Source: Parabacteroides gordonii MS-1 = DSM 23371 (GTDB lineage: Bacteria; Bacteroidota; Bacteroidia; Bacteroidales; Tannerellaceae). Taken from it: a stretch of 64,000 nucleotides of DNA. A program made the translations under genes and the position numbers. Numbering within the stretch: the first letter of the stretch is position 1; each line of letters begins with the position of its first letter. Below the pieces are notes generated by a model. That model was not told the DNA's origin. It ran no database searches and worked only from the letters and a program-made list of their open reading frames with translations. The DNA lies in assembly GCF_000969825.1 (NCBI RefSeq), contig NZ_KQ033919.1, positions 3,484,749-3,548,748 of the forward strand, given 5' to 3'. Of the stretch, positions 1 to 64,000 are shown one piece after another.

Positions 1-764
1 CTTACAACGGAAGTGTGAAGATCACGATGAGTAAATATTATATTCCCAGCGGCCGTTGTATCCAGCAAATGGACTACAGCCACCGGAAAGCGGACGGTAG
101 TGTGGATGCCATTCCCGACAGCCTGACATCGGTATTCTATACCTCTAAAGGCCGCCCAGTCCGTGACGGCGGAGGCGTTCGTCCTGAGTTCGAAATAGAA
201 GAGGAAGAAATGCCGACGATGATGTATTACCTAGCTACGGATTTTGTGTTGGTTGACTTTGTTACCAATTGGGCGCAGAAGCATAAGACAATTCCTTCGG
301 TAGAAGAGTTTACTGTATCTGACGAAGACTTCGAAGCATTCAAGAACTATGCAAAAGAAAAGAACTTCACTTACGACCGTCAGAGCGAAAAAGTCCTGAA
401 GAATCTGAAAGAGATAGCCAAGTTTGAAGGCTACATGAACAGCGATTCAACGATCTTCAACGACCTGGAAGCCCGCCTGACTCCGAACTTGGACAGGGAT
501 TTCGAGCTTTATAAAGAGCAAATCAAGAAGTTGATGGCTTCAGAGATCGTAAAACGCTACTATTTCCAGAAAGGAGAATTGCTGGAAAGCCTGAAGGATG
601 ACGAAGTGCTTGAAAAAGCGTTGGAAGTCCTCGGTGATCAGGAATTATATAATAAGACATTGAGTACTCCGGAAAAAGGAGACAGTAAACCGGCTGAAGA
701 CAACACTAAGTCGTCTACCGGAAGTGGAAATATTGCTTATGTGTTTGATCAAACCGTAGGGTAA
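1..764 (+). CDS. S41 family (C-terminal processing) peptidase, 3' part
   Basis: This is the C-terminal part of a carboxy-terminal processing protease of family S41; the reading frame is open from base 3 and the gene starts left of the window. The first visible residues (YNGSVKITMSKYYIPSGRCI) match the conserved strand that follows the catalytic Ser/Lys region in Bacteroidetes S41 proteases, so the PDZ domain and catalytic residues lie outside. The visible remainder is about 250 residues of charged, helical C-terminal tail, ending in a low-complexity Ser/Gly/Asn stretch. S41 proteases are normally periplasmic and trim C-termini of envelope proteins. A good intrinsic terminator follows, so it is not co-transcribed with the sigma factor gene downstream. 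Confidence 0.85.
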   Translation, partial: YNGSVKITMSKYYIPSGRCIQQMDYSHRKADGSVDAIPDSLTSVFYTSKGRPVRDGGGVRPEFEIEEEEMPTMMYYLATDFVLVDFVTNWAQKHKTIPSVEEFTVSDEDFEAFKNYAKEKNFTYDRQSEKVLKNLKEIAKFEGYMNSDSTIFNDLEARLTPNLDRDFELYKEQIKKLMASEIVKRYYFQKGELLESLKDDEVLEKALEVLGDQELYNKTLSTPEKGDSKPAEDNTKSSTGSGNIAYVFDQTVG

Positions 765-788
765 CTACATACTACAAGTATATAAAAG

Positions 789-831
789 AACTCATGCTGT
801 TGATTTTGAATCCGACTGCATGAGTTTTTTT
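789..831 (+). terminator. Rho-independent terminator after S41 protease
   Basis: The 8-bp arms ACTCATGC (790-797) and GCATGAGT (818-825) form a perfect stem followed by a run of T. It separates the protease gene from the PUL1 regulators. Confidence 0.8.
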
Positions 832-864
832 ATGCGCTATCTTTAGATTTTTTTCAAATATGTT

Positions 865-872
865 TATCTTTG
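865..872 (+). promoter_or_regulatory. -7 promoter box before ECF sigma gene
   Basis: TATCTTTG fits the Bacteroidetes housekeeping -7 consensus TAnnTTTG. It would give a leader of about 80 bases before the ATG at 961. No clear -33 TTTG is seen. Confidence 0.55.
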
Positions 873-960
873 CCCGTGTTCTACTTTGAAAATAAAGAGT
901 ACAATTCAATTATTAATTCAGTTAACCGGCTGTGTAATACTTACCTAATAGAAGCATATC

Positions 961-1533
961 ATGGATGAGAAAGCATATATAAAACTATTCAATTATATTT
1001 TCATGAATCATCGTGAACGCTACATTCGGTTCGCGTATTCATATACCTATAATCATGAAACTGCTGAAGATCTGGTTGCTGAAAGTCTGATGTACTATTG
1101 GGAAAACCGTGACAGGCTGGAAGATGTTAAAGATATTCCTTTATATATATTGATTATTATCAAGAATAAATGCCTGGATCATTTGCAGAGAGAACGTACA
1201 TGGAACAACATAGCGGAAAACTTACTTTCCAATAAAGAATGGGAGCTTCAAATGCGCATATCCAGCCTGGAAGCTTGCGAACCGGAAGCTTTATTCAGCG
1301 CAGAGGTACAGGAATTAATCAAAAAAACATTAGATAAATTACCTGAAAAATCAAGTCGTATCTTTATGATGAGCCGTTATGAAGGGAAAAGCTATCAAAC
1401 GATAGCCCGGGAAACGAGCCTTTCTGTAAAAAGTGTTGAGTTTCATATCAGCAAAGCTTTAACCGCTTTGCGTAAGGATTTAAAGGACTATCTGCCAGCC
1501 TTACTTTCTGTCTTCGATTTCTTCTATAATTAA
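961..1533 (+). CDS. ECF-type RNA polymerase sigma-70 factor (PUL1 regulator)
   Basis: A 190-residue extracytoplasmic-function sigma factor of the Bacteroidetes expansion. Region 2 is visible at about residues 20-90 (FAYSYTYNHETAEDLVAE and the following YYWENRD). Region 4 with its helix-turn-helix is at about 125-175 (LPEKSSRIFMMSRYEGKSYQ, then SVKSVEFHISKAL). It lies directly upstream of a FecR-like anti-sigma factor and an STN-bearing SusC. In such loci the receptor's N-terminal STN domain relays substrate binding to the anti-sigma factor, which frees the sigma factor to activate the SusC operon. This arrangement is common in loci for host glycans. Its own promoter looks like the housekeeping type, while the SusC gene lacks an obvious TAnnTTTG box, which agrees with sigma-dependent activation of the operon. 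Confidence 0.92.
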   Translation: MDEKAYIKLFNYIFMNHRERYIRFAYSYTYNHETAEDLVAESLMYYWENRDRLEDVKDIPLYILIIIKNKCLDHLQRERTWNNIAENLLSNKEWELQMRISSLEACEPEALFSAEVQELIKKTLDKLPEKSSRIFMMSRYEGKSYQTIARETSLSVKSVEFHISKALTALRKDLKDYLPALLSVFDFFYN

Positions 1534-1597
1534 AAAAAACATTTTTTCTTTAGGGTATCTGCTCCTTCATTCGCCCTTATTATAGAAACAGGAAAAA

Positions 1598-2524
1598 ATG
1601 GAGCAGAAGTTATTATATAAAATGTTTAGTGGGGAGGCGACAGATAAAGAACTGACGCAGATCCGTCGATGGGTGAATGACAGTGAAGAGAACAAAGAAA
1701 TGTTCTATAAGGAACGTGCTCTTTATGATGCTCTGCTGTTTAATGACTTCCGGTTAGGTCCGCGTGTTCGCAAACGCCCTGCTTTTCTTTGGAAATGGGT
1801 GGGAAGTGTTGCTGCTGCTATTGTTACTTTATTTCTGTTGCAAAATATATCGATATTTGTCAAAAACGAACCTTTATCGGATATTGCCTTTAATACTATT
1901 AAAGTCCCTGCCGGGCAAAGGGTGGAAGTAACATTGTCGGACGGAACCCATCTCTGGTTGAATGCACGTTCTGAATTTTCTTATCCCGTTTCATTTAATG
2001 GAGACAGACGTGAAGTACATTTGAAAGGAGAAGCCTTTTTTGATGTGGCCAGAGATGAAAACAAGAAGTTTATAGTTAATACCGGGCGCTGTGAAGTAGA
2101 AGTTTTAGGTACTGAGTTTAATGTCGAAGCTTATGATGAAGATGATTTCTCGACCGCCTTGTTACGGGGTAGCGTAAGAGTTTCCGACAAATTACAATCA
2201 GATGAATCAGTTGTGTTAGAACCCAATAATGCAGTCAGGCTGGATAATGGAAAACTGACTGTCACTCCCATCACCGATTTCAGTCCTTATAGTTGGAAAG
2301 ACGGGGTTATTACATTTAAGGATATCAAGTTCGATGTTTTGATGAAGAAACTGGAAAAGAATTATGGTATCCGTATAGTTATCGACAATCCCGGGCTCGA
2401 TAACTATGCATGTAGTGGAAAATTCCGTATCTCCGATGGGATTGAAGAGGTGTTGAGAGCATTACAACAAGACGCCCATTTCATATTTGAAAGGGAGAAC
2501 AGAGAGGAAATCCATATTAAATAA
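1598..2524 (+). CDS. FecR-family anti-sigma factor
   Basis: A 308-residue inner-membrane anti-sigma factor. A cytoplasmic N-terminal part of about 65 residues is followed by one transmembrane segment (about 66-86, WVGSVAAAIVTLFLLQNISI), a periplasmic FecR domain (about 100-200, including AGQRVEVTLSDGTHLWLNA and GEAFFDVARD), and a C-terminal DUF4974-like domain (about 240-305) with the typical FKDIKFDVLMKKLEKNYGI stretch. It lies 64 bases after the sigma gene and about 105 bases before SusC. The N-terminal part is expected to hold the sigma factor, and the periplasmic part to contact the STN domain of the SusC protein. Confidence 0.92.
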   Translation: MEQKLLYKMFSGEATDKELTQIRRWVNDSEENKEMFYKERALYDALLFNDFRLGPRVRKRPAFLWKWVGSVAAAIVTLFLLQNISIFVKNEPLSDIAFNTIKVPAGQRVEVTLSDGTHLWLNARSEFSYPVSFNGDRREVHLKGEAFFDVARDENKKFIVNTGRCEVEVLGTEFNVEAYDEDDFSTALLRGSVRVSDKLQSDESVVLEPNNAVRLDNGKLTVTPITDFSPYSWKDGVITFKDIKFDVLMKKLEKNYGIRIVIDNPGLDNYACSGKFRISDGIEEVLRALQQDAHFIFERENREEIHIK

Positions 2525-2629
2525 CATTTAATTTATATAGCCTATGAGATGATTTAAAAATCGAAATAAGGGAAAAGTATGGCCCTGTGTAAATAATTAA
2601 TCTAATATCATTCTTAAACTATCACAAAC

Positions 2630-5600
2630 ATGAAGAAAAGAAAATTCAGTGTATCTCGTATTTTGAAGATGACCTTTTTGTTCTTCTTTTCCAGTGCCAT
2701 CTGTTTACAGGCGGAAATGGTGAAATCACAGAACAAACGGATCACCCTTGATAAAAGTAATGTCCGGTTAGAAAATATATTGAACGATATTGAAAGCCAG
2801 ACAAATTTGTTGTTCATTTATAATAAAAACGTAAATGTTAACCGTAAAGTATCCGTTAAAGCCAATGATATATCATTGGAGGACGTGCTGCAGAATCTGT
2901 TGGGAAACAGTGTAACCTTTAAGATAGAAGGAACTTATATCGTCCTTTCACCAGCTTCTGTCACGGAAACAAAACAACAGACCAGACCGGTTAAAGGTAA
3001 TATTGTTGATCAAAACGGAGATCCGGTTATAGGTGCTAACATCGTGGAAAAGGGAACGACGAACGGCACCATATCGGATGTTAACGGACAATTTACCTTG
3101 AACCTTCAACAAAAGAACCCGGTATTGGTGGTTTCTTATATTGGTTTTACAACGAAAGAAGTTCCTGTTGGTAACTTATCAGTATTAAATATTAACTTAT
3201 CTGAAGATTCAGAAGCATTGGAAGAAGTGGTAGTAGTTGGCTATGGTGTCCAGAAACGGGCATCGGTAACAGGATCAGTCGCTTCTCTCCAGTCAAAAGA
3301 TATTGCTACGGTTAAAACACCTAATGTAAGTAATGCATTGGCAGGTAAATTACCGGGTTTGCGCGCCGTACAAAGAAGTGGTGCGCCGGGAGATGATGAT
3401 GCCAGTATTGATATCCGTGGTTACGGTAATGCGCTGGTAATTGTAGATGGGGTAGAACGTGATTTTAAACAGATTGATGCAAACGATATCGAATCAATCA
3501 GTATTTTGAAGGATGCTTCGGCTGCAGTATATGGTTTCAAGGGAGCGAATGGCGTTATTCTTGTCACGACCAAAAAAGGAGAGATTGGTAAACCTAAGAT
3601 CAATTATAATGGATATGTCGGCATACAGAATATAACCCGTTATCCGGAATATTACGACGGATATGAATATGCGACTTTGTATAATGAGGCCCAACAGAAT
3701 ATCGGGATCGCAGCTCCTTACTCGGAGGAAGACCTGGAACGTTTCAGACAAGGGATTGGTACAACAGATTGGTATGATGAGGTAATCCGTAAAACTGCCC
3801 CGACCACTTATCATAATCTGAGTGTCTCCGGCGGTGCGGAAAAGGTAAAGTATTTCTTTTCTTTAGGATTAACGGATCAGGAGGGAATTTATAAGTCGAA
3901 AGCATTTAATTATAAAAAGTATAATGTCCGTTCCAATATCAGTGCCGAAATTGTAAAAGGTTTTACGGTAGACCTGCAATTAAGCGGACGCTTGGATACA
4001 CGTATGAAACCTTATGAAGCGGATCCTCTAAGCCGTACGATTCAAATGGCAAAGCCGATATTCCCCATTTATTCCAATGATAATCCTGATTATTGGAATA
4101 ATCCGGGAGATAATGGAAATCCTATTCATTTATCGGACATTGACAATGTTGGCTATGATCGTCGTGATCGCCGTGAATTTAATGGTTCCATAGCATTGAA
4201 CTGGGAGTTACCCTGGGTAAAAGGATTGTCTGCTAAAGCTTTATTTTCTTACGATTATAATAATCTGTATAGCCGTAAATGGTATAAAGAATATTATGAA
4301 TATACTTATGATGCAACAGCGGATATATATAATAAATCGAGAAGCCATACTATTTCGGAGTTAACAACTCAAAACGATAATTACTTCAGACCCAATGGTC
4401 AGATATCATTGAACTATAAAAACACATTTGGCAAACATGATATAGGTGCATTAGTATTATGGGAATTCAATAATGACCGTACTGATATTTTGAAAGCTTA
4501 TCGCCAGTTCACGGTTGGAGCTATCGATCAGATGGATGCCGGTGATAAAACGAACATGAACAATGGCGGAACTGCACGTGTTTCTGCTCACGCGGGTTTG
4601 GTAGGTCGTGTCAACTATGCATACGATAGCAGATATCTGGCAGAAGTAAGTTTCCGCTATGATGGTTCGTATAAGTTTGCACCGGATAACCGCTGGGGAT
4701 TTTTCCCTGCTGTTTCTTTAGGATGGCGTGTATCTGAAGAAGCATTCTTTAAAGAAACATTACCGATGGTTGACAATTTCAAAATAAGAGGTTCATATGG
4801 TAAGGTAGGAGATGAAGGAGTTACCGGATATACAGATGATGATGAGAAAGATGGCAAATATAGAGCTTACCAATATTTGACAGGTTACTTATATCCATCA
4901 GGAAATTATGTGCTGGGTTCGGGAGGAGTGACAAACGGTGCTAAAGACAGGGGGATGCCTAACCTGGCTTTGACCTGGTATGAATCCAAGACAACTAATG
5001 TCGGGTTTGAAGCTTCAGCCTTATCTGGCTTGGTCAGCGTGGAGTTTGATTATTTCGTTCGTAAACGAACGGGGCTATTGACAAAGCGTCAGCTCACATT
5101 ACCAACAACATTCGGTCAGGAACTTCCCGTAGAAAACCTGAACTCCGATAAGAATCAGGGATTTGAAATTGTAGTAGGGCATCGTAAGCAAATCGGAGAT
5201 TTTACTTATGATATAAAAGCGAATTTTTCCACAACCCGTATTTATAATGAGCATGTAGAACGTGCAGCGTCTGCCAATATGTATGACGATTGGAGGAATA
5301 ACAGTAATAACCGTTATAAGGACATACAATGGGGTAAGAAAGTGGTCGGACAGTTTCAGAGTTGGGAGGAGATCATGAATTCTCCGGTTCAGGATAGCAA
5401 TGGTAATAAATCGTTAATGCCGGGTGATCTGAAGTTTGAAGACTGGAATAACGACGGTATCATTGACGGGAAAGACGACCAGCCTATCGGACATGGAAAT
5501 ACACCTCGTATGTATTATGGTTTGAATCTTTACGGAGAATATAAGGGATTTGATATAACTCTTTTCTTTCAGGGAGCAGCAGGGCATGAAGTGTTTACGA

Positions 5601-6016
5601 GCGGTGACTTTATGTCTCCGTTTATTCAGCAGGGGCTAGGTAATGGTATAACTCTTTGGTTAGACCGCTGGCATAGAGAAGATCCTTCAGATATGTCAAG
5701 TGAATGGATTCCGGGTTATATGCCGGCACTTCGTCCGACAGGTTTCTCTGCAAATGCAGGTAACAATACCTGGACAAAACAGAAAGCCAATTATTTACGT
5801 CTGAAAACAGTCGAGATAGGTTATACTTTCCCAAAAAGATGGATGCAACGAGCTGGCATTGAGAATTTGCGTATATACGTGAATAGCTTTAATACAGCAA
5901 CGATAACCAGTCGCACCGGTATAATGCAGTATATGGATCCGGAGAATAAAGACGGTATGTTCCGCTATTATCCGCAAATGAAAACATTTAATTTCGGTGT
6001 TAACCTAACATTCTAA
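2630..6016 (+). CDS. SusC/RagA-family TonB-linked outer-membrane receptor with STN domain (PUL1)
   Basis: An outer-membrane glycan importer of 1128 residues. After a signal peptide (about 1-30) comes an STN domain (about 35-90, RITLDKSNVRLENILNDIES), a carboxypeptidase-regulatory-like domain (about 100-190, GNIVDQNGDPVIGANIVEKG), the TonB-box region (EEVVVVGYG), a plug domain (about 200-315) and a large beta-barrel ending in an aromatic C-terminal residue (VNLTF). The STN domain is the sensor that talks to a FecR anti-sigma factor, and the gene lies directly after such a pair. SusD follows after 12 bases, so the two are co-transcribed. No TAnnTTTG box is visible in the 105 bases before the start, which fits an ECF-dependent promoter. 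Confidence 0.95.
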   Translation: MKKRKFSVSRILKMTFLFFFSSAICLQAEMVKSQNKRITLDKSNVRLENILNDIESQTNLLFIYNKNVNVNRKVSVKANDISLEDVLQNLLGNSVTFKIEGTYIVLSPASVTETKQQTRPVKGNIVDQNGDPVIGANIVEKGTTNGTISDVNGQFTLNLQQKNPVLVVSYIGFTTKEVPVGNLSVLNINLSEDSEALEEVVVVGYGVQKRASVTGSVASLQSKDIATVKTPNVSNALAGKLPGLRAVQRSGAPGDDDASIDIRGYGNALVIVDGVERDFKQIDANDIESISILKDASAAVYGFKGANGVILVTTKKGEIGKPKINYNGYVGIQNITRYPEYYDGYEYATLYNEAQQNIGIAAPYSEEDLERFRQGIGTTDWYDEVIRKTAPTTYHNLSVSGGAEKVKYFFSLGLTDQEGIYKSKAFNYKKYNVRSNISAEIVKGFTVDLQLSGRLDTRMKPYEADPLSRTIQMAKPIFPIYSNDNPDYWNNPGDNGNPIHLSDIDNVGYDRRDRREFNGSIALNWELPWVKGLSAKALFSYDYNNLYSRKWYKEYYEYTYDATADIYNKSRSHTISELTTQNDNYFRPNGQISLNYKNTFGKHDIGALVLWEFNNDRTDILKAYRQFTVGAIDQMDAGDKTNMNNGGTARVSAHAGLVGRVNYAYDSRYLAEVSFRYDGSYKFAPDNRWGFFPAVSLGWRVSEEAFFKETLPMVDNFKIRGSYGKVGDEGVTGYTDDDEKDGKYRAYQYLTGYLYPSGNYVLGSGGVTNGAKDRGMPNLALTWYESKTTNVGFEASALSGLVSVEFDYFVRKRTGLLTKRQLTLPTTFGQELPVENLNSDKNQGFEIVVGHRKQIGDFTYDIKANFSTTRIYNEHVERAASANMYDDWRNNSNNRYKDIQWGKKVVGQFQSWEEIMNSPVQDSNGNKSLMPGDLKFEDWNNDGIIDGKDDQPIGHGNTPRMYYGLNLYGEYKGFDITLFFQGAAGHEVFTSGDFMSPFIQQGLGNGITLWLDRWHREDPSDMSSEWIPGYMPALRPTGFSANAGNNTWTKQKANYLRLKTVEIGYTFPKRWMQRAGIENLRIYVNSFNTATITSRTGIMQYMDPENKDGMFRYYPQMKTFNFGVNLTF

Positions 6017-6028
6017 AAATAAGAAACG

Positions 6029-7876
6029 ATGAAGACTACAATTATAAGAAATATTGGATGTGGACTGCTTTTATTGAGTACAACGGCTTGTTCCGATTAT
6101 CTTGAAAAAGAATCCTTCGATATCATAACACCTGAACAGGTTTGGCAGGATCCTAAACTGATCAATGGTGTGATGGTTAATCTATACGATGGACTGAATG
6201 TAGAAGATTTTAATTATTGGTATCGTGATGCGTGGCGTTTACAAAATGCTTCTTCTATGTCTGACGAGGCACAGGGTTCATTCCAGAAAGACCCTCTTTT
6301 CGATAATGGAAATGCAACCTATACGTATGAAGATGCCTTGTTCGAGCAGAAATTTTCTGATCGTTATAAAAATATACGAAACTGTAACGATTTTATCAGT
6401 CAACTGGAGGAGGCGACAGCTTTATCTGATTCAGAAAAGAAACTACTTCTGGCAGAATCCCGCTTTTTACGTGCCATGCACTATTTCACATTAGTGAAAC
6501 GTTATGGTGGCGTTCCTCTTATCAATGAACCTCAGGAATACGACCCAAATAATCTGGAAGCATTGATGGTGCCTCGTAATAAAGAAGTCGAAATTTATGA
6601 CTTTATTATTAAAGAATGTCAGGAGGCTGCATTGGAGCTTCCTGATACGAGAAATTCGGATGCTAAATACCGGGCAAATAAGTATGTGGCGTTAGCGTTA
6701 TGCTCCCGTGCTGCATTATATGCAGGTTCAATAGCACGTTATGGCAACGTCCAATTAGATGGTCTTGTTGGAATATCTTCTTCGGATGCCGATCGTTTTT
6801 TTCAGGTTTCTTATGATGTATCGAAAACGATAATATCTTCAGGACTTTATGAACTGTATAATAAGAAACCGGATAATAAAGCACAGAACTATTGCGATAT
6901 ATTCTTGAAAGGGAATGGAGATAACGGAGAATATATTTTCCAGAAACAATACAATGTAGCGGGAGGTAAAGGGCATGACTGGGACAAACGGAATGCCCCG
7001 TTCTCTTACCGTGCCGGAGGCTGGGGCTGTGGTATTGCTCCGACTTTGGAAATGATCGAAGCCTATGATTATGTGGACGGATCCGAAGGTACGTTGGCGC
7101 TAGAGGAAAATGGGAAACAACTTCGTTTTGATGATCCTTATGATGTTTTTGCAAATAAAGATCCTCGTCTTTTTGCATCTGTGTATTTACCGGGATCTCC
7201 TTGTCAAGGTTCCAGAATTGAATGGAAAAGAGGTATTATCGTTTCTGATAATGAAAAACATCAGGCAACAAGTCAACCGGATGGAGGTAACACGGTTGAA
7301 GTCAATGGAGTAACATATAGCACATCAGGTAAAGATGGCGGTGCTGATGCTGGGGATGCGTCCAAGACCGGTTTTTATCAGAAGAAATTTTGGGATGAGA
7401 CATTAACCGATATGAATATGGGTAAGTCAGAAACACCTTGGCCTGTTTTCCGCTTAGGAGAAATTTATCTAAATTTGGCAGAAGCTGCAATGGAGCTGAA
7501 TAAACCATCGGAGGCGTTAGATGCTGTCAATAAGATTCGTGAACGTGCCGGTATTGCTTTGTTGGCTAGTATTAATATGGAGAAAGTACGTCACGAACGT
7601 AGAGTTGAATTGGCCTTTGAAGGTCATCGTTTCTGGGATATGAAACGTTGGAGGATAGCTCATCTGGATGTGGCAAAGGGGGGCTTGAATGGGTTCAGAG
7701 GAACAGCCTTGTACCCTTGGTATGATATTCGTGATGGTAAATATGTATTTGAAAGAGGCTACAACTCTCCTAAACAATTGCGTATTTTCCTGGAAAAGAA
7801 TTATTATACAAAGATTAATCAGGAAGATATGAATTCAAATCCGAATCTTATTCAGAATCCGGGCTTTACTAATTAA
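6029..7876 (+). CDS. RagB/SusD-family surface glycan-binding lipoprotein (PUL1)
   Basis: A 615-residue partner of the upstream SusC. The signal peptide ends in a lipobox (LLLSTTAC), so the mature protein is lipidated at Cys21 and presumably surface exposed. The SusD-like N-terminal region is followed by the TPR-like helical core (ESRFLRAMHYFTLVKRYGGV at about 145-165) and the conserved C-terminal block around VNKIRERAGI and HERRVELAFEGHRFWDMKRW (about 500-550). Together with SusC it forms the lid-and-barrel importer for the PUL1 glycan. The substrate cannot be read from the sequence; the downstream GH130 and GH2 suggest a mannose-containing oligosaccharide. Confidence 0.93.
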   Translation: MKTTIIRNIGCGLLLLSTTACSDYLEKESFDIITPEQVWQDPKLINGVMVNLYDGLNVEDFNYWYRDAWRLQNASSMSDEAQGSFQKDPLFDNGNATYTYEDALFEQKFSDRYKNIRNCNDFISQLEEATALSDSEKKLLLAESRFLRAMHYFTLVKRYGGVPLINEPQEYDPNNLEALMVPRNKEVEIYDFIIKECQEAALELPDTRNSDAKYRANKYVALALCSRAALYAGSIARYGNVQLDGLVGISSSDADRFFQVSYDVSKTIISSGLYELYNKKPDNKAQNYCDIFLKGNGDNGEYIFQKQYNVAGGKGHDWDKRNAPFSYRAGGWGCGIAPTLEMIEAYDYVDGSEGTLALEENGKQLRFDDPYDVFANKDPRLFASVYLPGSPCQGSRIEWKRGIIVSDNEKHQATSQPDGGNTVEVNGVTYSTSGKDGGADAGDASKTGFYQKKFWDETLTDMNMGKSETPWPVFRLGEIYLNLAEAAMELNKPSEALDAVNKIRERAGIALLASINMEKVRHERRVELAFEGHRFWDMKRWRIAHLDVAKGGLNGFRGTALYPWYDIRDGKYVFERGYNSPKQLRIFLEKNYYTKINQEDMNSNPNLIQNPGFTN

Positions 7877-7898
7877 TCACCTAATTTAGAAATTTGAT

Positions 7899-8594
7899 AT
7901 GAAAAAGATAAGTTTATTATTAATGGTCATTTGCTCATTCTGTTTGACAAGCTGTCTGAGTGATTTGGATAATTATGAGTCTCCTAACGGAGGTATCAAA
8001 GGACAAATTCTGGATGCAGAAACAAACGAACCGATCCCACTACCTGTCCAGGGTTCTACGGGTATCATTATTAATATGTTCGAGCAAAATACAGATGCTA
8101 CGCAGTCTGTCGATTTCTATGCCCAAATGGACGGATCATACGAAAACTCAAAGTTGTTCAACTGTGATTATAAAATAGTCGTTAACGGCCCGTTTGTTTC
8201 CCCATGTGAAGAGTTTGTTACGGTAAAAGGACAGACAACTCTGGATTTGAAAGCAACCCCTTTTGCAAGAATCAGTGCGTCAGCCCAGGTTGCGGGTAAA
8301 AAAGTTACTGTTACATACAGGGTAATACCGACGAGCAGCAATTATGATGTATCTGAAGTTTACGGATACTGGAACTTTGCTCCTGGGGTTGACAACGGAA
8401 GTGCGAACCAGGCAGGTAAGCAGACTGTCAACGAGAAAGAAGGAACTATAGTTTTTGATTTGGAAAATGATAAAAACTATAAAGACAATCTGTACAAAAT
8501 ACAGGGAAATGGTAATAAAATATATGTCCGCATTGGTGCTAAAACCGAGGGAGTGATCAATTATAGTACTATCATTGAAACTATTGTACAATAA
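7899..8594 (+). CDS. DUF3823-type surface lipoprotein (PUL1)
   Basis: A 231-residue lipoprotein; the lipobox CLTSC puts the lipidated cysteine at about residue 19. After it comes a carboxypeptidase-regulatory-like beta domain (GGIKGQILDAETNEPIPLPV) and a second Ig-like part. This matches the DUF3823 lipoproteins that often follow SusD in Bacteroidetes glycan loci and are thought to act as extra surface glycan-binding proteins. It lies 22 bases after SusD. A strong hairpin follows the stop codon and may uncouple it from the enzyme genes. Confidence 0.78.
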   Translation: MKKISLLLMVICSFCLTSCLSDLDNYESPNGGIKGQILDAETNEPIPLPVQGSTGIIINMFEQNTDATQSVDFYAQMDGSYENSKLFNCDYKIVVNGPFVSPCEEFVTVKGQTTLDLKATPFARISASAQVAGKKVTVTYRVIPTSSNYDVSEVYGYWNFAPGVDNGSANQAGKQTVNEKEGTIVFDLENDKNYKDNLYKIQGNGNKIYVRIGAKTEGVINYSTIIETIVQ

Positions 8595-8601
8595 ATAACC
8601 T

Positions 8602-8650
8602 GACACAGATATCTGTTTGGTGAATCAGATATCTGTGTCTTTAATTCTTT
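8602..8650 (+). terminator. Strong intra-operon hairpin, terminator-like
   Basis: A perfect 14-bp stem, GACACAGATATCTG (8602-8615) against CAGATATCTGTGTC (8626-8639), is followed by a T-rich tract (TTTAATTCTTT). It sits between the transport genes and the enzyme genes of PUL1. No new promoter is visible before GH130, so it more likely reduces read-through or protects the 3' end of the SusCD message than ends the operon. Confidence 0.7.
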
Positions 8651-8655
8651 AGAAC

Positions 8656-9795
8656 ATGAAAAAAAGTATCTTACTTATCAGTCTGGCTGTTTTACCTTTT
8701 ATAGGATATAGCCAAAATGTTTTGCCCGACTGGGCTTTAGGTGGATTTGTCAGACCGGAGAAAGCTAATCCGATTATCACGCCCGATCCTTCAAGTAAAT
8801 TTGATTGTCCTATGCAGGGAAAGACAATAGGATGGGAAGAAAGCGATGTTTTTAACCCGGCAGCAACTGTCAAAGGGGATAAAATCTGTATTCTTTACCG
8901 TGCAGAAGACAATTCAGCTACAGGGATTGGGAAACGGACTTCACGTATCGGACTGGCAGAATCGGAAGATGGCATCCATGTGCAACGCCGAAGTTCTCCT
9001 GTAATGTATCCGGATAAGGATAATATGAAGGAATATGAGTGGCCGGGAGGATGTGAAGATCCCCGGGTAACTATGACTGAAGATGGTTTATATGTAATGG
9101 CATATACATCATGGAACCGAAAAGTGCCACGCCTTTGTATTGCGACTTCCCGTGATTTGATCAAATGGGAAAAACATGGCCCTGCTTTCGCTAAAGCTTA
9201 TAACGGGCGTTTTAAAGATATGGCGTGCAAATCAGGCTCGATGGTAACTAAGGTAGAAAAGGGAAAACAGGTTCTTGCAAAAATAGATGGAAAATATTTC
9301 ATGTACTGGGGAGAACATATGGTAGCCGCTGCTACATCCGAGGATCTGGTAAACTGGACACCTGTGCTGGATGATAAAAATGAACTGGCAGCCGTAATCA
9401 AACCACGCGACCGATATTTCGATAGTGCTTTGACTGAATGTGGACCGCCTGCGGTGGTGACTGATAAAGGCATTGTATTGCTTTACAATGGTAAAAACCA
9501 GACGAACGACGATAAACGTGATAAACGCTTTACGGCAGGTGCTTACTGTGCCGGTCAGATTCTGACGGATGCCAGAGAACCGATGAAAGTCCTGCAACGC
9601 TTAGATGTCCCTTTCTTTCGTCCGATGGCTTCGTTTGAGAAGAGCGGGCAATATGTAGACGGAACTGTTTTCATCGAAGGTTTGGTCTTTTTTAAGAATA
9701 AATGGTTTCTCTATTACGGATGTGCGGATTCTCAGGTCGGTGTAGCTGTTTATGATCCGGCAAAGAAAACTCCCGGAGATCAGATCCCGAACTAA
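8656..9795 (+). CDS. Secreted glycoside hydrolase family 130 protein
   Basis: A 379-residue five-bladed-propeller enzyme with a signal peptide (cleavage after about residue 19, FIGYSQ). Family GH130 contains beta-mannoside phosphorylases and beta-1,2-mannosidases. Visible family features are DVFNPAATV (about 56-64), the block GGCEDPRVTM around residue 133, a WGEHM stretch and the late FRPMASFEK. The export signal argues for a periplasmic hydrolase rather than a phosphorylase, because phosphorylases need cytoplasmic phosphate and are usually not exported; this is inference. It is followed after 10 bases by a GH2 enzyme, and the pair suggests breakdown of a beta-mannoside such as the core of N-glycans. 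Confidence 0.85.
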   Translation: MKKSILLISLAVLPFIGYSQNVLPDWALGGFVRPEKANPIITPDPSSKFDCPMQGKTIGWEESDVFNPAATVKGDKICILYRAEDNSATGIGKRTSRIGLAESEDGIHVQRRSSPVMYPDKDNMKEYEWPGGCEDPRVTMTEDGLYVMAYTSWNRKVPRLCIATSRDLIKWEKHGPAFAKAYNGRFKDMACKSGSMVTKVEKGKQVLAKIDGKYFMYWGEHMVAAATSEDLVNWTPVLDDKNELAAVIKPRDRYFDSALTECGPPAVVTDKGIVLLYNGKNQTNDDKRDKRFTAGAYCAGQILTDAREPMKVLQRLDVPFFRPMASFEKSGQYVDGTVFIEGLVFFKNKWFLYYGCADSQVGVAVYDPAKKTPGDQIPN

Positions 9796-9805
9796 ACAAT
9801 GAATT

Positions 9806-12496
9806 ATGAAGAACATTATTACTGGAATATTTTTATTTCTATCATTTTGCCTGATCCAGGCACAGACTCCTAACTATTACCGTAATTCGGATAAAATATA
9901 TCTGGACTCGGAATCCGGACATAACGGTAATTTTGCCTGGCAAATGTATAAAGCTGATGAAATCGGAGATCCGGCAGAGAAAATCTCTCAACCTGGCTAT
10001 CAGAGCGAGCAATGGATGCCAGCTATCGTTCCGGGGACAGTCCTGAACTCACTTGTTTACAACAAAGTTTATCCGGAACCTTATTATGGAATGAACAACA
10101 AACTGGATCGGAATATTATTCCGGATCTGGCTAAGGCAGGACGAGATTTCTATACTTACTGGTTTCGAACGGAGTTTGATGTACCTGAAAGTTATAAAGG
10201 TAAAATCATTTGGCTTCAGGTCGATGGCATCAATTATCGTGCTGAAATATGGGTAAACGGGTATTTGTTGGGTAATATGTTAGGAATGTTTAAACCTGAT
10301 TATATCGATATGACAGATTTTGCTCGTGTCGGTCAAAAGAATGCACTGGCAATTAAGGTCTATCCTGTAGACATGCCGGGTACTATCAAACCTAAACAAT
10401 GGGGAGCCGCTGGTGAGTTCCATAATGGTGGTGATGGTAATATAGGATTGAATACGACTATGCTGATGAGTGTAGGGTGGGACTTTACTTTCAATGATGG
10501 TATCCGCGACCGTAATACGGGGATATGGAAGAATCTTTGCCTTTACGCAACGGACAAAGCTGTCCTTCGTCATCCATTTATCAAATCGGAGTTATCCCAA
10601 CCGGATTATAATCGGGCAAAAGAAACGGTAAGCGTTGAGGTAATAAATCCGACACAAAGAGCAGTGAAGTGTACTGTTAAAGGAGAGATCTGTGGTGAGA
10701 ACATTACATTCAGTAAAGAGTTGGATTTGTTCAGGGGAGAAACAAAAGAAGTTTGTTTTACACCGGAAGACTTTCCGCAACTCATTATTGATAATCCGCG
10801 TTTGTGGTGGCCGCTTTTCAAAGGGAATCCGGAACTGTATGAACTCAAACTGACTGTTACGGTAGACGGAAAAGTGTCTGATGAAACAAAGACTCGTTTC
10901 GGTATCCGTGAAATAACTTCCGATCAGAATACACCGGATCGATCCCGCCAGTTTTATGTCAACGGGAAAAAGATCTTTATCCGGGGGACAAACTGGATAC
11001 CGGAAGCAATGCTTCGTTCTTCGGATGAACGAACTTATGCGGAACTGCGCTATACCAAGCAATCGGGTATAAACCTGATCCGTATGTGGGGAGGTGGCAT
11101 TGCTGAGTCTGATTACTTCTTTCAGTTGTGTGATGAGATGGGGCTACTGGTATGGCAAGAATTTTGGATGACCGGAGACACAAAGCATCCGCATGATACC
11201 GATGTCTATCTCAGTAATGTTGAGGCTACGGTTAAACGCTTGCGGAACCATCCGTCGTTAGCTTATTATGTATCTTCAAATGAAAGTACCGAGATGCCGG
11301 GAGCGAAAGACCTGATCATGAAACTGGATGGAACCAGAGGATACCAGATGCAATCGGAGTGTGACGGGGTACACGATGGAAGTCCTTATAAACAGGTCAA
11401 TCCGATGCAACATTATGAAAATACAGCGTCCGAGCGAGGTAGTCGTGTGGATGGTTTCAACCCGGAATACGGTGCTCCGACAATTCCTACAGTCGAAACT
11501 TTGCGTGAAGTAATGGATGAAGCAGACCTATGGCCTATCAATAAGGAGGTTTGGGATTATCATGACGGAGGTGGTTTTCATTTGATGACCTCGATGTATA
11601 CTGAGCTGACTGACAACTATGGTCTTTCCTCTTCAATTGAAGAGTTTGCAACGAAAGGACAATTTGTAGGAGCAATTAATTCCAAATCTATTTGGGAAGT
11701 CTGGAACTATAACAAGTTCGATTATGGCGATCGTTACGCTTCGGGATTGTTGTTTTGGTATCATAATTGTCCGGTTCGTCAGGTTTGTGCCCGTATGTGG
11801 GATTATTCCCTGGAACCGACTGCTTCGCTTTATCATACACAAAATGCCCTGGAGCCGCTACATGTCCAGTTTGATTATTTAAAGAATACTGTATCGGTGT
11901 ACAATGATTATTATCGTTCATTTAAAGGGTATAAAGTGACTGCTGAAGTATATAATATAAAGAGTAAAAGGGTCTGGGAAAAGACTCAACAAATCGATGT
12001 GCCGGAGGATGGTGTCGTTAATGATCTTTTTACTATCGATTTTCCCGGAGATATCTCTCAGGTGCATTTCATAAAGCTTCACTTGTACGATGATAAGGGA
12101 AAGATCATATCGGATAATTTTTATTGGCGTTCGAAAGATAATTATGAAGGGGCTAAAACATTGACAGGGCCGGCTACTTCTGGTTTTGAGAGTTTGGCGG
12201 AGCTGAAAGAAGTAACACTTAAAGTAAAGTCCGGGATTAAAAAGAAAGGAGACTGGCAAGCAATGGAGTTGAACATTCATAATCCCTCTTCTTCACTAGC
12301 TTTCTTTGTTCAGTTACAATATCTGGATCAAAATGGAAGGCCTGTGAGACCCAGTTTTTATAGTGATAATTTCTTTTCTTTACTTCCGGGAGAGTCTAAG
12401 AAAGTAACTATAGAAACTGCTTTAAAGAATCTACCTGCCAATGGCAAGTTCATTGTGAAAGGGTGGAATGTAAAACCTCAAACAATCAAAAGGTAG
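9806..12496 (+). CDS. Secreted GH2-family glycosidase, beta-mannosidase/exo-glucosaminidase-like
   Basis: An 896-residue GH2 enzyme with a signal peptide (about 1-19, CLIQAQ). The N-terminal jelly-roll (about 30-230) is followed by an Ig-like domain (about 255-370) and the TIM barrel, which begins around RQFYVNGKKIFIRGTNWIPE. The barrel contains GINLIRMWGGG and the likely acid/base Glu in YYVSSNES (about residue 493). A candidate nucleophile is the Glu in SSSIEEFATKGQF (about 612); this assignment is inferred from position only. The architecture is closer to beta-mannosidases and exo-beta-glucosaminidases than to beta-galactosidases. It is the last gene of the PUL1 operon and a hairpin follows. 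Confidence 0.83.
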   Translation: MKNIITGIFLFLSFCLIQAQTPNYYRNSDKIYLDSESGHNGNFAWQMYKADEIGDPAEKISQPGYQSEQWMPAIVPGTVLNSLVYNKVYPEPYYGMNNKLDRNIIPDLAKAGRDFYTYWFRTEFDVPESYKGKIIWLQVDGINYRAEIWVNGYLLGNMLGMFKPDYIDMTDFARVGQKNALAIKVYPVDMPGTIKPKQWGAAGEFHNGGDGNIGLNTTMLMSVGWDFTFNDGIRDRNTGIWKNLCLYATDKAVLRHPFIKSELSQPDYNRAKETVSVEVINPTQRAVKCTVKGEICGENITFSKELDLFRGETKEVCFTPEDFPQLIIDNPRLWWPLFKGNPELYELKLTVTVDGKVSDETKTRFGIREITSDQNTPDRSRQFYVNGKKIFIRGTNWIPEAMLRSSDERTYAELRYTKQSGINLIRMWGGGIAESDYFFQLCDEMGLLVWQEFWMTGDTKHPHDTDVYLSNVEATVKRLRNHPSLAYYVSSNESTEMPGAKDLIMKLDGTRGYQMQSECDGVHDGSPYKQVNPMQHYENTASERGSRVDGFNPEYGAPTIPTVETLREVMDEADLWPINKEVWDYHDGGGFHLMTSMYTELTDNYGLSSSIEEFATKGQFVGAINSKSIWEVWNYNKFDYGDRYASGLLFWYHNCPVRQVCARMWDYSLEPTASLYHTQNALEPLHVQFDYLKNTVSVYNDYYRSFKGYKVTAEVYNIKSKRVWEKTQQIDVPEDGVVNDLFTIDFPGDISQVHFIKLHLYDDKGKIISDNFYWRSKDNYEGAKTLTGPATSGFESLAELKEVTLKVKSGIKKKGDWQAMELNIHNPSSSLAFFVQLQYLDQNGRPVRPSFYSDNFFSLLPGESKKVTIETALKNLPANGKFIVKGWNVKPQTIKR

Positions 12497-12513
12497 AATA
12501 AACTTATTAAGAT

Positions 12514-12552
12514 CGGATGAGGATATGTTTATTGTTGACATGTCTTCATCCG
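12514..12552. terminator. Hairpin between convergent operons
   Basis: CGGATGA (12514-12520) pairs with TCATCCG (12546-12552), extended by an inner ATGT/ACAT pairing. It lies between the convergent ends of the GH2 gene and the metallophosphoesterase pair. There is no long T run, so termination strength is uncertain. Confidence 0.5.
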
Positions 12553-12576
12553 GGATATTATGGAAAAACGTGAGGG

Positions 12577-13701
12577 TTACTTGAACCTGATATGTAAAAC
12601 CACCAGTTCCGATACTGTCCCGACCCGGTAAGGAGGGCCGGCTATACCGATTCCAGACGATACATAAAACTGGGTCGGCCCTTTTTTATGATAGCCGTAA
12701 GGGCATTCGTAGATCAGCTTCATTAACAGGGGATAAGGCCATAGCTGCCCGTTATGGGTATGCCCGTGGAGTCCGAGATCTACACCGTTCATTGCCATTT
12801 CGGCAAACGACCAGGGTTGATGATCCATGACGATAATCGGTTTGGTTGTATCGATATCGGCCATCAGGGTATGTAAGGCCTTACGTTTCTTGTTGATATT
12901 ATCATCCCTTCCGATCAGGTAGAAAGAAGAGTCGGGCTGCACTACAGAGTCGACCAATAAGGTTGCCCCGGTCTTTTTCAACCAGCGGTATTTGGCGAAG
13001 CGGTTGGCACGATATTCGTGATTACCGTTGACAACATAGACACCCAAAGGCGCTTTCAGCTGTTGCAGGTCTTCTTCTATATGTGCATTTTCAGCAAAAC
13101 GGGATTCATAATCCATGATATCTCCTACCATCAATACCATATCCGGATGCTGTGCATTACTCATTGCCACATAGCGTTGAACCAGTTTTTTACCGATCAC
13201 TTCTCCGATATGCAGGTCGCTCATCATCACGATGGTCAGGCTGTCGCGCTGACTTGAACCTTTAGGTAATGTAACGTACACCTCTTTGACAATCGGGTGG
13301 ATAACAGTCAGGTAAGCTTTTATCATCAATCCGGTAACCCCTGCCAGGATGATAAAGAATAAGGTCAGCTTTGTTTGCTTCCAATGGGTGGTGAGCCACG
13401 AGGGAAACCAATGGAAAAAACGGTTTGATAACCGGATCACTTCCAAAGCGAGAAGGGACAGGGTGATATATATGGATGCAATATACCAGGTATTACAGAT
13501 ATATTGTATGGTTGTCATAACATTGTCCGGCAACTCATTCCGGAAAATAAAACCAAAGAAATAGATAGCCAGTTCAAGGATGAAGAACAACGTATAAGGA
13601 ATGCGCCAGCTTTTCTTAGCCGGTATTGCTTGATATCCCCGCCAGAAAATATAAGGGTTCAGCAGCAATTGTGCTACAATCGATTGAATAAAGACTTTCA
13701 T
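12577..13701 (-). CDS. Membrane-anchored metallophosphoesterase (downstream copy)
   Basis: A 374-residue calcineurin-like phosphoesterase. The N-terminal 135 residues hold about four hydrophobic segments; the catalytic domain follows with all usual metal-binding motifs: MMSDLHIGE (D-x-H), GDIMD, GNHEY and HGHTHNGQLWP. The family includes YkuE/UDP-diacylglucosamine pyrophosphatase-like enzymes, but the substrate cannot be read here. It begins 11 bases after the stop of a paralogous gene of the same architecture, with which it must form an operon. The two share their C-terminal pattern (YVSSG, then GPPxRxGTxSE), which indicates an old tandem duplication. Confidence 0.88.
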   Translation of the reverse strand: MKVFIQSIVAQLLLNPYIFWRGYQAIPAKKSWRIPYTLFFILELAIYFFGFIFRNELPDNVMTTIQYICNTWYIASIYITLSLLALEVIRLSNRFFHWFPSWLTTHWKQTKLTLFFIILAGVTGLMIKAYLTVIHPIVKEVYVTLPKGSSQRDSLTIVMMSDLHIGEVIGKKLVQRYVAMSNAQHPDMVLMVGDIMDYESRFAENAHIEEDLQQLKAPLGVYVVNGNHEYRANRFAKYRWLKKTGATLLVDSVVQPDSSFYLIGRDDNINKKRKALHTLMADIDTTKPIIVMDHQPWSFAEMAMNGVDLGLHGHTHNGQLWPYPLLMKLIYECPYGYHKKGPTQFYVSSGIGIAGPPYRVGTVSELVVLHIRFK

Positions 13702-13712
13702 ATCCTCTTGTC

Positions 13713-14804
13713 TTACTTGAACGCGATGTTGAATACCACCATCTCACTGTTTGTCCCGATACGGAAAGGAGGGCCCCATAACGATAGTCCCGAAGATACA
13801 TAGATGTGGCTGTTACCCCATTGTTTGTATCCGTAACTTTGCTCGAACAGGCGGTCTGTTACCAGACTCATCGGCCAGATTTGTCCGCGGTGTGTATGTC
13901 CGCTGAACTGAAGGTCGATACCCGCCTTTTCTGTTTCCTGCAGGTCATACGGTTGATGATCTAAAAGAATAACAGGTTTGTTCGGGTCAATGTTCTGCGC
14001 CAGAGCCTGAAGCGATAGGCGGGAGGGGTTATGGCGGTCGTCACGGCCGGCTATTTGCAGTCCGTTTGGCAATGTGATAACTGTATCACGCAAAAGCTGT
14101 ATAGGAGTAGATTGTATGAAATCGACACTTTTCTTTATTCCGCTGATGTATTCGTGGTTACCGGGAACCATATAGATTCCCAGTGGGGCCTTCAGCTGAG
14201 ATAACTCTTCCTGCATATTCTCGGCATAAAGAGGAGTTACACTATTGTCGATCAAGTCTCCACCGATAAGGATCAAGTCCGGCTGCTGGGCATTGATCAT
14301 ATTCACATATTTCTTCAGTTGTGCCTTGTTTGTACCATATCCCAGATGAACATCACTGATAGAAACCACTTTCATCGCCTGTTGATTATTGTTGACAGAC
14401 TTGTTGATAACTATGTTGATAACTTCTGTATTGGGATGTTGATAATGATAATAGCCATAGCTTAACAGGCAGAGAGTCAGCCAAAAAGAGATATAGAACC
14501 CATACTTGAAGCCCCCGTTGAAAAGTTTGAAAACATCAAACGCCAACAACGAGAGCGTCATATACAACGTAAAGACCAGCCAACCTGTCCCGATCTCATG
14601 GATCGTATGAGCCAGTACGTCCGGATACTTGACGTTTCGCGCCAGCATACTAACCAAAAACGAAAGAGCTCCGCTCCAGAATAACACCGTCAGAAGCACC
14701 TTTACACCAAAGGGTTGGGCCACAAGAGCCTGCGCCCCTCTGATAAATATATAGATATTCCCAGCCAGATAACAGCTGAAGAGGGCGATAAAAATTGTAG
14801 GCAT
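13713..14804 (-). CDS. Membrane-anchored metallophosphoesterase (upstream copy)
   Basis: A 363-residue paralogue of the gene that follows it. Four N-terminal hydrophobic segments precede the phosphoesterase domain with SISDVHLGYG, GGDLIDNS, GNHEYISG and SGHTHRGQIWP. A TATCTTTG box on the minus strand (14821-14828) lies just before the start. Substrate unknown; membrane anchoring suggests an envelope lipid or nucleotide-sugar precursor, as known for relatives, but this is inference. Confidence 0.88.
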   Translation of the reverse strand: MPTIFIALFSCYLAGNIYIFIRGAQALVAQPFGVKVLLTVLFWSGALSFLVSMLARNVKYPDVLAHTIHEIGTGWLVFTLYMTLSLLAFDVFKLFNGGFKYGFYISFWLTLCLLSYGYYHYQHPNTEVINIVINKSVNNNQQAMKVVSISDVHLGYGTNKAQLKKYVNMINAQQPDLILIGGDLIDNSVTPLYAENMQEELSQLKAPLGIYMVPGNHEYISGIKKSVDFIQSTPIQLLRDTVITLPNGLQIAGRDDRHNPSRLSLQALAQNIDPNKPVILLDHQPYDLQETEKAGIDLQFSGHTHRGQIWPMSLVTDRLFEQSYGYKQWGNSHIYVSSGLSLWGPPFRIGTNSEMVVFNIAFK

Positions 14805-14820
14805 TATGTCAAATTTTCGG

Positions 14821-14828
14821 CAAAGATA
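14821..14828 (-). promoter_or_regulatory. -7 promoter box for the metallophosphoesterase operon
   Basis: The + strand reads CAAAGATA, i.e. TATCTTTG on the minus strand, 17 bases before the start codon at 14804. The leader would be very short. Confidence 0.55.
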
Positions 14829-14857
14829 ATGAACGTACCGGGATTGTGCAAATACCT

Positions 14858-15496
14858 TTATTTCGGATATCCTACCGGATTATTCATCAGTAGTACCTGG
14901 CTGTCGGAGAGCTTAAGAATCTTCTTAAGTGCACTTTGATCCATAGATGCCCGGGGAACTGTGGAAAGACCTATGCCTGCACAACACAGGTTAATATTCT
15001 GTGATACAATGCCTGCGTCCATAGCAGCCATCAGTTTGGTCTGGTCGGAAACCTTTCCGAAGCGAGACAGGTCGGATACCAGGACAAGGCAAACCGGTGC
15101 ATCTTTCACAAAATCCTGTCCGCCGCCTACCGCTGCGCGATGGTCGCCTTTGGCTATAGGGTTCAAGGCATGTGTTTGGGCGTCATACAGGTAAGCGCCG
15201 TCTTTCAGGATTACATAAACATCTATATCCTGCTTGTTCAGCGCGGAAGGAGCCGTACGTTTGCCGTCTGTGCGGTTAATGCCGTTGGCAGCCCACAATA
15301 AGTCTGAAAGATCCTGCATACTGATCTCTTTTGCAGCATATTCGCGGTCGGAATGACGGTCGGAAAATGCTTTCATAACAGCTGTTCCGCGAGCTTTGTC
15401 GGGAGCATTGAGCTTAATAACTTTTAAATCCTGTGCATTCATTGCGGTGATAAATAATAAAGCGGTTAAAATCAATGAAATCTTTCTCATATCCAT
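14858..15496 (-). CDS. Secreted nitroreductase-family (SagB/ThcOx-like) protein
   Basis: A 212-residue flavoprotein of the nitroreductase fold with a signal peptide (about 1-22, cut after AMNA). Visible family stretches are SDRHSDREYAAKEIS, LSDLLWAANGINR and, near the end, the glycine/proline-rich LLMNNPVGYPK. The middle part, MDAGIVSQNINLCCAGIGLS, is the conserved FMN-domain helix. Such exported Bacteroidetes nitroreductases are common but their substrates are unknown. The start may be ATG at 15496 or the in-frame ATG two codons later. A TAAATTTG box lies upstream on the minus strand. A convergent or divergent partner is not evident. Confidence 0.82.
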   Translation of the reverse strand: MDMRKISLILTALLFITAMNAQDLKVIKLNAPDKARGTAVMKAFSDRHSDREYAAKEISMQDLSDLLWAANGINRTDGKRTAPSALNKQDIDVYVILKDGAYLYDAQTHALNPIAKGDHRAAVGGGQDFVKDAPVCLVLVSDLSRFGKVSDQTKLMAAMDAGIVSQNINLCCAGIGLSTVPRASMDQSALKKILKLSDSQVLLMNNPVGYPK

Positions 15497-15517
15497 ATTT
15501 ATTAATAGTAAGTCTTA

Positions 15518-15525
15518 CAAATTTA
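15518..15525 (-). promoter_or_regulatory. -7 promoter box for the nitroreductase gene
   Basis: CAAATTTA on the + strand is TAAATTTG on the minus strand, 22 bases before the start at 15496. Confidence 0.5.
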
Positions 15526-15586
15526 AAAGAAATTCATCTAATCAAACAGCAAAATACATCTTTTACATTTCTTTAATCCTGCTAAA

Positions 15587-15601
15587 TACGAACGGTTCGT
15601 A
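15587..15601. promoter_or_regulatory. 15-bp palindrome overlapping a promoter (candidate operator)
   Basis: TACGAAC-G-GTTCGTA is a perfect dyad around one central base. It ends 8 bases before the -7 box TACTTTTG at 15610-15617 and covers the place where the -33 box would be. This position suits a regulator that activates or blocks transcription of the TonB-dependent receptor gene. Confidence 0.5.
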
Positions 15602-15609
15602 GATTCTTT

Positions 15610-15617
15610 TACTTTTG
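15610..15617 (+). promoter_or_regulatory. -7 promoter box for the TonB-dependent receptor
   Basis: TACTTTTG fits TAnnTTTG. The leader to the ATG at 15693 would be about 70 bases. Confidence 0.55.
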
Positions 15618-15692
15618 CAACGAGTTTACACTAAATAAAGAAAGTATTTAAATAAATGTATCAATCGATAACTTCTAAATTCTTTAAATTTG

Positions 15693-18236
15693 ATGAAAGA
15701 AAAACTGCTCTACTTATTGTTGGTGTTGATGATGACTGTGCCTTTATGTGCACAAGGACAGAATGCCGCTGACTACACGATCAAGGGACAGGTGGTCGAT
15801 TCCCTGTCTAATGAAACAGTTCCCTATGCCACACTCAGTATCGCTTTGGCAAGTGCTCCGCAGACTGCGATCAAACTGCTGGCTTGTGATGATGACGGAA
15901 AGTTTACTGCTACACTGAAACAGCCCGGAAAGTATGTTATGTCTATGCAATCGTTGGGTAAAGTTCCTGCTGTGAAACATTTTACTGTGTCTGAAGGCAA
16001 GAAGAGCCTCGACTTAGGTAAGTTGTTCATGAATGATGACTCCCAGCAACTGAATGAAGTAACTGTTGTTGCCCAGAAGCCGTTGGTGACTGTGGAGGTC
16101 GATAAAATAACCTATAGCCTGGACGACGACCCTGAAGCAAAGACTAATAATGCATTGGAGATGTTCCGCAAAGTCCCGATGATCACAGTGGATGGCGAAG
16201 ACAAGATTCAGTTGAAAGGTTCTTCCAACTATAAAATATATATGAACGGTAAACCTTCTAACCTGTTGAGTGGTGAGAACGCTTCCGATGTACTGAAAAG
16301 TATGCCGGCAAGCTCGATCAAAAATATCGAGGTGATCACTGACCCGGGATCAAAGTATGATGCGGAAGGTGTGGGTGGCATCATCAATATTATCACAAGC
16401 AAGAATGCGATGCAGGGATATACAGGTACGGTTCGTGCCAATGCGAGTACATTGGGCAGCTTTGGTGGCGGTGGATATGTCTCTTTGAAGGTCGGAAACC
16501 TGGGACTTACTGCCAACTATGGTTATAACAACCGTAACTCTCCCTGGAATGATTCGCACAGTGAACGTTTCACGGAGAAAGACTGGTTGGTCGGAGATAA
16601 GCCTACCCAGTTGATAGAAGATGGTCGTGCTAAGAATAAAGGTCCGTTCCAATATGGTTATCTGGAAGCTAGTTATGAAATAGATACTTTGAATTTGATC
16701 AGTGTGGGTGCTAATCTATTCCGAGGTAAGAATAAAAGTTTATCGGAACTAGATGCGATCTTGAATCCGATAGGAGGTAATATTAATGAACTGGTTGTAC
16801 CAGTCTATAGTTTTCACCGCAATAGTGTATCGGAAGGAACTTTCGGTTCAACCGATTTGAATGTCGACTACCAGCACTCCACCAGCAAAAAAGATGAATT
16901 GCTGACAGTCTCTTATCGTTTCAGCCAATCACCCAATGATAATGAAAGCCGTACAGAGCTTTCTGATATTGTATCCTATTATCTGGAAAAAGATTATCCT
17001 AAATGGAACATCAACGATGCATCGACCATTGAGCATACCGGACAGGTAGATTATACAACTCCTCTTTTCGAGAAGCAAACCCTTGAAGCCGGCGTGAAAT
17101 ATATCAATCGCCAGAATAAGAGTAACACCTTGGAACAGATCTATGACGACGCGACTGATATTTGGGTAGACCAGAAAAAAGACAACAGTCAGTTCCGTCA
17201 TACGCAGCATATTTATTCAGCTTATCTGGGTTATCTGGTGCGTTTGGATAAGTTCGGTATCAAAGCTGGTGTGCGTGGTGAAGGCACAAGCCTGAATGCC
17301 AAGTATGCCTTGAAGCCGGATTTGAATTTCGACTCAAACTATTTTGATCTGGTTCCGAATGCAACATTGACTTATCAATTAGATATGTCGACCCAGATCC
17401 GGTTAGGATATAATATGCGTATTCAGCGACCGGGTATCTGGTATTTGAACCCGTATATCAACGATGCTAATCCACAGAATATATCTCAGGGTAATCCTAA
17501 TCTGGACTCGGAAAAGAGTAATAACGTGAACCTGAACTTCAGTAAGTTTACTCAGAAGTTCAGTATCAATGCCAGCTTAAGCTATACTTTTGTTAATAAT
17601 CCGATTGAAAGTTATTCATTTGTGGCAGACTTTAAACCTGATGATCCCCGTTCACAGTATAATGGTGCTATGTGGAATACCTATGACAACATCGGAAAGA
17701 AGCAACAGGTAGGCATGTTCTTGTATGGAAACTGGTCGCCGAATACCTGGTTCCGTATCTATATGAACGGGGGGATTGATTATACAGATTTGAAAGCTCC
17801 TACTTTGAATCTCCAAAAAGATGGTGTTAGTGGACGTGTTTTTGCCGGAACACAGTTTACCTTACCGAAAGATTTCCGTATCAACTTACATGGAGGTTAT
17901 TTTAGTCCGTGGATTGAATTGCAGAGAGAGAGGTCTCCTTTCTATTTTGCCGGCCTGAATGTCAGCAAAGATTTCCTGAAAAAGAAACTGTCTGTTTCAG
18001 TAGGAGCCAACAACCCGTTCTGGAAGACTATGAAGATGGAAACGACGACAACTGGTGCTGATTTCCGCGATGTCTCAACCAACTGGCGCAGTGCCCGCGA
18101 GTTCCGTTTCAGCATCTCTTACCGCTTCGGTACGATGAAGGGACAGATCAAGAAAGTACGCCGTGGTATCAGCAATGACGACTCGAAAGGTGGTGGCGAA
18201 AACAACCAAGGTGGTGGCGGAGAACAAGCTATGTAA
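15693..18236 (+). CDS. TonB-dependent receptor, outer-membrane beta-barrel family
   Basis: An outer-membrane receptor of about 847 residues, shorter than SusC proteins and with no SusD partner. A signal peptide (cut after about LCAQGQ) is followed by a carboxypeptidase-regulatory-like domain (about 28-115, IKGQVVDSLSNETVPYATLS), a plug domain (about 125-230, containing NALEMFRKVPMITVDGEDKI and DAEGVGGIINIIT) and a barrel of the OMP_b-brl_3 type. The ATG at 15693 is preferred over the TTG one codon earlier. The substrate is unknown. A short C-terminal tail rich in Gly, Asn and Gln is unusual, because barrels normally end in an aromatic residue. The gene is monocistronic, with its own promoter and a strong terminator. 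Confidence 0.88.
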   Translation: MKEKLLYLLLVLMMTVPLCAQGQNAADYTIKGQVVDSLSNETVPYATLSIALASAPQTAIKLLACDDDGKFTATLKQPGKYVMSMQSLGKVPAVKHFTVSEGKKSLDLGKLFMNDDSQQLNEVTVVAQKPLVTVEVDKITYSLDDDPEAKTNNALEMFRKVPMITVDGEDKIQLKGSSNYKIYMNGKPSNLLSGENASDVLKSMPASSIKNIEVITDPGSKYDAEGVGGIINIITSKNAMQGYTGTVRANASTLGSFGGGGYVSLKVGNLGLTANYGYNNRNSPWNDSHSERFTEKDWLVGDKPTQLIEDGRAKNKGPFQYGYLEASYEIDTLNLISVGANLFRGKNKSLSELDAILNPIGGNINELVVPVYSFHRNSVSEGTFGSTDLNVDYQHSTSKKDELLTVSYRFSQSPNDNESRTELSDIVSYYLEKDYPKWNINDASTIEHTGQVDYTTPLFEKQTLEAGVKYINRQNKSNTLEQIYDDATDIWVDQKKDNSQFRHTQHIYSAYLGYLVRLDKFGIKAGVRGEGTSLNAKYALKPDLNFDSNYFDLVPNATLTYQLDMSTQIRLGYNMRIQRPGIWYLNPYINDANPQNISQGNPNLDSEKSNNVNLNFSKFTQKFSINASLSYTFVNNPIESYSFVADFKPDDPRSQYNGAMWNTYDNIGKKQQVGMFLYGNWSPNTWFRIYMNGGIDYTDLKAPTLNLQKDGVSGRVFAGTQFTLPKDFRINLHGGYFSPWIELQRERSPFYFAGLNVSKDFLKKKLSVSVGANNPFWKTMKMETTTTGADFRDVSTNWRSAREFRFSISYRFGTMKGQIKKVRRGISNDDSKGGGENNQGGGGEQAM

Positions 18237-18260
18237 TCTCTTCCGGCGATATAAACTCAA

Positions 18261-18295
18261 AGGTCCGACAGCTTTTCCTGCCGGACCTTTTTTTG
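18261..18295 (+). terminator. Rho-independent terminator
   Basis: AGGTCCG (18261-18267) pairs with CGGACCT (18282-18288), followed by seven T. Confidence 0.88.
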
Positions 18296-18382
18296 CTTTA
18301 CCCGGCAACTAATTTTAACCATAGCCATTTCCTTTTCAACCGGATGCCTGTAATGAGTGGTAAAAGTATGCACCCTGAAAGT

Positions 18383-18444
18383 GTTTCATGCTAGTGAAAC
18401 AACTGTTTCACCTGGGAGAAACAAGTGTTTCTTCATAGTGAAAC
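18383..18444. repeat. Array of three GTTTC-N8-GAAAC dyads, 22-bp period
   Basis: GTTTC starts at exactly 18383, 18405 and 18427, and GAAAC ends at 18400, 18422 and 18444. Each unit is an 18-bp inverted repeat with an 8-base loop, separated by 4 bases (AACT, AAGT). The loops differ. It lies between the terminator of the receptor gene and the promoter of the GH2 gene. No coding potential is seen here. Three other intergenic spots in the window have the same layout with different sequence. Confidence 0.85.
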
Positions 18445-18566
18445 AAACTGCCGATACGTACATAAGAGGAGCAGTTCCCTCAATGAAAAGCCCTAAATCA
18501 TCGGGGATGGACAATAATATACCTCATCTTAGACTATTTGTGCCAATAGAATTCCGTTTTAGAACC

Positions 18567-18574
18567 TATCTTTG
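18567..18574 (+). promoter_or_regulatory. -7 promoter box for GH2 (PUL2)
   Basis: TATCTTTG, 25 bases before the ATG at 18599. Confidence 0.65.
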
Positions 18575-18598
18575 TGATACGAATTAGAAATAAGTAAT

Positions 18599-20635
18599 AT
18601 GAGAAACACTGTCTTTTGTCTGGTACTATTGCTATTTAGTACATCTCTCTTTGCTTCGCGTAAAGAAATATTATTGAATAATGATTGGAACTTCCGCTTC
18701 TCGCATCAGGTACAGCGTAACAGCGGTCGGCGTGTCGACCTGCCCCATACATGGAACAGCGGCGATGCCCTCATCGGTACGCAGGATTATTATCGCGGAA
18801 TGGGCAATTACGATAAAAAACTATTTGTTAAGCCGGAGTGGGAAGGCAAACGTCTTTTCCTGCGCTTTGAAGGGGTGAACACCATCGCTACCGTTTTCGT
18901 TAACTCGGTTTGTCTGGGTGAGCATCGTGGCGGTTACGGAGCGTTTGTGTTCGAGATCACCGACCATGTGAAATATGGTGCCGACAACGAAATCCTTGTG
19001 AAAGTAAACAACGCCCTGCAACTGGACATTATGCCGCTGGTGGGCGATTTCAACTTTTACGGAGGTATCTACCGCGATGTTAATCTGATCATTACCGATC
19101 CTGTCAACATCTCGCTGACCGATTATGCATCTCCCGGTGTCTATCTCATACAGAACAAGGTGACGAAGGAACAGGCGGATGTGCGGGCGAAAGTACTGCT
19201 GTCGAACGGCTCGTCTGCCGGGCGACCGGTGCAGGTAAATGTAAAGATACTGGATGGCGATAAGATCGTACAACAACAGGATATGAACATTACTGTCGAC
19301 GCCAAACAGACGCATACGGCCGGTTTCGACTTCTCCATAAAGAATCCTCACCTGTGGAACGGACGGAAAGATCCGTTCATGTATCGGACGGAAGTTACGT
19401 TGATGGCAGACGGAAAGGTGATCGACAAGGTCGTTCAACCCCTTGGCCTGCGTTTTTATCATGTGGATGCGGAAAAAGGGTTCTTCCTGAACGGGGAACA
19501 TCTGAAGTTGCATGGCGTGTGCCGTCATCAGGATCGCGCCGAAAGAGGGAACGCCTTATATAAGGAACATCACGAAGAGGATGCAGCGATCATTGCTGAG
19601 ATGGGAACGAATGCCATTCGCCTGGCACATTATCCGCAAGCCACTTATTTCTACAGCCTGATGGATACATATGGAATTGTGACTTGGGCGGAAATACCTT
19701 TTATCGGTCCGGGCGGTTATCTGGACAGAGGCTATAACGACCTGCCTGCTTTCCGTGCTAACGGAAAAGAACAGCTGAAGGAGCTGATCCGCCAGCATTA
19801 CAACCACCCGTCGATCTGTTTCTGGGGATTATTTAACGAACTGAAGACTATCGGTGATAACCCGATCGAATATATAAAGGAACTGAACGACCTGGCACAC
19901 CAGGAAGACCCGACACGCCCGACTACGGCTGCCAGCTTCCTGTCGTACGATAGCGATATCAGCAAGATCACCGATGTGATTGCCTGGAACCAGTATTTCG
20001 GCTGGTACGGCGGTTCGCCTTCCGATATGGGAAAATGGCTGGATGCTAACCATGCCGCGCATCCGGAATATAAGATCGGTATCAGCGAATACGGGGCAGG
20101 GGCAAGTATCTATCACCAGCAGGATTCTGTTAAGCCGGGCGTTGCTTCTGGCTGGTGGCATCCGGAGAACTTCCAGACGTTCTATCACATGGGAAACTGG
20201 GAAGCGATTGCCGAACGCCCGTTTGTCTGGGGTTCGTTTATCTGGAACCTGTTTGACTTCGGAGCCGCTCACCGCACGGAAGGCGACCGTCCGGGGATCA
20301 ACGACAAAGGACTGGTTACTTTCGACCGTAAGGTGAAAAAGGATGCTTTCTACTATTACAAAGCAAACTGGAATAAAGACGACCAGTTCGTCTATATCGC
20401 TAACCGTCGCCACCGCGACCGCGATACAAAAGTGACCGATATAATGGTCTTCTCCAACCTGCCGCAACTGGAACTGTTCGTAAACGGCAAAAGCATTGGC
20501 AGGCAGGGGCCGGACAATTATGCCACATTCATCTGGAATAGCGTAAACCTGACGGAAGGCGATAATACGATTGAAGTTCGGTCTGTACAGAAGAAAAACA
20601 GTATAACGGATCAGGTGATCTGGAATTGTAAATAG
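18599..20635 (+). CDS. Secreted GH2-family beta-galactosidase-type glycosidase
   Basis: A 678-residue GH2 enzyme with a signal peptide (about 1-20). Order: N-terminal sugar-binding jelly-roll (about 25-165, LNNDWNFRF and VDLPHTWN), Ig-like domain (about 175-275), TIM barrel (from about 285, GFFLNGEHLKLHGVCRHQD), then a short beta domain (about 585-675). The acid/base Glu is in CFWGLFNEL (about residue 412) and the nucleophile Glu in KIGISEYGAGAS (about 498). Both fit the family, so the enzyme should be active. GH2 also includes beta-glucuronidases; the subsite residues do not let me choose firmly. It has its own promoter and a terminator follows, but its position beside PUL2 suggests it acts on the same glycan. 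Confidence 0.87.
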   Translation: MRNTVFCLVLLLFSTSLFASRKEILLNNDWNFRFSHQVQRNSGRRVDLPHTWNSGDALIGTQDYYRGMGNYDKKLFVKPEWEGKRLFLRFEGVNTIATVFVNSVCLGEHRGGYGAFVFEITDHVKYGADNEILVKVNNALQLDIMPLVGDFNFYGGIYRDVNLIITDPVNISLTDYASPGVYLIQNKVTKEQADVRAKVLLSNGSSAGRPVQVNVKILDGDKIVQQQDMNITVDAKQTHTAGFDFSIKNPHLWNGRKDPFMYRTEVTLMADGKVIDKVVQPLGLRFYHVDAEKGFFLNGEHLKLHGVCRHQDRAERGNALYKEHHEEDAAIIAEMGTNAIRLAHYPQATYFYSLMDTYGIVTWAEIPFIGPGGYLDRGYNDLPAFRANGKEQLKELIRQHYNHPSICFWGLFNELKTIGDNPIEYIKELNDLAHQEDPTRPTTAASFLSYDSDISKITDVIAWNQYFGWYGGSPSDMGKWLDANHAAHPEYKIGISEYGAGASIYHQQDSVKPGVASGWWHPENFQTFYHMGNWEAIAERPFVWGSFIWNLFDFGAAHRTEGDRPGINDKGLVTFDRKVKKDAFYYYKANWNKDDQFVYIANRRHRDRDTKVTDIMVFSNLPQLELFVNGKSIGRQGPDNYATFIWNSVNLTEGDNTIEVRSVQKKNSITDQVIWNCK

Positions 20636-20727
20636 AGAGGTGTTTTCTACTCAAATGATATCCCGGTCAAGAAAGTAAGGAGATTTATATATTTGTAGCA
20701 TACTTCCTTTTGACCGTAAACGCTTAA

Positions 20728-20768
20728 GGAGTAAGGTTTCTGATAAATGATGCCTTGCTCCTTTTTTA
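20728..20768 (+). terminator. Rho-independent terminator after GH2
   Basis: GGAGTAAGG (20728-20736) pairs with CCTTGCTCC (20753-20761) with one wobble, followed by a T run. A second 7-bp pairing (CGGTCAA with TTGACCG) lies just upstream. Confidence 0.8.
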
Positions 20769-20777
20769 TTTGGTATC

Positions 20778-21284
20778 ATAGTTCTTAGTGAACTATGATC
20801 TTTTAACAAGTCGAACATTACGGACGCAAAAATAAGGTATCATGGAGTTGGGGAGCACATAAATTAGTCTGATTGATGTGCACTAATTGTCCACAGATAG
20901 AGTTTTAACATAATGAATAATCGTATCTTTCTTGCTAATAATCTACAAGATAGCCTGCTTAATGGTTTATTATCTCCTGTTTATTTCAATTTACCGCTTT
21001 TTCTACCTGCGTTCGGATACCGGGTAGAAAAGATTGTCTGTTTTTATCTTCCAAATCATCCTTCAGTTCCTTTTTATCAACCGATGAAAATGTGATAATA
21101 CCTTAATTTTTCAAGCCAAAGCATAGGTTGTCTTTTTCTTTTCTGTCCATCTATAATGCTGAATAAATACGTCTTAGAATCACCTTGAAACTATGATTAT
21201 TTTGTCTTTAGGGCACTCTTCGAATTGATAATGCTTCTTAACCGATGTATAGGAATAAAAATGATTGAGTTCACTAAGAACTAT
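20778..21284. promoter_or_regulatory. Candidate invertible segment upstream of SusC (PUL2)
   Basis: The 17-bp ATAGTTCTTAGTGAACT (20778-20794) recurs in perfect inverted orientation at 21268-21284, 473 bases apart. Each copy is itself an AGTTC-N5-GAACT dyad whose loops are reverse complements. The interior has no convincing gene. On the minus strand near the left end there is a TATTTTTG box (20827-20834), which points away from the SusC gene; inversion would turn it toward SusC. The + strand between here and the SusC start shows no full TAnnTTTG box. The layout fits an invertible promoter in the OFF state, similar to what is known for SusC-like genes in Bacteroides fragilis. Confidence 0.6.
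20827..20834 (-). promoter_or_regulatory. Outward-facing -7 box inside the candidate invertible segment
   Basis: CAAAAATA on the + strand is TATTTTTG on the minus strand. After inversion it would lie at about 21228-21235 and read into SusC with a leader of about 150 bases. A -33 box is not evident, so this is only moderately supported. Confidence 0.4.
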
Positions 21285-21393
21285 TTCCTTTTATGCATAG
21301 TAACGAACAAAACCAAGAGTAATGCACGGCGGTATTTGACCGGTATCGGTGTGCGCAAACACATTTTATTCATTAACTAAATCTGGTGTTATT

Positions 21394-24300
21394 ATGACAA
21401 AGGATTTTAATCGTTTTTATTTATCTAAGATGTTCATAGGGACTACTATGTTCCTGACATCGGTAGGAGTGGCTTCGGCCGATCCTGCTAATCCGGGGAA
21501 AGAAGTACCGGAGTCCGGTGTTTTTGTCGCTTCGCCACAACAAGCAACAAAGAAGGTAACCGGAACAGTTGAAGACGCCATGGGCCCGATTGCCGGTGCC
21601 AACGTTGTAGAGAAGGGAACAACGAACGGAACGATTACCGATATGGACGGTAAGTTCACCTTAGATGTCTCTCCGAACGCTGTATTGGTGGTATCTTTTA
21701 TCGGATACACGGAGCAGCAAATCCCGGTAGGCAACCAAACCTCTTTTACTATTCAGATTAAGGAAGACTCACAGGCTTTGGACGAAGTGATTGTCGTGGG
21801 TTATGGTACACAAAAGAAGGTGAACCTGACCGGTTCTGTCTCTTCCGTCGATTTCGCGGATCAGGCTTTGTCGCGTCCGATCACGAATGTATCGAATGCC
21901 CTGGCCGGATTGAGTGCCGGTGTGCAGGTAATGCAAAATTCAGGACAGCCGGGTAGCGACGGTTCGAAGATCCGTATCCGTGGTGTCGGTACGTTGAACA
22001 ATCAGGATCCGCTGGTGCTGATCGATGGTGTCGAAGGATCTATGGACCTTGTTAATCCGCAGGATATCGAGTCGATCTCAGTCCTGAAAGATGCCGCTTC
22101 TTCTTCTATTTATGGATCACGTGCAGCGAATGGTGTCGTTTTGATCACAACCAAGAAAGGGAAAGCCGGTAAGCTGTCCGTTTCTTATTCAGGACGTATC
22201 TCTTATGCACAGCCGACGAACCTGATTGACCAGGTGACCGATTATGCCGATTACATGGAATGGCTGAACGAGTCGTTCGAAAACATCGGCCAGCCGAACC
22301 ATTTTGCCCAGAGCACGATTGACCTGTGGCGCGAAAAGTCGAAAGATCCGAATGGATTGAACGAGAACGGCGTACCTAATTACATCGCTTATCCGAATAC
22401 CGACTGGCAGAAAGCTTTGTTCGGGCATGGTTTGATAAACGATCATAATGTATCTGTGAACGGTGGTACGGAGAAGCTTCGTATTTTGATGTCTGCCGGT
22501 TATCTGGATAATCCGGGTCTGGTAGATAATACCGGTATCAGAAAGTATTCCCTGCGTGCCAATATAGAGGCGGATGTCACTAAATGGCTGACAGTGGGAA
22601 CGCGTACCTTTGCTTCCCAGGAAGATAAAGAAGCCGGAAACTTCGACAATGCCAACAACTACCTGCGCCAGACAACTCCCGGTCTGTATCCGGAACTGAA
22701 CGGACAGTATGGTTACCCGGAAGCTTCGGAAGAAAGTGCCACTGCCAACAGTATCCTGGCTTTCCTGAATGCACAGGATGGTAAAAAGCAGAAGACGAAC
22801 TTCAACACGACCTTGTATTCGCGTATTTCTCCGATAAAAGGGTTGTCATGGGATTTCAACCTGAACTATAAGCGGTATTGGGAAGATAACCAGACCTGGA
22901 CGAATCCGTATGAAAAGGTGAAGTTTAGCGACGGCACTATTATGTCTCCGGCAACCGAACCGTCTGAAATGACTACTTATTTCTATAACCGTGCTGATTA
23001 TAGCTATACATTGCAGAACATATTGCGTTATAACATTACGATCAATAACGATCATGATCTGGGCGCATTGGCAGGTTATGAAGAGTATTACTACAAACGG
23101 GATACCCGTAATGCAACAAAGAAAGGGTTGATCGACTCGAGTATCCATACGCCCGGTTCTGCTACGGAAATGGTCAGTGTGGGTGGTGGTGCTTTCGACC
23201 GTGCCAGCCGTTCCTTCTTCGGACGTATCAATTATGCGTATAAGTCCAGATATTTGTTTGAAGCGAATTTGCGTCATGACGGTAATGCCCGTTACCATAG
23301 CGATTACCGTTGGGGTACTTTCCCTTCTTTCTCGGCTGCCTGGCGTATTTCGGAAGAAAGTTTTATGATAAACACCAAGAACTGGCTGGATAACCTGAAG
23401 CTTCGTGTCTCTTACGGTTCGGTAGGTAATAACGGGGGAGATGATGTAGGGGAATATGAATATCAGTCTACCTACGGCGGTAGTAAGTATCCGTTCGGAG
23501 GAAAACTTATCTCCGGTCTGGCTTCTACTTCCATTGCCAACTCTATGTTGTCGTGGGAAACATCGAAAATGACCAATGTCGGTATCGACCTGAATGCGTT
23601 GAACAACCGCCTGTCGTTCACGATGGATGCGTTTGTTAAGAATACGACCGGTATCTTGTTTACGCCTTCTATTTATCTGACAGCCGGTAATAAAGGGGCT
23701 CCCCGTAAGAACATAGCGGAGATGAGCACGAAAGGTGTCGAACTGTCGTTGGGATGGAAAGACCAGATTGAAGAAGTCAGCTATTCCGTTAGCGGAAACT
23801 TTTCTTACACGCCAAATAAGATAAAGAAATATAAAGGAGAATTAGTAGCCGGTTATGATGAGAACGGCGAATGGAAGAGTAATATCGGAGATGTAGCTTC
23901 CAGTACTTCTGCCGTGAATCCGGTTATTGAAGACCGTATCATGAAAGAATACTACGTACGTAATCCATATAAAGGTTCCGGAAAAGGATATGCGACCGAC
24001 GGAGTGAACGGAGGCCCGACAGACGGTATGATCCGTACGGAAAGCGATATGGAATGGCTGAAAGCGATGATCGATGCAGGCCATACTTTTATGCCGAACA
24101 AGACGGTTGCGAAGGATAAGATCTGGTATGGCGACTATATCTATGCCGATGCCAACGGTGACGGCATCTACGGAGGTTCGGACGATAAGGAATTCCAGGG
24201 AGTCTCTTCCGACCCGAAATTCAACTTCGGTTTTCAGATGTCTGCCGCATGGAGAGGATTTGATATCTCTATGAACTGGGCCGGTGCTGCCGGATTCAAG

Positions 24301-24720
24301 TTGTATTGGGGGGCGTCTACCGGTTATAACTCACCGACTACACGTGTAGGTGTGGCGCTGGGTACTGATATTGCCAATAACCATTATTTCTATAATCCGG
24401 AGAATCCGTCTGATCCGCGCACCAATCAGGCCGCTAAGTACGGACGTCTAGTGAATGGTGAAAGCGGTTATCAGAATGTGGAAACATCTTCCTTGTATTT
24501 GTACAATGGTAACTATCTGAAATTAAAGAACCTTACTTTCGGTTATACAGTGCCGGCGCACATTTCCAAGAAGTTTTTCACGGATAACCTTCGTGCGTAT
24601 GTTTCTATCGAAAACGTATTCAATATTACGAAATATCCGGGACAGGATCCTGAACTGGGAGCTACCCCTGAATATACTTCATTGAGACAATTTGCATTTG
24701 GTGTTAACATTTCATTTTAA
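21394..24720 (+). CDS. SusC/RagA-family TonB-linked outer-membrane receptor (PUL2)
   Basis: An importer of about 1108 residues without an STN domain, as expected for a locus run by a hybrid two-component system. ATG 21394 is chosen over an upstream GTG at 21349 because it begins a proper signal peptide (LSKMFIGTTMFLTSVGVASA). Then come the carboxypeptidase-regulatory-like domain (VTGTVEDAMGPIAGANVVEK), the TonB-box region (DEVIVVGYG), the plug and a barrel ending in VNISF. SusD follows after 13 bases. The region upstream contains inverted repeats that could make expression phase variable. The signal peptide is followed by an unusually long spacer (about 30 residues, rich in Pro, Ala and Gly) before the beta domain. 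Confidence 0.95.
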   Translation: MTKDFNRFYLSKMFIGTTMFLTSVGVASADPANPGKEVPESGVFVASPQQATKKVTGTVEDAMGPIAGANVVEKGTTNGTITDMDGKFTLDVSPNAVLVVSFIGYTEQQIPVGNQTSFTIQIKEDSQALDEVIVVGYGTQKKVNLTGSVSSVDFADQALSRPITNVSNALAGLSAGVQVMQNSGQPGSDGSKIRIRGVGTLNNQDPLVLIDGVEGSMDLVNPQDIESISVLKDAASSSIYGSRAANGVVLITTKKGKAGKLSVSYSGRISYAQPTNLIDQVTDYADYMEWLNESFENIGQPNHFAQSTIDLWREKSKDPNGLNENGVPNYIAYPNTDWQKALFGHGLINDHNVSVNGGTEKLRILMSAGYLDNPGLVDNTGIRKYSLRANIEADVTKWLTVGTRTFASQEDKEAGNFDNANNYLRQTTPGLYPELNGQYGYPEASEESATANSILAFLNAQDGKKQKTNFNTTLYSRISPIKGLSWDFNLNYKRYWEDNQTWTNPYEKVKFSDGTIMSPATEPSEMTTYFYNRADYSYTLQNILRYNITINNDHDLGALAGYEEYYYKRDTRNATKKGLIDSSIHTPGSATEMVSVGGGAFDRASRSFFGRINYAYKSRYLFEANLRHDGNARYHSDYRWGTFPSFSAAWRISEESFMINTKNWLDNLKLRVSYGSVGNNGGDDVGEYEYQSTYGGSKYPFGGKLISGLASTSIANSMLSWETSKMTNVGIDLNALNNRLSFTMDAFVKNTTGILFTPSIYLTAGNKGAPRKNIAEMSTKGVELSLGWKDQIEEVSYSVSGNFSYTPNKIKKYKGELVAGYDENGEWKSNIGDVASSTSAVNPVIEDRIMKEYYVRNPYKGSGKGYATDGVNGGPTDGMIRTESDMEWLKAMIDAGHTFMPNKTVAKDKIWYGDYIYADANGDGIYGGSDDKEFQGVSSDPKFNFGFQMSAAWRGFDISMNWAGAAGFKLYWGASTGYNSPTTRVGVALGTDIANNHYFYNPENPSDPRTNQAAKYGRLVNGESGYQNVETSSLYLYNGNYLKLKNLTFGYTVPAHISKKFFTDNLRAYVSIENVFNITKYPGQDPELGATPEYTSLRQFAFGVNISF

Positions 24721-24733
24721 AGCGTAGAGAGTT

Positions 24734-26485
24734 ATGAAATTAATAAAGAATATTTGTTTGTTAGGCGCTTCTATCGCTCTGTTGACAGGGTGTAACAGCG
24801 ACTTGATGGATCTGACCCCATACGACTCGATTGCGTCCGGTAACATGTGGACGACAGAAAACCTGGCGGATATGGGTGTGACAGGTATCTATAATGTTCT
24901 TCGTTCCGAGAACGTGGCCGGTGACCTGCACAAATTTGACAGTTATGGTGTTTCGGCCGATTACCGTGATGGCAACTACTCCTTGTTGAGGGGGAATGCA
25001 ACTACCGGCGACGGACAGTTCTCCGGTTACTGGAAAATCAATTATGAAGGTATCAGCCGTTGTAATGACGCTATTACCAATTTACCGAAAGCACCTCTGT
25101 CGTTGGAGAAGCTTTCCCGTCTGACTGCTGAATCCAAGTTTATGCGTGCTTTCTTCTATTACAGACTGAACATGATGTATAAAGGAGTCCCCATCTATCT
25201 TGAACCGGCTGAATTGGATGAACTGGTGAAAGGTCGTAATACTGAAGCTGAGGTATGGGCTCAGGTGATCTCCGATTTGACAGAGGCTATCGATACACCC
25301 GACCTACCGGATAAATATCCTGCCGGCGATGCCGGTTATGGACGTGTTACCAAAGGGGCTGCCTATGCTTTACGCGGTAAAGTTTATATGTGGATGAACG
25401 AATGGGCGAAAGCTGAGGCCGATCTCCGTAAAGTAGGGGAATTGGGCTATGGCTTGTTCCAGGGTGAATACAAACAGTTGTTCAAGGAGGCGAACGAGCA
25501 GTGCGAAGAAATGATCTTCTCTTTGCAATGTATTGGTGAGAGTGGCTATGGTAACAATTTCTCTTTCCGTTATGGTACGCGTAGTTCTTTCGGTTCCTGC
25601 TGGAATACATATCTGGTAAGCACGGACTTTGTTGAAACATACGAATGTACAGACGGAAAGCCGTTCAACTGGGATGATTATTTACCGGGGTATAATTCAA
25701 TGGATCTGGCAAAAAGATCTGTTTATTTCCTACGTGATGATATGACGGAGACTGAAAAGGCTAAGATGGCGGAAGACGGTGCCGACCTGTCTAAATATCT
25801 GGCAACAGGTAATGAGGCACGAATCAAAGCAGCCTACGAAAACCGTGACCCGCGCCTGATGGCTACTGTTATTACTCCGTATGCCGAATATTTCGGGGCG
25901 AATGGTGCTACTTCCTATACTTATACGCTTCGTTGGCCGTACAGAGGATTTGATACCGCCGATCCGTTCGACTTGAAGACGGATACGAACAACCGTTACT
26001 ATTATCTGTTCCGTAAGTTCGTTGCCGAAGGGGCTTCGGAGATACCTAACCGCGAATATTCTCCGATCGATATCCCTATTATCCGTTATGCGGATGTGGT
26101 GTTGTCGCTGGCTGAATGTCTGAATGAACAGGGCAAGACTAGTGAAGCGGTAGAATGGGTGAACAAGGTGCGTGCCCGTGCCAAGGTCGCTCTTTTGAAC
26201 AGCAACCAGTATACCCAGGTATCCGGTCAGGATAATATGCGTGAACGTATCCGTAACGAACGCCGTTGGGAGTTTGCCGGTGAAGGTGTTAACTTCTTCG
26301 ACGAAATGCGCTGGAAGACCTGGCATGAAACTAAGTTCAAAAAGAATGCCGGCCTGAAACAAATCTGGGGATCGATGCAGGCTTCTTACACCTGGGGTGG
26401 CGATTATCTGTATAACTGGGCTATTCCGAGATCTGAAATACAGATGAACAACAACCTGACACAGAATAGTGGCTGGGTAGATTGA
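24734..26485 (+). CDS. RagB/SusD-family surface glycan-binding lipoprotein (PUL2)
   Basis: A 583-residue lipoprotein; lipobox LLTGC places the lipidated Cys at residue 20. The SusD helical core is visible (AESKFMRAFFYYRLNMMYKG at about 135-155), as is the conserved C-terminal block (VEWVNKVRARAKVALL and RERIRNERRWEFAGEGVNFF at about 475-530). It partners the SusC encoded 13 bases upstream. A terminator follows and the enzyme genes downstream have their own promoter box. Confidence 0.93.
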   Translation: MKLIKNICLLGASIALLTGCNSDLMDLTPYDSIASGNMWTTENLADMGVTGIYNVLRSENVAGDLHKFDSYGVSADYRDGNYSLLRGNATTGDGQFSGYWKINYEGISRCNDAITNLPKAPLSLEKLSRLTAESKFMRAFFYYRLNMMYKGVPIYLEPAELDELVKGRNTEAEVWAQVISDLTEAIDTPDLPDKYPAGDAGYGRVTKGAAYALRGKVYMWMNEWAKAEADLRKVGELGYGLFQGEYKQLFKEANEQCEEMIFSLQCIGESGYGNNFSFRYGTRSSFGSCWNTYLVSTDFVETYECTDGKPFNWDDYLPGYNSMDLAKRSVYFLRDDMTETEKAKMAEDGADLSKYLATGNEARIKAAYENRDPRLMATVITPYAEYFGANGATSYTYTLRWPYRGFDTADPFDLKTDTNNRYYYLFRKFVAEGASEIPNREYSPIDIPIIRYADVVLSLAECLNEQGKTSEAVEWVNKVRARAKVALLNSNQYTQVSGQDNMRERIRNERRWEFAGEGVNFFDEMRWKTWHETKFKKNAGLKQIWGSMQASYTWGGDYLYNWAIPRSEIQMNNNLTQNSGWVD

Positions 26486-26512
26486 TTTTATTCTTCTGAT
26501 ATATATTATGGA

Positions 26513-26556
26513 GGTCTTAATGATGAATCTGCGGATTCGGAGTTAAGGCCTTCTTT
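26513..26556 (+). terminator. Terminator after SusD (PUL2)
   Basis: GGTCTTAA (26513-26520) pairs with TTAAGGCC (26543-26550, one wobble); an inner GAATC/GATTC pair strengthens it. A short T-rich tract follows. Confidence 0.7.
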
Positions 26557-26635
26557 ATTACTTAAACATACGGTTCTGGACTATTTATGCCTATGAAATG
26601 GACAAAAAGCCCTGCTCTTTTCTGATTAATCTTCC

Positions 26636-26643
26636 TATTTTTG
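26636..26643 (+). promoter_or_regulatory. -7 promoter box for lyase-GH88 genes
   Basis: TATTTTTG, 23 bases before the ATG at 26667. Because it lies downstream of an earlier in-frame ATG (26598), it also argues for the later start. Confidence 0.55.
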
Positions 26644-26666
26644 TCAAAAGAGATAATACAATACCT

Positions 26667-28601
26667 ATGAAAACACGAAAGTACCGGATCATCCTTTGCC
26701 TGTTACTCCTGGCAACCACACAAATGTATGCCTATGTGGAACGTAACTTATTGCAGCAATCTGCTGGTTTGTCTGAATTGGAATCAACACTGATCACCGA
26801 TCAGCAATGGGTTCCTTACCCTGATTATACCGACCGTGCCGCTTGGGACAAACTACTGGGCAACTACAAAGATGCCTATATCAAACGGGGCGAGAAACAG
26901 CTCGGTTACGAATGGAAAGTCGTAAAGGCAACCGATTATATCGAATACGAACGTAGCGGCAACCGCCGGATCATGGAAGATCCGTTCGGCAGTAATAATA
27001 CTGCTATTGCCGACCTGCTGATGGCGGAGCTGGCCGAGGGAAAAGGGCGTTTTATCGACCAACTGATCAATGGGGTGTATCAATCCTGTGAAATGACTTC
27101 CTGGGTGTTATCCGCCCATTTGAGTGCGCAACGCTCTACACGCTCCTTGCCCGACTATAAAGAGCATGTGATCGACTTGACAGCCGGCGACCTGGGATCG
27201 CTGCTTTCATGGACGTACTACTTCTTCCATACTGAATTCGATAAGGTAAACCCCGTTATTTCCAAACGCCTGCGCCATGAGTTGCAGGAGCGGATTCTCG
27301 ATACTTATATGAACGAAGACCGCTTCTGGTGGATGGCCTTCAACTACAAACCGGGTATGTTGGTGAATAACTGGAACCCCTGGTGTAATTTCAATGTGCT
27401 GCAATGCTTCCTGCTATTGGAGAATGATAAGGAAAAACTGGCGAAAGCCGTTTACCGTACGATGACCTCTGTCGATAAATTCATCAACTATACCCACTCC
27501 GACGGAGCTTGCGAGGAAGGCCCTTCCTACTGGGGACATGCCGCCGGGAAGATGTATGACTATCTCCAGTTGCTCTACGATGGAACCGGGGGGAAAGTAA
27601 GCCTCTTCGACCAGCCGATAATCAGGAATATGGGTGAATACATCGCCCGTTCGTACGTAGGGAACGGCTGGGTTGTAAACTTTGCAGATGCTTCCGCCAA
27701 AGGGGGAGGGGATGCACCGATCATCTTCCGTTACGGAAAAGCGGTGGGTAGCGAGGTGATGATGCAGTATGCAGCCTACCTGAATAGCCTGTCGGGGCAG
27801 AAGGCACCTTCTTCCGGCAGAGACATCTTCCGTACGTTACAAAGTCTTCTCTATGCGGAAGAAATGAAAGAGGTCGAGCCCGTCTACGAATCACCTGCTT
27901 ATACCTGGTATCCTGAAACCGAGTTCTGCTATATGGCCAATAAGTCCGGCCTTTTCTTTGCGGCAAAAGGCGGCTATAACAACGAAAGCCATAACCATAA
28001 CGATGCCGGAACTTTCTCGCTTTATCAGCATACGACCCCGATTATTATCGATGCCGGTGTAGGCACTTATACCCGTCAGACCTTCAGTAACGAGCGGTAT
28101 ACGATCTGGACGATGCAGAGCAATTACCATAACCTGCCGATGATAAACGGTGTCCCCCAGGCGTTCGGCTCGAAATATAAGGCAACAGACGTTTCTTTCC
28201 ATCCGAAGAGCAGTACGTTTTTCGCCAATATTGCTACGGCCTATCCGGAAGAAGCCGGGGTAAAGAAATGGGTTCGCTCCTATGTCCTGAATAAAGGAGA
28301 ACTGAAGATCAAAGACTCGTTCTCTCTGGATGAACTGAAAGACTTCAACCGCATTAATTTCCTGACCTGGGGAAATGTGGATATAGCAACGCCGGGTATT
28401 GTCTCCATCGAAGTGAACGGTGAAAAGGCAAATCTGCAATATGATAAAAATAGCTTTACACCCTCTATCGAGACAATTGCGCTGGACGATCCGCGTTTAT
28501 CTACTGTATGGGGAAAAGAGATTTACCGTCTTTCTCTGACAGCAAAGAAAAAGACCTTGTCCGGAACGTATGTGTACACAATCAAACAAATCAATAAATA
28601 G
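26667..28601 (+). CDS. Heparinase II/III-family polysaccharide lyase
   Basis: A lyase of about 644 residues. The start at 26667 gives a clean signal peptide (IILCLLLLATTQMYA) and lies after a promoter box. The N-terminal alpha/alpha toroid (about 40-370, with WWMAFNYKPG and NNWNPWCNFNVLQ, and DGACEEGPSYWGHAAG) is followed by the beta-sandwich with the family hallmark NNESHNHNDAGTF at about residue 440. Such enzymes cleave uronic-acid polysaccharides by elimination (heparin, chondroitin, hyaluronan, alginate or bacterial polysaccharides, depending on PL family such as 12, 15, 21 or 33). I cannot assign the PL number. The GH88 six bases downstream would remove the unsaturated uronate left by the lyase. 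No sulfatase is nearby, so a non-sulfated substrate seems likelier than heparin. Confidence 0.83.
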   Translation: MKTRKYRIILCLLLLATTQMYAYVERNLLQQSAGLSELESTLITDQQWVPYPDYTDRAAWDKLLGNYKDAYIKRGEKQLGYEWKVVKATDYIEYERSGNRRIMEDPFGSNNTAIADLLMAELAEGKGRFIDQLINGVYQSCEMTSWVLSAHLSAQRSTRSLPDYKEHVIDLTAGDLGSLLSWTYYFFHTEFDKVNPVISKRLRHELQERILDTYMNEDRFWWMAFNYKPGMLVNNWNPWCNFNVLQCFLLLENDKEKLAKAVYRTMTSVDKFINYTHSDGACEEGPSYWGHAAGKMYDYLQLLYDGTGGKVSLFDQPIIRNMGEYIARSYVGNGWVVNFADASAKGGGDAPIIFRYGKAVGSEVMMQYAAYLNSLSGQKAPSSGRDIFRTLQSLLYAEEMKEVEPVYESPAYTWYPETEFCYMANKSGLFFAAKGGYNNESHNHNDAGTFSLYQHTTPIIIDAGVGTYTRQTFSNERYTIWTMQSNYHNLPMINGVPQAFGSKYKATDVSFHPKSSTFFANIATAYPEEAGVKKWVRSYVLNKGELKIKDSFSLDELKDFNRINFLTWGNVDIATPGIVSIEVNGEKANLQYDKNSFTPSIETIALDDPRLSTVWGKEIYRLSLTAKKKTLSGTYVYTIKQINK

Positions 28602-28607
28602 AAAAGA

Positions 28608-29813
28608 ATGAAAAATTGGATCGCTTTAGCTTTCTCCGCATTCCTGATCTCTTGCGGGGGAACACCTAAAACTGTAGAAAAGAGCTTTGTTGACGAGAAT
28701 GTCGATTTCGCCCGTGCCCAGATCGGTAAAGAAATAGAAGTTATCGAAGCCAGTGGTAAATTCATGAACCCGGTGACATTGAAGACCGACGGTTCCGTGT
28801 ATTACTGTGGCCCGGCCGACTGGCGTAGCGGCTTCTTCCCCGGTTCCGTATGGTATCTGTATGAACTGAGCGGCGATACGGCTTTGCTTCCGCTGGCGCA
28901 GAAATATACCTGGGCGATAGAAGAGGCCAAGAACCTTACCTGGCACCATGATATCGGCTTTATCATCAATTGCAGTTTCGGTAACGGGTTGCGCCTGACA
29001 GCCGATCCTTCTTATAAAGATGTGATGGTGCAGGCCGCCAAATCGTTGTCTACCCGCTTCCGTGAAGCTCCGCAGGTGATCCAGTCGTGGAATGTGGATC
29101 GAGGATGGCAGTCGGAGCGTGGCTGGGAATGTCCGGTGATCATCGACAATATGATGAACCTGGAACTGATGTTCGAAGCAACCCGCCTGTCCGGCGACTC
29201 TTCTTTCTACAAAATAGCTATCGCCCATGCCGACCGTACGTTGCAGGAACATTTCCGTCCGGACGGCAGCTGTTACCATGTGATCGATTATGACCTGAAA
29301 GACGGTTCCGTACGTCACCGCCACACGGCACAAGGTTATGCGCATGAGTCGGCCTGGAGCCGCGGGCAGGCCTGGGCTATCTACGGCTTTGTCGTTTGTT
29401 ATCGTGAGACCGGCGATCGCAAATATCTGGATCAGGCATTGAAAACATTCAATTTCATGAAGAACCATAAGGCTATGCCGGCCGACCTTATTCCTTACTG
29501 GGATATGGATGCCCCGAATATTCCGAACGAACCCCGCGATGCCTCGGCTGCTTCTTGTATCGCTGCTGCCTTATATGAGATCAGTACGCTGGATGTCGAG
29601 AATCCCGCTGATTATAAGGCTTATGCCGACAGTATAATGACTTCGTTGGCTTCTCCGGCCTATCGTGCCGCCCTGGGTACAAACGGAAACTTCCTGTTGA
29701 TGCACTCGGTAGGCAGTATCCCGCATAACTCGGAAATAGATGTTCCGCTGAACTATGCCGACTACTATTTTATGGAAGCATTGAAACGTAAAAAGGAGAT
29801 AGAAGGGAAATAA
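28608..29813 (+). CDS. GH88-family unsaturated glucuronyl hydrolase (lipoprotein)
   Basis: A 401-residue enzyme that hydrates and removes 4,5-unsaturated uronic acid from lyase products. The signal peptide ends in a lipobox (LISC, Cys17), so it is membrane anchored, probably facing the periplasm. The two Asp residues known to be important in this family are visible in WHHDIGF (about residue 114) and PVIIDNMMN (about 179). Further conserved parts are GYAHESAWSRGQAWAIYG and PYWDMDAP. Length is normal for the family. It lies 6 bases after the lyase gene, and the pair forms a complete cut-and-trim unit. Confidence 0.92.
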   Translation: MKNWIALAFSAFLISCGGTPKTVEKSFVDENVDFARAQIGKEIEVIEASGKFMNPVTLKTDGSVYYCGPADWRSGFFPGSVWYLYELSGDTALLPLAQKYTWAIEEAKNLTWHHDIGFIINCSFGNGLRLTADPSYKDVMVQAAKSLSTRFREAPQVIQSWNVDRGWQSERGWECPVIIDNMMNLELMFEATRLSGDSSFYKIAIAHADRTLQEHFRPDGSCYHVIDYDLKDGSVRHRHTAQGYAHESAWSRGQAWAIYGFVVCYRETGDRKYLDQALKTFNFMKNHKAMPADLIPYWDMDAPNIPNEPRDASAASCIAAALYEISTLDVENPADYKAYADSIMTSLASPAYRAALGTNGNFLLMHSVGSIPHNSEIDVPLNYADYYFMEALKRKKEIEGK

Positions 29814-29837
29814 ACAGATAACTATCTGACAGGAAAT

Positions 29838-29880
29838 GGACAGGCACTTGTCGTTGAAGCGGTGCCTGTCCATTTTTTTT
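29838..29880 (+). terminator. Rho-independent terminator after GH88
   Basis: A perfect 10-bp stem, GGACAGGCAC (29838-29847) with GTGCCTGTCC (29862-29871), followed by eight T. It lies 6 bases before the end of the convergent regulator gene. Confidence 0.93.
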
Positions 29881-29886
29881 CGGTGC

Positions 29887-32800
29887 CTATCCGTTATCGG
29901 GAGTCTGCTTTTTCCTGTATTCCACCGGTGTCGTATCGAACTGTGCCTTGAAGCAGCGGGTGAAGTAGCGGGGGGAGCCGAAGCCCAGCAAGTCTGAGAT
30001 CTCCGCGATTTGGAGATCCTGGCGGCTTATTAACAGGGTGGCTGCCCGTTTCAGTTTGCAGTTGAGGACGAAGTCGTTCGGGGTCATTCCGGTCAGCGCT
30101 TTGAATTTGGCGTACAGCGAGCTGCGGCTTAGTCCCAATTCTTTTGCCAGCGTATTCATATCGAACTCCATATTGTTGAGGTTCTCCTCGATGATCTTGT
30201 TGACCGTATCCATGAATTTCTGGTCGATCGGGTTGCTGGCCAGCGATTGTGTATCGAAATCCCTTTGTTCGTTGAACTTCTTTTGCAGGATGATGCGGTT
30301 ACGTACCAGGTTGTTGCAACGGGCAAGCAACACCTTTGCATTGAAAGGCTTACTGATATAATCGTCCGCACCGCGTTGCAACCCTTCTATACTTTGCTCT
30401 GCAGAACCGAGTGCCGTGAGCAGGATCACCGGAATATGGCAGATATCGAAATCGTTTTTGATCTTCAGGCACATCTCCGTCCCCGACATTTCCGGCATCA
30501 TAATGTCGCTAACGATAATATCCGGCTTCTCGCTTCTCGCCTTTTCCAATCCCTCTTTGCCGTTCCGCGCCAACAGGACATTGTAGACCGGAGAGAAAAG
30601 CGAGTTCAGTATCTGAAGCAATTCCTCATTATCGTCGACCAGTAGGACGGTATAAGTGGCACCGGTTTCGGCCAGCGACAGTTCGGAAGTATCTTCGGGA
30701 AGGTCGTTCATAATTGTCTCCGGCTGTATTTCGTTGCGTATCATTTCATTCTCCGGCTCGACGAACTTGCATTCATCCGCCTTGAAGTGCGCCCGGCCTT
30801 TGGGTAGGCGGACGATGAATATACTTCCGTATCCCGGCGTACTTTCCACCTGTATTTTACCATGATGCAGCTCCACGATGCTTTTGGTCAGTGAGAGGCC
30901 GATGCCCGTGCTGGGTTGCGACAGTCCCGGAGTGTTGTTGCCTGCCTGGTAAAAACGGTCGAATATCTTGTCGATATCCTCTTTACTGATACCGATCCCG
31001 TTGTCGATGATTTTGACAATGATCGTTTGTTCGTCTTCCTCGACCACCATTTCGATGTCGGCACCCGGCTTGGAATATTTGAATGCGTTCGACAGCAGGT
31101 TGTAAAAGACCTTTTGCATCTGCTTGGGGTCGAACCAGCACCTGATATCTTCCTGCTGCGTACTGAAATGATACGTCACCGAACGGCCGGATGCATATTC
31201 ATAGAAAGACAGATAGATCTCTTTCAGGAACGGGATGATATTCTGTTCGCATACTTTCAGTTTCACATGGCCTTGCTCCAGTTTGCGGAAGTCGAGCAAC
31301 TCGCTGATCAGTGTCCGCATGTTGTGCGTGTTCCTGTATATCTTCAATAGCTTGTTGTAGGTCGATGGTGCCAGCGAACTGCTTTGCAATAACAATTCGA
31401 TTTGCGATATGATCAGCGTAAGCGGTGTCCGGAACTCATGCGAGATATTGGAGAAGAACTGCAATTTTGCCTGGTTCAGTTCTTCGATCCTGTCTTTCTC
31501 CTTCCGTTCGAACTCCAGCGAGGTACGGAGAAGCAACTGCGATTGTTTGAAACGGAAGAAACCGTAGATCAGTCCGCCGCCAACCAATACATACAACAGG
31601 TAGAACAGCGGAGTGGCGTAGAACGGCGAATGGATAACGATGCCCATCCGGATCGTTTGCGGTTCGACCTTGGGATCATATTGCTTTTCGCGTACGGTCA
31701 GCGTATATTTTCCGGGGTTGAGGTTGGTGTATTGGATGCTGTTATCGCTATTGCCGATCCATTTGTCGTCGAACCCTTCCAGCATATATTCGTAGGCCGT
31801 CTCTTTCAATGTGTTGATATAGTTGTTCGAGTTGAAAGTCACGATCAGGTTGTTCTGGTTGTGGTTCAGGTCTATTTCAGGGGTGTAGGACAAGGCCTCG
31901 GACAATATATGTGTCCGGTCGCCCGGCCGTACTATCTCGTTGTTGATATACAGATCGGAGAAGTATAGCCGGTAATCTTTGGCCGGGCGAAACAAATCCT
32001 GCTCGAAGAATGTGCTGACTCCGTCTATGCCGCCTACGAATATCTCGCCGTTCCTGCAAACCAGCAGGCCGCACCCTTTATTGATACCCGACACAGGAAG
32101 AGCCGTTCCCAGCTCCACCACCTTAAACTGCTCCTGCACAGGATCGAAGAAAGAGAGCCCTTTGTCTCCGGAAATGATCAGGTAACCTTGCGTCGACTCT
32201 TTTATGTCATAGCAATAATCGCTTAGTATCAGGCTGTTGTCGGTCGTATACCCTTTGAACGTATTATTCTTTTCCTCGAATTTGTATAAACCCGACCCTT
32301 GTGTCCCGAGGAATATACGTCCTTCCTTGTCTTCAAAAATAGAAGATATCGGTTGTTTGCCGAGCCCGTCCTCACCACAACGGTACACGCGCAGGTCTTG
32401 CTCGTTGTTCATTTTGATTCTGTAAAGAGTGTATCCGGTAGTGATCCAGATATAATCCTGCGAGTCTATCAGGAAACAATGATTTCCATAAGACTTTCCG
32501 CTGCTGAATATCGGGCGTATCTGCTCGGTGTCGAGATCCATCATCGCATTGCCCCATTGGGTCATGAATACCAGGTACTTGTCTTTCCAGATACGCATCT
32601 GGTTGATCCGGTCGCCCGCCTTTACCGCATACGACGGGTCTTCGAAATAAGGATTGCGGAACCGCTTTTGGGAAAGGTCGAAGATGGATAATCCCCCGGT
32701 ATGCGTCCCGATGTAAAGCTTATTCCGCTTTTCGCTGTAAGCAATATCTTTCAGGTTATTATGGGCGATGGAATTCTTGTTGGGATCGGCCATGAAATAG

Positions 32801-33912
32801 GTGAAGGTTTTTGTTTTCCTGTCGAAGAGGTTGAGACCGCCCCCTTCGGTGCAAATCCAGACGTTTCCGTCTTTGTCTTCCGTCATATGCCCGACAAAAG
32901 GGAAACTGAGACAATCCTTTCTTGAACTGTCGGCCGTGTAGACGGTAAACAAGTCCATTTCCGGGTTGAAGTAATGCACGCCCCCATAGTAAGTCCCCAG
33001 CCAGATACTTCCCTGATGATCTTTATAAACGGGGAATACGGACGAATGCGCCAGGCTGCCGGGCAGAAGGTCGCGGGTGTAGACCTGGAAACTGTCGTCA
33101 TGCGGATTATATTTGTTGAGCCCGGTGAACGTTCCGATCCACAGGTTCCCGAAATTATCTTCAACGATCCCTCTCACCTGGTTATTGGAAATATTATCCG
33201 GTTTCTGTGGATCATAGCGGTAACGTTTGAAACTGCCGGACGGTTCTCTTTTGTAAAGCCCGTTCATACGCGCCGAGATCCAAAGGTTTGCGTGAGAGTC
33301 TTCAAACAGGGCGTAGATATCTTCATTCGGAATGATGCAGGTGGGAAGTGTATCTCCTTCCTGCATATATAATCCGCTGTTCGTCCCGATCCAGCACCGT
33401 TTCTGGCTGTCTACCGTGATGCAGGTGGCATGTTGATAGGTGTATTCGAGCTTGAAACGGAATTGCAGTTCTCCGGTGTCATTCTCCCGGGTAAAGATAG
33501 AGTCGCCGACGCCTACCCAAAGTTGCCCGTCGCCGAAAGCCACTGCGTTGACCTTCGACTTCTTCAAGCAGGAGAACTCCTGGGAATGAAGATTGTAGCA
33601 TACCAGCGAGTTGTCCGAATTGAAATAAATATTCCCCCGGTTATCTCCGGTGATAAAATCGATACTGTTTCCAACCGGAAATTCATTCCCGTTCTCATTC
33701 GCCAGAGTCGGCTTGTATGCGGTCACATGAACGCCGTCGAAAACACTCAGCCCTTCTTCCGTCCCGAACCACATCCGTCCCAGTTCGTCCTGATAAATAG
33801 ACATGACCGATAGTTGCGAGAGCCCCTCTTTTGTCCCGATATGCTTAAAGTAGATAGGGAAAGCGTAAGACAGGGTGTTCAGGAAGACGAAAAGGATGAT
33901 TAGTTTTCTCAT
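29887..33912 (-). CDS. Hybrid two-component system regulator (HTCS) of PUL2
   Basis: A one-protein sensor and transcription factor of about 1341 residues. The ATG at 33912 gives a signal peptide (MRKLIILFVFLNTLSYA), so the longer frame upstream is not used. Order: periplasmic two-propeller sensor made of Reg_prop repeats (about 20-680, recurring WFGT, LWIG and IWLGT motifs), Y_Y_Y domain (about 690-755), transmembrane helix (about 765-790), HisKA with NISHEFRTPLTLI (His about 822), HATPase_c with FYNLLSNAFKYS (about 940) and GIGLSLTKSIVELHHG, REC domain (VLLVDDNEELL, phospho-acceptor Asp in VSDIMMPEMSG, about 1136), and a C-terminal AraC-type helix-turn-helix (about 1235-1335). It should sense an oligosaccharide released from the PUL2 glycan and activate the locus. 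Confidence 0.95.
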   Translation of the reverse strand: MRKLIILFVFLNTLSYAFPIYFKHIGTKEGLSQLSVMSIYQDELGRMWFGTEEGLSVFDGVHVTAYKPTLANENGNEFPVGNSIDFITGDNRGNIYFNSDNSLVCYNLHSQEFSCLKKSKVNAVAFGDGQLWVGVGDSIFTRENDTGELQFRFKLEYTYQHATCITVDSQKRCWIGTNSGLYMQEGDTLPTCIIPNEDIYALFEDSHANLWISARMNGLYKREPSGSFKRYRYDPQKPDNISNNQVRGIVEDNFGNLWIGTFTGLNKYNPHDDSFQVYTRDLLPGSLAHSSVFPVYKDHQGSIWLGTYYGGVHYFNPEMDLFTVYTADSSRKDCLSFPFVGHMTEDKDGNVWICTEGGGLNLFDRKTKTFTYFMADPNKNSIAHNNLKDIAYSEKRNKLYIGTHTGGLSIFDLSQKRFRNPYFEDPSYAVKAGDRINQMRIWKDKYLVFMTQWGNAMMDLDTEQIRPIFSSGKSYGNHCFLIDSQDYIWITTGYTLYRIKMNNEQDLRVYRCGEDGLGKQPISSIFEDKEGRIFLGTQGSGLYKFEEKNNTFKGYTTDNSLILSDYCYDIKESTQGYLIISGDKGLSFFDPVQEQFKVVELGTALPVSGINKGCGLLVCRNGEIFVGGIDGVSTFFEQDLFRPAKDYRLYFSDLYINNEIVRPGDRTHILSEALSYTPEIDLNHNQNNLIVTFNSNNYINTLKETAYEYMLEGFDDKWIGNSDNSIQYTNLNPGKYTLTVREKQYDPKVEPQTIRMGIVIHSPFYATPLFYLLYVLVGGGLIYGFFRFKQSQLLLRTSLEFERKEKDRIEELNQAKLQFFSNISHEFRTPLTLIISQIELLLQSSSLAPSTYNKLLKIYRNTHNMRTLISELLDFRKLEQGHVKLKVCEQNIIPFLKEIYLSFYEYASGRSVTYHFSTQQEDIRCWFDPKQMQKVFYNLLSNAFKYSKPGADIEMVVEEDEQTIIVKIIDNGIGISKEDIDKIFDRFYQAGNNTPGLSQPSTGIGLSLTKSIVELHHGKIQVESTPGYGSIFIVRLPKGRAHFKADECKFVEPENEMIRNEIQPETIMNDLPEDTSELSLAETGATYTVLLVDDNEELLQILNSLFSPVYNVLLARNGKEGLEKARSEKPDIIVSDIMMPEMSGTEMCLKIKNDFDICHIPVILLTALGSAEQSIEGLQRGADDYISKPFNAKVLLARCNNLVRNRIILQKKFNEQRDFDTQSLASNPIDQKFMDTVNKIIEENLNNMEFDMNTLAKELGLSRSSLYAKFKALTGMTPNDFVLNCKLKRAATLLISRQDLQIAEISDLLGFGSPRYFTRCFKAQFDTTPVEYRKKQTPDNG

Positions 33913-33987
33913 GGCTTTTACACTATTTGATGGCGAAGATAATGATAAATTCCGGAAATATTTAGTGTAGAAGCTCATATAAATAGG

Positions 33988-33995
33988 TATCTTTG
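33988..33995 (+). promoter_or_regulatory. -7 promoter box for the 34028 gene
   Basis: TATCTTTG, 33 bases before the ATG. A weaker box with one mismatch (TATCTTCG) faces the HTCS gene at 33934-33941 on the minus strand. Confidence 0.65.
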
Positions 33996-34027
33996 TCCTA
34001 TAAGCAACCAATAAACTTATACGCATT

Positions 34028-34468
34028 ATGAAACCAGATTTCAACTATAACGATTTTCCTGCTTCTTTTGCCAATTGCTTCCGCGAGCAATGTCCGCATG
34101 GTGACAAATGTTTACGCCGCCAGATGGCTCTCCATGTCCCGAAGGATCGTGGAGGAATATACATTCTTAACCCGGGTTACCTTGATGCGCTCGGTGATAA
34201 AGAGTGCCCGTTCTTTGTACTGGATGAACCCCAAAAGTTTGCCAAAGGTATCACCTGGCTGTACGATGACCTACCATTGCGAAAAGCGGAAGCAATCAAA
34301 TCGCAGATCATAGCCCACCTGGGACGCAGCACCTATTACCGTTGTAAGCAGAAGCGACGCCTGATCAGACCGAAAGAGCAGGCCTGTATCAAAAAACTCT
34401 TTCTTGCCCACGGCATTTCTACCGAACCTCGATATGACGAGTACCAGGAGTATTACGATCTCGGATAG
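34028..34468 (+). CDS. Small conserved protein with N-terminal cysteines (DUF6078-like)
   Basis: A 146-residue protein without signal peptide or membrane segment. The N-terminal part holds three cysteines in NCFREQCPHGDKCLRR, plus a fourth later (DKECPF), which could bind a metal such as zinc. The middle has a basic, helical part (YYRCKQKRRLIRPKEQA) compatible with nucleic-acid contact. I recall similar proteins from Bacteroides under the name DUF6078; their function is unknown. It is transcribed divergently from the HTCS gene, but such proteins occur in many places, so a role in PUL2 is not implied. A hairpin follows. Confidence 0.7.
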   Translation: MKPDFNYNDFPASFANCFREQCPHGDKCLRRQMALHVPKDRGGIYILNPGYLDALGDKECPFFVLDEPQKFAKGITWLYDDLPLRKAEAIKSQIIAHLGRSTYYRCKQKRRLIRPKEQACIKKLFLAHGISTEPRYDEYQEYYDLG

Positions 34469-34495
34469 GTATTGATTTACAGATTGTTATTGACT

Positions 34496-34524
34496 TGGCG
34501 GCATTTCCCTGGGAGATGCCGCCA
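34496..34524. terminator. GC-rich hairpin after the 34028 gene
   Basis: TGGCGGCAT (34496-34504) pairs perfectly with ATGCCGCCA (34516-34524). No T run follows on the + strand. Confidence 0.55.
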
Positions 34525-34589
34525 TTCTCATATATTGTGATACTGCGGTGACACAATATATGCCATTGCAGTAACACAATATATGCTAA
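34521..34589. repeat. 23-bp-period dyad array
   Basis: Two direct copies of TGCrGTrACACAATATATGC begin at 34544 and 34567 (period 23). The preceding CATATATTGTG (34529-34539) is the inverted form of CACAATATATG, so the block folds on itself. Same architecture as at 18383, 44091 and 57230 but different sequence. Confidence 0.65.
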
Positions 34590-34719
34590 TAAAATGATGT
34601 GGAAGATGAAGCAGAAGCGCCTTCGGAAAGTCCTTAACAAGGGTAAATATAGCCCATTTTAGCTCTATTAACAATTGTTTCTGCAAAAACCTTGCTTTTT
34701 TTCGTCCAGGTAACTAATA

Positions 34720-34747
34720 ATATAATGTACGCGTGTGTACATTATAT
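34720..34747. repeat. AT-rich perfect inverted repeat
   Basis: ATATAATGTAC and GTACATTATAT (11 bp each) flank the six bases GCGTGT. It stands alone between the array and the invertible-promoter element. It could be an operator or a cruciform site; no function is visible. Confidence 0.55.
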
Positions 34748-34836
34748 ATAAGGCACTATATTCCTACCTTTCGGGGCAGGTCGTCAAAATGACTATATAT
34801 CTATTGATTTATAATACTTAGGGTGGGAAAAACGAC

Positions 34837-35041
34837 TGACTAGAAAAATCGTTCCTTTTTTCTAGTCATCAAAATTACTACATTCTTTTGAACTGGCAAT
34901 AGCTTCCCCAAGATTTTTTCCTTTTCTATATTCTTTCTTATCAACACGATAGCGAATTAAGTACGAAATTCTCTCTTTCCGGTATGAAATCAAAGCGCCC
35001 CATAAAAAATGACTAGAAAAAAGGAACGTTTTAGCTAGTCA
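34837..35041. promoter_or_regulatory. Candidate invertible promoter of the first large surface protein
   Basis: Two 32-bp elements, 34837-34868 and 35010-35041, both start TGACTAG and end CTAGTCA and are inverted copies of each other (29 of 32 positions match, the last 19 perfectly). The 141 bases between carry a minus-strand promoter: CAAAATTA at 34870-34877 (TAATTTTG) with CAAT at 34897-34900 (ATTG) 19 bases away. It points away from the gene at 35120. Inversion would place the start of transcription inside the right element, about 90-100 bases before the ATG. The paralogous gene at 57673 has the same arrangement. I read this as an invertible promoter in the OFF state. Confidence 0.72.
34870..34900 (-). 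promoter_or_regulatory. Promoter pointing away from the surface-protein gene
   Basis: ATTG-N19-TAATTTTG on the minus strand. Spacing and both boxes are conserved in the second copy (57423-57453), although the bases between differ, which shows selection on the promoter. Confidence 0.65.
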
Positions 35042-35119
35042 TTACTACTAGCTGGCCTATCGGGAATAGGCTGTGAACAGGTTTTTATAACACTATTATT
35101 AATATTAAATTTATTGATT

Positions 35120-38100
35120 ATGAACAAAAAGTTTTCTACACTTGTAGCTAGCTTGTTATTTGCATCAGCTTTTTCAGCATTCGCAGGTACAGCGGCTCCA
35201 ATGTTTACAGCTCCTAACGGAGTAGAAACTCGTGCGCTTGTACCTAACACAGGTGCAGAAAAAGTGACCAGTGATGCTGGCCTTGTTGCTGCTGCTGGTC
35301 ATACAGCAGTAAATGTTTTGAAAGGTTTTACTAACAACGCTCGTTTGCAGGTACTTTTGGAAACAGGTGCTTTGACTACAGCGAATGCTGCTCAAAATTA
35401 TTTTGTATCATCTGCTGCTTTGATTGGTGCAGAAGCAGATTATGCTACTGCAACTACTCCTGCTACTATGGCTCCTTTCTATTTTACGCTGAATGGGGAT
35501 CAATTAGTAGGTGCTAATGGAACTGTTCTGTCGTTGGATGGCGTTCAGAATTTTGATATCGTTCCATTGGCAAAGACAGACGGTACAGTTACTTCCTTCT
35601 TTGGATTGAAAGCTATATCTTCTGATGCTGCTAAGAATGGTAAGTTTATCAAAATTATAGCTGATGGAACTATCACAGCAGATGCCGCGGATGTAAATAG
35701 TGCTGCTATTTTCGCATCAGTAGAAACAGCTTATACAGCTGCTGCTAAAGGTGAGGATCTGAATAAAGACTTGAATGATGGCTTTAACTTATCAGTGACT
35801 TTCGGTACTTCAACTCTTAAAGGCGCGGAATTGTTCGCTAACAAGTTGACTGCAATGGAATGGGATGGTGGTTCTTCTGCATTTATACCGGCAGCAGGGG
35901 CAACAACTGAATTCTTTTTGAAAAACAAAGATGGCAAATACATTGTTTTTGATGCAGCGTTGAATAGCTCAAATGCTATTAAAGGAGGCTTTAAGTTAGT
36001 TAGCGCAACTGACGCAGCTGCTATCCAGGCTGGAACTACAGCTAAATTCAAAATCAACGTAGCTGATAACGGAGCAAAAACAGTAGAAGTAACTGTTGAT
36101 AATGGCAAACGTTTATATGTTAATGTATCAAACGGAACTAACGTATTAACAGCTCTTGATGTTTTGAATGGTGCTGCTGCTAACTGGGCTAGTACAGCTT
36201 TAGGTGCAACAAACGCAGTTGACTTCCATAAGTTCCTGACAGGCCAGTTCTACAAAGTTAGCTTTGTAAAGAAAGCTGTAGGTGAAACAGAAGCTGCTGC
36301 TGCTTACAAGGTTAATGGCATTTTAGGTCTGAGATTTAATACAGCTGCAAATGTTGCTGATTTCGTAAAGGCTGCTGATGTTGTTGCAGAAGATCCTTCT
36401 ACTATGTGGGCTCCAAGCATTGTTGGTGGAGAGTTGGTTTTGACAAACCGTGAAAATACAACGGCTGCAGTGCAGGTTAAAATTGCATCTTTACGTGAAG
36501 TAAGTGCTGGTGTTTATGAAGTAGGTGCAGTAACTGCAACTAATTCAGGTCTTATAGCTGGTGAACAGATCAAGATCACTCCAGTAGCTTCAGTTTCAAA
36601 AACAGACGGTTACCAAGTATATGCAGACAACGCTTTGATCAACTCTGCGTTTTATCTGGGTCAGTCTCGTCGCAATGCAGACGGTGACGTTCCTGCTTAT
36701 TGGGCAGAAAATCACGGCACACACCAGATCGGTGCAACAGTAAACCAGGAGGAAGCTACTCAATGGAATGTACAATTAGTTAAGAAGGATGCTGCTGATT
36801 ATAACAAACAGATCGACTCTGTATTAGTTATCAGTAACTTGGTCTCTTATAACGCAACAACAGGTGTTACAACAACTACTCCGGACACATTGGCAGTTCT
36901 TCCGTATGTATTCCAGAACAGAGGTAACCGTGAATATGTAATTCTGAACAATGAAACAAATCAGGAATATTACATCTGTGACAAAGATAATAAGAATGTT
37001 GCTCGCAATGCTAAAATCTTCGCATTGAAGAAAAGACCGGGTAATACATATAACTATGTAACCTTGGCTGTAACAAATACTTATACAGATGGTAAAGTAC
37101 AACCTGTTACTGCTATCAATGGTGACATGAAAGTATACTTGAAGAACAGTGCAAACAAAGGTACATGGGAAAATGTTGAAACTTATTCAGATGATGCCAA
37201 CTCTCTGATGGTTGTTGAGCCTATCGATGCTCCGGAATACCGTAAGGTAGTTGCTGCATGGGGTGACACAGTAAGAATTTACCGTGAAGAATATCCTACA
37301 GAAGTATTGTTCGAAAAAGCAGATGCTAAATCTGTTGTAGATGGCAAAACTTTGAGCTTCCTGAATGTAAATAACAGTGTAACTGGTGCTAATCCTGCTC
37401 TGTTCGTTGATACAGCTTATGTAAACCGTACAGTAAATGGTGTTGCTAACACTTGCTACCAGTATCTGTTGGCTGTAAACGTAGATAAAGAAAATTCAGT
37501 TTACTGTCCTTACAATCCTGAACATAATACAGATGCTTGGAGAGAAGAACATGGTGGCCCTTGCGCTGACGCAAAAGAAAATCCGGCTGTAGTAAAAGGT
37601 CGCTTCCTGATCAACCTGATTGACACTGCTTTTGCTTACAAAGCTGATCACCTGCACAACAACCCATATATCAATATGGTTGAAGCAGACGAAAACAAGG
37701 CTAAGTTGTCATTCGTAGAAGGTATCCATACAAACGATACATTGTATATTACTCGCAAGGGTGGTGAAGTTGTTAAATTAGGTATGACTGATCCAGCATT
37801 CAATGTTGCTAAGTTCGCTTTCCGTTACGTAGATAACGAAGCTGGTTCATTCAAGATCCAGACTCAGTACAAAGAATATAGTGCTGCAGACAAAGACGCA
37901 TTCGATGCATCTGCAAATAACGAAGGTTACCTGCGTTGGGTAAACGGTACAGTTGTTGTAACAAACAGCTATACTAACGGTGAAGTATTCAACATGGAAG
38001 AAAACTTCAAGGGTAATCCTGTAGCAAACGAAGATATCACTACTTCTTCTGTAAAAGTAACAACAACAGAAGGTAAAGTGATTATCGCCGGTGCACAAGG

Positions 38101-38245
38101 CAAGAAAGTTACTATCAGTAACGTACTTGGCCAGACTATTGCTAACGCAGTTCTTTCTTCTGACAAAGCTGAAATCTCTACTCCTTCAGGTGTAGTAATC
38201 GTAGCCGTAGAAGGTGAAGCTGCTGTAAAAGCAATCGTAAAATAA
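35120..38245 (+). CDS. Large secreted surface protein (S-layer-like family, DUF6383-type C-terminus), copy 1
   Basis: About 1041 residues. ATG 35120 is chosen over a TTG two codons earlier; it starts a signal peptide (MNKKFSTLVASLLFASAFSA). There are few aromatic clusters and no enzyme motifs; the protein is rich in Ala, Thr, Asn and Val, consistent with repeated beta domains. It ends in an 80-residue module (KGNPVANEDITTSSVKVTT to the end at AVKAIVK) that resembles T9SS-type C-terminal sorting/beta-sandwich tails in pattern (VTISNVLGQ) and that I recall as DUF6383 of Parabacteroides. The paralogue at 57673 shares the C-terminal 40 percent almost exactly while the N-terminal parts differ. Family resemblance and the invertible-looking promoter suggest a phase-variable, probably glycosylated surface-layer protein. 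The gene is AT-rich and uses a narrow codon set, as in very highly expressed genes. Confidence 0.72.
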   Translation: MNKKFSTLVASLLFASAFSAFAGTAAPMFTAPNGVETRALVPNTGAEKVTSDAGLVAAAGHTAVNVLKGFTNNARLQVLLETGALTTANAAQNYFVSSAALIGAEADYATATTPATMAPFYFTLNGDQLVGANGTVLSLDGVQNFDIVPLAKTDGTVTSFFGLKAISSDAAKNGKFIKIIADGTITADAADVNSAAIFASVETAYTAAAKGEDLNKDLNDGFNLSVTFGTSTLKGAELFANKLTAMEWDGGSSAFIPAAGATTEFFLKNKDGKYIVFDAALNSSNAIKGGFKLVSATDAAAIQAGTTAKFKINVADNGAKTVEVTVDNGKRLYVNVSNGTNVLTALDVLNGAAANWASTALGATNAVDFHKFLTGQFYKVSFVKKAVGETEAAAAYKVNGILGLRFNTAANVADFVKAADVVAEDPSTMWAPSIVGGELVLTNRENTTAAVQVKIASLREVSAGVYEVGAVTATNSGLIAGEQIKITPVASVSKTDGYQVYADNALINSAFYLGQSRRNADGDVPAYWAENHGTHQIGATVNQEEATQWNVQLVKKDAADYNKQIDSVLVISNLVSYNATTGVTTTTPDTLAVLPYVFQNRGNREYVILNNETNQEYYICDKDNKNVARNAKIFALKKRPGNTYNYVTLAVTNTYTDGKVQPVTAINGDMKVYLKNSANKGTWENVETYSDDANSLMVVEPIDAPEYRKVVAAWGDTVRIYREEYPTEVLFEKADAKSVVDGKTLSFLNVNNSVTGANPALFVDTAYVNRTVNGVANTCYQYLLAVNVDKENSVYCPYNPEHNTDAWREEHGGPCADAKENPAVVKGRFLINLIDTAFAYKADHLHNNPYINMVEADENKAKLSFVEGIHTNDTLYITRKGGEVVKLGMTDPAFNVAKFAFRYVDNEAGSFKIQTQYKEYSAADKDAFDASANNEGYLRWVNGTVVVTNSYTNGEVFNMEENFKGNPVANEDITTSSVKVTTTEGKVIIAGAQGKKVTISNVLGQTIANAVLSSDKAEISTPSGVVIVAVEGEAAVKAIVK

Positions 38246-38440
38246 GACGCAATTATTTATAATCAAATAATTCTAAATTGTTTACCGCGCGGTTCCGTCA
38301 TGAGCCAATTACCCCGTGAAGGGCGAACAAGCGGTAGATATTAATACTAAAGTAATGAAATAAAGTTCTTCTGTTCAACCTCTGTGAAGAGTGAAAACAG
38401 ACAAAAAACAAGCCCCGGTAGATTCGTCTTCCGGGGCTTG
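38246..38440 (+). repeat. Conserved 3' untranslated block of copy 1, with terminator
   Basis: A block shared with the second paralogue (61162-61356). It has a small AATTATTT/AAATAATT hairpin right after the stop, then a variable stretch, then a near-identical segment from about 38340 to 38403 (TACTAAAGTAATGAAATAAA and onward). A terminator stem CAAGCCCCGG (38409-38418) with CCGGGGCTTG (38431-38440) closes it. The better T run is on the minus-strand side. Confidence 0.7.
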
Positions 38441-38483
38441 CTATTTAAGGCTTGCTAAATTTCCCTCGTATTTGTATTTATCG

Positions 38484-38491
38484 TATCTTTA
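38484..38491 (+). promoter_or_regulatory. Weak -7 box for the peptide transporter
   Basis: TATCTTTA, one mismatch from TAnnTTTG, 30 bases before ATG 38521. It supports that start over an earlier in-frame ATG at 38452, which lies before the box. Confidence 0.4.
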
Positions 38492-38520
38492 CAACACTTA
38501 ATCAGAAAACAAATATTATT

Positions 38521-39945
38521 ATGAGCGTCTTTAGCAGCTTCCCACGCACATTCTGGGTGGCCAATGTAATTGAATTGTTTGAGCGTTGGGCGTGGTACGG
38601 TTTCTTTATGCTGTTTGCCAACTACCTGACCGGCTCGTCGGATGTCGGGGGACTCGAATTCTCGCAAAGCCAGAAAGGGCTTCTGATGGGAGTGGGGACA
38701 GGCATCCTCTATTTCCTGCCGGTGCTGACGGGAGCCATCGCCGACCGCTACGGATATAAGAAAGTATTGTTTCTGGCCTTTCTGATCTATACATCCGCTT
38801 TCATTCTCCTTCCGATGTTCACTACCTTTACCGGAGTTTTCCTTATGTATCTCTATCTGGCGGTGGGAGCAGCCCTGTTTAAACCCGTTATCTCGGCAAC
38901 GATCTCAAAGACGACAACGGACGAGACGGCTTCGATCGGGTTCGGTATTTTCTATATGATGGTCAATATCGGGGCTTTCTTCGGGCCGATGGTCACCCTG
39001 TTGTTCAAAGGATCGTCCCACCTTATCTTTTATGTCTCGGCGGGGATTATCGCGCTCAACTTCATCCTGCTGTTCTTCTACAAGGAGCCGGGACGGGAAG
39101 ACGCGGAAAAGAATACAGACCCTTTGCTGAAAACCTTCCGCATCATCTTCACCAATATGGGATATATATTGAAAGACGTTAAGTTCATCCTCTTTCTGGT
39201 GATTGTGGCCGGCTTCTGGGCGATGTATCACCAGTTGTTCTTTACGTTGCCGGTCTTTATCTCGCAATGGGTGGACACCAGTGTGCTGTATAACTTCTTC
39301 CATGCCTATATGCCTTTTTTCAGCGAGAATTACAGCGAGGCGCCCGGTGTGATGGATGCGGAGTTCGTGACGAATATCGATGCACTCTACATCATCACTT
39401 TTCAGTTGGTCGTTTCAAGTATCGTGATGAAGATGAAACCGTTGCGCTCCATGATGTCCGGTTTCCTGGTCTGCTCGATCGGTATGTCGCTGACCATTGT
39501 TTCGCAGAATGTATTGTTTACGATGGTGGCTATCCTGATCTTCTCGTTGGGGGAAATGGCCGGATCGCCGAAGATCACCGAGTATATCGGACGTATTGCC
39601 CCTGTGGATAAGAAAGCGCTTTACATGGGATACTCCTTTATCCCCGTGTTTCTGGGGAATGTGATGGCCGGGATCATTTCCGGTGTCGTGTATCAGCAGA
39701 TGTCGGATAAGGTGATGATCGTCCAGCAATTCGTGGCGGAGAAAGGGCTGCAGATACCCCAAGGACTCTCCAATAACGCCTATTTCGCCGAAGTCGCCCG
39801 GCAAGTCGATCTGACGCCCCAGGCATTGACGAACCTTCTTTGGAAACTCTACGATCCTTCCCGCTTATGGATGGTCATATTCGGTATTGGCATGGGAACT
39901 GCCCTCCTTTTGTTCGTATATGACCGGGTGACCTCCCGTAAATAA
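38521..39945 (+). CDS. POT/PTR-family proton-coupled peptide transporter (MFS)
   Basis: A polytopic inner-membrane protein of about 474 residues with 12 or more hydrophobic segments. The N-terminal ELFERWAWYGFFMLFANYL matches the ExxER-F-Y-Y motif of the proton-dependent oligopeptide transporter family; GAIADRYGYKK is the MFS loop motif. A longer hydrophilic loop in the middle (around residues 255-300) is present in many Bacteroidetes members. Likely role: import of di- and tripeptides with protons. The gene stands alone between the surface protein terminator and fbp. Confidence 0.85.
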   Translation: MSVFSSFPRTFWVANVIELFERWAWYGFFMLFANYLTGSSDVGGLEFSQSQKGLLMGVGTGILYFLPVLTGAIADRYGYKKVLFLAFLIYTSAFILLPMFTTFTGVFLMYLYLAVGAALFKPVISATISKTTTDETASIGFGIFYMMVNIGAFFGPMVTLLFKGSSHLIFYVSAGIIALNFILLFFYKEPGREDAEKNTDPLLKTFRIIFTNMGYILKDVKFILFLVIVAGFWAMYHQLFFTLPVFISQWVDTSVLYNFFHAYMPFFSENYSEAPGVMDAEFVTNIDALYIITFQLVVSSIVMKMKPLRSMMSGFLVCSIGMSLTIVSQNVLFTMVAILIFSLGEMAGSPKITEYIGRIAPVDKKALYMGYSFIPVFLGNVMAGIISGVVYQQMSDKVMIVQQFVAEKGLQIPQGLSNNAYFAEVARQVDLTPQALTNLLWKLYDPSRLWMVIFGIGMGTALLLFVYDRVTSRK

Positions 39946-39979
39946 TACTTTTGAGAAGGATTGTCTCCTTGTATTTGCT

Positions 39980-39987
39980 TATATTTG
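39980..39987 (+). promoter_or_regulatory. -7 promoter box for fbp
   Basis: TATATTTG, 26 bases before the ATG at 40013. Confidence 0.65.
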
Positions 39988-40012
39988 CACGGAAAAAGAC
40001 AGTATACATTTT

Positions 40013-42013
40013 ATGACGAAAGATATAACACCTGAATACGTGCTTGGTGACCTGCGTTATCTGCAATTGCTGGCGCGTAGTTTTCCTACTGTAGCCGATG
40101 CGAGTACCGAAATTATCAATCTGGAGGCCATCCTGAACCTGCCGAAGGGGACGGAGCATTTCCTGTCCGATATCCACGGGGAATACCAGGCTTTCAACCA
40201 TGTGCTGAAGAATGCATCCGGTGCGATCAAACGGAAAGTGAATGAGATATTCAGTAACACGTTGCGCGACTTCGAGAAGAAAGAGTTGTGTACGCTGATC
40301 TATTACCCGGAACAGAAACTCGAACTGGTCAGGTGCAAGGAGCCCGACCTGGACGACTGGTATCTGATCACGTTGAACCAGCTGGTGCGCGTCTGCCGGA
40401 ATGTATCGTCGAAATATACACGCTCGAAAGTCCGCAAGGCCTTGCCGAAAGAGTTTTCCTATATTATTCAGGAGTTGCTGCATGAATCGTCCGTCGAGCC
40501 GAACAAGTCAGCCTATGTAGACCAGATCATCCGCACGATCATCTCGACCGGCCGTGCCAATGACTTCATCATCGCCATGTGTAACCTGATACAACGGCTG
40601 ACGATCGATATATTGCACGTGATAGGCGACATCTACGATCGTGGCCCGGGTGCCCATATCATCATGGATACCCTTTGCGATTACCACCATTTCGATATCC
40701 AGTGGGGCAACCACGATGTGCTGTGGATGGGAGCGGCTTCCGGTAACCTGGGAAGTATTGCCAATGTGATCCGTATGTGCCTGCGTTTCGGTAATTTGGC
40801 GACGCTGGAAGACGGCTACGGCATCAACCTCCTTCCGCTGGCCACGTTCGCAATGGATGTGTACGGCGATGATCCCTGCGACCTGTTCATGCCGAAGACG
40901 AATGCGTCCGACTCCACGTTTGATGAAAAGACGATCCGCCTGATCTCGCAGATGCATAAGGCGATAACGATTATCCAGTTCAAGCTCGAAGGCGAGATCA
41001 TCCGCCGCCGTCCCGAGTTCGAGATGGACGACCGCCTGCTGCTCCACCATATCGACCTGAAACGCGGAACCATCACTTTGGATGGAAAAGAGTTCGAGCT
41101 GAAAGATAAGAACTGGCCGACCATCAACCCGAAAGATCCGTATGCCCTGTCGATCGAGGAGGAAGACCTGATCCGCCGCATCCAGCATTCTTTCGAGTAC
41201 AGCGAGAAGCTGAAGAAACATATGCGTTGTCTCTTCCGTCACGGCAGCATGTACCAGGTATGCAATTCCAACCTGCTGTTTCATGCCTCTGTCCCGATGA
41301 ATGCCGACGGGACGCTGAAAAGCATCCGTATAGAAGGGCAGGAATACAAAGGTAAAAGCCTGCTCGATAAAGTAGACCAGTTGATCCGCACCGCCTATTT
41401 CGACTCGGAGGACTCTCCCGAAAAGGATTTTGCGATGGATTATATCTGGTATCTCTGGGGAGGAAAAGACTCTCCCTTGTTCGATAAGAGCAAGATGGCC
41501 ACCTTCGAGCGAGCTTTTATCGACGATAAGGCGGTACAGAAGGAAGAGAAAGGCGCTTATTATACCCTCCGCGAAGAAGAGAAGGTATGCGATATGTTAT
41601 TGGATGAGTTCGGCGTAACGGGTATGCACCGCCATATCATCAACGGGCACGTCCCTGTCCGTTCCATCGAAGGCGAAAACCCCATCAAAGCCAATGGCAA
41701 GCTGTTGGTGATCGACGGTGGTTTCTCGCGGCCTTACCATGCCGAAACGGGGATTGCCGGTTATACGTTGGTGTATCACTCCCGCGGTTTCCAGCTGGTG
41801 CAGCATGAGCCGTTCCTGTCGACCGACCAGGCCATCAAAGAGGGGCGTGATATCCGTTCCACCACGATCGTAGTGGAACTGAGTTCCCACCGTCAGATGG
41901 TAAAGGATACCGACAAAGGCACCGACCTGCAACGCCAGATCCATGATCTGGAAAAGCTGTTGTATGCCTACCGCAACGGCTTTATCAAGGAAAAAGAACG
42001 GAATGAATATTAG
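40013..42013 (+). CDS. fbp: Fructose-1,6-bisphosphatase class III
   Basis: A cytoplasmic gluconeogenic phosphatase of 666 residues, converting fructose 1,6-bisphosphate to fructose 6-phosphate. Class III enzymes are of the metallophosphatase fold and long (about 640-670 residues), as here. Visible metal-binding motifs: LSDIHGEYQAF (about residue 50), IGDIYDRGPGAH (about 205), WGNHDVLWMG (about 237) and the late INGHVPVR (about 545), followed by DGGFSRPYHAETGIAGYTL. This type is usual in gut Bacteroidales and Firmicutes. The ABC permease gene follows after 26 bases, so some co-transcription is possible. Confidence 0.95.
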   Translation: MTKDITPEYVLGDLRYLQLLARSFPTVADASTEIINLEAILNLPKGTEHFLSDIHGEYQAFNHVLKNASGAIKRKVNEIFSNTLRDFEKKELCTLIYYPEQKLELVRCKEPDLDDWYLITLNQLVRVCRNVSSKYTRSKVRKALPKEFSYIIQELLHESSVEPNKSAYVDQIIRTIISTGRANDFIIAMCNLIQRLTIDILHVIGDIYDRGPGAHIIMDTLCDYHHFDIQWGNHDVLWMGAASGNLGSIANVIRMCLRFGNLATLEDGYGINLLPLATFAMDVYGDDPCDLFMPKTNASDSTFDEKTIRLISQMHKAITIIQFKLEGEIIRRRPEFEMDDRLLLHHIDLKRGTITLDGKEFELKDKNWPTINPKDPYALSIEEEDLIRRIQHSFEYSEKLKKHMRCLFRHGSMYQVCNSNLLFHASVPMNADGTLKSIRIEGQEYKGKSLLDKVDQLIRTAYFDSEDSPEKDFAMDYIWYLWGGKDSPLFDKSKMATFERAFIDDKAVQKEEKGAYYTLREEEKVCDMLLDEFGVTGMHRHIINGHVPVRSIEGENPIKANGKLLVIDGGFSRPYHAETGIAGYTLVYHSRGFQLVQHEPFLSTDQAIKEGRDIRSTTIVVELSSHRQMVKDTDKGTDLQRQIHDLEKLLYAYRNGFIKEKERNEY

Positions 42014-42039
42014 GCAATAATATGGCGTGAATTAATTAT

Positions 42040-43074
42040 ATGCAAAAACGAATAACCTGGTCTCCCTTACTGCTAACCGCCCTGATGGTTCTCTTATTTC
42101 TGGGTGGGCTGGTATACGGTGCCGTATCCATTCCTTTGGAGAGCGTTATCGATATTCTGATGGGGAAAGACGTCGGTCGTCCCGCCTGGCAGAATATCAT
42201 CCTGCAAAGCCGCTTCCCGCAGGCCGTTACGGCTCTGCTGGCCGGTGCTTCGCTGGCAACCAGCGGATTGCTGTTGCAAACCCTGTTCCGTAACCCGTTG
42301 GCAGGCCCTTCCATCCTGGGAATCAGCGACGGAGCCAACCTGGGAGTGGCTGCCATCATGCTCTATTTCGGCGGTACGCTGAGCATGGTCACCGAGTTGC
42401 CTATCAGCGGCTATCTCGCTGTTATCTTCGCCGCCTTTGCCGGGGCAGCCTGCATACTGGGACTGATCATCTGGTTCTCGGCCAAGGTGAAAAGCAACGT
42501 CATGCTGCTTATTATCGGTATCATGATCGGCTATCTCGCCTCCTCCCTGATATCGGTACTCAACTATTACGCCTCGACCGACAAAGTCCATGCCTTTGTG
42601 ATGTGGGGACTCGGCAACTTCTCAGGTGTCTCCCTGATGCAGCTGCCTTATTTCCTCATCTTCACCCTCGCCGGACTGCTGTTGGCCATCCTGCTGATAA
42701 AACCCCTCAACGCCCTGCTGCTGGGGGAAATGTATGCCGCCAACCTCGGAATCCGGATCAAACGCACCCGCATCCTGATCCTGTTCTGCACCGGACTGCT
42801 TACCGCAACGACGACTGCTTTCTGCGGCCCGATCTCCTTCATCGGACTGGCCGTTCCGCATATCGCCCGCCTGATGTTGGGCTCCTCGAACCATAAGATG
42901 CTGGTTCCCGTCACGATGCTGGCCGGTTCCTGCATCGCCCTGCTCTGTAATATATTGATGGTGATGCCCGGAACCAACAACATCCTCCCGCTCAATGCCG
43001 TGACGCCGATGCTCGGAGCCCCGGTTATCATCTATGTGATCGTGAACCGTAAGAATATCCAATACTTCGACTGA
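42040..43074 (+). CDS. FecCD-family ABC transporter permease (iron-chelate or cobalamin type)
   Basis: A 344-residue inner-membrane permease with about ten hydrophobic segments. Family motifs are SRFPQAVTALLAGASLATSG, QTLFRNPLAGPSILGISDGA and, near the C-terminal coupling region, GPISFIGLAVPHIARLMLG. Members import siderophore-bound iron, haem or vitamin B12. The ATPase gene overlaps its stop codon by one base (TGATG), so the two are translationally coupled. No periplasmic binding protein gene is in the neighbourhood, which is unusual for this family; it may be encoded elsewhere. Confidence 0.92.
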   Translation: MQKRITWSPLLLTALMVLLFLGGLVYGAVSIPLESVIDILMGKDVGRPAWQNIILQSRFPQAVTALLAGASLATSGLLLQTLFRNPLAGPSILGISDGANLGVAAIMLYFGGTLSMVTELPISGYLAVIFAAFAGAACILGLIIWFSAKVKSNVMLLIIGIMIGYLASSLISVLNYYASTDKVHAFVMWGLGNFSGVSLMQLPYFLIFTLAGLLLAILLIKPLNALLLGEMYAANLGIRIKRTRILILFCTGLLTATTTAFCGPISFIGLAVPHIARLMLGSSNHKMLVPVTMLAGSCIALLCNILMVMPGTNNILPLNAVTPMLGAPVIIYVIVNRKNIQYFD

Positions 43075-44096
43075 TGAACAGACAGACACCTGTAATAGAA
43101 ACCAATCGCCTCAGTATTGGCTATCCCTTGAAAGGCGGCAAGCGTAAGGTGATCCATGACGACCTCAGCCTCAGGCTCTTCCCCGGTGAAGTGACCTGCC
43201 TGCTGGGACTGAACGGAGCCGGCAAATCGACCCTGCTGCGTACCCTCTGCGGTTTCCAGCCCCCGTTGGACGGCGATATCTCCCTGATGGGAAAACCCCT
43301 GTCGTCATACTCGCAAAGCAACTTTTCCCTTACGGTAGGTGTTGTATTGACGGAAAAGACGAACGCGGGCGGCATCACCGTCTACGAACTTGTTTCGCTG
43401 GGACGCCACCCTTACACAGGCTTCTTCGGACAACTGAAGGCAGCCGACAGGGAGATCATCGAGCAATCGCTTGCAGCAGCCGGCATCGCCCACAAAGCAC
43501 AAAACTACGTATCCGAACTGAGCGACGGCGAACGGCAGAAAGCCATGATCGCCAAAGCCCTTGCGCAGCAATGCCCCATCATCCTGCTGGACGAACCTAC
43601 GGCCTTCCTCGATGTAACGAGCCGTATCGAAACGATGGTCTTGCTGCATCGCCTGGCTATGGAGCAGCAGAAAGCCATCCTGTTGTCGACCCACGACCTC
43701 GACCTGGCTATCCAGATGGGCGACTGTCTCTGGCTCCAGGAAAAAGGCCGCCCGATGGCTTGCGGTACGCCCGAAGACCTGATCCTGAGCGGTGCCTTCG
43801 AATCTTTCTTCGGAAAAGAAGGTATCGTCTTCGACCCGTCGACCGGCAAGCTGAATACCGAAGCCCCGATCACCCCTGTTGGAGTGGAAGGCGACTTCCT
43901 TGTCTCCTATTGGGTGGGTAATGCCCTGATACGGAACGGTTACCGCCCCTCGCCTGTAAAGCCGGGGCAATTGAATATAAACTGCCTTGTCTCCGGCAGC
44001 CTGCACCTTACATGGCCTGGCGGTGAGGAGGAGGAGCTTCCCGATGTGGCGGCACTAGTCGCTGCGGTAAGGGAGGGGGTTGCCTCACCCGGATGA
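43074..44096 (+). CDS. ABC transporter ATP-binding protein (FecE/BtuD-like)
   Basis: A 340-residue ATPase partner of the preceding permease. Walker A GLNGAGKST (about residue 45), signature LSDGERQKAMIAKAL (about 145), Walker B IILLDEPTAFLD (about 170) and the switch His in LSTHDLD are all intact. The protein is about 80 residues longer than usual; the C-terminal extension (from about residue 258, including FLVSYWVGNALIRNGY) is not part of the ATPase core and may be a small sensing domain. This extension occurs in Bacteroidales members but its role is unknown to me. The stop codon lies inside the first unit of a 23-bp dyad array. Confidence 0.92.
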   Translation: MNRQTPVIETNRLSIGYPLKGGKRKVIHDDLSLRLFPGEVTCLLGLNGAGKSTLLRTLCGFQPPLDGDISLMGKPLSSYSQSNFSLTVGVVLTEKTNAGGITVYELVSLGRHPYTGFFGQLKAADREIIEQSLAAAGIAHKAQNYVSELSDGERQKAMIAKALAQQCPIILLDEPTAFLDVTSRIETMVLLHRLAMEQQKAILLSTHDLDLAIQMGDCLWLQEKGRPMACGTPEDLILSGAFESFFGKEGIVFDPSTGKLNTEAPITPVGVEGDFLVSYWVGNALIRNGYRPSPVKPGQLNINCLVSGSLHLTWPGGEEEELPDVAALVAAVREGVASPG

Positions 44097-44216
44097 GGTA
44101 AGATGCCACGCCGGGATATGGTGAGCAACCACATCTGGATATGGTATATTACCACACCGGGATATGGTAAACTGTCATATCAGGGTATGGCACTATCTCT
44201 CTCTCGGGGATATGAT
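44091..44216. repeat. Degenerate 23-bp-period dyad array
   Basis: GGATATGGT-like units begin at 44091 (GGATGAGGT), 44114, 44137, 44160, 44183 (GGGTATGGC) and 44208 (GGATATGAT). The first four steps are exactly 23 bases, the last 25. Several units are followed after five bases by an imperfect complement (for example ACCACATCT, GCCACGCCG), so each can form a short hairpin. The array overlaps the stop codon of the ATPase gene and fills most of the gap before the MATE gene. It is not coding. Confidence 0.75.
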
Positions 44217-44289
44217 AAGGGGGTAAGGTCGTTTTGACACACCCGCATAAGGAACGAAACAATAGAATAACAGTAAGTATAGATGAATT

Positions 44290-45642
44290 ATGGCAAATGA
44301 AATAATCGGACGGTTGGAGAAAGAGAAGATATCCCGTCTGTTGTTACAATATGCTATCCCGTCTGTAGTCGGGACGATGGTGAATGCGTTGTATAACATT
44401 GTCGACCGTGTATTTATCGGTCAGGGAGTCGGTGCGCTGGCGATGGCCGGCCTTACGCTGACGTTTCCCATCCTGCTTTTCCTGCAGGCTTTCGGTATGC
44501 TGATTGGTGCGGGAGCCGCCACCCGTGTCTCCATCCATTTGGGAAGGAAGGCGAACGAGATGGCGGAGAAGGTGCTGGGGAATGCTTTTACGCTGACATT
44601 TATTATCACCCTGGTCACCGTCGTCCCTTGTATGATCTGGATGGACGACCTGCTGCTGGCTTTCGGGGGAAGTGAACAGACCATCCCTTATGCCCGCGAC
44701 TACCTGAATATCGTTGTGCCCGGAACGATCCTGACTTCGCTCAGCTTCGGCTTCAACGCGGTTATGCGCGCTTCCGGTTATCCGAAGAAAGCCATGTTTA
44801 CCATGCTGATCGGGGCGGTGGTGAATGTCATTCTCGACCCGATCTTTATCTTTTGGCTCGACATGGGCATCCGGGGAGCGGCCATCGCGACCATTATCTC
44901 GATGCTGCTGAGCGCCCTGTTCGTTATGAACCATTTCATCCAGAAAGACAGTATCGTACGTTTCCATAAAGGGACGTTCAAACTGGAGGGGCATGTGGTG
45001 TGGAACATCCTCACCATCGGTATCTCGCCTTTTGCCATGCAGCTGGCGGGTAGCCTGGTCGTCGTTATCCAGAACTATGCCTTGAAGGTGCACGGGGGCG
45101 ACCTGGCGTTGGGAGCCAACGGCATCATTACCAGTGTCGGCATGTTGCTGGTGATGCTTATTATTGGTATCGCGCAAGGGATGCAGCCTATTGTCGGGTT
45201 CAATTACGGTGCCGGACAGCATAAGCGCGTGCAGGACACCTTGCGGCTGGTCATCATCACTGCGACAATTATCATGGGGCTGGGCTGTCTGGCGAGCGTC
45301 CTGTTTCCGCGGTTGATAGCCCGTGCGTTCACCAGCGATCCGGAGTTGATCGAGGTGACGGCCAACGGCCTGCGGATCAGTTTGATGGTGTTCGTCGTTG
45401 TCGGTTCGCAGATATCCATCAGCCAGTTTTTCCAGAGCATCGGTATTGCCTGGAAAGCGATGTTCCTTAGCCTGAGCAGGCAATGCCTGTTCCTGATTCC
45501 GGCTCTGCTCGTGTTCCCTGAGTTCTGGGGATTGGACGGCGTATGGTACGCGTCTCCTTTTTCGGACTTCATCGCAGCCGTAACTGCCTGGGCTTTCCTG
45601 TGGTACCATGTTAAAAACATAAAAAGTGAAACGTTAAATTGA
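44290..45642 (+). CDS. MATE-family efflux transporter
   Basis: A 450-residue inner-membrane exporter with 12 hydrophobic segments in two related halves. Typical stretches are YAIPSVVGTMVNALYNIVDR at the N-terminus, IGQGVGALAMAGL and, in the second half, GIAQGMQPIVGFNYGAGQ. The family exports cationic drugs, dyes or metabolites in exchange for Na+ or H+; the pattern is closest to the MepA/DinF-like branch common in Bacteroidales. The substrate is unknown. No partner gene is seen, and DUF4251 follows after 71 bases. Confidence 0.9.
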   Translation: MANEIIGRLEKEKISRLLLQYAIPSVVGTMVNALYNIVDRVFIGQGVGALAMAGLTLTFPILLFLQAFGMLIGAGAATRVSIHLGRKANEMAEKVLGNAFTLTFIITLVTVVPCMIWMDDLLLAFGGSEQTIPYARDYLNIVVPGTILTSLSFGFNAVMRASGYPKKAMFTMLIGAVVNVILDPIFIFWLDMGIRGAAIATIISMLLSALFVMNHFIQKDSIVRFHKGTFKLEGHVVWNILTIGISPFAMQLAGSLVVVIQNYALKVHGGDLALGANGIITSVGMLLVMLIIGIAQGMQPIVGFNYGAGQHKRVQDTLRLVIITATIIMGLGCLASVLFPRLIARAFTSDPELIEVTANGLRISLMVFVVVGSQISISQFFQSIGIAWKAMFLSLSRQCLFLIPALLVFPEFWGLDGVWYASPFSDFIAAVTAWAFLWYHVKNIKSETLN

Positions 45643-45713
45643 ACTTCCAGGCGAGTTATTTGTCTATTATATGAAAAGTGGTTCGCTACGTATTAATTAT
45701 AAAGAATAGAAGT

Positions 45714-46292
45714 ATGAAAAGAGTTTTATTATTGCTAGCTGTCCTGTTATTTGGCCTCGGTACGGGAACGATGATGGCACAACAGGATAAAGCAGCTGAA
45801 AAAGCAGCAAAAAAGGCCGAGAAAGAAGCAAAGAAAGCAGCGGAAGAAGCCGAGAACATGGCTATGTTCGACCTGGCCGTACAGGCTCTTAACGCAAAAG
45901 ACTTTGTGCTCGAAGCAGACCGTGTGGAATTTAAACGCGGACGTTTCGTTTATGTAACTCCCAGCACTAACTTCGTATCGATGAAAGGCAACCGGGCAAC
46001 GATCCAGTTGGCATTCAACGGAGCTTATGCAGGCCCTAACGGAATAGGGGGTATCACTGTCGATGGTAACGCCTCAAACGTAGAGATGAAGACCGATAAG
46101 AAAGGTAATGTCACTTTCAGTATGATGGTACAGGGCGTTGCCGTATCGGCCAACGTAACCTTCCGGATGGTGAAGGGCAGCAACAAATGTACGGCTACTG
46201 TAAGCCCGAACTTCAACAGCAACCGTATCTCGTTCACCGGTTCACTCTATCCGACGGAACAGTCCAACGTGTTTAAGGGACGCTCCATTTAA
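45714..46292 (+). CDS. Exported DUF4251-type protein
   Basis: A protein of about 192 residues. ATG 45714 is chosen because it begins a signal peptide (MKRVLLLLAVLLFGLGTGTM, cut near MMAQ); the frame extends 12 codons further up without a signal. After a highly charged Ala/Lys/Glu helix (about 25-50, likely coiled) follows a beta-rich domain (about 55-190, FVLEADRVEFKRGRFVYVTP and FNGAYAGPNGIGGITVDG) that fits the Bacteroidetes DUF4251 family. Probably periplasmic; function unknown. A terminator follows immediately. Confidence 0.75.
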   Translation: MKRVLLLLAVLLFGLGTGTMMAQQDKAAEKAAKKAEKEAKKAAEEAENMAMFDLAVQALNAKDFVLEADRVEFKRGRFVYVTPSTNFVSMKGNRATIQLAFNGAYAGPNGIGGITVDGNASNVEMKTDKKGNVTFSMMVQGVAVSANVTFRMVKGSNKCTATVSPNFNSNRISFTGSLYPTEQSNVFKGRSI

Positions 46293-46320
46293 ACATAATT
46301 GATATACTCTGAACGAAAGG

Positions 46321-46350
46321 GAGACGTTGCTTTGCGACGTCTCTTTTTTT
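46321..46350 (+). terminator. Rho-independent terminator
   Basis: GAGACGT (46321-46327) pairs with ACGTCTC (46337-46343), followed by seven T. Confidence 0.88.
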
Positions 46351-46351
46351 A

Positions 46352-46359
46352 TATCTTTG
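46352..46359 (+). promoter_or_regulatory. -7 promoter box for the GroES-like gene
   Basis: TATCTTTG, 28 bases before the ATG at 46387, directly after the preceding terminator. Confidence 0.65.
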
Positions 46360-46386
46360 CATCACAACTAATAAAACATAACGATT

Positions 46387-46767
46387 ATGCAATTATCGAT
46401 AGACCAGAAGGACATAGACAAATTCATTATGATAGGCGATAAAGTGCTTATCAAACCCAAGAACCCGCAGAGCCAGACCAAGTCCGGTCTGTATCTCCCG
46501 CCTACGGTGCAGCAGGAGAAGATACAAAGCGGTTATATCATCAAGGTAGGCCCCGGCTTCCCGCTGCCCTCCCAGAGCGAAGAGCATGAAGTGTGGGAGA
46601 AGAAGGAAGGAGAGGTGCATTACCTGCCCCTGCAGGCGCACGAAGGCGATCTCGCTGTCTTTCTGCAAAATGCCGCCTATGAGATTAACTTTAACGACGA
46701 GAAGTTCCTGATCGTGCCGCATTCTGCCATTTTAATGCTGATGCGCGACGAAGGATTGTTCGAATAA
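46387..46767 (+). CDS. GroES-like co-chaperone family protein
   Basis: A 126-residue cytoplasmic protein with a divergent GroES fold: GDKVLIKPKNPQSQTKSGLY near the N-terminus mirrors the GroES core (D-R-V-L-V-K-P, T-x-S-G-I-x-L-P), PPTVQQEKIQSGYIIKVGPG corresponds to the GroES middle, and DEKFLIVPHSAIL to the C-terminal strand. It is about 30 residues longer than GroES because of an insertion (about 60-85, QSEEHEVWEKKEGEVHYLPL). No groEL is adjacent, so it is not the main co-chaperone. Function unproven. Confidence 0.78.
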   Translation: MQLSIDQKDIDKFIMIGDKVLIKPKNPQSQTKSGLYLPPTVQQEKIQSGYIIKVGPGFPLPSQSEEHEVWEKKEGEVHYLPLQAHEGDLAVFLQNAAYEINFNDEKFLIVPHSAILMLMRDEGLFE

Positions 46768-46812
46768 AGCCTTTTTCTTTGGCAAAATACTAATCTATTC
46801 ACATTTTTGATG

Positions 46813-46820
46813 TATTTTTG
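46813..46820 (+). promoter_or_regulatory. -7 promoter box for the Nfn-type operon
   Basis: TATTTTTG lies over an upstream in-frame ATG at 46818, so translation must start later, at 46863. Confidence 0.6.
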
Positions 46821-46862
46821 CAAGCAAATCAACAAGACAAACTATCAACAGTAGCGATTAGA

Positions 46863-47660
46863 ATGAATAAAATTGTAAGTAAAGAACATTTCTCTGCCAA
46901 CGTAGTGAAGCTGGAAGTTGAGGCTCCTCTGATTGCCCGCTCACGCAAGGCCGGTCACTTTGTGATCGTGAAAGTGGGAGAGAAAGGCGAACGTATCCCC
47001 TTAACCATTGCAGGAGCAGACACTCAGAAAGGAACCATCACCCTGGTGATCCAGGCCGTGGGAGGTTCGTCCAAGAAGATCTGCGATTTGAACGCAGGCG
47101 ATTATATCACCGACCTGGTAGGCCCCCTGGGACAAGCTACCCATATCGAGAAGGTAGGTACGGTGGTCTGTGCCGGAGGTGGCGTAGGTGTAGCTCCGCT
47201 GCTGCCTATCGTTGAAGCATTCCATAAGGCCGGCAACCGCGTGATCGTCGTACTGGCTGCCCGTACGAAAGACCTGGTGATCCTCGAAGACCAGATGAAG
47301 GCCAACTCCGACGAAGTGATCGTGATGACCGACGACGGTTCATACGGCACGAAAGGACTGGTGACGAACGGTGTCGAAAGCGTGATCAACCGTGAGAAGG
47401 TAGACCTGTGTGTAACCATCGGCCCGGCTGTGATGATGAAATTCGTTTCAGCCCTTACAAAGAAATATGAGATACCTACTGTCGCTTCCCTCAATACGAT
47501 CATGGTAGACGGTACCGGTATGTGCGGTGCCTGCCGTATCACGGTGGGCGGAAAGACGAAGTTCGTCTGTGTGGACGGCCCCGAATTCGACGCCCACCAG
47601 GTTGATTTCGACGAGATGCTGATGCGTCTGAGTGCTTATAAAGATATTGAAAAGAAGTAA
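46863..47660 (+). CDS. Sulfide dehydrogenase/NfnA-like FAD/NAD-binding subunit
   Basis: About 265 residues. It contains an FAD-binding beta-barrel (about 1-95), an NAD(P)-binding domain beginning at VCAGGGVGVAPLLPIVEAF (about 105), and a C-terminal [2Fe-2S] site formed by GTGMCGACRITVGGKTKFVC. Together with the next gene product it matches the two-subunit NfnAB enzyme (reduced ferredoxin:NADP+ oxidoreductase) or the related sulfide dehydrogenase/glutamate-synthase-type complexes. In anaerobes NfnAB balances NADH, NADPH and ferredoxin by electron bifurcation. The assignment to bifurcation rather than simple transhydrogenation is inference. ATG 46863 is supported by the promoter box over the earlier ATG. 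Confidence 0.87.
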   Translation: MNKIVSKEHFSANVVKLEVEAPLIARSRKAGHFVIVKVGEKGERIPLTIAGADTQKGTITLVIQAVGGSSKKICDLNAGDYITDLVGPLGQATHIEKVGTVVCAGGGVGVAPLLPIVEAFHKAGNRVIVVLAARTKDLVILEDQMKANSDEVIVMTDDGSYGTKGLVTNGVESVINREKVDLCVTIGPAVMMKFVSALTKKYEIPTVASLNTIMVDGTGMCGACRITVGGKTKFVCVDGPEFDAHQVDFDEMLMRLSAYKDIEKK

Positions 47661-47673
47661 CCACCGAGATACA

Positions 47674-49146
47674 ATGACAACAGAAGAATTGATCGCTGCC
47701 CGCCGTGCCGAGCCCTGGAGGGAAGCACTGCGCAAAAGCAAGAAGAATAAAGAACGCACGGATATCCCCCGTGTAGAGATGAACGAGCTCGATCCGGAAT
47801 ACCGCAGCCACACCCGCCTGGAAGAGGTGAACCTGGGGCTGACGAAGGAACAGGCCATGCAGGAGGCGCAACGTTGCCTCGACTGCCCGAACCCTACTTG
47901 TATGGAAGGTTGCCCGGTGAGCATCAACATCCCGACATTTATCAAGAACATCGAACGCGGCGAGTTCCTCGAAGCAGCCAAAGTGCTGAAGGAAACCAGC
48001 GCGTTGCCTGCCGTTTGCGGCCGTGTTTGTCCGCAGGAGAAACAATGCGAAAGCAAATGCATCCATCTGAAGATGAAAAAGGAACCGGTAGCTATCGGTT
48101 ACCTCGAACGTTTCGCAGCCGACTACGAGCGTGAAAGCGGACAGATATCCGTCCCCGAAATCGCTGAGAAGAACGGTATCAAGATTGCCGTGATCGGATC
48201 GGGCCCTGCCGGCCTTTCCTTTGCCGGAGATATGGCGAAGCGCGGATACGATGTGACTGTATTCGAAGCGCTCCACGAGATCGGCGGCGTATTGAAATAC
48301 GGAATCCCTGAATTCCGCCTGCCTAACAAGATCGTGGATGTGGAGATCGAAGGCCTTCGCAAGATGGGCGTGAAGTTCATATCCAACTGCATCGTCGGCA
48401 AGACGATCAGTTACGACGACCTGCACGAAGAGGGCTTCAAAGGCTTCTTTGCCGCCAGCGGTGCCGGCCTGCCCAACTTCATGAACATACCGGGTGAAAA
48501 CCTGATCGGCGTGATGTCGTCCAACGAATACCTGACACGTGTCAACCTGATGGACGCTGCCAACCCCGAAAGCGATACCCCTGTGCTGCAAGGCAAGAAG
48601 GTGGCCGTGATCGGTGGAGGTAATACCGCGATGGACTCCGTACGTACCGCCCGCCGCCTGGGCGCCGAACGTGCCATGATCGTCTACCGCCGGAGCGAAG
48701 AGGAAATGCCTGCCCGTATCGAGGAGGTGAAACATGCTAAGGAAGAAGGCGTGGAATTCCTGAACCTGCACAACCCGGTCGAATACATCGGTGACGAAAG
48801 AGGCCGTGTAAAACAGATGCGTTTGCAGAAGATGGAACTGGGCGAACCGGATGCTTCCGGACGTCGCCGTCCCGTCGCCATCGAAGGAGCCATCGATACG
48901 ATCGACGTAGACGAAGTAATCGTCAGCGTCGGTGTTTCTCCCAACCCGCTTATCCCGCGTGCCTTCAGCGGCCTGGAAGTGAGCAAATGGGGCACGATCG
49001 TAGTCGACCAGGATACGATGCGTTCGGCTTTACCGGATGTATATGCCGGAGGCGACATCGTGCGTGGTGGTGCCACCGTGATCCTGGCGATGGGTGATGG
49101 CCGTAAAGCGGCTGCCGCTATGGATGCCAGCCTGCAGGGAAAATGA
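47674..49146 (+). CDS. gltA: NfnB/GltD-like NADPH-dependent oxidoreductase subunit (named gltA in many Bacteroidetes)
   Basis: About 490 residues, the large partner of the previous gene, starting 13 bases after its stop (the open frame extends 14 codons further up, into the previous gene). The N-terminus binds two [4Fe-4S] clusters (CLDCPNPTCMEGCPVSINIP and CGRVCPQEKQCESKC). FAD is bound at VIGSGPAGLSFAGDMAKRGY (about 170) and NADPH at VIGGGNTAMDSVRTARRLGA (about 310). The late YAGGDIVRGGATVILAMGDG is the conserved FAD-binding end. Homologues are called glutamate synthase small subunit, but no large gltB subunit is near; the pairing with NfnA makes an Nfn-type complex likelier. Confidence 0.88.
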   Translation: MTTEELIAARRAEPWREALRKSKKNKERTDIPRVEMNELDPEYRSHTRLEEVNLGLTKEQAMQEAQRCLDCPNPTCMEGCPVSINIPTFIKNIERGEFLEAAKVLKETSALPAVCGRVCPQEKQCESKCIHLKMKKEPVAIGYLERFAADYERESGQISVPEIAEKNGIKIAVIGSGPAGLSFAGDMAKRGYDVTVFEALHEIGGVLKYGIPEFRLPNKIVDVEIEGLRKMGVKFISNCIVGKTISYDDLHEEGFKGFFAASGAGLPNFMNIPGENLIGVMSSNEYLTRVNLMDAANPESDTPVLQGKKVAVIGGGNTAMDSVRTARRLGAERAMIVYRRSEEEMPARIEEVKHAKEEGVEFLNLHNPVEYIGDERGRVKQMRLQKMELGEPDASGRRRPVAIEGAIDTIDVDEVIVSVGVSPNPLIPRAFSGLEVSKWGTIVVDQDTMRSALPDVYAGGDIVRGGATVILAMGDGRKAAAAMDASLQGK

Positions 49147-49168
49147 TCTGAAATTAAGATAAAGCGAG

Positions 49169-49197
49169 AAGCCCGGCCATTGAGGTCGGGCTTTTTT
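49169..49197 (+). terminator. Rho-independent terminator
   Basis: AAGCCCGGCC (49169-49178) pairs with GGTCGGGCTT (49184-49193, one wobble), followed by T residues. Confidence 0.88.
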
Positions 49198-49282
49198 ATT
49201 GCCGGAACAGGATGAAATCTATGCTATTTCTGATTTTTCAATGCTTCCTTGCAAAAAAAGGTTGTAATGATAAATTTATTCT

Positions 49283-49290
49283 TATATTTG
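49283..49290 (+). promoter_or_regulatory. Promoter without a following gene
   Basis: TATATTTG with TTG at 49262-49264 (18 bases apart) is one of the best promoter matches in the window. No protein gene of reasonable length follows on this strand. Confidence 0.6.
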
Positions 49291-49296
49291 CGTTTA

Positions 49297-49415
49297 CCGT
49301 ATCAAACGGAACCAGACATAAAAGAGAGGTAAAGAAGATATTTATACAATAGTTATAAATATTGGTGTGTCTATGAAGGGGCTGCGACAGGTGTGTTGCA
49401 GCCCTATTTGTTTAT
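49297..49415 (+). ncRNA. Candidate small RNA, about 110-120 bases
   Basis: It starts a few bases after the 49283 promoter and ends in a hairpin, GGGCTGC (49379-49385) with GCAGCCC (49398-49404), followed by the T-rich TATTTGTTTATTT. Only a 19-codon frame (ATG at 49374) lies inside. The 3' tail overlaps the end of the frameshifted HepT gene on the other strand. No known RNA family is recognised. Confidence 0.4.
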
Positions 49416-49757
49416 TTAGGGTGGTTAAGTAAGTCTAAAACATCTTTCTTTAAAGCCGGGATATGTCTTATAATGAGCCCCCAGAGAAATTCGGTAGTGA
49501 CACTGTCGTAACCGTGTATTACTTTGTTCCTTGTATTGACGATTGCTCTGGCGTTAGGCAATATAAAAGTTGGATCTATTTTGACGGATTCGATTGATTG
49601 CTTCTCCCATTATTTCAACGTTTCTCTCAACGGCTCTTTGGAGAATAATCTCTTTCCTGAATTCCTCGAATAGTTTAGGCCCTTCAGGAAAATAACTTTC
49701 CACTTCATTAATAGAAAGAAGCACATCGTACAGATGTTTTTCAATATACTCATCCAT
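49412..49757 (-). pseudogene. HepT-like HEPN toxin gene, frameshifted
   Basis: The frame from 49757 stops after 67 residues (RIRQNRSNFYIA). In the next frame a perfect continuation is present: LPNARAIVNTRNKVIHGYDS and on to LLNHPK, stop at 49412. Taking one base out of the four-T run at 49579-49582 joins the two parts as RQIDPTFILPNARAI, exactly what the HepT family shows, for a protein of about 114 residues. The HEPN RNase motif R-x4-H-x-Y (RNKVIHGY) lies after the shift, so the short product lacks the active site. The start overlaps the MntA-like gene by 8 bases, as in the intact pair at 62525-63188. Either the toxin is broken, the run is phase variable, or the base is a sequencing error. 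Confidence 0.8.
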
Positions 49758-50049
49758 ATATTAATTGCTTTGACGAGTCAATGTTTCTTCGTAAAATAGG
49801 ATTTCGTATAGCTTTATCTTCGAGTAAATCTACATCCCTGCGGAAGATATTGGATAATGCATCTTTTAAATCAAAGTAATTGTCTGCGTAATCTTCCGGT
49901 GTGACGCCTTCAAAGTCTACCAATAAATCGATGTCGCTCTTGTCGGTAAAGCGATTTGTCAGTACAGAACCGAAAGCAAACATTCTTTTTACTTTATGCT
50001 TCTTGCATAAAGCAATAATTCCGGGTAAGTAATTGCTGAAGAAGTTCAT
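49750..50049 (-). CDS. MntA-like nucleotidyltransferase (antitoxin of HepT/MntA)
   Basis: A 99-residue minimal nucleotidyltransferase. The catalytic GS-x10-D-x-D is intact (GSVLTNRFTDKSDIDLLV, about residues 27-44). In the known HepT/MntA system the MntA protein AMPylates a tyrosine beside the HEPN active site of HepT and so silences this RNase. The HepT gene overlaps the end of this gene by 8 bases, which shows the module, but HepT is frameshifted here. A TACCTTTG box (50071-50078, minus strand) lies just before the start. Confidence 0.85.
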   Translation of the reverse strand: MNFFSNYLPGIIALCKKHKVKRMFAFGSVLTNRFTDKSDIDLLVDFEGVTPEDYADNYFDLKDALSNIFRRDVDLLEDKAIRNPILRRNIDSSKQLIYG

Positions 50050-50070
50050 ATCCTTTGTCTTTAGTTATAA

Positions 50071-50078
50071 CAAAGGTA
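50071..50078 (-). promoter_or_regulatory. -7 promoter box for the MntA/HepT pair
   Basis: CAAAGGTA on the + strand, TACCTTTG on the minus strand, 22 bases before the start at 50049. Confidence 0.6.
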
Positions 50079-50167
50079 TATATTATTCTTTAAACGGACA
50101 ACAGAGGGAAGTTGTATAAAATAAAAAGCCCCGATATTGCAAGCAATACCGAGGCCTTTTGGAAGCG

Positions 50168-50240
50168 AGCGAAAGACGGGACTCGAACCCGCGACCCTAA
50201 CCTTGGCAAGGTTATGCTCTACCAACTGAGCTACTTTCGC
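50168..50240 (-). tRNA. tRNA-Gly (GCC)
   Basis: A 73-base cloverleaf. Acceptor GCGAAAG pairs with CTTTCGC, D-arm GCTC/GAGC, anticodon stem with loop TTGCCAA (anticodon GCC), T-arm GCGGG-TTCGAGT-CCCGT. CCA is not encoded. Identical in sequence to the copy at 50383-50455. Confidence 0.96.
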
Positions 50241-50277
50241 AAATCGAAAGGGATGAACCCGAAAAATACATCCTTTG

Positions 50278-50361
50278 TACTCGAAGCGGGACTTGAACCC
50301 GCACAGCCGCAATGGCCAAAGGATTTTAAGTCCTTCGTGTCTACCATTCCACCATTCGAGC
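50278..50361 (-). tRNA. tRNA-Leu (UAA)
   Basis: An 84-base class II tRNA with a long variable arm. Anticodon stem AAGGA/TCCTT encloses the loop CTTAAAA-like sequence with anticodon TAA; T-arm GCGGG-TTCAAGT-CCCGC; acceptor GCTCGAA against TTCGAGT. It lies between two identical tRNA-Gly genes and is probably co-transcribed with them. Confidence 0.95.
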
Positions 50362-50382
50362 ATCCCTTTCTCTTAAGAGATG

Positions 50383-50455
50383 AGCGAAAGACGGGACTCG
50401 AACCCGCGACCCTAACCTTGGCAAGGTTATGCTCTACCAACTGAGCTACTTTCGC
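50383..50455 (-). tRNA. tRNA-Gly (GCC), second copy
   Basis: Same 73 bases as 50168-50240. It is the first gene of the tRNA cluster, preceded on the minus strand by a TACCTTTG box at 50476-50483. Confidence 0.96.
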
Positions 50456-50475
50456 GTTCTTTGCGTTTGCGTGTG

Positions 50476-50483
50476 CAAAGGTA
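50476..50483 (-). promoter_or_regulatory. -7 promoter box for the tRNA cluster
   Basis: CAAAGGTA on the + strand, 21 bases before the first tRNA. Confidence 0.65.
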
Positions 50484-50544
50484 GATAACTTTTTTATATC
50501 TGCAAATAATTGGAGAAAAAAGTTTACCGCAAGGGCTGATTTTT

Positions 50545-51000
50545 TTAATACTGGATTAATAATTCACTCCCTCGCTGGGTGACATTAAACTTCGTAAGTG
50601 CAAATTCCGACGGGCCATCTGACGGAGTACCAGACCCGTAGGCTATTTCGTACTTCGTTCCGCATTCCGGACACTGTGCCCACCCTGTATTATCTGCTTT
50701 TACCCTGATATCCTTTTTCCCTTCGTGGGGGCAACACAAATCATAAGCATAATATTGTGTACCTCCCGTAGTGGCGCTGAAGCCGTTTACGACCAACACG
50801 CCCGAAAAACCGAGCCGTGTACCGTAGTTCTGACCTACTTCGCTTGTGATCTCTTTAAAGTGGAGAGAACCCACCAGGTCTTTGTCTTTGAACTGCAAGT
50901 CCAATTCCAGGTACACCGGTGCATAAGGCACGTTTGACACATTCACCTTATTGCACGACATCACCAGCAGCACCACCAAACAAAAAAATATCCTTTTCAT
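50545..51000 (-). CDS. Rieske-like lipoprotein with an altered metal-binding motif
   Basis: A 151-residue lipoprotein (lipobox VMSC, Cys16). The C-terminal half has the layout of a Rieske [2Fe-2S] domain: C-P-H at LCCPHEG, 17 residues, then C-P-E-C at AQCPECGTKY, and a late proline/glycine loop (GTPSDGPSE). The second box should read C-x2-H, but the His is replaced by Cys, giving three Cys and one His as possible ligands. It could bind a [2Fe-2S] cluster in an unusual way, or a zinc ion. It follows argH by 4 bases and is the last gene of the pyrE operon. The function is unknown. Confidence 0.7.
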   Translation of the reverse strand: MKRIFFCLVVLLVMSCNKVNVSNVPYAPVYLELDLQFKDKDLVGSLHFKEITSEVGQNYGTRLGFSGVLVVNGFSATTGGTQYYAYDLCCPHEGKKDIRVKADNTGWAQCPECGTKYEIAYGSGTPSDGPSEFALTKFNVTQRGSELLIQY

Positions 51001-51004
51001 CCTA

Positions 51005-52342
51005 TTATACTAACAGTTTCTTTTCAGCTTCGTTTACCTTATTAAACGAGAAACCATCGATAATATTTTGCATCAGGGCGGAAATACTGTCATTGCACAG
51101 ATTACCGATACTACCCTCATGTGTATGGTTCACAGCCTTATTCGGCGTGAAATTACCCGCTTCGATCTCCAGACCGACCCGTTTATAAGCGTCGCGGAAA
51201 GGAACACCTTCCAGCACGAGGCGGTTCACCTCCTCTACACTGAACAGCAAGGCATACTTATCGTCATCCAGGATATGATCGTTCACCTTCACCTCCCGCA
51301 TCATATGCGTAACCATGCGGAGACAATCCTTCAGCTCGTCGAAAGCAGGCAGGAACACCTCTTTGATGATCTGCAGGTCGCGGAAATAACCCGAAGGCAG
51401 GTTGTTGCATATCAACGTGATCTGCTGCGGCAATCCCTGTATCTTATTACATTTCGCACGCGTCAGTTCGAACACATCCGGATTCTTCTTATGCGGCATG
51501 ATGCTGGAACCCGTCGTAAACTGATCCGGCAACTTGATGAAACCGAAGTTTTGGCTATTGAACATACAAGCATCGAACGCCAGCTTCGAAAGCGAAGCGG
51601 CAATACCCGCCATTGCAAAAGCCACCGTGCGCTCCATCTTGCCACGTCCCATCTGCGCATACACTACATTATAATCCATCGAGTCGAAGCCCAACAGGTC
51701 GGTAGTCATGCTGCGGTTCAGCGGGAAAGACGAGCCGTATCCGGCAGCCGAACCCAGCGGATTGCGGTTGCACACCTTGTAGGCCGCCTGCATCATCTGC
51801 AAATCGTCAGCCAGGCTCTCGGCATACGCACCGAACCAAAGGCCGAACGACGAAGGCATCGCCACCTGCAAATGGGTATATCCCGGCATCAACACCTCCT
51901 GATAGCGGTTGCTCTGGCTGATCAGTACCTCGAACAGGCCGTTCGTCAGTTCCACCAGCTCCTGTATCTGTGCACGTGTGTAGAGTTTCAGGTCGAGCAG
52001 CACCTGGTCGTTGCGCGAACGTCCGCTGTGTATCTTCTTGCCCACATCACCCAGACGGCGTGTCAGCATCAGCTCCACCTGCGAATGGACGTCTTCCACG
52101 CCCTCTTCGATCACGAACTCACCGCTGTCGGCAACGGCATAGATGTTTTTCAGTTCTGCCAGCAGCGCTGTCAGTTCCTCTTTCGTGAGCAACCCGATGC
52201 TTTCAAGCATCGTGATATGAGCCATCGAGCCAAGGACGTCGTACTTAGCGAGGTAAAGATCCATTTCGCGGTCTTTGCCTACGGTAAAGGTTTCGACTTC
52301 CTTGTCTACCTGTACATTTTTTTCCCAAAGTTTCTGAGCCAT
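51005..52342 (-). CDS. argH: Argininosuccinate lyase
   Basis: A 445-residue cytoplasmic enzyme of the fumarase/aspartase superfamily that splits argininosuccinate to arginine and fumarate, the last step of arginine synthesis. The signature GSSIMPHKKNPD is present with its catalytic Ser region (about 280-290); HSGRSRNDQV (about 105) and PGYTHLQVAMPSSF (about 155) are the other conserved blocks. It lies 9 bases after the SRPBCC gene. Other arg genes are not in the window. Confidence 0.96.
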   Translation of the reverse strand: MAQKLWEKNVQVDKEVETFTVGKDREMDLYLAKYDVLGSMAHITMLESIGLLTKEELTALLAELKNIYAVADSGEFVIEEGVEDVHSQVELMLTRRLGDVGKKIHSGRSRNDQVLLDLKLYTRAQIQELVELTNGLFEVLISQSNRYQEVLMPGYTHLQVAMPSSFGLWFGAYAESLADDLQMMQAAYKVCNRNPLGSAAGYGSSFPLNRSMTTDLLGFDSMDYNVVYAQMGRGKMERTVAFAMAGIAASLSKLAFDACMFNSQNFGFIKLPDQFTTGSSIMPHKKNPDVFELTRAKCNKIQGLPQQITLICNNLPSGYFRDLQIIKEVFLPAFDELKDCLRMVTHMMREVKVNDHILDDDKYALLFSVEEVNRLVLEGVPFRDAYKRVGLEIEAGNFTPNKAVNHTHEGSIGNLCNDSISALMQNIIDGFSFNKVNEAEKKLLV

Positions 52343-52351
52343 AATGCGGAG

Positions 52352-52762
52352 TTAATAAGGCAGGCCGGCAATCACAGTCGATATCTTGTCGAGAGCGTCC
52401 TGCAATGGTTTTGATACCATCGGTTTGATAAACGGGTTCAGATCGGCGCGGATCGTCATCTTCAGCCGCGTGTCGTTTTCCTCCATCTGTTTCAGTTGGA
52501 TCCAGAGGAAGAGGGGAACGGGCGAATTGGTTGTAGTAAATTTGATCGTTTTATTCGGTTCGCGCTCAACGATCTCGAAGCGTATCTTACCTACGGGATC
52601 GACAGCGAAACCACAGGAGTCGCTGTCGAACTCAAAGTCTTTTATCTTGTCCTGCGGAATGCGGTCCTTTACCCGTTCCAGGTTGGAAAGGTCGGACAGC
52701 ATTGCATAGACACGATCCTCGTTATAGGGGATCGTTTTGATCTCACTAACAAATTCTGTCAT
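52352..52762 (-). CDS. SRPBCC-fold (polyketide cyclase/START-like) protein
   Basis: A 136-residue cytoplasmic protein with the helix-grip fold pattern: EFVSEIKTIPYNEDRVYAML at the N-terminus, a beta-sheet core (FAVDPVGKIRFEIVEREPNK) and a long C-terminal helix (KPMVSKPLQDALDKISTVI). The ligand is unknown. It lies between pyrE (15 bases) and argH (9 bases) on the same strand, an arrangement frequent in Bacteroidales, so it is surely co-transcribed. No catalytic motif is recognised. Confidence 0.82.
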   Translation of the reverse strand: MTEFVSEIKTIPYNEDRVYAMLSDLSNLERVKDRIPQDKIKDFEFDSDSCGFAVDPVGKIRFEIVEREPNKTIKFTTTNSPVPLFLWIQLKQMEENDTRLKMTIRADLNPFIKPMVSKPLQDALDKISTVIAGLPY

Positions 52763-52777
52763 CCTGCTATTGTCTGA

Positions 52778-53416
52778 TTAAGCTTCGGGATTCCAGTTTG
52801 CGGGGTCTTTACGCCATTCCTGCAGGGTAGCGATTTCCGATTCGTCGATATAGTCTGTGCGTACAGCCTCTTCGATAACGGCATCGTAATTGCTCAGCGT
52901 AGTCAATGTAACCTTGGCATCCTTGAACTGCTGTGTGGCAACAGGGAAGCCGTGTGTGAAGATGGCAACCATACCTACCACGTCGCAACCGAAGTTACGT
53001 ACAGCCTGAACAGCTTTCAAGCTGCTGCCGCCGGTAGATACCAGGTCTTCGATGATTACTACTTTAGAACCCGGTTTCAATTCACCTTCGATAAGGTTTT
53101 CCAGTCCGTGATCCTTCGGCGTTGCGCGGATGTAAACAAAAGGCAATCCCAACAGGTCGGCAACCAATGCACCCTGTGCGATAGCTCCTGTGGCAACTCC
53201 TGCGATGGCGTCTGCGTTTTCGTATTTCTCGCTGATAACACGTGCCAGTTCCAGTTTAATGAAGCTACGAACAGCCGGGTAAGAAAGCGTCTTTCTGTTA
53301 TCACAGTAAATCGGCGACTTCCAGCCGGAAGCCCATGTGAACGGATTGGCCGGTTGTAACTTAACGGCTTTAATTTTTAATAATTTCTCTGCAACTAATC
53401 TTTCCAGTGTTTTCAT
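52778..53416 (-). CDS. pyrE: Orotate phosphoribosyltransferase
   Basis: A 212-residue enzyme of pyrimidine synthesis that makes orotidine 5'-phosphate from orotate and PRPP. The PRPP-binding loop VVIIEDLVSTGGSSLKAV is intact (about 118-136), and the N-terminal FTWASGWKSPIYCDNR is the orotate-binding part. First gene of an operon with SRPBCC, argH and the Rieske-like gene. A TACTTTTG box precedes it. Confidence 0.96.
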   Translation of the reverse strand: MKTLERLVAEKLLKIKAVKLQPANPFTWASGWKSPIYCDNRKTLSYPAVRSFIKLELARVISEKYENADAIAGVATGAIAQGALVADLLGLPFVYIRATPKDHGLENLIEGELKPGSKVVIIEDLVSTGGSSLKAVQAVRNFGCDVVGMVAIFTHGFPVATQQFKDAKVTLTTLSNYDAVIEEAVRTDYIDESEIATLQEWRKDPANWNPEA

Positions 53417-53447
53417 ACAATCCTACATATATATTTATATCAAAGTG

Positions 53448-53455
53448 CAAAAGTA
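53448..53455 (-). promoter_or_regulatory. -7 promoter box for the pyrE operon
   Basis: CAAAAGTA on the + strand, TACTTTTG on the minus strand, 32 bases before the start at 53416. Confidence 0.65.
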
Positions 53456-53638
53456 GGCAATCGGAATGATATAACCTTGTAGATACCGAAAAAAATGAAT
53501 GCCTGAAAAGATGTTATTTAAAACAAAGAGCCCACCCTTTCTTCCAGAGCAGGCTTGGAAAGAGGGGGCAGGCTGTTTGCGGGGCAGTCCGTGAACTACC
53601 CGTACGGAGCTGGCTTTCGTCAGAATCTGAGACGTATC

Positions 53639-53809
53639 CTAAGGGATAGTTTCAAATAGAGGTTCAGCCCTTTCCTGGCCAGGCGGCGAAGCAGGGCGGG
53701 GATAGTTTTCAACAGGAGCAATTGTTTCTTCATCCGGAGTGGGTTTAAAGTGAAACAGAAAATTAAGCAAAGCGAGAATGAACTCGAGGATTTTTTTAAT
53801 TTTTGCCAT
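53639..53809 (-). CDS. Small hydrophobic protein following the HU-like gene
   Basis: A 56-residue protein from ATG 53809 (MAKIKKILEFILALLNFLFH, one hydrophobic segment, then a Pro/Glu-rich tail). The open frame extends further up, but the ATG at 53809 begins a sensible small membrane protein. In Bacteroides a short membrane protein (called smalltalk) regularly follows HU-like genes of this type, and position and size fit. The amidase usually found next in such clusters is absent. Confidence 0.5.
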   Translation of the reverse strand: MAKIKKILEFILALLNFLFHFKPTPDEETIAPVENYPRPASPPGQERAEPLFETIP

Positions 53810-53891
53810 AGGATAATTATTATTTATAGGGTGGATAATTCGATAATCGCCCGGACAGTCTTGTCGTTGCATGCCAGGCTGCACCTAATAA

Positions 53892-54335
53892 CTACTCGAT
53901 AACGGGTCGGTCGTCCTCGCCGCCGGCATCCGGTTGTTCCGGCTCTTTGCCGATACGCTCGAAGCTGACTTTATCGAGCATGGCACGCAACCGGGCGCCG
54001 GGGGTAAAGATGATTTTCGGTTTGCGGATCATGCCCGCCTGGAAATCCTTTTCGAGCACCGAGCCCGAACTGCCGATCGACAGGCGGAGACGCCCCAGCG
54101 TATCCAGTTCGACCACCTCATTACGCAGCAACGCCTCCTCCGTTGCCCGCAGCAGTCCGCGCACCACCAGCGCCACATCACCGTCGCTCGCCGTCGAGCG
54201 GTCGGCTATCACATCGCAGATCGAATTAAAATTCATCGTTCCGCTTACCGGGGCAGATGCATAATGACGTTTCGCTCCTTCTGCCGCACCTTTCGTAAGG
54301 TCTTTTTTCAAGACCAGCTTGTACTTTACTGACAT
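53892..54335 (-). CDS. HU/IHF-like DNA-binding protein
   Basis: A 147-residue protein of the Bacteroidetes HU-like family. The N-terminal VKYKLVLKKDLTKGAAEGAK differs from normal HU; the HU core is seen in SICDVIADRSTASDGDVALV, LDTLGRLRLSIGSSGS and KPKIIFTPGARLRAMLDKV, and an acidic tail follows. Such proteins typically lie near DUF4248 and DUF3987 genes, as here, with a divergent orientation. A TATCTTTG box (54390-54397, minus strand) lies 55 bases upstream. Confidence 0.85.
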   Translation of the reverse strand: MSVKYKLVLKKDLTKGAAEGAKRHYASAPVSGTMNFNSICDVIADRSTASDGDVALVVRGLLRATEEALLRNEVVELDTLGRLRLSIGSSGSVLEKDFQAGMIRKPKIIFTPGARLRAMLDKVSFERIGKEPEQPDAGGEDDRPVIE

Positions 54336-54389
54336 AACTTTAAATGTTTAAGGGTTAGTGTATTAAAATCTTTATTTCTGATTACATTA

Positions 54390-54397
54390 CAAAGATA
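54390..54397 (-). promoter_or_regulatory. -7 promoter box for the HU-like gene
   Basis: CAAAGATA on the + strand, TATCTTTG on the minus strand. Confidence 0.6.
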
Positions 54398-54547
54398 ATG
54401 TATGCTTTACTACTGAAAGGATATTGCGGAAAGGTGCAGGATAATCAGTATGTATTATTTTTTCGATAAATATCCGTTGAAAAGCTAACAACGTATTCAT
54501 TTAATTCCTACATTGTGGTGTAATAAATAATTAAATATCAAAAAAAT

Positions 54548-54784
54548 ATGGAAGACAAAAAAACGCAACTGTCTCCCTGGGGGAGAGCGTATGGGGTAAC
54601 GGAATTTGCCCAACTTTATTTTCCCGGCCATACACCGGTGATTGCCTATAAACGAATGTGGGAATGGATACGCACCTCGCGCGGACTGAAAGCCAAGCTC
54701 GAAGCCGCCGGGTGGATGAAGTTCCAGAAACTCTACACGCCGAAGCAAGTAGGCGTACTGATCGAACATCTGGGGGAACCCTGA
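54548..54784 (+). CDS. DUF4248-type small protein
   Basis: A 78-residue protein without signal peptide. The pattern (WGRAYGVTEFAQLYFPGHTP, then AYKRMWEWIRTSRGLKAKLE, and FQKLYTPKQVGVLIEHLG) fits DUF4248, a family found directly before VirE_N/DUF3987 genes in Bacteroides. The central helix pair is basic and aromatic like a winged or helix-turn-helix domain, so DNA binding is plausible. The next gene begins 26 bases later. Confidence 0.78.
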   Translation: MEDKKTQLSPWGRAYGVTEFAQLYFPGHTPVIAYKRMWEWIRTSRGLKAKLEAAGWMKFQKLYTPKQVGVLIEHLGEP

Positions 54785-54810
54785 CAGTATAAACCTCATT
54801 ATAATTTAGT

Positions 54811-57168
54811 ATGAGAAATCAAATTAATCAAGACGTTGAATGTACCCTGTTCAGAACAGCATTCGACACCCTTTCTTACACACCGGCCACACTCGGAAAC
54901 TATTTCGCCGATGTGGTGAACGGTAAGTACAAACAACCGGTAGAAAACGTCCGCGCCCTGGTAGCCTCCGGCCGGCAGGAAGAAGCGAATGCCTGCAAAA
55001 AGAACCTGCCCTTGCTGGTGGCGGGTGGCCGCATGGAAGGCGGCCGCAAACGCGAGCATCTGGTAGGTTACTCCCGCTGCGTAACGGGCGACCTCGACCA
55101 TGTGCCCGGATCACCTGCGGAACTGCTCTGCCGGGCCAAAGCATTGGCATATGTGAAAGCCGGCCATATCAGCCCTTCGGGCACCGGGCTTAAACTCTTC
55201 GTGCTGGTAGACAGCGATATGGAACACCACGAACAGGCCTTTGCAGTGGTCAGCCGACTGCTTGAAGCCGACCTGCCGGGCGTGAAGGTAGACCCTTCGG
55301 GCAAAGACCCCAACCGCGGTTGTTTCGTTAGTTACGACCCGACGGCCTTTTATAAGGAAGTGGCCGAAGTGGTAAACATCCCTGTGGCTCCCGATCAGAC
55401 GGATGTTTTCTCGCCCTCCGAACCGCGCTCGCTGTCGAACTACATCGATAAGTTTGAAATGAACAACCCCTTCACCGACGGCTACCGCCACAGCTACGTG
55501 GTACGACTCGCTTCGGCGCTCAACAGTGCCGGTTTCAGCCAGGCCGAAGTGACGGCCGAATGCCTCTACCGCTATACCGCTCCGGGCTTCGGTGAAAAAG
55601 AAATCCTCACGACCGTGGGCGACATCTACCGCCGCTACCGCACAGCGCATGGCAGCAAAAACTGGTGTCCGCCGGCAGCCGCAGCAACAGCCGGGAGTCT
55701 CAAAAGTATCAAAAGTATCACGGGGACTTCCGAAAATGCCGACTTGTCGGACGGCTCGCCTTTAGGCCCTGATATTGATGACGAGGATGCCGGTTTGCCT
55801 CACTTCGAAAAGGCCCTTTTAGCTGCTCTTCCGACAGTACTCGCGGACGCTTTGAAGGGTGCGGTGGATGATACCGAATTCGATGTTTTGTTGCTCTCGT
55901 CGCTCACCGTGTTAAGTACCGCCCTGCCGGGAGTGAGAGGTATGAATGCCGACGATATTTGCTATCCTCCTTTTTATACCCTGGTGATCGGCCCTTCCGG
56001 AAGCGGCAAAGGATGTATCAGCCGGGCGCATAAACTGGTGGTGCCTTGGCAGCGTGCTGTCTACGACAATTCGTTCAGGAAAGTAGCTGAATACAAGAAA
56101 GAGAAAGAAGCCTACGAGCTCGACAAGATGAAGCAACGCCAGGGAAAAAGCAAACCGGCGCCGGGCACCCCTCTCGAAGAACCGCAGCCGGTTATTCAGC
56201 AGCAGCTTCATATCAGCGGCTACACCTCTACGGCGCGTATGAATGAACAACTGGAAGCCAACGACCCTTATGCTTCCCTGTTGTTCGAAAACGAACTCGA
56301 GTCGATCAACAACACGCTCGCGCAGGATTTCGGCGGTTATGGTAGTGTGCTTAATGAGGCGTTCCACCACGAGATCGTGGCCAACTCATCCAAGCACAAC
56401 GGTTCGTCTTTCATTCTGCATCCGAAGCTGGGCGTGCTTGCCTCCGGTACACCGGGTATGCTGCTTCAGCTGATCCCTTCCACCGAAAAGGGGCTCTACA
56501 GCCGCTTCCTGATCTACCGCATTACAGGAATGTCGAGTTATCACCCGCTCACCTCTTCGGACGACAAGCTGGAAAATGCTTTCTACTTCGACGAATTGGG
56601 AACGCGCGTGCTCAAAATAGCCCAGTTCCTGGAGAAGTCGTCTACGTTTATCAGCTTCACCGACCGCCAGCGTAAGAAGCTGGATCGCTATTTCGAACGT
56701 GAATATTATAATGTACGCGTGTTCGGTAATGAAGACATCGCTTCGGTGGTACTGCGCCATCGCATGATTATCTTCCGTATCTGTATGGTACTGACGGCTT
56801 TGCGCAAAGGGGAAGCGGAGCTCGATGTACCTAAGATGAAGGTTGGCGACGACGATTTTGAAATGGCTTTCCATATCGGTACCTGTTGCCTGCGTCATTC
56901 GCAACTGGTTAGTACCACGATGAAGCATAGCAATAGCGAACTTCATTTTAAGATGCCGACAGCCCAGCTCGACCTGTTTGCCGCCATGCCCGACAAGTTC
57001 TCTACGGCGGAGATCCTGGAAGAGTCGGTTGTCCGAGGTATCAGTCGTGCAAGTGTTTTTCGGATGCTGAAAAATGCAAAGAACCATAAGTTATTGATTT
57101 CATATGCAAGTGGTTACTATCAGAAAACAGATCTCGGAAAAAGTATTGCTATTTCAGATATGGGGTAG
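54811..57168 (+). CDS. VirE_N (BT4734-like) and DUF3987 domain protein, primase/helicase-like
   Basis: A 785-residue protein. The N-terminal part (about 10-195) fits the BT4734/VirE_N domain, a primase-like fold (TGDLDHVPGSPAELLCRAKA and AGHISPSGTGLKLFVLVDSD). A helical linker region follows (about 215-290). The C-terminal part (from about 330) is DUF3987 with a P-loop, VIGPSGSGKG (about 393). The low-complexity joint between them (about 294-306, SLKSIKSITG) is encoded by a tandem of AAAAGTATC, and the inverse of this tandem recurs right behind the stop codon. Such proteins are found in mobile elements and next to HU-like genes, often at capsule loci, and their function is not established. 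Confidence 0.85.
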   Translation: MRNQINQDVECTLFRTAFDTLSYTPATLGNYFADVVNGKYKQPVENVRALVASGRQEEANACKKNLPLLVAGGRMEGGRKREHLVGYSRCVTGDLDHVPGSPAELLCRAKALAYVKAGHISPSGTGLKLFVLVDSDMEHHEQAFAVVSRLLEADLPGVKVDPSGKDPNRGCFVSYDPTAFYKEVAEVVNIPVAPDQTDVFSPSEPRSLSNYIDKFEMNNPFTDGYRHSYVVRLASALNSAGFSQAEVTAECLYRYTAPGFGEKEILTTVGDIYRRYRTAHGSKNWCPPAAAATAGSLKSIKSITGTSENADLSDGSPLGPDIDDEDAGLPHFEKALLAALPTVLADALKGAVDDTEFDVLLLSSLTVLSTALPGVRGMNADDICYPPFYTLVIGPSGSGKGCISRAHKLVVPWQRAVYDNSFRKVAEYKKEKEAYELDKMKQRQGKSKPAPGTPLEEPQPVIQQQLHISGYTSTARMNEQLEANDPYASLLFENELESINNTLAQDFGGYGSVLNEAFHHEIVANSSKHNGSSFILHPKLGVLASGTPGMLLQLIPSTEKGLYSRFLIYRITGMSSYHPLTSSDDKLENAFYFDELGTRVLKIAQFLEKSSTFISFTDRQRKKLDRYFEREYYNVRVFGNEDIASVVLRHRMIIFRICMVLTALRKGEAELDVPKMKVGDDDFEMAFHIGTCCLRHSQLVSTTMKHSNSELHFKMPTAQLDLFAAMPDKFSTAEILEESVVRGISRASVFRMLKNAKNHKLLISYASGYYQKTDLGKSIAISDMG

Positions 57169-57169
57169 A

Positions 57170-57193
57170 GACTTTTGATACTTTTGATACTCT
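57170..57193. repeat. ACTTTTGAT tandem, inverse of a repeat inside the DUF3987 gene
   Basis: Right after the stop codon, ACTTTTGATACTTTTGATAC is the reverse complement of the AAAAGTATC tandem at about 55698-55715 within the gene. The shared part is 17 bases. The repeats flank the DUF3987 half. Confidence 0.6.
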
Positions 57194-57229
57194 GCAATCT
57201 TTTTTCATCCGCCAACGACCCGCTCAGAA

Positions 57230-57312
57230 ATGGGTAGGCATCGGTCGGACAACGGGTAGTTACCCATAGAAAATGGCTAGGCATCGATGGCAAAACGGAT
57301 AGGTATCCATCC
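57230..57312. repeat. 22-bp-period dyad array
   Basis: Units beginning ATGGGTAGG, ACGGGTAGT, ATGGCTAGG and ACGGATAGG start at 57230, 57252, 57273 and 57295. At least two units contain clear dyads (GGGTAGTTACCC, GGATAGGTATCC). Same architecture as the arrays at 18383, 34521 and 44091. No gene lies here. Confidence 0.7.
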
Positions 57313-57390
57313 AAAAGCTGAGCTTGTTTAACATTTATTGGGAATACAACTCTAGGATATGAATAGCAAGGTGAGAGGTCGGAAAAAGAC

Positions 57391-57595
57391 TGACTAAAAA
57401 AAAGGATCGTTTTTTCTCGTCACAAAGGTACTTCATCATTTTGAATTACCAATCATTTCTTCCAATTTTTTTTCTTCTACTATCTTCTTTCTTATCAAGA
57501 GAATAGCAAAGCGAGTACGAAAATACTGCTTTTTGTTATCAAATCAAAATGCCTTCCAAGAAATGACTAATTAAAAGGATCGTTTTAGCTAGTCA
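57391..57595. promoter_or_regulatory. Candidate invertible promoter of the second large surface protein
   Basis: Two 32-bp elements (57391-57422 and 57564-57595), each starting TGACTA and ending GTCA, flank 141 bases, the same size as in copy 1. The minus-strand promoter is again ATTG-N19-TAnnTTTG (CAAAGGTA at 57423-57430, CAAT at 57450-57453), pointing away from the gene at 57673. In contrast to copy 1, the element cores here (GGATCG) lie in direct orientation, though the inner GATC is palindromic. The sequence between the elements and the leader after them align with copy 1. Confidence 0.68.
57423..57453 (-). promoter_or_regulatory. Promoter pointing away from the second surface-protein gene
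   Basis: ATTG-N19-TACCTTTG on the minus strand, with the same position and spacing as at 34870-34900. Confidence 0.65.
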
Positions 57596-57672
57596 TTAAC
57601 ACTAGCAACCCTGCCGAGAGCAGGCTGTAGAGGTTATTTATAACACTATTATTAATATTAAATTTATTGATT

Positions 57673-60600
57673 ATGAACAAAAAGTTTTCTACGTTAGTGG
57701 CTGTCCTTCTGGCAGCCGGTGCTTGGACGACGCTGGACGCTAGAGTGATTGAAATCACTGCGCCGAAGGTGAATGGTTCTTATTTGATCGGTTCTGATGT
57801 CACTGAGGGTGATGGAGACAATGGAAAGGTAGCTACTTTATTAAAAGTTGCCGATGGAACGTCTGCTGCGGCTACTGCTGCGGCAGTTGAAAGCTATGGA
57901 AGTGAATGGACACTGGAAGCTGTACCCGCAGCTGATTTTGCAGGCGTTGATGTTACAGATTGGTTTTATTTGAAGGCTGGAGGTAAATATTTAATAGCTT
58001 CTACTACTGCAAATCAATTTAGTGTAGAAGCTGCTAAAACTTACGCTGTTCCGTTTGTAATTAAAAACGGTAAATTTGTTGTAGCTAAGGATGTTACAAA
58101 TACTGGTAAAACAGAAAAAGACAAAGAACTTACGCTGGTAGCTTCTGGTGTAACTACTGCAACAATTAATGGTACAGCACTTGCTTTCGGCCAATACACC
58201 GCAGACGAAAACATTCAGGCAAATGGTTCTACTTTAACAAAAGTAACAAAGGTTGCTGATGATAATTACTATTTCGTTGCAGCAACGAATGGTAAATTAT
58301 TGTATTTTAGTACTGAAGATGCAACAACTGTAAGTGCTAATGGATCTGCTGGTATAACCGCTGCAAACATCGACCAATATCTTTGGAAGCCGGTAAGAAG
58401 CGCAAGCGGTGAATACTCTTTCGAAAACAAGGCGTTTGATGGTAAGTTCGCTAACATCGGTAAAACAAAATCATTTAATTCCAATGCTGAGTATAACGGT
58501 GGTGTAGGTCTCTATTTAGGATCTGCAACTGTTGATGCTGATTTTACTGCTAAAGGTGCTGCTGATGCTCCTATCGCTTTTGGTTTCTACAAAGCATTAG
58601 ATTTCCCTATTACTGCTGCCGCTTTGAATAACCGTACTGGCAATGTTTTCGACCTGACTTTCAAAGTAGCTAAAGATAGCGATAAGGAAATTGTAGGTGC
58701 TGAAGCATTTGCAGGCTCATTGATAGCTGTTGATGCGAATGGAAATAAGATCACTACAGGTCTAGCCACTAAGTTCCAAATCAAATCAGGAGATAACTAT
58801 ATCGTATTAGTTGTTAATGATAAGAAGGATGAAAATAAGAATGTATTTAAAACGGTTACAGCAGATGAACTGGCTGACGATACAGACGGTAAGTACTATT
58901 CTTGGTTCGAATTCTCTGCAAGTACAAGCACTAAATCAACAGATGTTGTTTCTACAATCAAAGTTGGTAAAAATGCAAGCTTAGATGATGCAAGAACTAT
59001 CATCCTTGAAGATAACCTGAGCGAAGATGTAGCTTATTTGAGAACGAGAATAGCTCCGGAAGAGTCTGCAACATATCCGTATATCACGCTGACTGCTTCC
59101 AATATGGTTGACTACAAAGACTTGTTAGGTAAGTTCATGAGTATCTCTTTCTTGACAGATAAAGCGGAAGAAAAGGTAGATCCTACAAGCGTTATCTACA
59201 AGAAGAACGGTATCCTGTCAACAGTAGATTACGATGCTGACGGAACAGCAACAGCTGATTATGTAAACAAGAACTCTGTTCTAAGCAATACTCCGGAAGT
59301 ACAGTGGGCTATTACTGATGTAAATTCTGATAAAACATTTACTTTGACAAACCGTGAAAGTGGTAAGACGCTGACAAATGTTAGCTTCCGTCAGACTGGC
59401 AAGGACAATGTTTACAAGTTTGAAACTGTAACAGCTCCTGTTGGTATGGTTAACGATACCGTTGAAGTGAAATTGTTTGCTAACGACGATATTACAAAAT
59501 TCGACGGCTTTAGAACTGCTACTCCGAACGAATTGAGAAATCAGAAGTTCCATATCGGACAGTATCACAATGAAACACAAAATGCAGTAGGTTACTGGGC
59601 AGAAAATCATCAGACTAACGGTACTCATCAGCTGGGTGTTGTTGCTGACGAAGATGCAGCTGGTATCTGGAATCTGCGTTTGGATCAGAAAGTAAACAAA
59701 GCTGGTGAAGAAATCAATGAAGTTGATACCGTATTCATCACAACTACATTCTATACTGAAGATGCAAAGGGTAATAAGGTTACAGATCCTAAAAAACAAC
59801 TTAAGTCTGTATTGGCTGTACTTCCTTACGAAATTCAGAACAGAGCAAATCTTGAATATGTGAAGTTCTTGTCAGGAAACAATCTGAACTACTATGCATG
59901 TAATGAAGAAGCTGATACCAGAACTGGTTTCCGTTTTGCATTGAAAGCTAAACCGAATGGTTATAGCATTGTTACTTTGCCGAACCGTGACTGGACATTA
60001 GGTTCAGGTAAACCTTCTAAAGCTGCAACAGCATTAGGTAATAAGAAAATCGACGTAGCTAACAGCGTTCAGTGGGGTGCTTTGAAACAAAGAGGCCTGT
60101 ATGAAGTGAGCGATAACTCTATCATGGTGGTAACAGAACTTGGTGCTCCTGAATACCGCAAGGTTGTAAAAGAATGGGGTGACACAGTAAGAATCTATCG
60201 TGATGAATATCCTACAGAAGTATTGTTCGAAAAACGTGACGCTAAGTCAATTGTGGATAAAGATACTTTGAGCTTCTTGAATGTAAACAACAGTGTAACC
60301 GGTGCAAACCCTGCATTGTTTGTCGATACAGCTTATGTGAATCGTGTTGATGCCGACGGTGTTGCAAACACTTGCTACCAGTATCTGTTGGCGGTAAATG
60401 TTGATAAGACGCTTAATACATACTGTCCGGACGATGCGGAACACAACGATCCAGAATGGATTAAGGAACATGGTGTTTGTCCTCACGCTATCAAGACTCC
60501 GCTTGTTAAGGGTCGCTTCCTGATCAACTTGGTTGATACTGCATTTGCTTACAAACAGAAACACCTGCACAACAACCCGTATGTAAATATGGTAGAGGCA

Positions 60601-61161
60601 GGTCAGGACTATAAGGCTAAGTTGTCATTCGTAGAAGGTATTCACGTTGGTGACACACTGTATCTTACTCGCAAGGGTGGCGAAGCTGTTAAGTTGGCTA
60701 TGGACTCTTCTGCATTCAATGTGGCTAAGTTTGCCTTCCGTTATGTAAATAACCAAGAAGGTTCATTTAAGATCCAGACTCGGTACAAAGAATATTCAGC
60801 TACATCGAAAGAAGCATTTGACGAATCAGCAAACGATGAAGGTTACCTGCGTTGGATCAACGGTACAATTGTTGTGACTAACAGCTATCTGAATGGTGAA
60901 ACATTCAACATGGAAGAAAACTTCAAGGGTAATCCTGTAGCAAACGAAGATATCACTACTTCTTCTGTAAAAGTAACAACAACAGAAGGTAAAGTGATCA
61001 TCGCCGGTGCACAGGGCAAGAAAGTTACTATCAGTAACGTACTTGGTCAGACTGTAGCTAACGCAGTACTTTCTTCTGACAAGGCTGAAATCGCTACTCC
61101 TTCAGGTGTAGTAATCGTAGCCGTAGAAGGTGAAGCCGCTGTAAAGGCAATCGTAAAATAA
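57673..61161 (+). CDS. Large secreted surface protein (S-layer-like family, DUF6383-type C-terminus), copy 2
   Basis: About 1162 residues; ATG 57673 starts a signal peptide (MNKKFSTLVAVLLAAGAWTT). It shares the first ten residues and nearly all of the last 400 with the protein at 35120 (for example EYPTEVLFEK, SFLNVNNSVTGANPALFVDT, and the last 80 residues), but the N-terminal 700 residues are divergent and 120 residues longer. No enzyme motif is found. The last part (VTISNVLGQTVANAVLSSDK) resembles a C-terminal sorting or anchoring beta-sandwich. The pattern of a constant C-terminus, variable exposed part and similar leader with invertible-looking promoter fits a family of alternately expressed surface-layer proteins. 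Confidence 0.72.
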   Translation: MNKKFSTLVAVLLAAGAWTTLDARVIEITAPKVNGSYLIGSDVTEGDGDNGKVATLLKVADGTSAAATAAAVESYGSEWTLEAVPAADFAGVDVTDWFYLKAGGKYLIASTTANQFSVEAAKTYAVPFVIKNGKFVVAKDVTNTGKTEKDKELTLVASGVTTATINGTALAFGQYTADENIQANGSTLTKVTKVADDNYYFVAATNGKLLYFSTEDATTVSANGSAGITAANIDQYLWKPVRSASGEYSFENKAFDGKFANIGKTKSFNSNAEYNGGVGLYLGSATVDADFTAKGAADAPIAFGFYKALDFPITAAALNNRTGNVFDLTFKVAKDSDKEIVGAEAFAGSLIAVDANGNKITTGLATKFQIKSGDNYIVLVVNDKKDENKNVFKTVTADELADDTDGKYYSWFEFSASTSTKSTDVVSTIKVGKNASLDDARTIILEDNLSEDVAYLRTRIAPEESATYPYITLTASNMVDYKDLLGKFMSISFLTDKAEEKVDPTSVIYKKNGILSTVDYDADGTATADYVNKNSVLSNTPEVQWAITDVNSDKTFTLTNRESGKTLTNVSFRQTGKDNVYKFETVTAPVGMVNDTVEVKLFANDDITKFDGFRTATPNELRNQKFHIGQYHNETQNAVGYWAENHQTNGTHQLGVVADEDAAGIWNLRLDQKVNKAGEEINEVDTVFITTTFYTEDAKGNKVTDPKKQLKSVLAVLPYEIQNRANLEYVKFLSGNNLNYYACNEEADTRTGFRFALKAKPNGYSIVTLPNRDWTLGSGKPSKAATALGNKKIDVANSVQWGALKQRGLYEVSDNSIMVVTELGAPEYRKVVKEWGDTVRIYRDEYPTEVLFEKRDAKSIVDKDTLSFLNVNNSVTGANPALFVDTAYVNRVDADGVANTCYQYLLAVNVDKTLNTYCPDDAEHNDPEWIKEHGVCPHAIKTPLVKGRFLINLVDTAFAYKQKHLHNNPYVNMVEAGQDYKAKLSFVEGIHVGDTLYLTRKGGEAVKLAMDSSAFNVAKFAFRYVNNQEGSFKIQTRYKEYSATSKEAFDESANDEGYLRWINGTIVVTNSYLNGETFNMEENFKGNPVANEDITTSSVKVTTTEGKVIIAGAQGKKVTISNVLGQTVANAVLSSDKAEIATPSGVVIVAVEGEAAVKAIVK

Positions 61162-61356
61162 GAAGTAATTATTTATAATCAAATAATTCTAAATTTATTA
61201 CCGTGCGGTGTTATCGGACTCCAATTACCCTGCGACAGGCGAACAAACGGTAATTATTAATACTAAAGTAATGAAATAAAGTTCTTCTGTTCAACCTCTG
61301 TGAAGAGCAAAAACAGACAAAAACAAAGCCCGGCAGAGTTTATCTGCCGGGCTTTC
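61162..61356 (+). repeat. Conserved 3' untranslated block of copy 2, with terminator
   Basis: Aligns with 38246-38440. About 50 bases around TACTAAAGTAATGAAATAAA are identical in both. The closing stem is AAAGCCCGGCAGA (61326-61338) with TCTGCCGGGCTTT (61344-61356); its sequence differs from the stem of copy 1 but the position is the same. Confidence 0.72.
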
Positions 61357-61424
61357 GTATATATATTATTTATGCTAATTCTCTAAAATAAAGGAATGCA
61401 GGTCATACTTTGAATAAAAAGCCT

Positions 61425-61432
61425 TATCTTTG
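61425..61432 (+). promoter_or_regulatory. -7 promoter box for the GNAT module
   Basis: TATCTTTG, 20 bases before ATG 61452. It lies after an earlier in-frame ATG at 61410, which rules that start out. Confidence 0.6.
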
Positions 61433-61451
61433 TACAATAATTATATATGCT

Positions 61452-61610
61452 ATGGCTAAACCGATTAAAGAAACTCCGGTTTTGACAGGGAAAGATGCTA
61501 AACGTTTTTCTGAAAAGATTGCCAATATAAAACCAGAGTCTAAAGAGGAAAAGGAAGCTGCTAAAAAAGCTTTCGAAAAATTCAAGGCCATTGCTTCATT
61601 TACTTTGTAA
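61452..61610 (+). CDS. Small charged protein, likely antitoxin of the GNAT pair
   Basis: A 52-residue lysine/glutamate-rich helical protein (MAKPIKETPVLTGKDAKRFS and EEKEAAKKAFEKFKAIAS). ATG 61452 follows the promoter box. The GNAT gene begins 3 bases after its stop. Order, size and charge are like antitoxins of GNAT toxins, although it is not of the usual DUF1778 ribbon-helix-helix type as far as I can see. Confidence 0.65.
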   Translation: MAKPIKETPVLTGKDAKRFSEKIANIKPESKEEKEAAKKAFEKFKAIASFTL

Positions 61611-61613
61611 AAG

Positions 61614-62150
61614 ATGGCCTTTGAAGATTTTAATTTTATACCGCTAAAGGTAGATACGGAAATAAAACCGTTTAAGTGCAAAGATGAGGACTTAAACGGT
61701 TTTTTGTTGGAGGATGCTCGGAAATATCTGGTAGATCTAATGGCTGTAACCTATTTGCTGGAAGATTTATCTGCCAATAAGACTGTTGCTTATTTCAGTC
61801 TATTGAATGATAAAATATCATCGGATCCGGAGCAGAACTCAATATGGAATAAGTTGAGTAGACGTATCCCTAACTCCAAAAGAAGAAAACATTATCCTGC
61901 TGTAAAGATAGGCCGGTTGGCTGTATCCCTCGAATATGCACTACAAGGGTTAGGAAAAGAAATAATACGTTTTGTCAAGTACTTATTTACGCATGGAAAC
62001 CGGACAGGCTGCCGTTTTATAACGGTAGATGCTTATAAAGATGCTATCGCCTTTTATCAGAAGTCTGGTTTTGATTTTATTACAGACAAGGATAAAAATG
62101 ACGAAACTCGTTTAATGTTTTATGATTTAAAACGATTCGTTAATGAGTAG
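61614..62150 (+). CDS. GNAT-family N-acetyltransferase, toxin-like
   Basis: A 178-residue acetyltransferase. The acetyl-CoA site is in KIGRLAVSLEYALQGLGKEI (about 98-117), where the usual Q/R-G-x-G-x-G/A loop appears as LQGLGKE, followed by the typical CRFITVDAYKDAIAFYQKSG (about 135-154). Proteins of this shape next to a small charged partner acetylate the amino group of charged tRNAs (TacT/AtaT type) and arrest translation. The function here is inference from fold and layout. It ends with an 11-base convergent overlap with the gene at 62140. Confidence 0.78.
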   Translation: MAFEDFNFIPLKVDTEIKPFKCKDEDLNGFLLEDARKYLVDLMAVTYLLEDLSANKTVAYFSLLNDKISSDPEQNSIWNKLSRRIPNSKRRKHYPAVKIGRLAVSLEYALQGLGKEIIRFVKYLFTHGNRTGCRFITVDAYKDAIAFYQKSGFDFITDKDKNDETRLMFYDLKRFVNE

Positions 62151-62520
62151 CAAACGGTGTCCCTTTGCTGAATGCATCAGGTAGCCGTGAAGCGACATAG
62201 GATAGTTTTTCATGCACGCTGTTGAATTGCTTGCCGCTCTCCTGACAGTATTTTTCGATGACGGCTATTCCATCCTTCAGGCTATCCTTTTCCGACTCCG
62301 TCATACAAAAAGTATCTCCGGCAGCGAATTCTTTATATTTATCTTTATCTTCAGGAAGTAAGATAAAGACTTTTTCATCCGTATGTCCGAACGTCTCAAA
62401 GTAATCTTGGTACTGCTGACAAGTCAATTCATAGAATTCATTCTCCCCGGGCATAAACCCCAGCTTGAAAATCACTTTAATGGCAGGCCCTGTTCTAAAG
62501 AATAAATCAAATATGTCCAT
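62140..62520 (-). CDS. Unknown protein, third gene of a HepT/MntA operon
   Basis: A 126-residue soluble protein, not recognised. It starts MDIFDLFFRTGPAIKVIFKL, is acidic and mostly helical, and contains ETFGHTDEKVFILLPEDKDK. No catalytic motif or signal peptide is seen. It starts 4 bases after the HepT stop and so belongs to that operon. A third component is not part of the standard HepT/MntA module. Confidence 0.7.
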   Translation of the reverse strand: MDIFDLFFRTGPAIKVIFKLGFMPGENEFYELTCQQYQDYFETFGHTDEKVFILLPEDKDKYKEFAAGDTFCMTESEKDSLKDGIAVIEKYCQESGKQFNSVHEKLSYVASRLPDAFSKGTPFATH

Positions 62521-62524
62521 GTCT

Positions 62525-62902
62525 TTATATATTAAATAGTTTGGTTATCATTTTATCAATCGTTTCCTTTACTGCTGGCAAATTGTTTTTCATTACATCA
62601 AAAACTACATCTGCATCAATGTCGAAATAGTGATGTGCTATAATATCTCTCATACCCATAACGCCTTTCCAATCTATTTCAGGGTATTGAGATAAAAGCT
62701 GTTTATCTGTCGCTTTGTCAACTCGTTTAATACTTTCACCAATGGCAATAAGCAGCATGCAAATACTTTCCATTCTTTCTACACCGGTAGGCGTGGATAG
62801 GAAATCATCAGAAGAGTGGATTGTCTCCGATCTTTCCAGGATTCTGTCGATTGCTATTTCAACCTTTAATAAAGAAGAACGGATTATTTCAGTGTCATAC
62901 AT
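62525..62902 (-). CDS. HepT-like HEPN toxin (intact)
   Basis: A 125-residue all-helical HEPN protein. The RNase motif R-x4-H-x-Y is intact (GMRDIIAHHYFDID, about residue 84-97). N-terminal VEIAIDRILERSETIHSSDD is the first helix of the family. In known systems it is an RNase or tRNA-targeting toxin controlled by AMPylation from MntA. The start overlaps the MntA-like gene by 8 bases, the same as in the broken module at 49412-50049. Confidence 0.87.
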   Translation of the reverse strand: MYDTEIIRSSLLKVEIAIDRILERSETIHSSDDFLSTPTGVERMESICMLLIAIGESIKRVDKATDKQLLSQYPEIDWKGVMGMRDIIAHHYFDIDADVVFDVMKNNLPAVKETIDKMITKLFNI

Positions 62903-63188
62903 AAATACCCTCCTTCTCTATCCTGTTTTTCAGTAAAGTGTCCATGCGTTCACGAAGGCGAACTATATCTACATTGCAACCAAATAACGCTTGCAAATCT
63001 TCTTTTATATGAACTAAAGCAAACATGCTGGGAGTTGATGTTTCCAGATAAACATCAATATCGCTGTCTTCCGTCTGTTCCCCCCGGGCTACAGAACCAA
63101 ATATCCCCATACGCGTAATGCTGTATTTTGCAGCATTCTTTGTCATGTAATCCCGTAAGATGCTTATGTATTCAGCTGTTGATTTCAT
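62895..63188 (-). CDS. MntA-like nucleotidyltransferase (antitoxin)
   Basis: About 97 residues from ATG 63188 (MKSTAEYISILRDYMTKNAA). Catalytic GS-x10-D-x-D is intact (GSVARGEQTEDSDIDVYL). The earlier in-frame ATG at 63212 lies inside the -7 box TAACTTTG (63210-63217, minus strand) and cannot be used. It is the first gene of a three-gene operon with HepT and the unknown 62140 gene. It is only distantly similar to the MntA-like protein at 49750, so the two modules were acquired separately or diverged long ago. Confidence 0.86.
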   Translation of the reverse strand: MKSTAEYISILRDYMTKNAAKYSITRMGIFGSVARGEQTEDSDIDVYLETSTPSMFALVHIKEDLQALFGCNVDIVRLRERMDTLLKNRIEKEGIYV

Positions 63189-63209
63189 TTCGTTTGTATT
63201 TAGTTGAAA

Positions 63210-63217
63210 CAAAGTTA
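63210..63217 (-). promoter_or_regulatory. -7 promoter box for the HepT/MntA operon
   Basis: CAAAGTTA on the + strand, TAACTTTG on the minus strand, 22 bases before ATG 63188. Confidence 0.6.
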
Positions 63218-63243
63218 TGTATAATTCTTTATATCTGCAATTT

Positions 63244-63930
63244 TTATGCTATCGCAACCGCCAGCACACTTACCCGAACCCCCGGAACAGTCAATAGCGC
63301 TTCGGCGCAGGCACCGAGGGTGGAGCCTGTTGTGATGACATCGTCTATCAGCAGGATGTGTTTGCCTTCGAGGGCTTGGGGATTGGCGACGGTGAAGATT
63401 TCCTGCACGTTCAGCCAGCGGTCGTATACCGGTTTCTTTGTCTGAGTTTCGTTTTGTTTGATGCGGCACAGGCTGGAGGTGTCAATAGGGAGTTTCAGTA
63501 CGCTGTTTATTCCCCGGGCGATCCATTCCGATTGGTTGTAGCCGCGTTTCTTTTTCTTTCGGGGGTGGAGGGGGACAGGGAGGATCAGGTCGGGAAGGTC
63601 GGAGAGGATGGCCTGCCGGTAATCCAGTCCGGCCATACGTCCCAAACGGAAACCGATCTCCTTATTGTCGTTATACTTCAATTCGTGGATAAGCTGTTGC
63701 ACATGTCCGCCCCGTTCGTAATGTAGGAAAGCTGCCGCATGGCTGATCATCACTTTGCCGGTGAATAAATGAGTGGCCGGGTTCTCCTTCAGGTAATCGA
63801 ACCCGGTGTGTGGCAGGTTGCACAGGCATTTGAGGCAGAAATGATTTTCACCTCCCATAAGCGGGTCGTTACATAACAGGCATAGCTTGGGAAAGAAAAG
63901 ATCCAGCAAGTTATTCAAAGTCTTCCTCAT
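63244..63930 (-). CDS. comF: ComF-family phosphoribosyltransferase-like protein
   Basis: A 228-residue cytoplasmic protein. An N-terminal zinc finger (CLLCNDPL, then CLKCLCNLP) is followed by the double LKYNDNKEIGFRLGRM motif and a phosphoribosyltransferase domain with LPVPLHPRKKKKRGYNQSEW and the PRPP loop HILLIDDVITTGSTL. ComF relatives are linked to DNA uptake, but in Bacteroidetes the role is not established. Its start codon lies within the end of the recX gene upstream (20-base overlap), so the two are coupled. Confidence 0.92.
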   Translation of the reverse strand: MRKTLNNLLDLFFPKLCLLCNDPLMGGENHFCLKCLCNLPHTGFDYLKENPATHLFTGKVMISHAAAFLHYERGGHVQQLIHELKYNDNKEIGFRLGRMAGLDYRQAILSDLPDLILPVPLHPRKKKKRGYNQSEWIARGINSVLKLPIDTSSLCRIKQNETQTKKPVYDRWLNVQEIFTVANPQALEGKHILLIDDVITTGSTLGACAEALLTVPGVRVSVLAVAIA

Positions 63931-64000
63931 AATCGTTCCCTTTGAGTAATTGTTTCAGGCAACGTATTGCTTCACGGCTCTCGAAACCACGGCCGGCGGC
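63911..64000 (-). CDS. recX: RecX-family regulatory protein, C-terminal end
   Basis: The last 29 residues and the stop (63911-63913) of a gene that starts right of the window. The visible sequence AAGRGFESREAIRCLKQLL matches the end of the third RecX repeat, where a conserved (L/A)xGRGF precedes a helix. An acidic tail follows (GNDYEEDFE). RecX inhibits RecA filaments. The stop overlaps comF by 20 bases. Only the end is seen, so the name rests on a short stretch. Confidence 0.72.
   Translation of the reverse strand, partial: AAGRGFESREAIRCLKQLLKGNDYEEDFE

Follow-up and report, generated by a model that had tools for sequence, protein, structure and literature searches.

Surface-protein genes in the window

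The DNA analyzed here is a 64-kb stretch (G000:C1:3484749-3548748, hereafter the window) from a genome of 6.79 Mb in 8 contigs. An FBPase encoded nearby is 97% identical to a P. goldsteinii record and 95% identical to P. faecis, in a search that may omit the records nearest the source genome, and the window DNA is 84-86% identical to that of the P. goldsteinii/P. faecis group. The source, a gut bacterium of the genus Parabacteroides, is taken to be a further species in this group. The main gene of interest occupies 35120-38245 on the plus strand and encodes a protein of 1041 aa, which starts with MNKKFSTLVA and ends in a DUF6383 domain (PF19910; 38018-38239, plus strand, E 4.1e-29). Structure comparison placed the predicted fold of DUF6383 nearest to type 9 secretion C-terminal domains, with the top three chains by Z all being such domains, and the product is predicted to carry the C-terminal sorting domain of type 9 secretion cargo. 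The model TIGR04183 scored 16.3 bits against this product, under its cut-off of 23, while the SprA translocon is encoded in the genome (E 1.5e-185). The N-terminus of the protein is signal-like as judged by eye, and searches with the whole protein returned 0 matches in NCBIfam at 0.001 and 0 matches among solved structures by sequence at E <= 1. A second gene at 57673-61161, also on the plus strand, encodes a protein of 1162 aa that is 49% identical to the first; both carry DUF6383, which agrees with the initial annotation in assigning the two genes to one surface-protein family. At the corresponding place in P. faecis, a switch precedes a gene for a 1279-aa protein that is only 25% identical to the 1041-aa protein of the window, and it seems from these alignments that the coding parts are replaced while the switch ahead of them is conserved. 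An Rfam search of the 64-kb window found nothing beyond three tRNAs.

Anatomy of the segment at 34837-35041

Analysis of the region upstream of gene 35120 revealed two inverted 32-bp arms, at 34837-34868 and 35010-35041, which enclose an inner part of 141 bp (34869-35009). The arms pair at 29/32 positions (91% when extended to 33 bp), exact to the base as the initial annotation had described them. When 34600-35200 was shuffled 100 times in two-base blocks, the top score of any 32-mer inverted repeat with this spacing averaged 19.5 and never exceeded 22, so the pairing of the arms is not a matter of chance. Each arm is in addition a near-palindrome on its own, organized as 15+2+15. The left recombination site has a central TT at 34852-34853 and agrees with the consensus at 28/30 half-site positions, while the right site, which agrees at 27/30, has AA at its centre (35025-35026), the complement of the TT on the left.

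The inner part contains a promoter of the strict pattern on the minus strand, as claimed previously, with the -7 box TAATTTTG at 34870-34877 and, 19 nt from it, the -33 element ATTG at 34897-34900, as read from the sequence. The arrangement ATTG-N19-TAATTTTG conforms to the Bacteroides -7 consensus TAnnTTTG given in PMC4747536. This promoter points leftward, away from gene 35120, and the switch is OFF in the assembly, as had been proposed. The further proposal that gene 35120 lacks a visible promoter of its own also held, with 0 matches to plus-strand TTG-N17..22-TAnnTTTG in the 420 bp upstream of the start. A sigma-70-type scan of 34000-35400 yielded a single plus-strand match, at 34239, and the scan gave 3 matches versus 3.1 in shuffles, which is no excess. 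The second switch of the window has the same layout, with a left site at 57391-57422 (27/30 half-site positions), a minus-strand promoter at 57423-57452 pointing away from gene 57673, and a right site at 57564-57595 (24/30), and it is likewise OFF.

Outside the invertible segment, the palindrome TGTACGCGTGTGTACA at 34726-34741 has the form TGTAC-N-GTACA followed by AT-rich sequence, and it is present 5' of many family members. In the genus survey described below, an element of this type was found at 45/97 site-flanked loci, 8/18 site-less ON loci, 1/5 site-less OFF loci, and 0/37 site-less loci without an orientation call, as compared with 0.9% of 5,000 background segments. A role as recombination enhancer was rejected because the palindrome also precedes site-less ON genes. 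Its strict form, the only one searched there, had 0 matches close to the sites of eight loci (within L099-L107) where sites of the same kind lie near other genes of the source genome.

Orientation of the switches across Parabacteroides

To describe the family, the source genome was analyzed together with the genus. PF19910 has 38 matches in the source genome, 27 of them strong, and 20 of these 27 strong DUF6383 genes are preceded by a switch, all 20 being OFF. Among the 24 genes with MN[KR]K[FL]S starts, 19 have paired sites and are OFF, as is L084, which has another start; of the other five, L077 is site-less with its promoter facing the gene, L085 has no promoter call, and L061, L065, and L079 have a promoter about 406 bp upstream. 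Sites of the same kind also occur in this genome near genes for DUF6261 proteins (L100, L104), a List_Bact_rpt protein (L099), and an HU/DUF4469 protein (L103, promoter facing the gene), and at a capsule-type locus (L107).

The genus survey covered 38 genomes, of which 31, varying in completeness, have a row, and outside the source genome it sampled MN[KR]K[FL]S starts only, so that members with other starts are missing. Start matches numbered 175 (114 + 61), of which 5 are not among the 170 that were read; 12 of the 170 had too little upstream sequence (under 400 bp) to be classified, which leaves 158 readable loci. With the threshold for paired sites set at 99.9% of 1,580 shuffles, 97 loci have paired sites, comprising 90 OFF (two of them, L067 and L193, called from a sequence landmark instead of the strict promoter), 6 ON, and 1 without a call. 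A strict promoter lies between the sites in 94/97 loci, pointing away from the gene in 88 and toward it in 6. The ON fraction of 6/96 departs from an even split with a binomial p of 2.5e-20, a value to be read with the non-independence of related loci in mind. Among the 18 site-less loci called ON are L204 (script label BOTH, with a second match near) and L342, and some of the 38 site-less rows without a call, such as L226, L310, L315, L319, and L328, clearly belong to different genes that also match the start pattern. In the genome G004, which has 11 PF19910 genes, 4/5 sampled loci have paired sites.

Comparison of the ON and OFF loci revealed that inversion occurs at sister loci of the same design. 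Between L230 (G037, ON) and L203 (G012, OFF), the inside is reversed, with 93% identity over 195 bp, while the flanks match directly and the change-over falls within the sites. Within a single genome (G017), the inner parts of L347 (ON) and L349 (OFF) are identical in reverse at 145/145 positions, with flanks about 96% identical in the direct orientation. For all 6 ON loci, the inner part fits the three most flank-similar OFF loci better when reversed; the match is strong in four and weak in L346 and L321, which are without a close OFF partner. For the locus of the window, no inverted copy was found among its closest match in G037 (L220) and the syntenic loci L108 (P. faecis) and L109 (a Parabacteroides MAG), and its inner part is identical to that of L220 at 133/141 positions in the same direction. 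The claim that the promoter is invertible is accordingly borne out for loci of the same design, of which both orientations were found, and is carried over to 34837-35041 itself by analogy: we infer that this segment, too, inverts.

The likely invertase

Serine recombinases act on sites with a 2-bp overlap, whereas switches of tyrosine recombinases of the Tsr type have a matching overlap of 6-8 bp between their sites. In the genus survey, the two sites of a pair are complementary at the central 2 bp in 96/97 cases (26.5 expected; maximum 43 in 10,000 re-pairings), an agreement slightly favored by the site finder, which partly weights pair complementarity. Over the central 6 bp, agreement drops to 81/97 pairs; the corresponding numbers in the source genome are 19/19 and 15/19. 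Agreement at the central 2 bp that lessens over 6 bp is what one expects of a serine recombinase, and this 2-bp rule links the switch to one recombinase. The core test also led us to abandon an alternative site model of 13+6+13, in which the core spans 6 bp. The sole pair of the 97 that breaks the 2-bp rule, L240 (G012:C11:119470), also has no promoter found inside.

The source genome encodes, far from the window, a master DNA invertase, Mpi (G000:C1:4436362-4436964; 200 aa), which scores 322.8 bits against a cut-off of 272 for NF009949. Mpi exceeds this cut-off in 31/38 genus genomes; matches are weaker or partial in G021, G027, and G029, and G024 has one DUF6383 match and no Mpi match. PF19910 (E <= 1e-15) and PF00239 occur in the same 35/38 genomes and are both absent from the same three, which are possibly close kin and two of which are 84% and 75% complete. 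Judged by its sequence family and by the sites, Mpi, a serine recombinase, is the probable enzyme behind the inversion. In the source genome, a lone near-consensus site (L367:5024-5055; 25/30, maximum 18 in 200 shuffles) lies about 75 bp ahead of mpi, suggesting possible binding of Mpi to its own regulatory region; among 21 mpi loci, an upstream site stands clearly above shuffles in the source genome only, four others reaching 19/30 in the corresponding position and the rest lying near background.

We also considered that a Tsr-type tyrosine recombinase, rather than Mpi, inverts the segment. The source genome has 66 tyrosine recombinase matches, and PMC8400631 reports switches of this type at 11/13 capsule loci of P. 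distasonis, where a tyrosine recombinase gene precedes the UpxY homologue. Against this stand the near-perfect match at the central 2 bp together with the 16/97 pairs that differ within the central 6 bp, a site centre that is the same as at the B. fragilis polysaccharide loci, and the joint absence of DUF6383 genes and serine recombinases from three genomes. On this evidence, a tyrosine recombinase is unlikely to be the invertase.

Proposed mechanism of switching

Taken together, we propose, with a probability of about 0.85, that 34837-35041 is a two-position promoter switch flipped by Mpi, now OFF, whose flipping would lead to production of the surface protein. The Mpi-family serine recombinase would bind both palindromic 32-bp sites, cleave each at its two middle bases (TT/AA), and turn the approximately 173 bp between the cuts. 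In the present orientation, the promoter, if active as presumed, would fire leftward and leave gene 35120 silent. Once inverted, the segment would carry TAATTTTG at 35001-35008 and TTG at 34979-34981, both on the plus strand; the leader would measure about 105 nt, and a surface-exported protein, probably an S-layer-like coat, would be switched on.

One could instead regard the locus as a fossil, once invertible and now fixed OFF. The arms mismatch at 3/32 positions, all 20 switches of the source genome are OFF, and so are the three loci compared with the window. Set against this, the two sites agree with the consensus at 28 and 27 of 30 positions, the same as those of L230, which is ON; neither the promoter boxes nor the central dinucleotides are disrupted, and the inner part has stayed close to that of L220. 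Nor is an OFF bias a sign of decay, given that in B. thetaiotaomicron about 1/1,000 cells express BT1927 (PMC12548429). We therefore regard a fossil switch as distinctly improbable. It is still harder to maintain that the present orientation serves the gene on the left and that the segment chooses between two genes. A two-component regulator gene does lie on the minus strand at 29887-34044, but between it and the segment lie a DUF6078 gene on the plus strand (34028-34468) and inverted repeats (34496-34590), and at the 20 switch loci of the source genome the nearest left ORFs (>=120 aa) lie on the plus strand in 11 cases and on the minus strand in 9 and end at least 384 bp before the start; a two-way switch is thus very unlikely. 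Finally, a fixed divergent promoter whose repeats act as hairpins or protein-binding sites, a view to which the hairpin-capable arms and the terminator-like left arm on the minus strand lend themselves, is rejected for the class by the sister loci that face opposite ways, with alignments that reverse within the sites, and its probability for this locus is close to nil.

Family members without recombination sites

Comparison of the site-less siblings revealed a common leader of 376-387 nt from promoter to start in 16 of them, three in the source genome outside the window (L061:2708-3083, L065:2999-3374, and L079:3094-3471) and 13 elsewhere. In the proposed leader fold, both sides change while pairing is preserved in 82 cells; shuffles give 24 and slid controls 5-18. 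The count of further pair types is unremarkable. The same strand also takes part in an alternative hairpin of terminator type, with a T run, whose covariation is weaker (10 cells versus 3.3). The leader looks like an uncatalogued attenuator. In Rfam, 13 loci gave 0 matches above the gathering score, and another search gave one chance-level match on the opposite strand. A model of the leader core has matches in 33/38 Parabacteroides genomes including the training loci, with up to 34 per genome and rough E-values, and the weaker matches precede other kinds of genes as judged by eye. The model has 0 matches in the 64-kb window.

In 17 genomes, exactly one sampled site-less gene each has its promoter facing the gene, 130-156 bp upstream (after removal of L342); in the source genome, this member is L077 (G000:C1:3681263). 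Repeats flanking these 17 promoters reach 13-15/20 at best, at most 2 above the best of six shuffles each, and exceed it in L257, L332, and L325. The site-less promoter-facing genes of G000, G012, and G037 are counterparts, with an upstream region common to all three. Such a gene is absent from the sample in G021 and G025, among others, and in G020 and G015, whose members are mostly leader-type. At the removed locus L342 (G010:C40:2517), the promoter also faces the gene and is flanked by another repeat, a perfect inverted one of 20 nt that may be the site of another invertase.

The presence of one site-less promoter-facing gene in each of 17 genomes, read from promoter direction, suggests a tentative model to which we give slightly less than even odds. 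In each genome, one coat gene of the family would be fixed ON, its promoter being fixed by the absence of recombination sites; most others would be biased OFF through Mpi, and a third group would be gated by the leader RNA. If this holds, a coat change would be a rare departure from a fixed default instead of a free draw among equals, and the default coat gene of a cell would be predictable. The state of the coat probably influences how the cell interacts with phages and the host.

Comparison with known switches

Phase-variable S-layer glycoproteins are known in P. distasonis (Fletcher et al. 2007, PNAS, as cited in PMC8400631 and PMC2943079), and PMC2943079 lists DgpA and DgpC as S-layer glycoproteins, which are presumably layer-forming. 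The initial annotation had assigned the genes of the window to a phase-variable family of the P. distasonis type. A surface-protein family with two members in the window is borne out, and the genus is the same; the species, however, is not P. distasonis, and 20 switches lie here in one genome. Among the literature titles searched, with most subscription papers outside the scope of the search, none concerned coat switches of the P. goldsteinii/P. faecis species group.

In B. thetaiotaomicron, an invertible promoter likewise lies ahead of the S-layer protein gene BT1927, as stated in PMC12548429, whereas the S-layer operons of this species have a different repeat, CCGTTACCTABVRAGTAAC, according to PMC12118408. 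In B. fragilis, Mpi inverts the polysaccharide promoters (PMC4747536), and the switches described here resemble that system in the serine invertase of the same NCBI family, in promoter inversion, and in the CG-NN-CG site centre. Such sites, for example TGTTTCAAAAAACG-NN-CGTCTTTTGAAACA, are present at 6/6 fetched loci that we reached in two B. fragilis genomes with the published PSA primer (2 mismatches). A NusG-like protein is encoded downstream in 3/3 loci tested there and UpxZ in one; at L372, the frame tested lies upstream of the site and is uninformative for the downstream gene. The two systems differ in the outer half-sites, TGTTTCAAA in B. fragilis versus TGACTAGAA in Parabacteroides, and in what lies behind the switch, which is a capsule operon with NusG-like and UpxZ genes in the former and a single surface-protein gene here. 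The kind of switch is already known from the P. distasonis Dgp and B. fragilis Mpi systems, and the set described here adds further members to it; the source genome carries the largest set of such switches among the sampled genomes and extends the classic switch.
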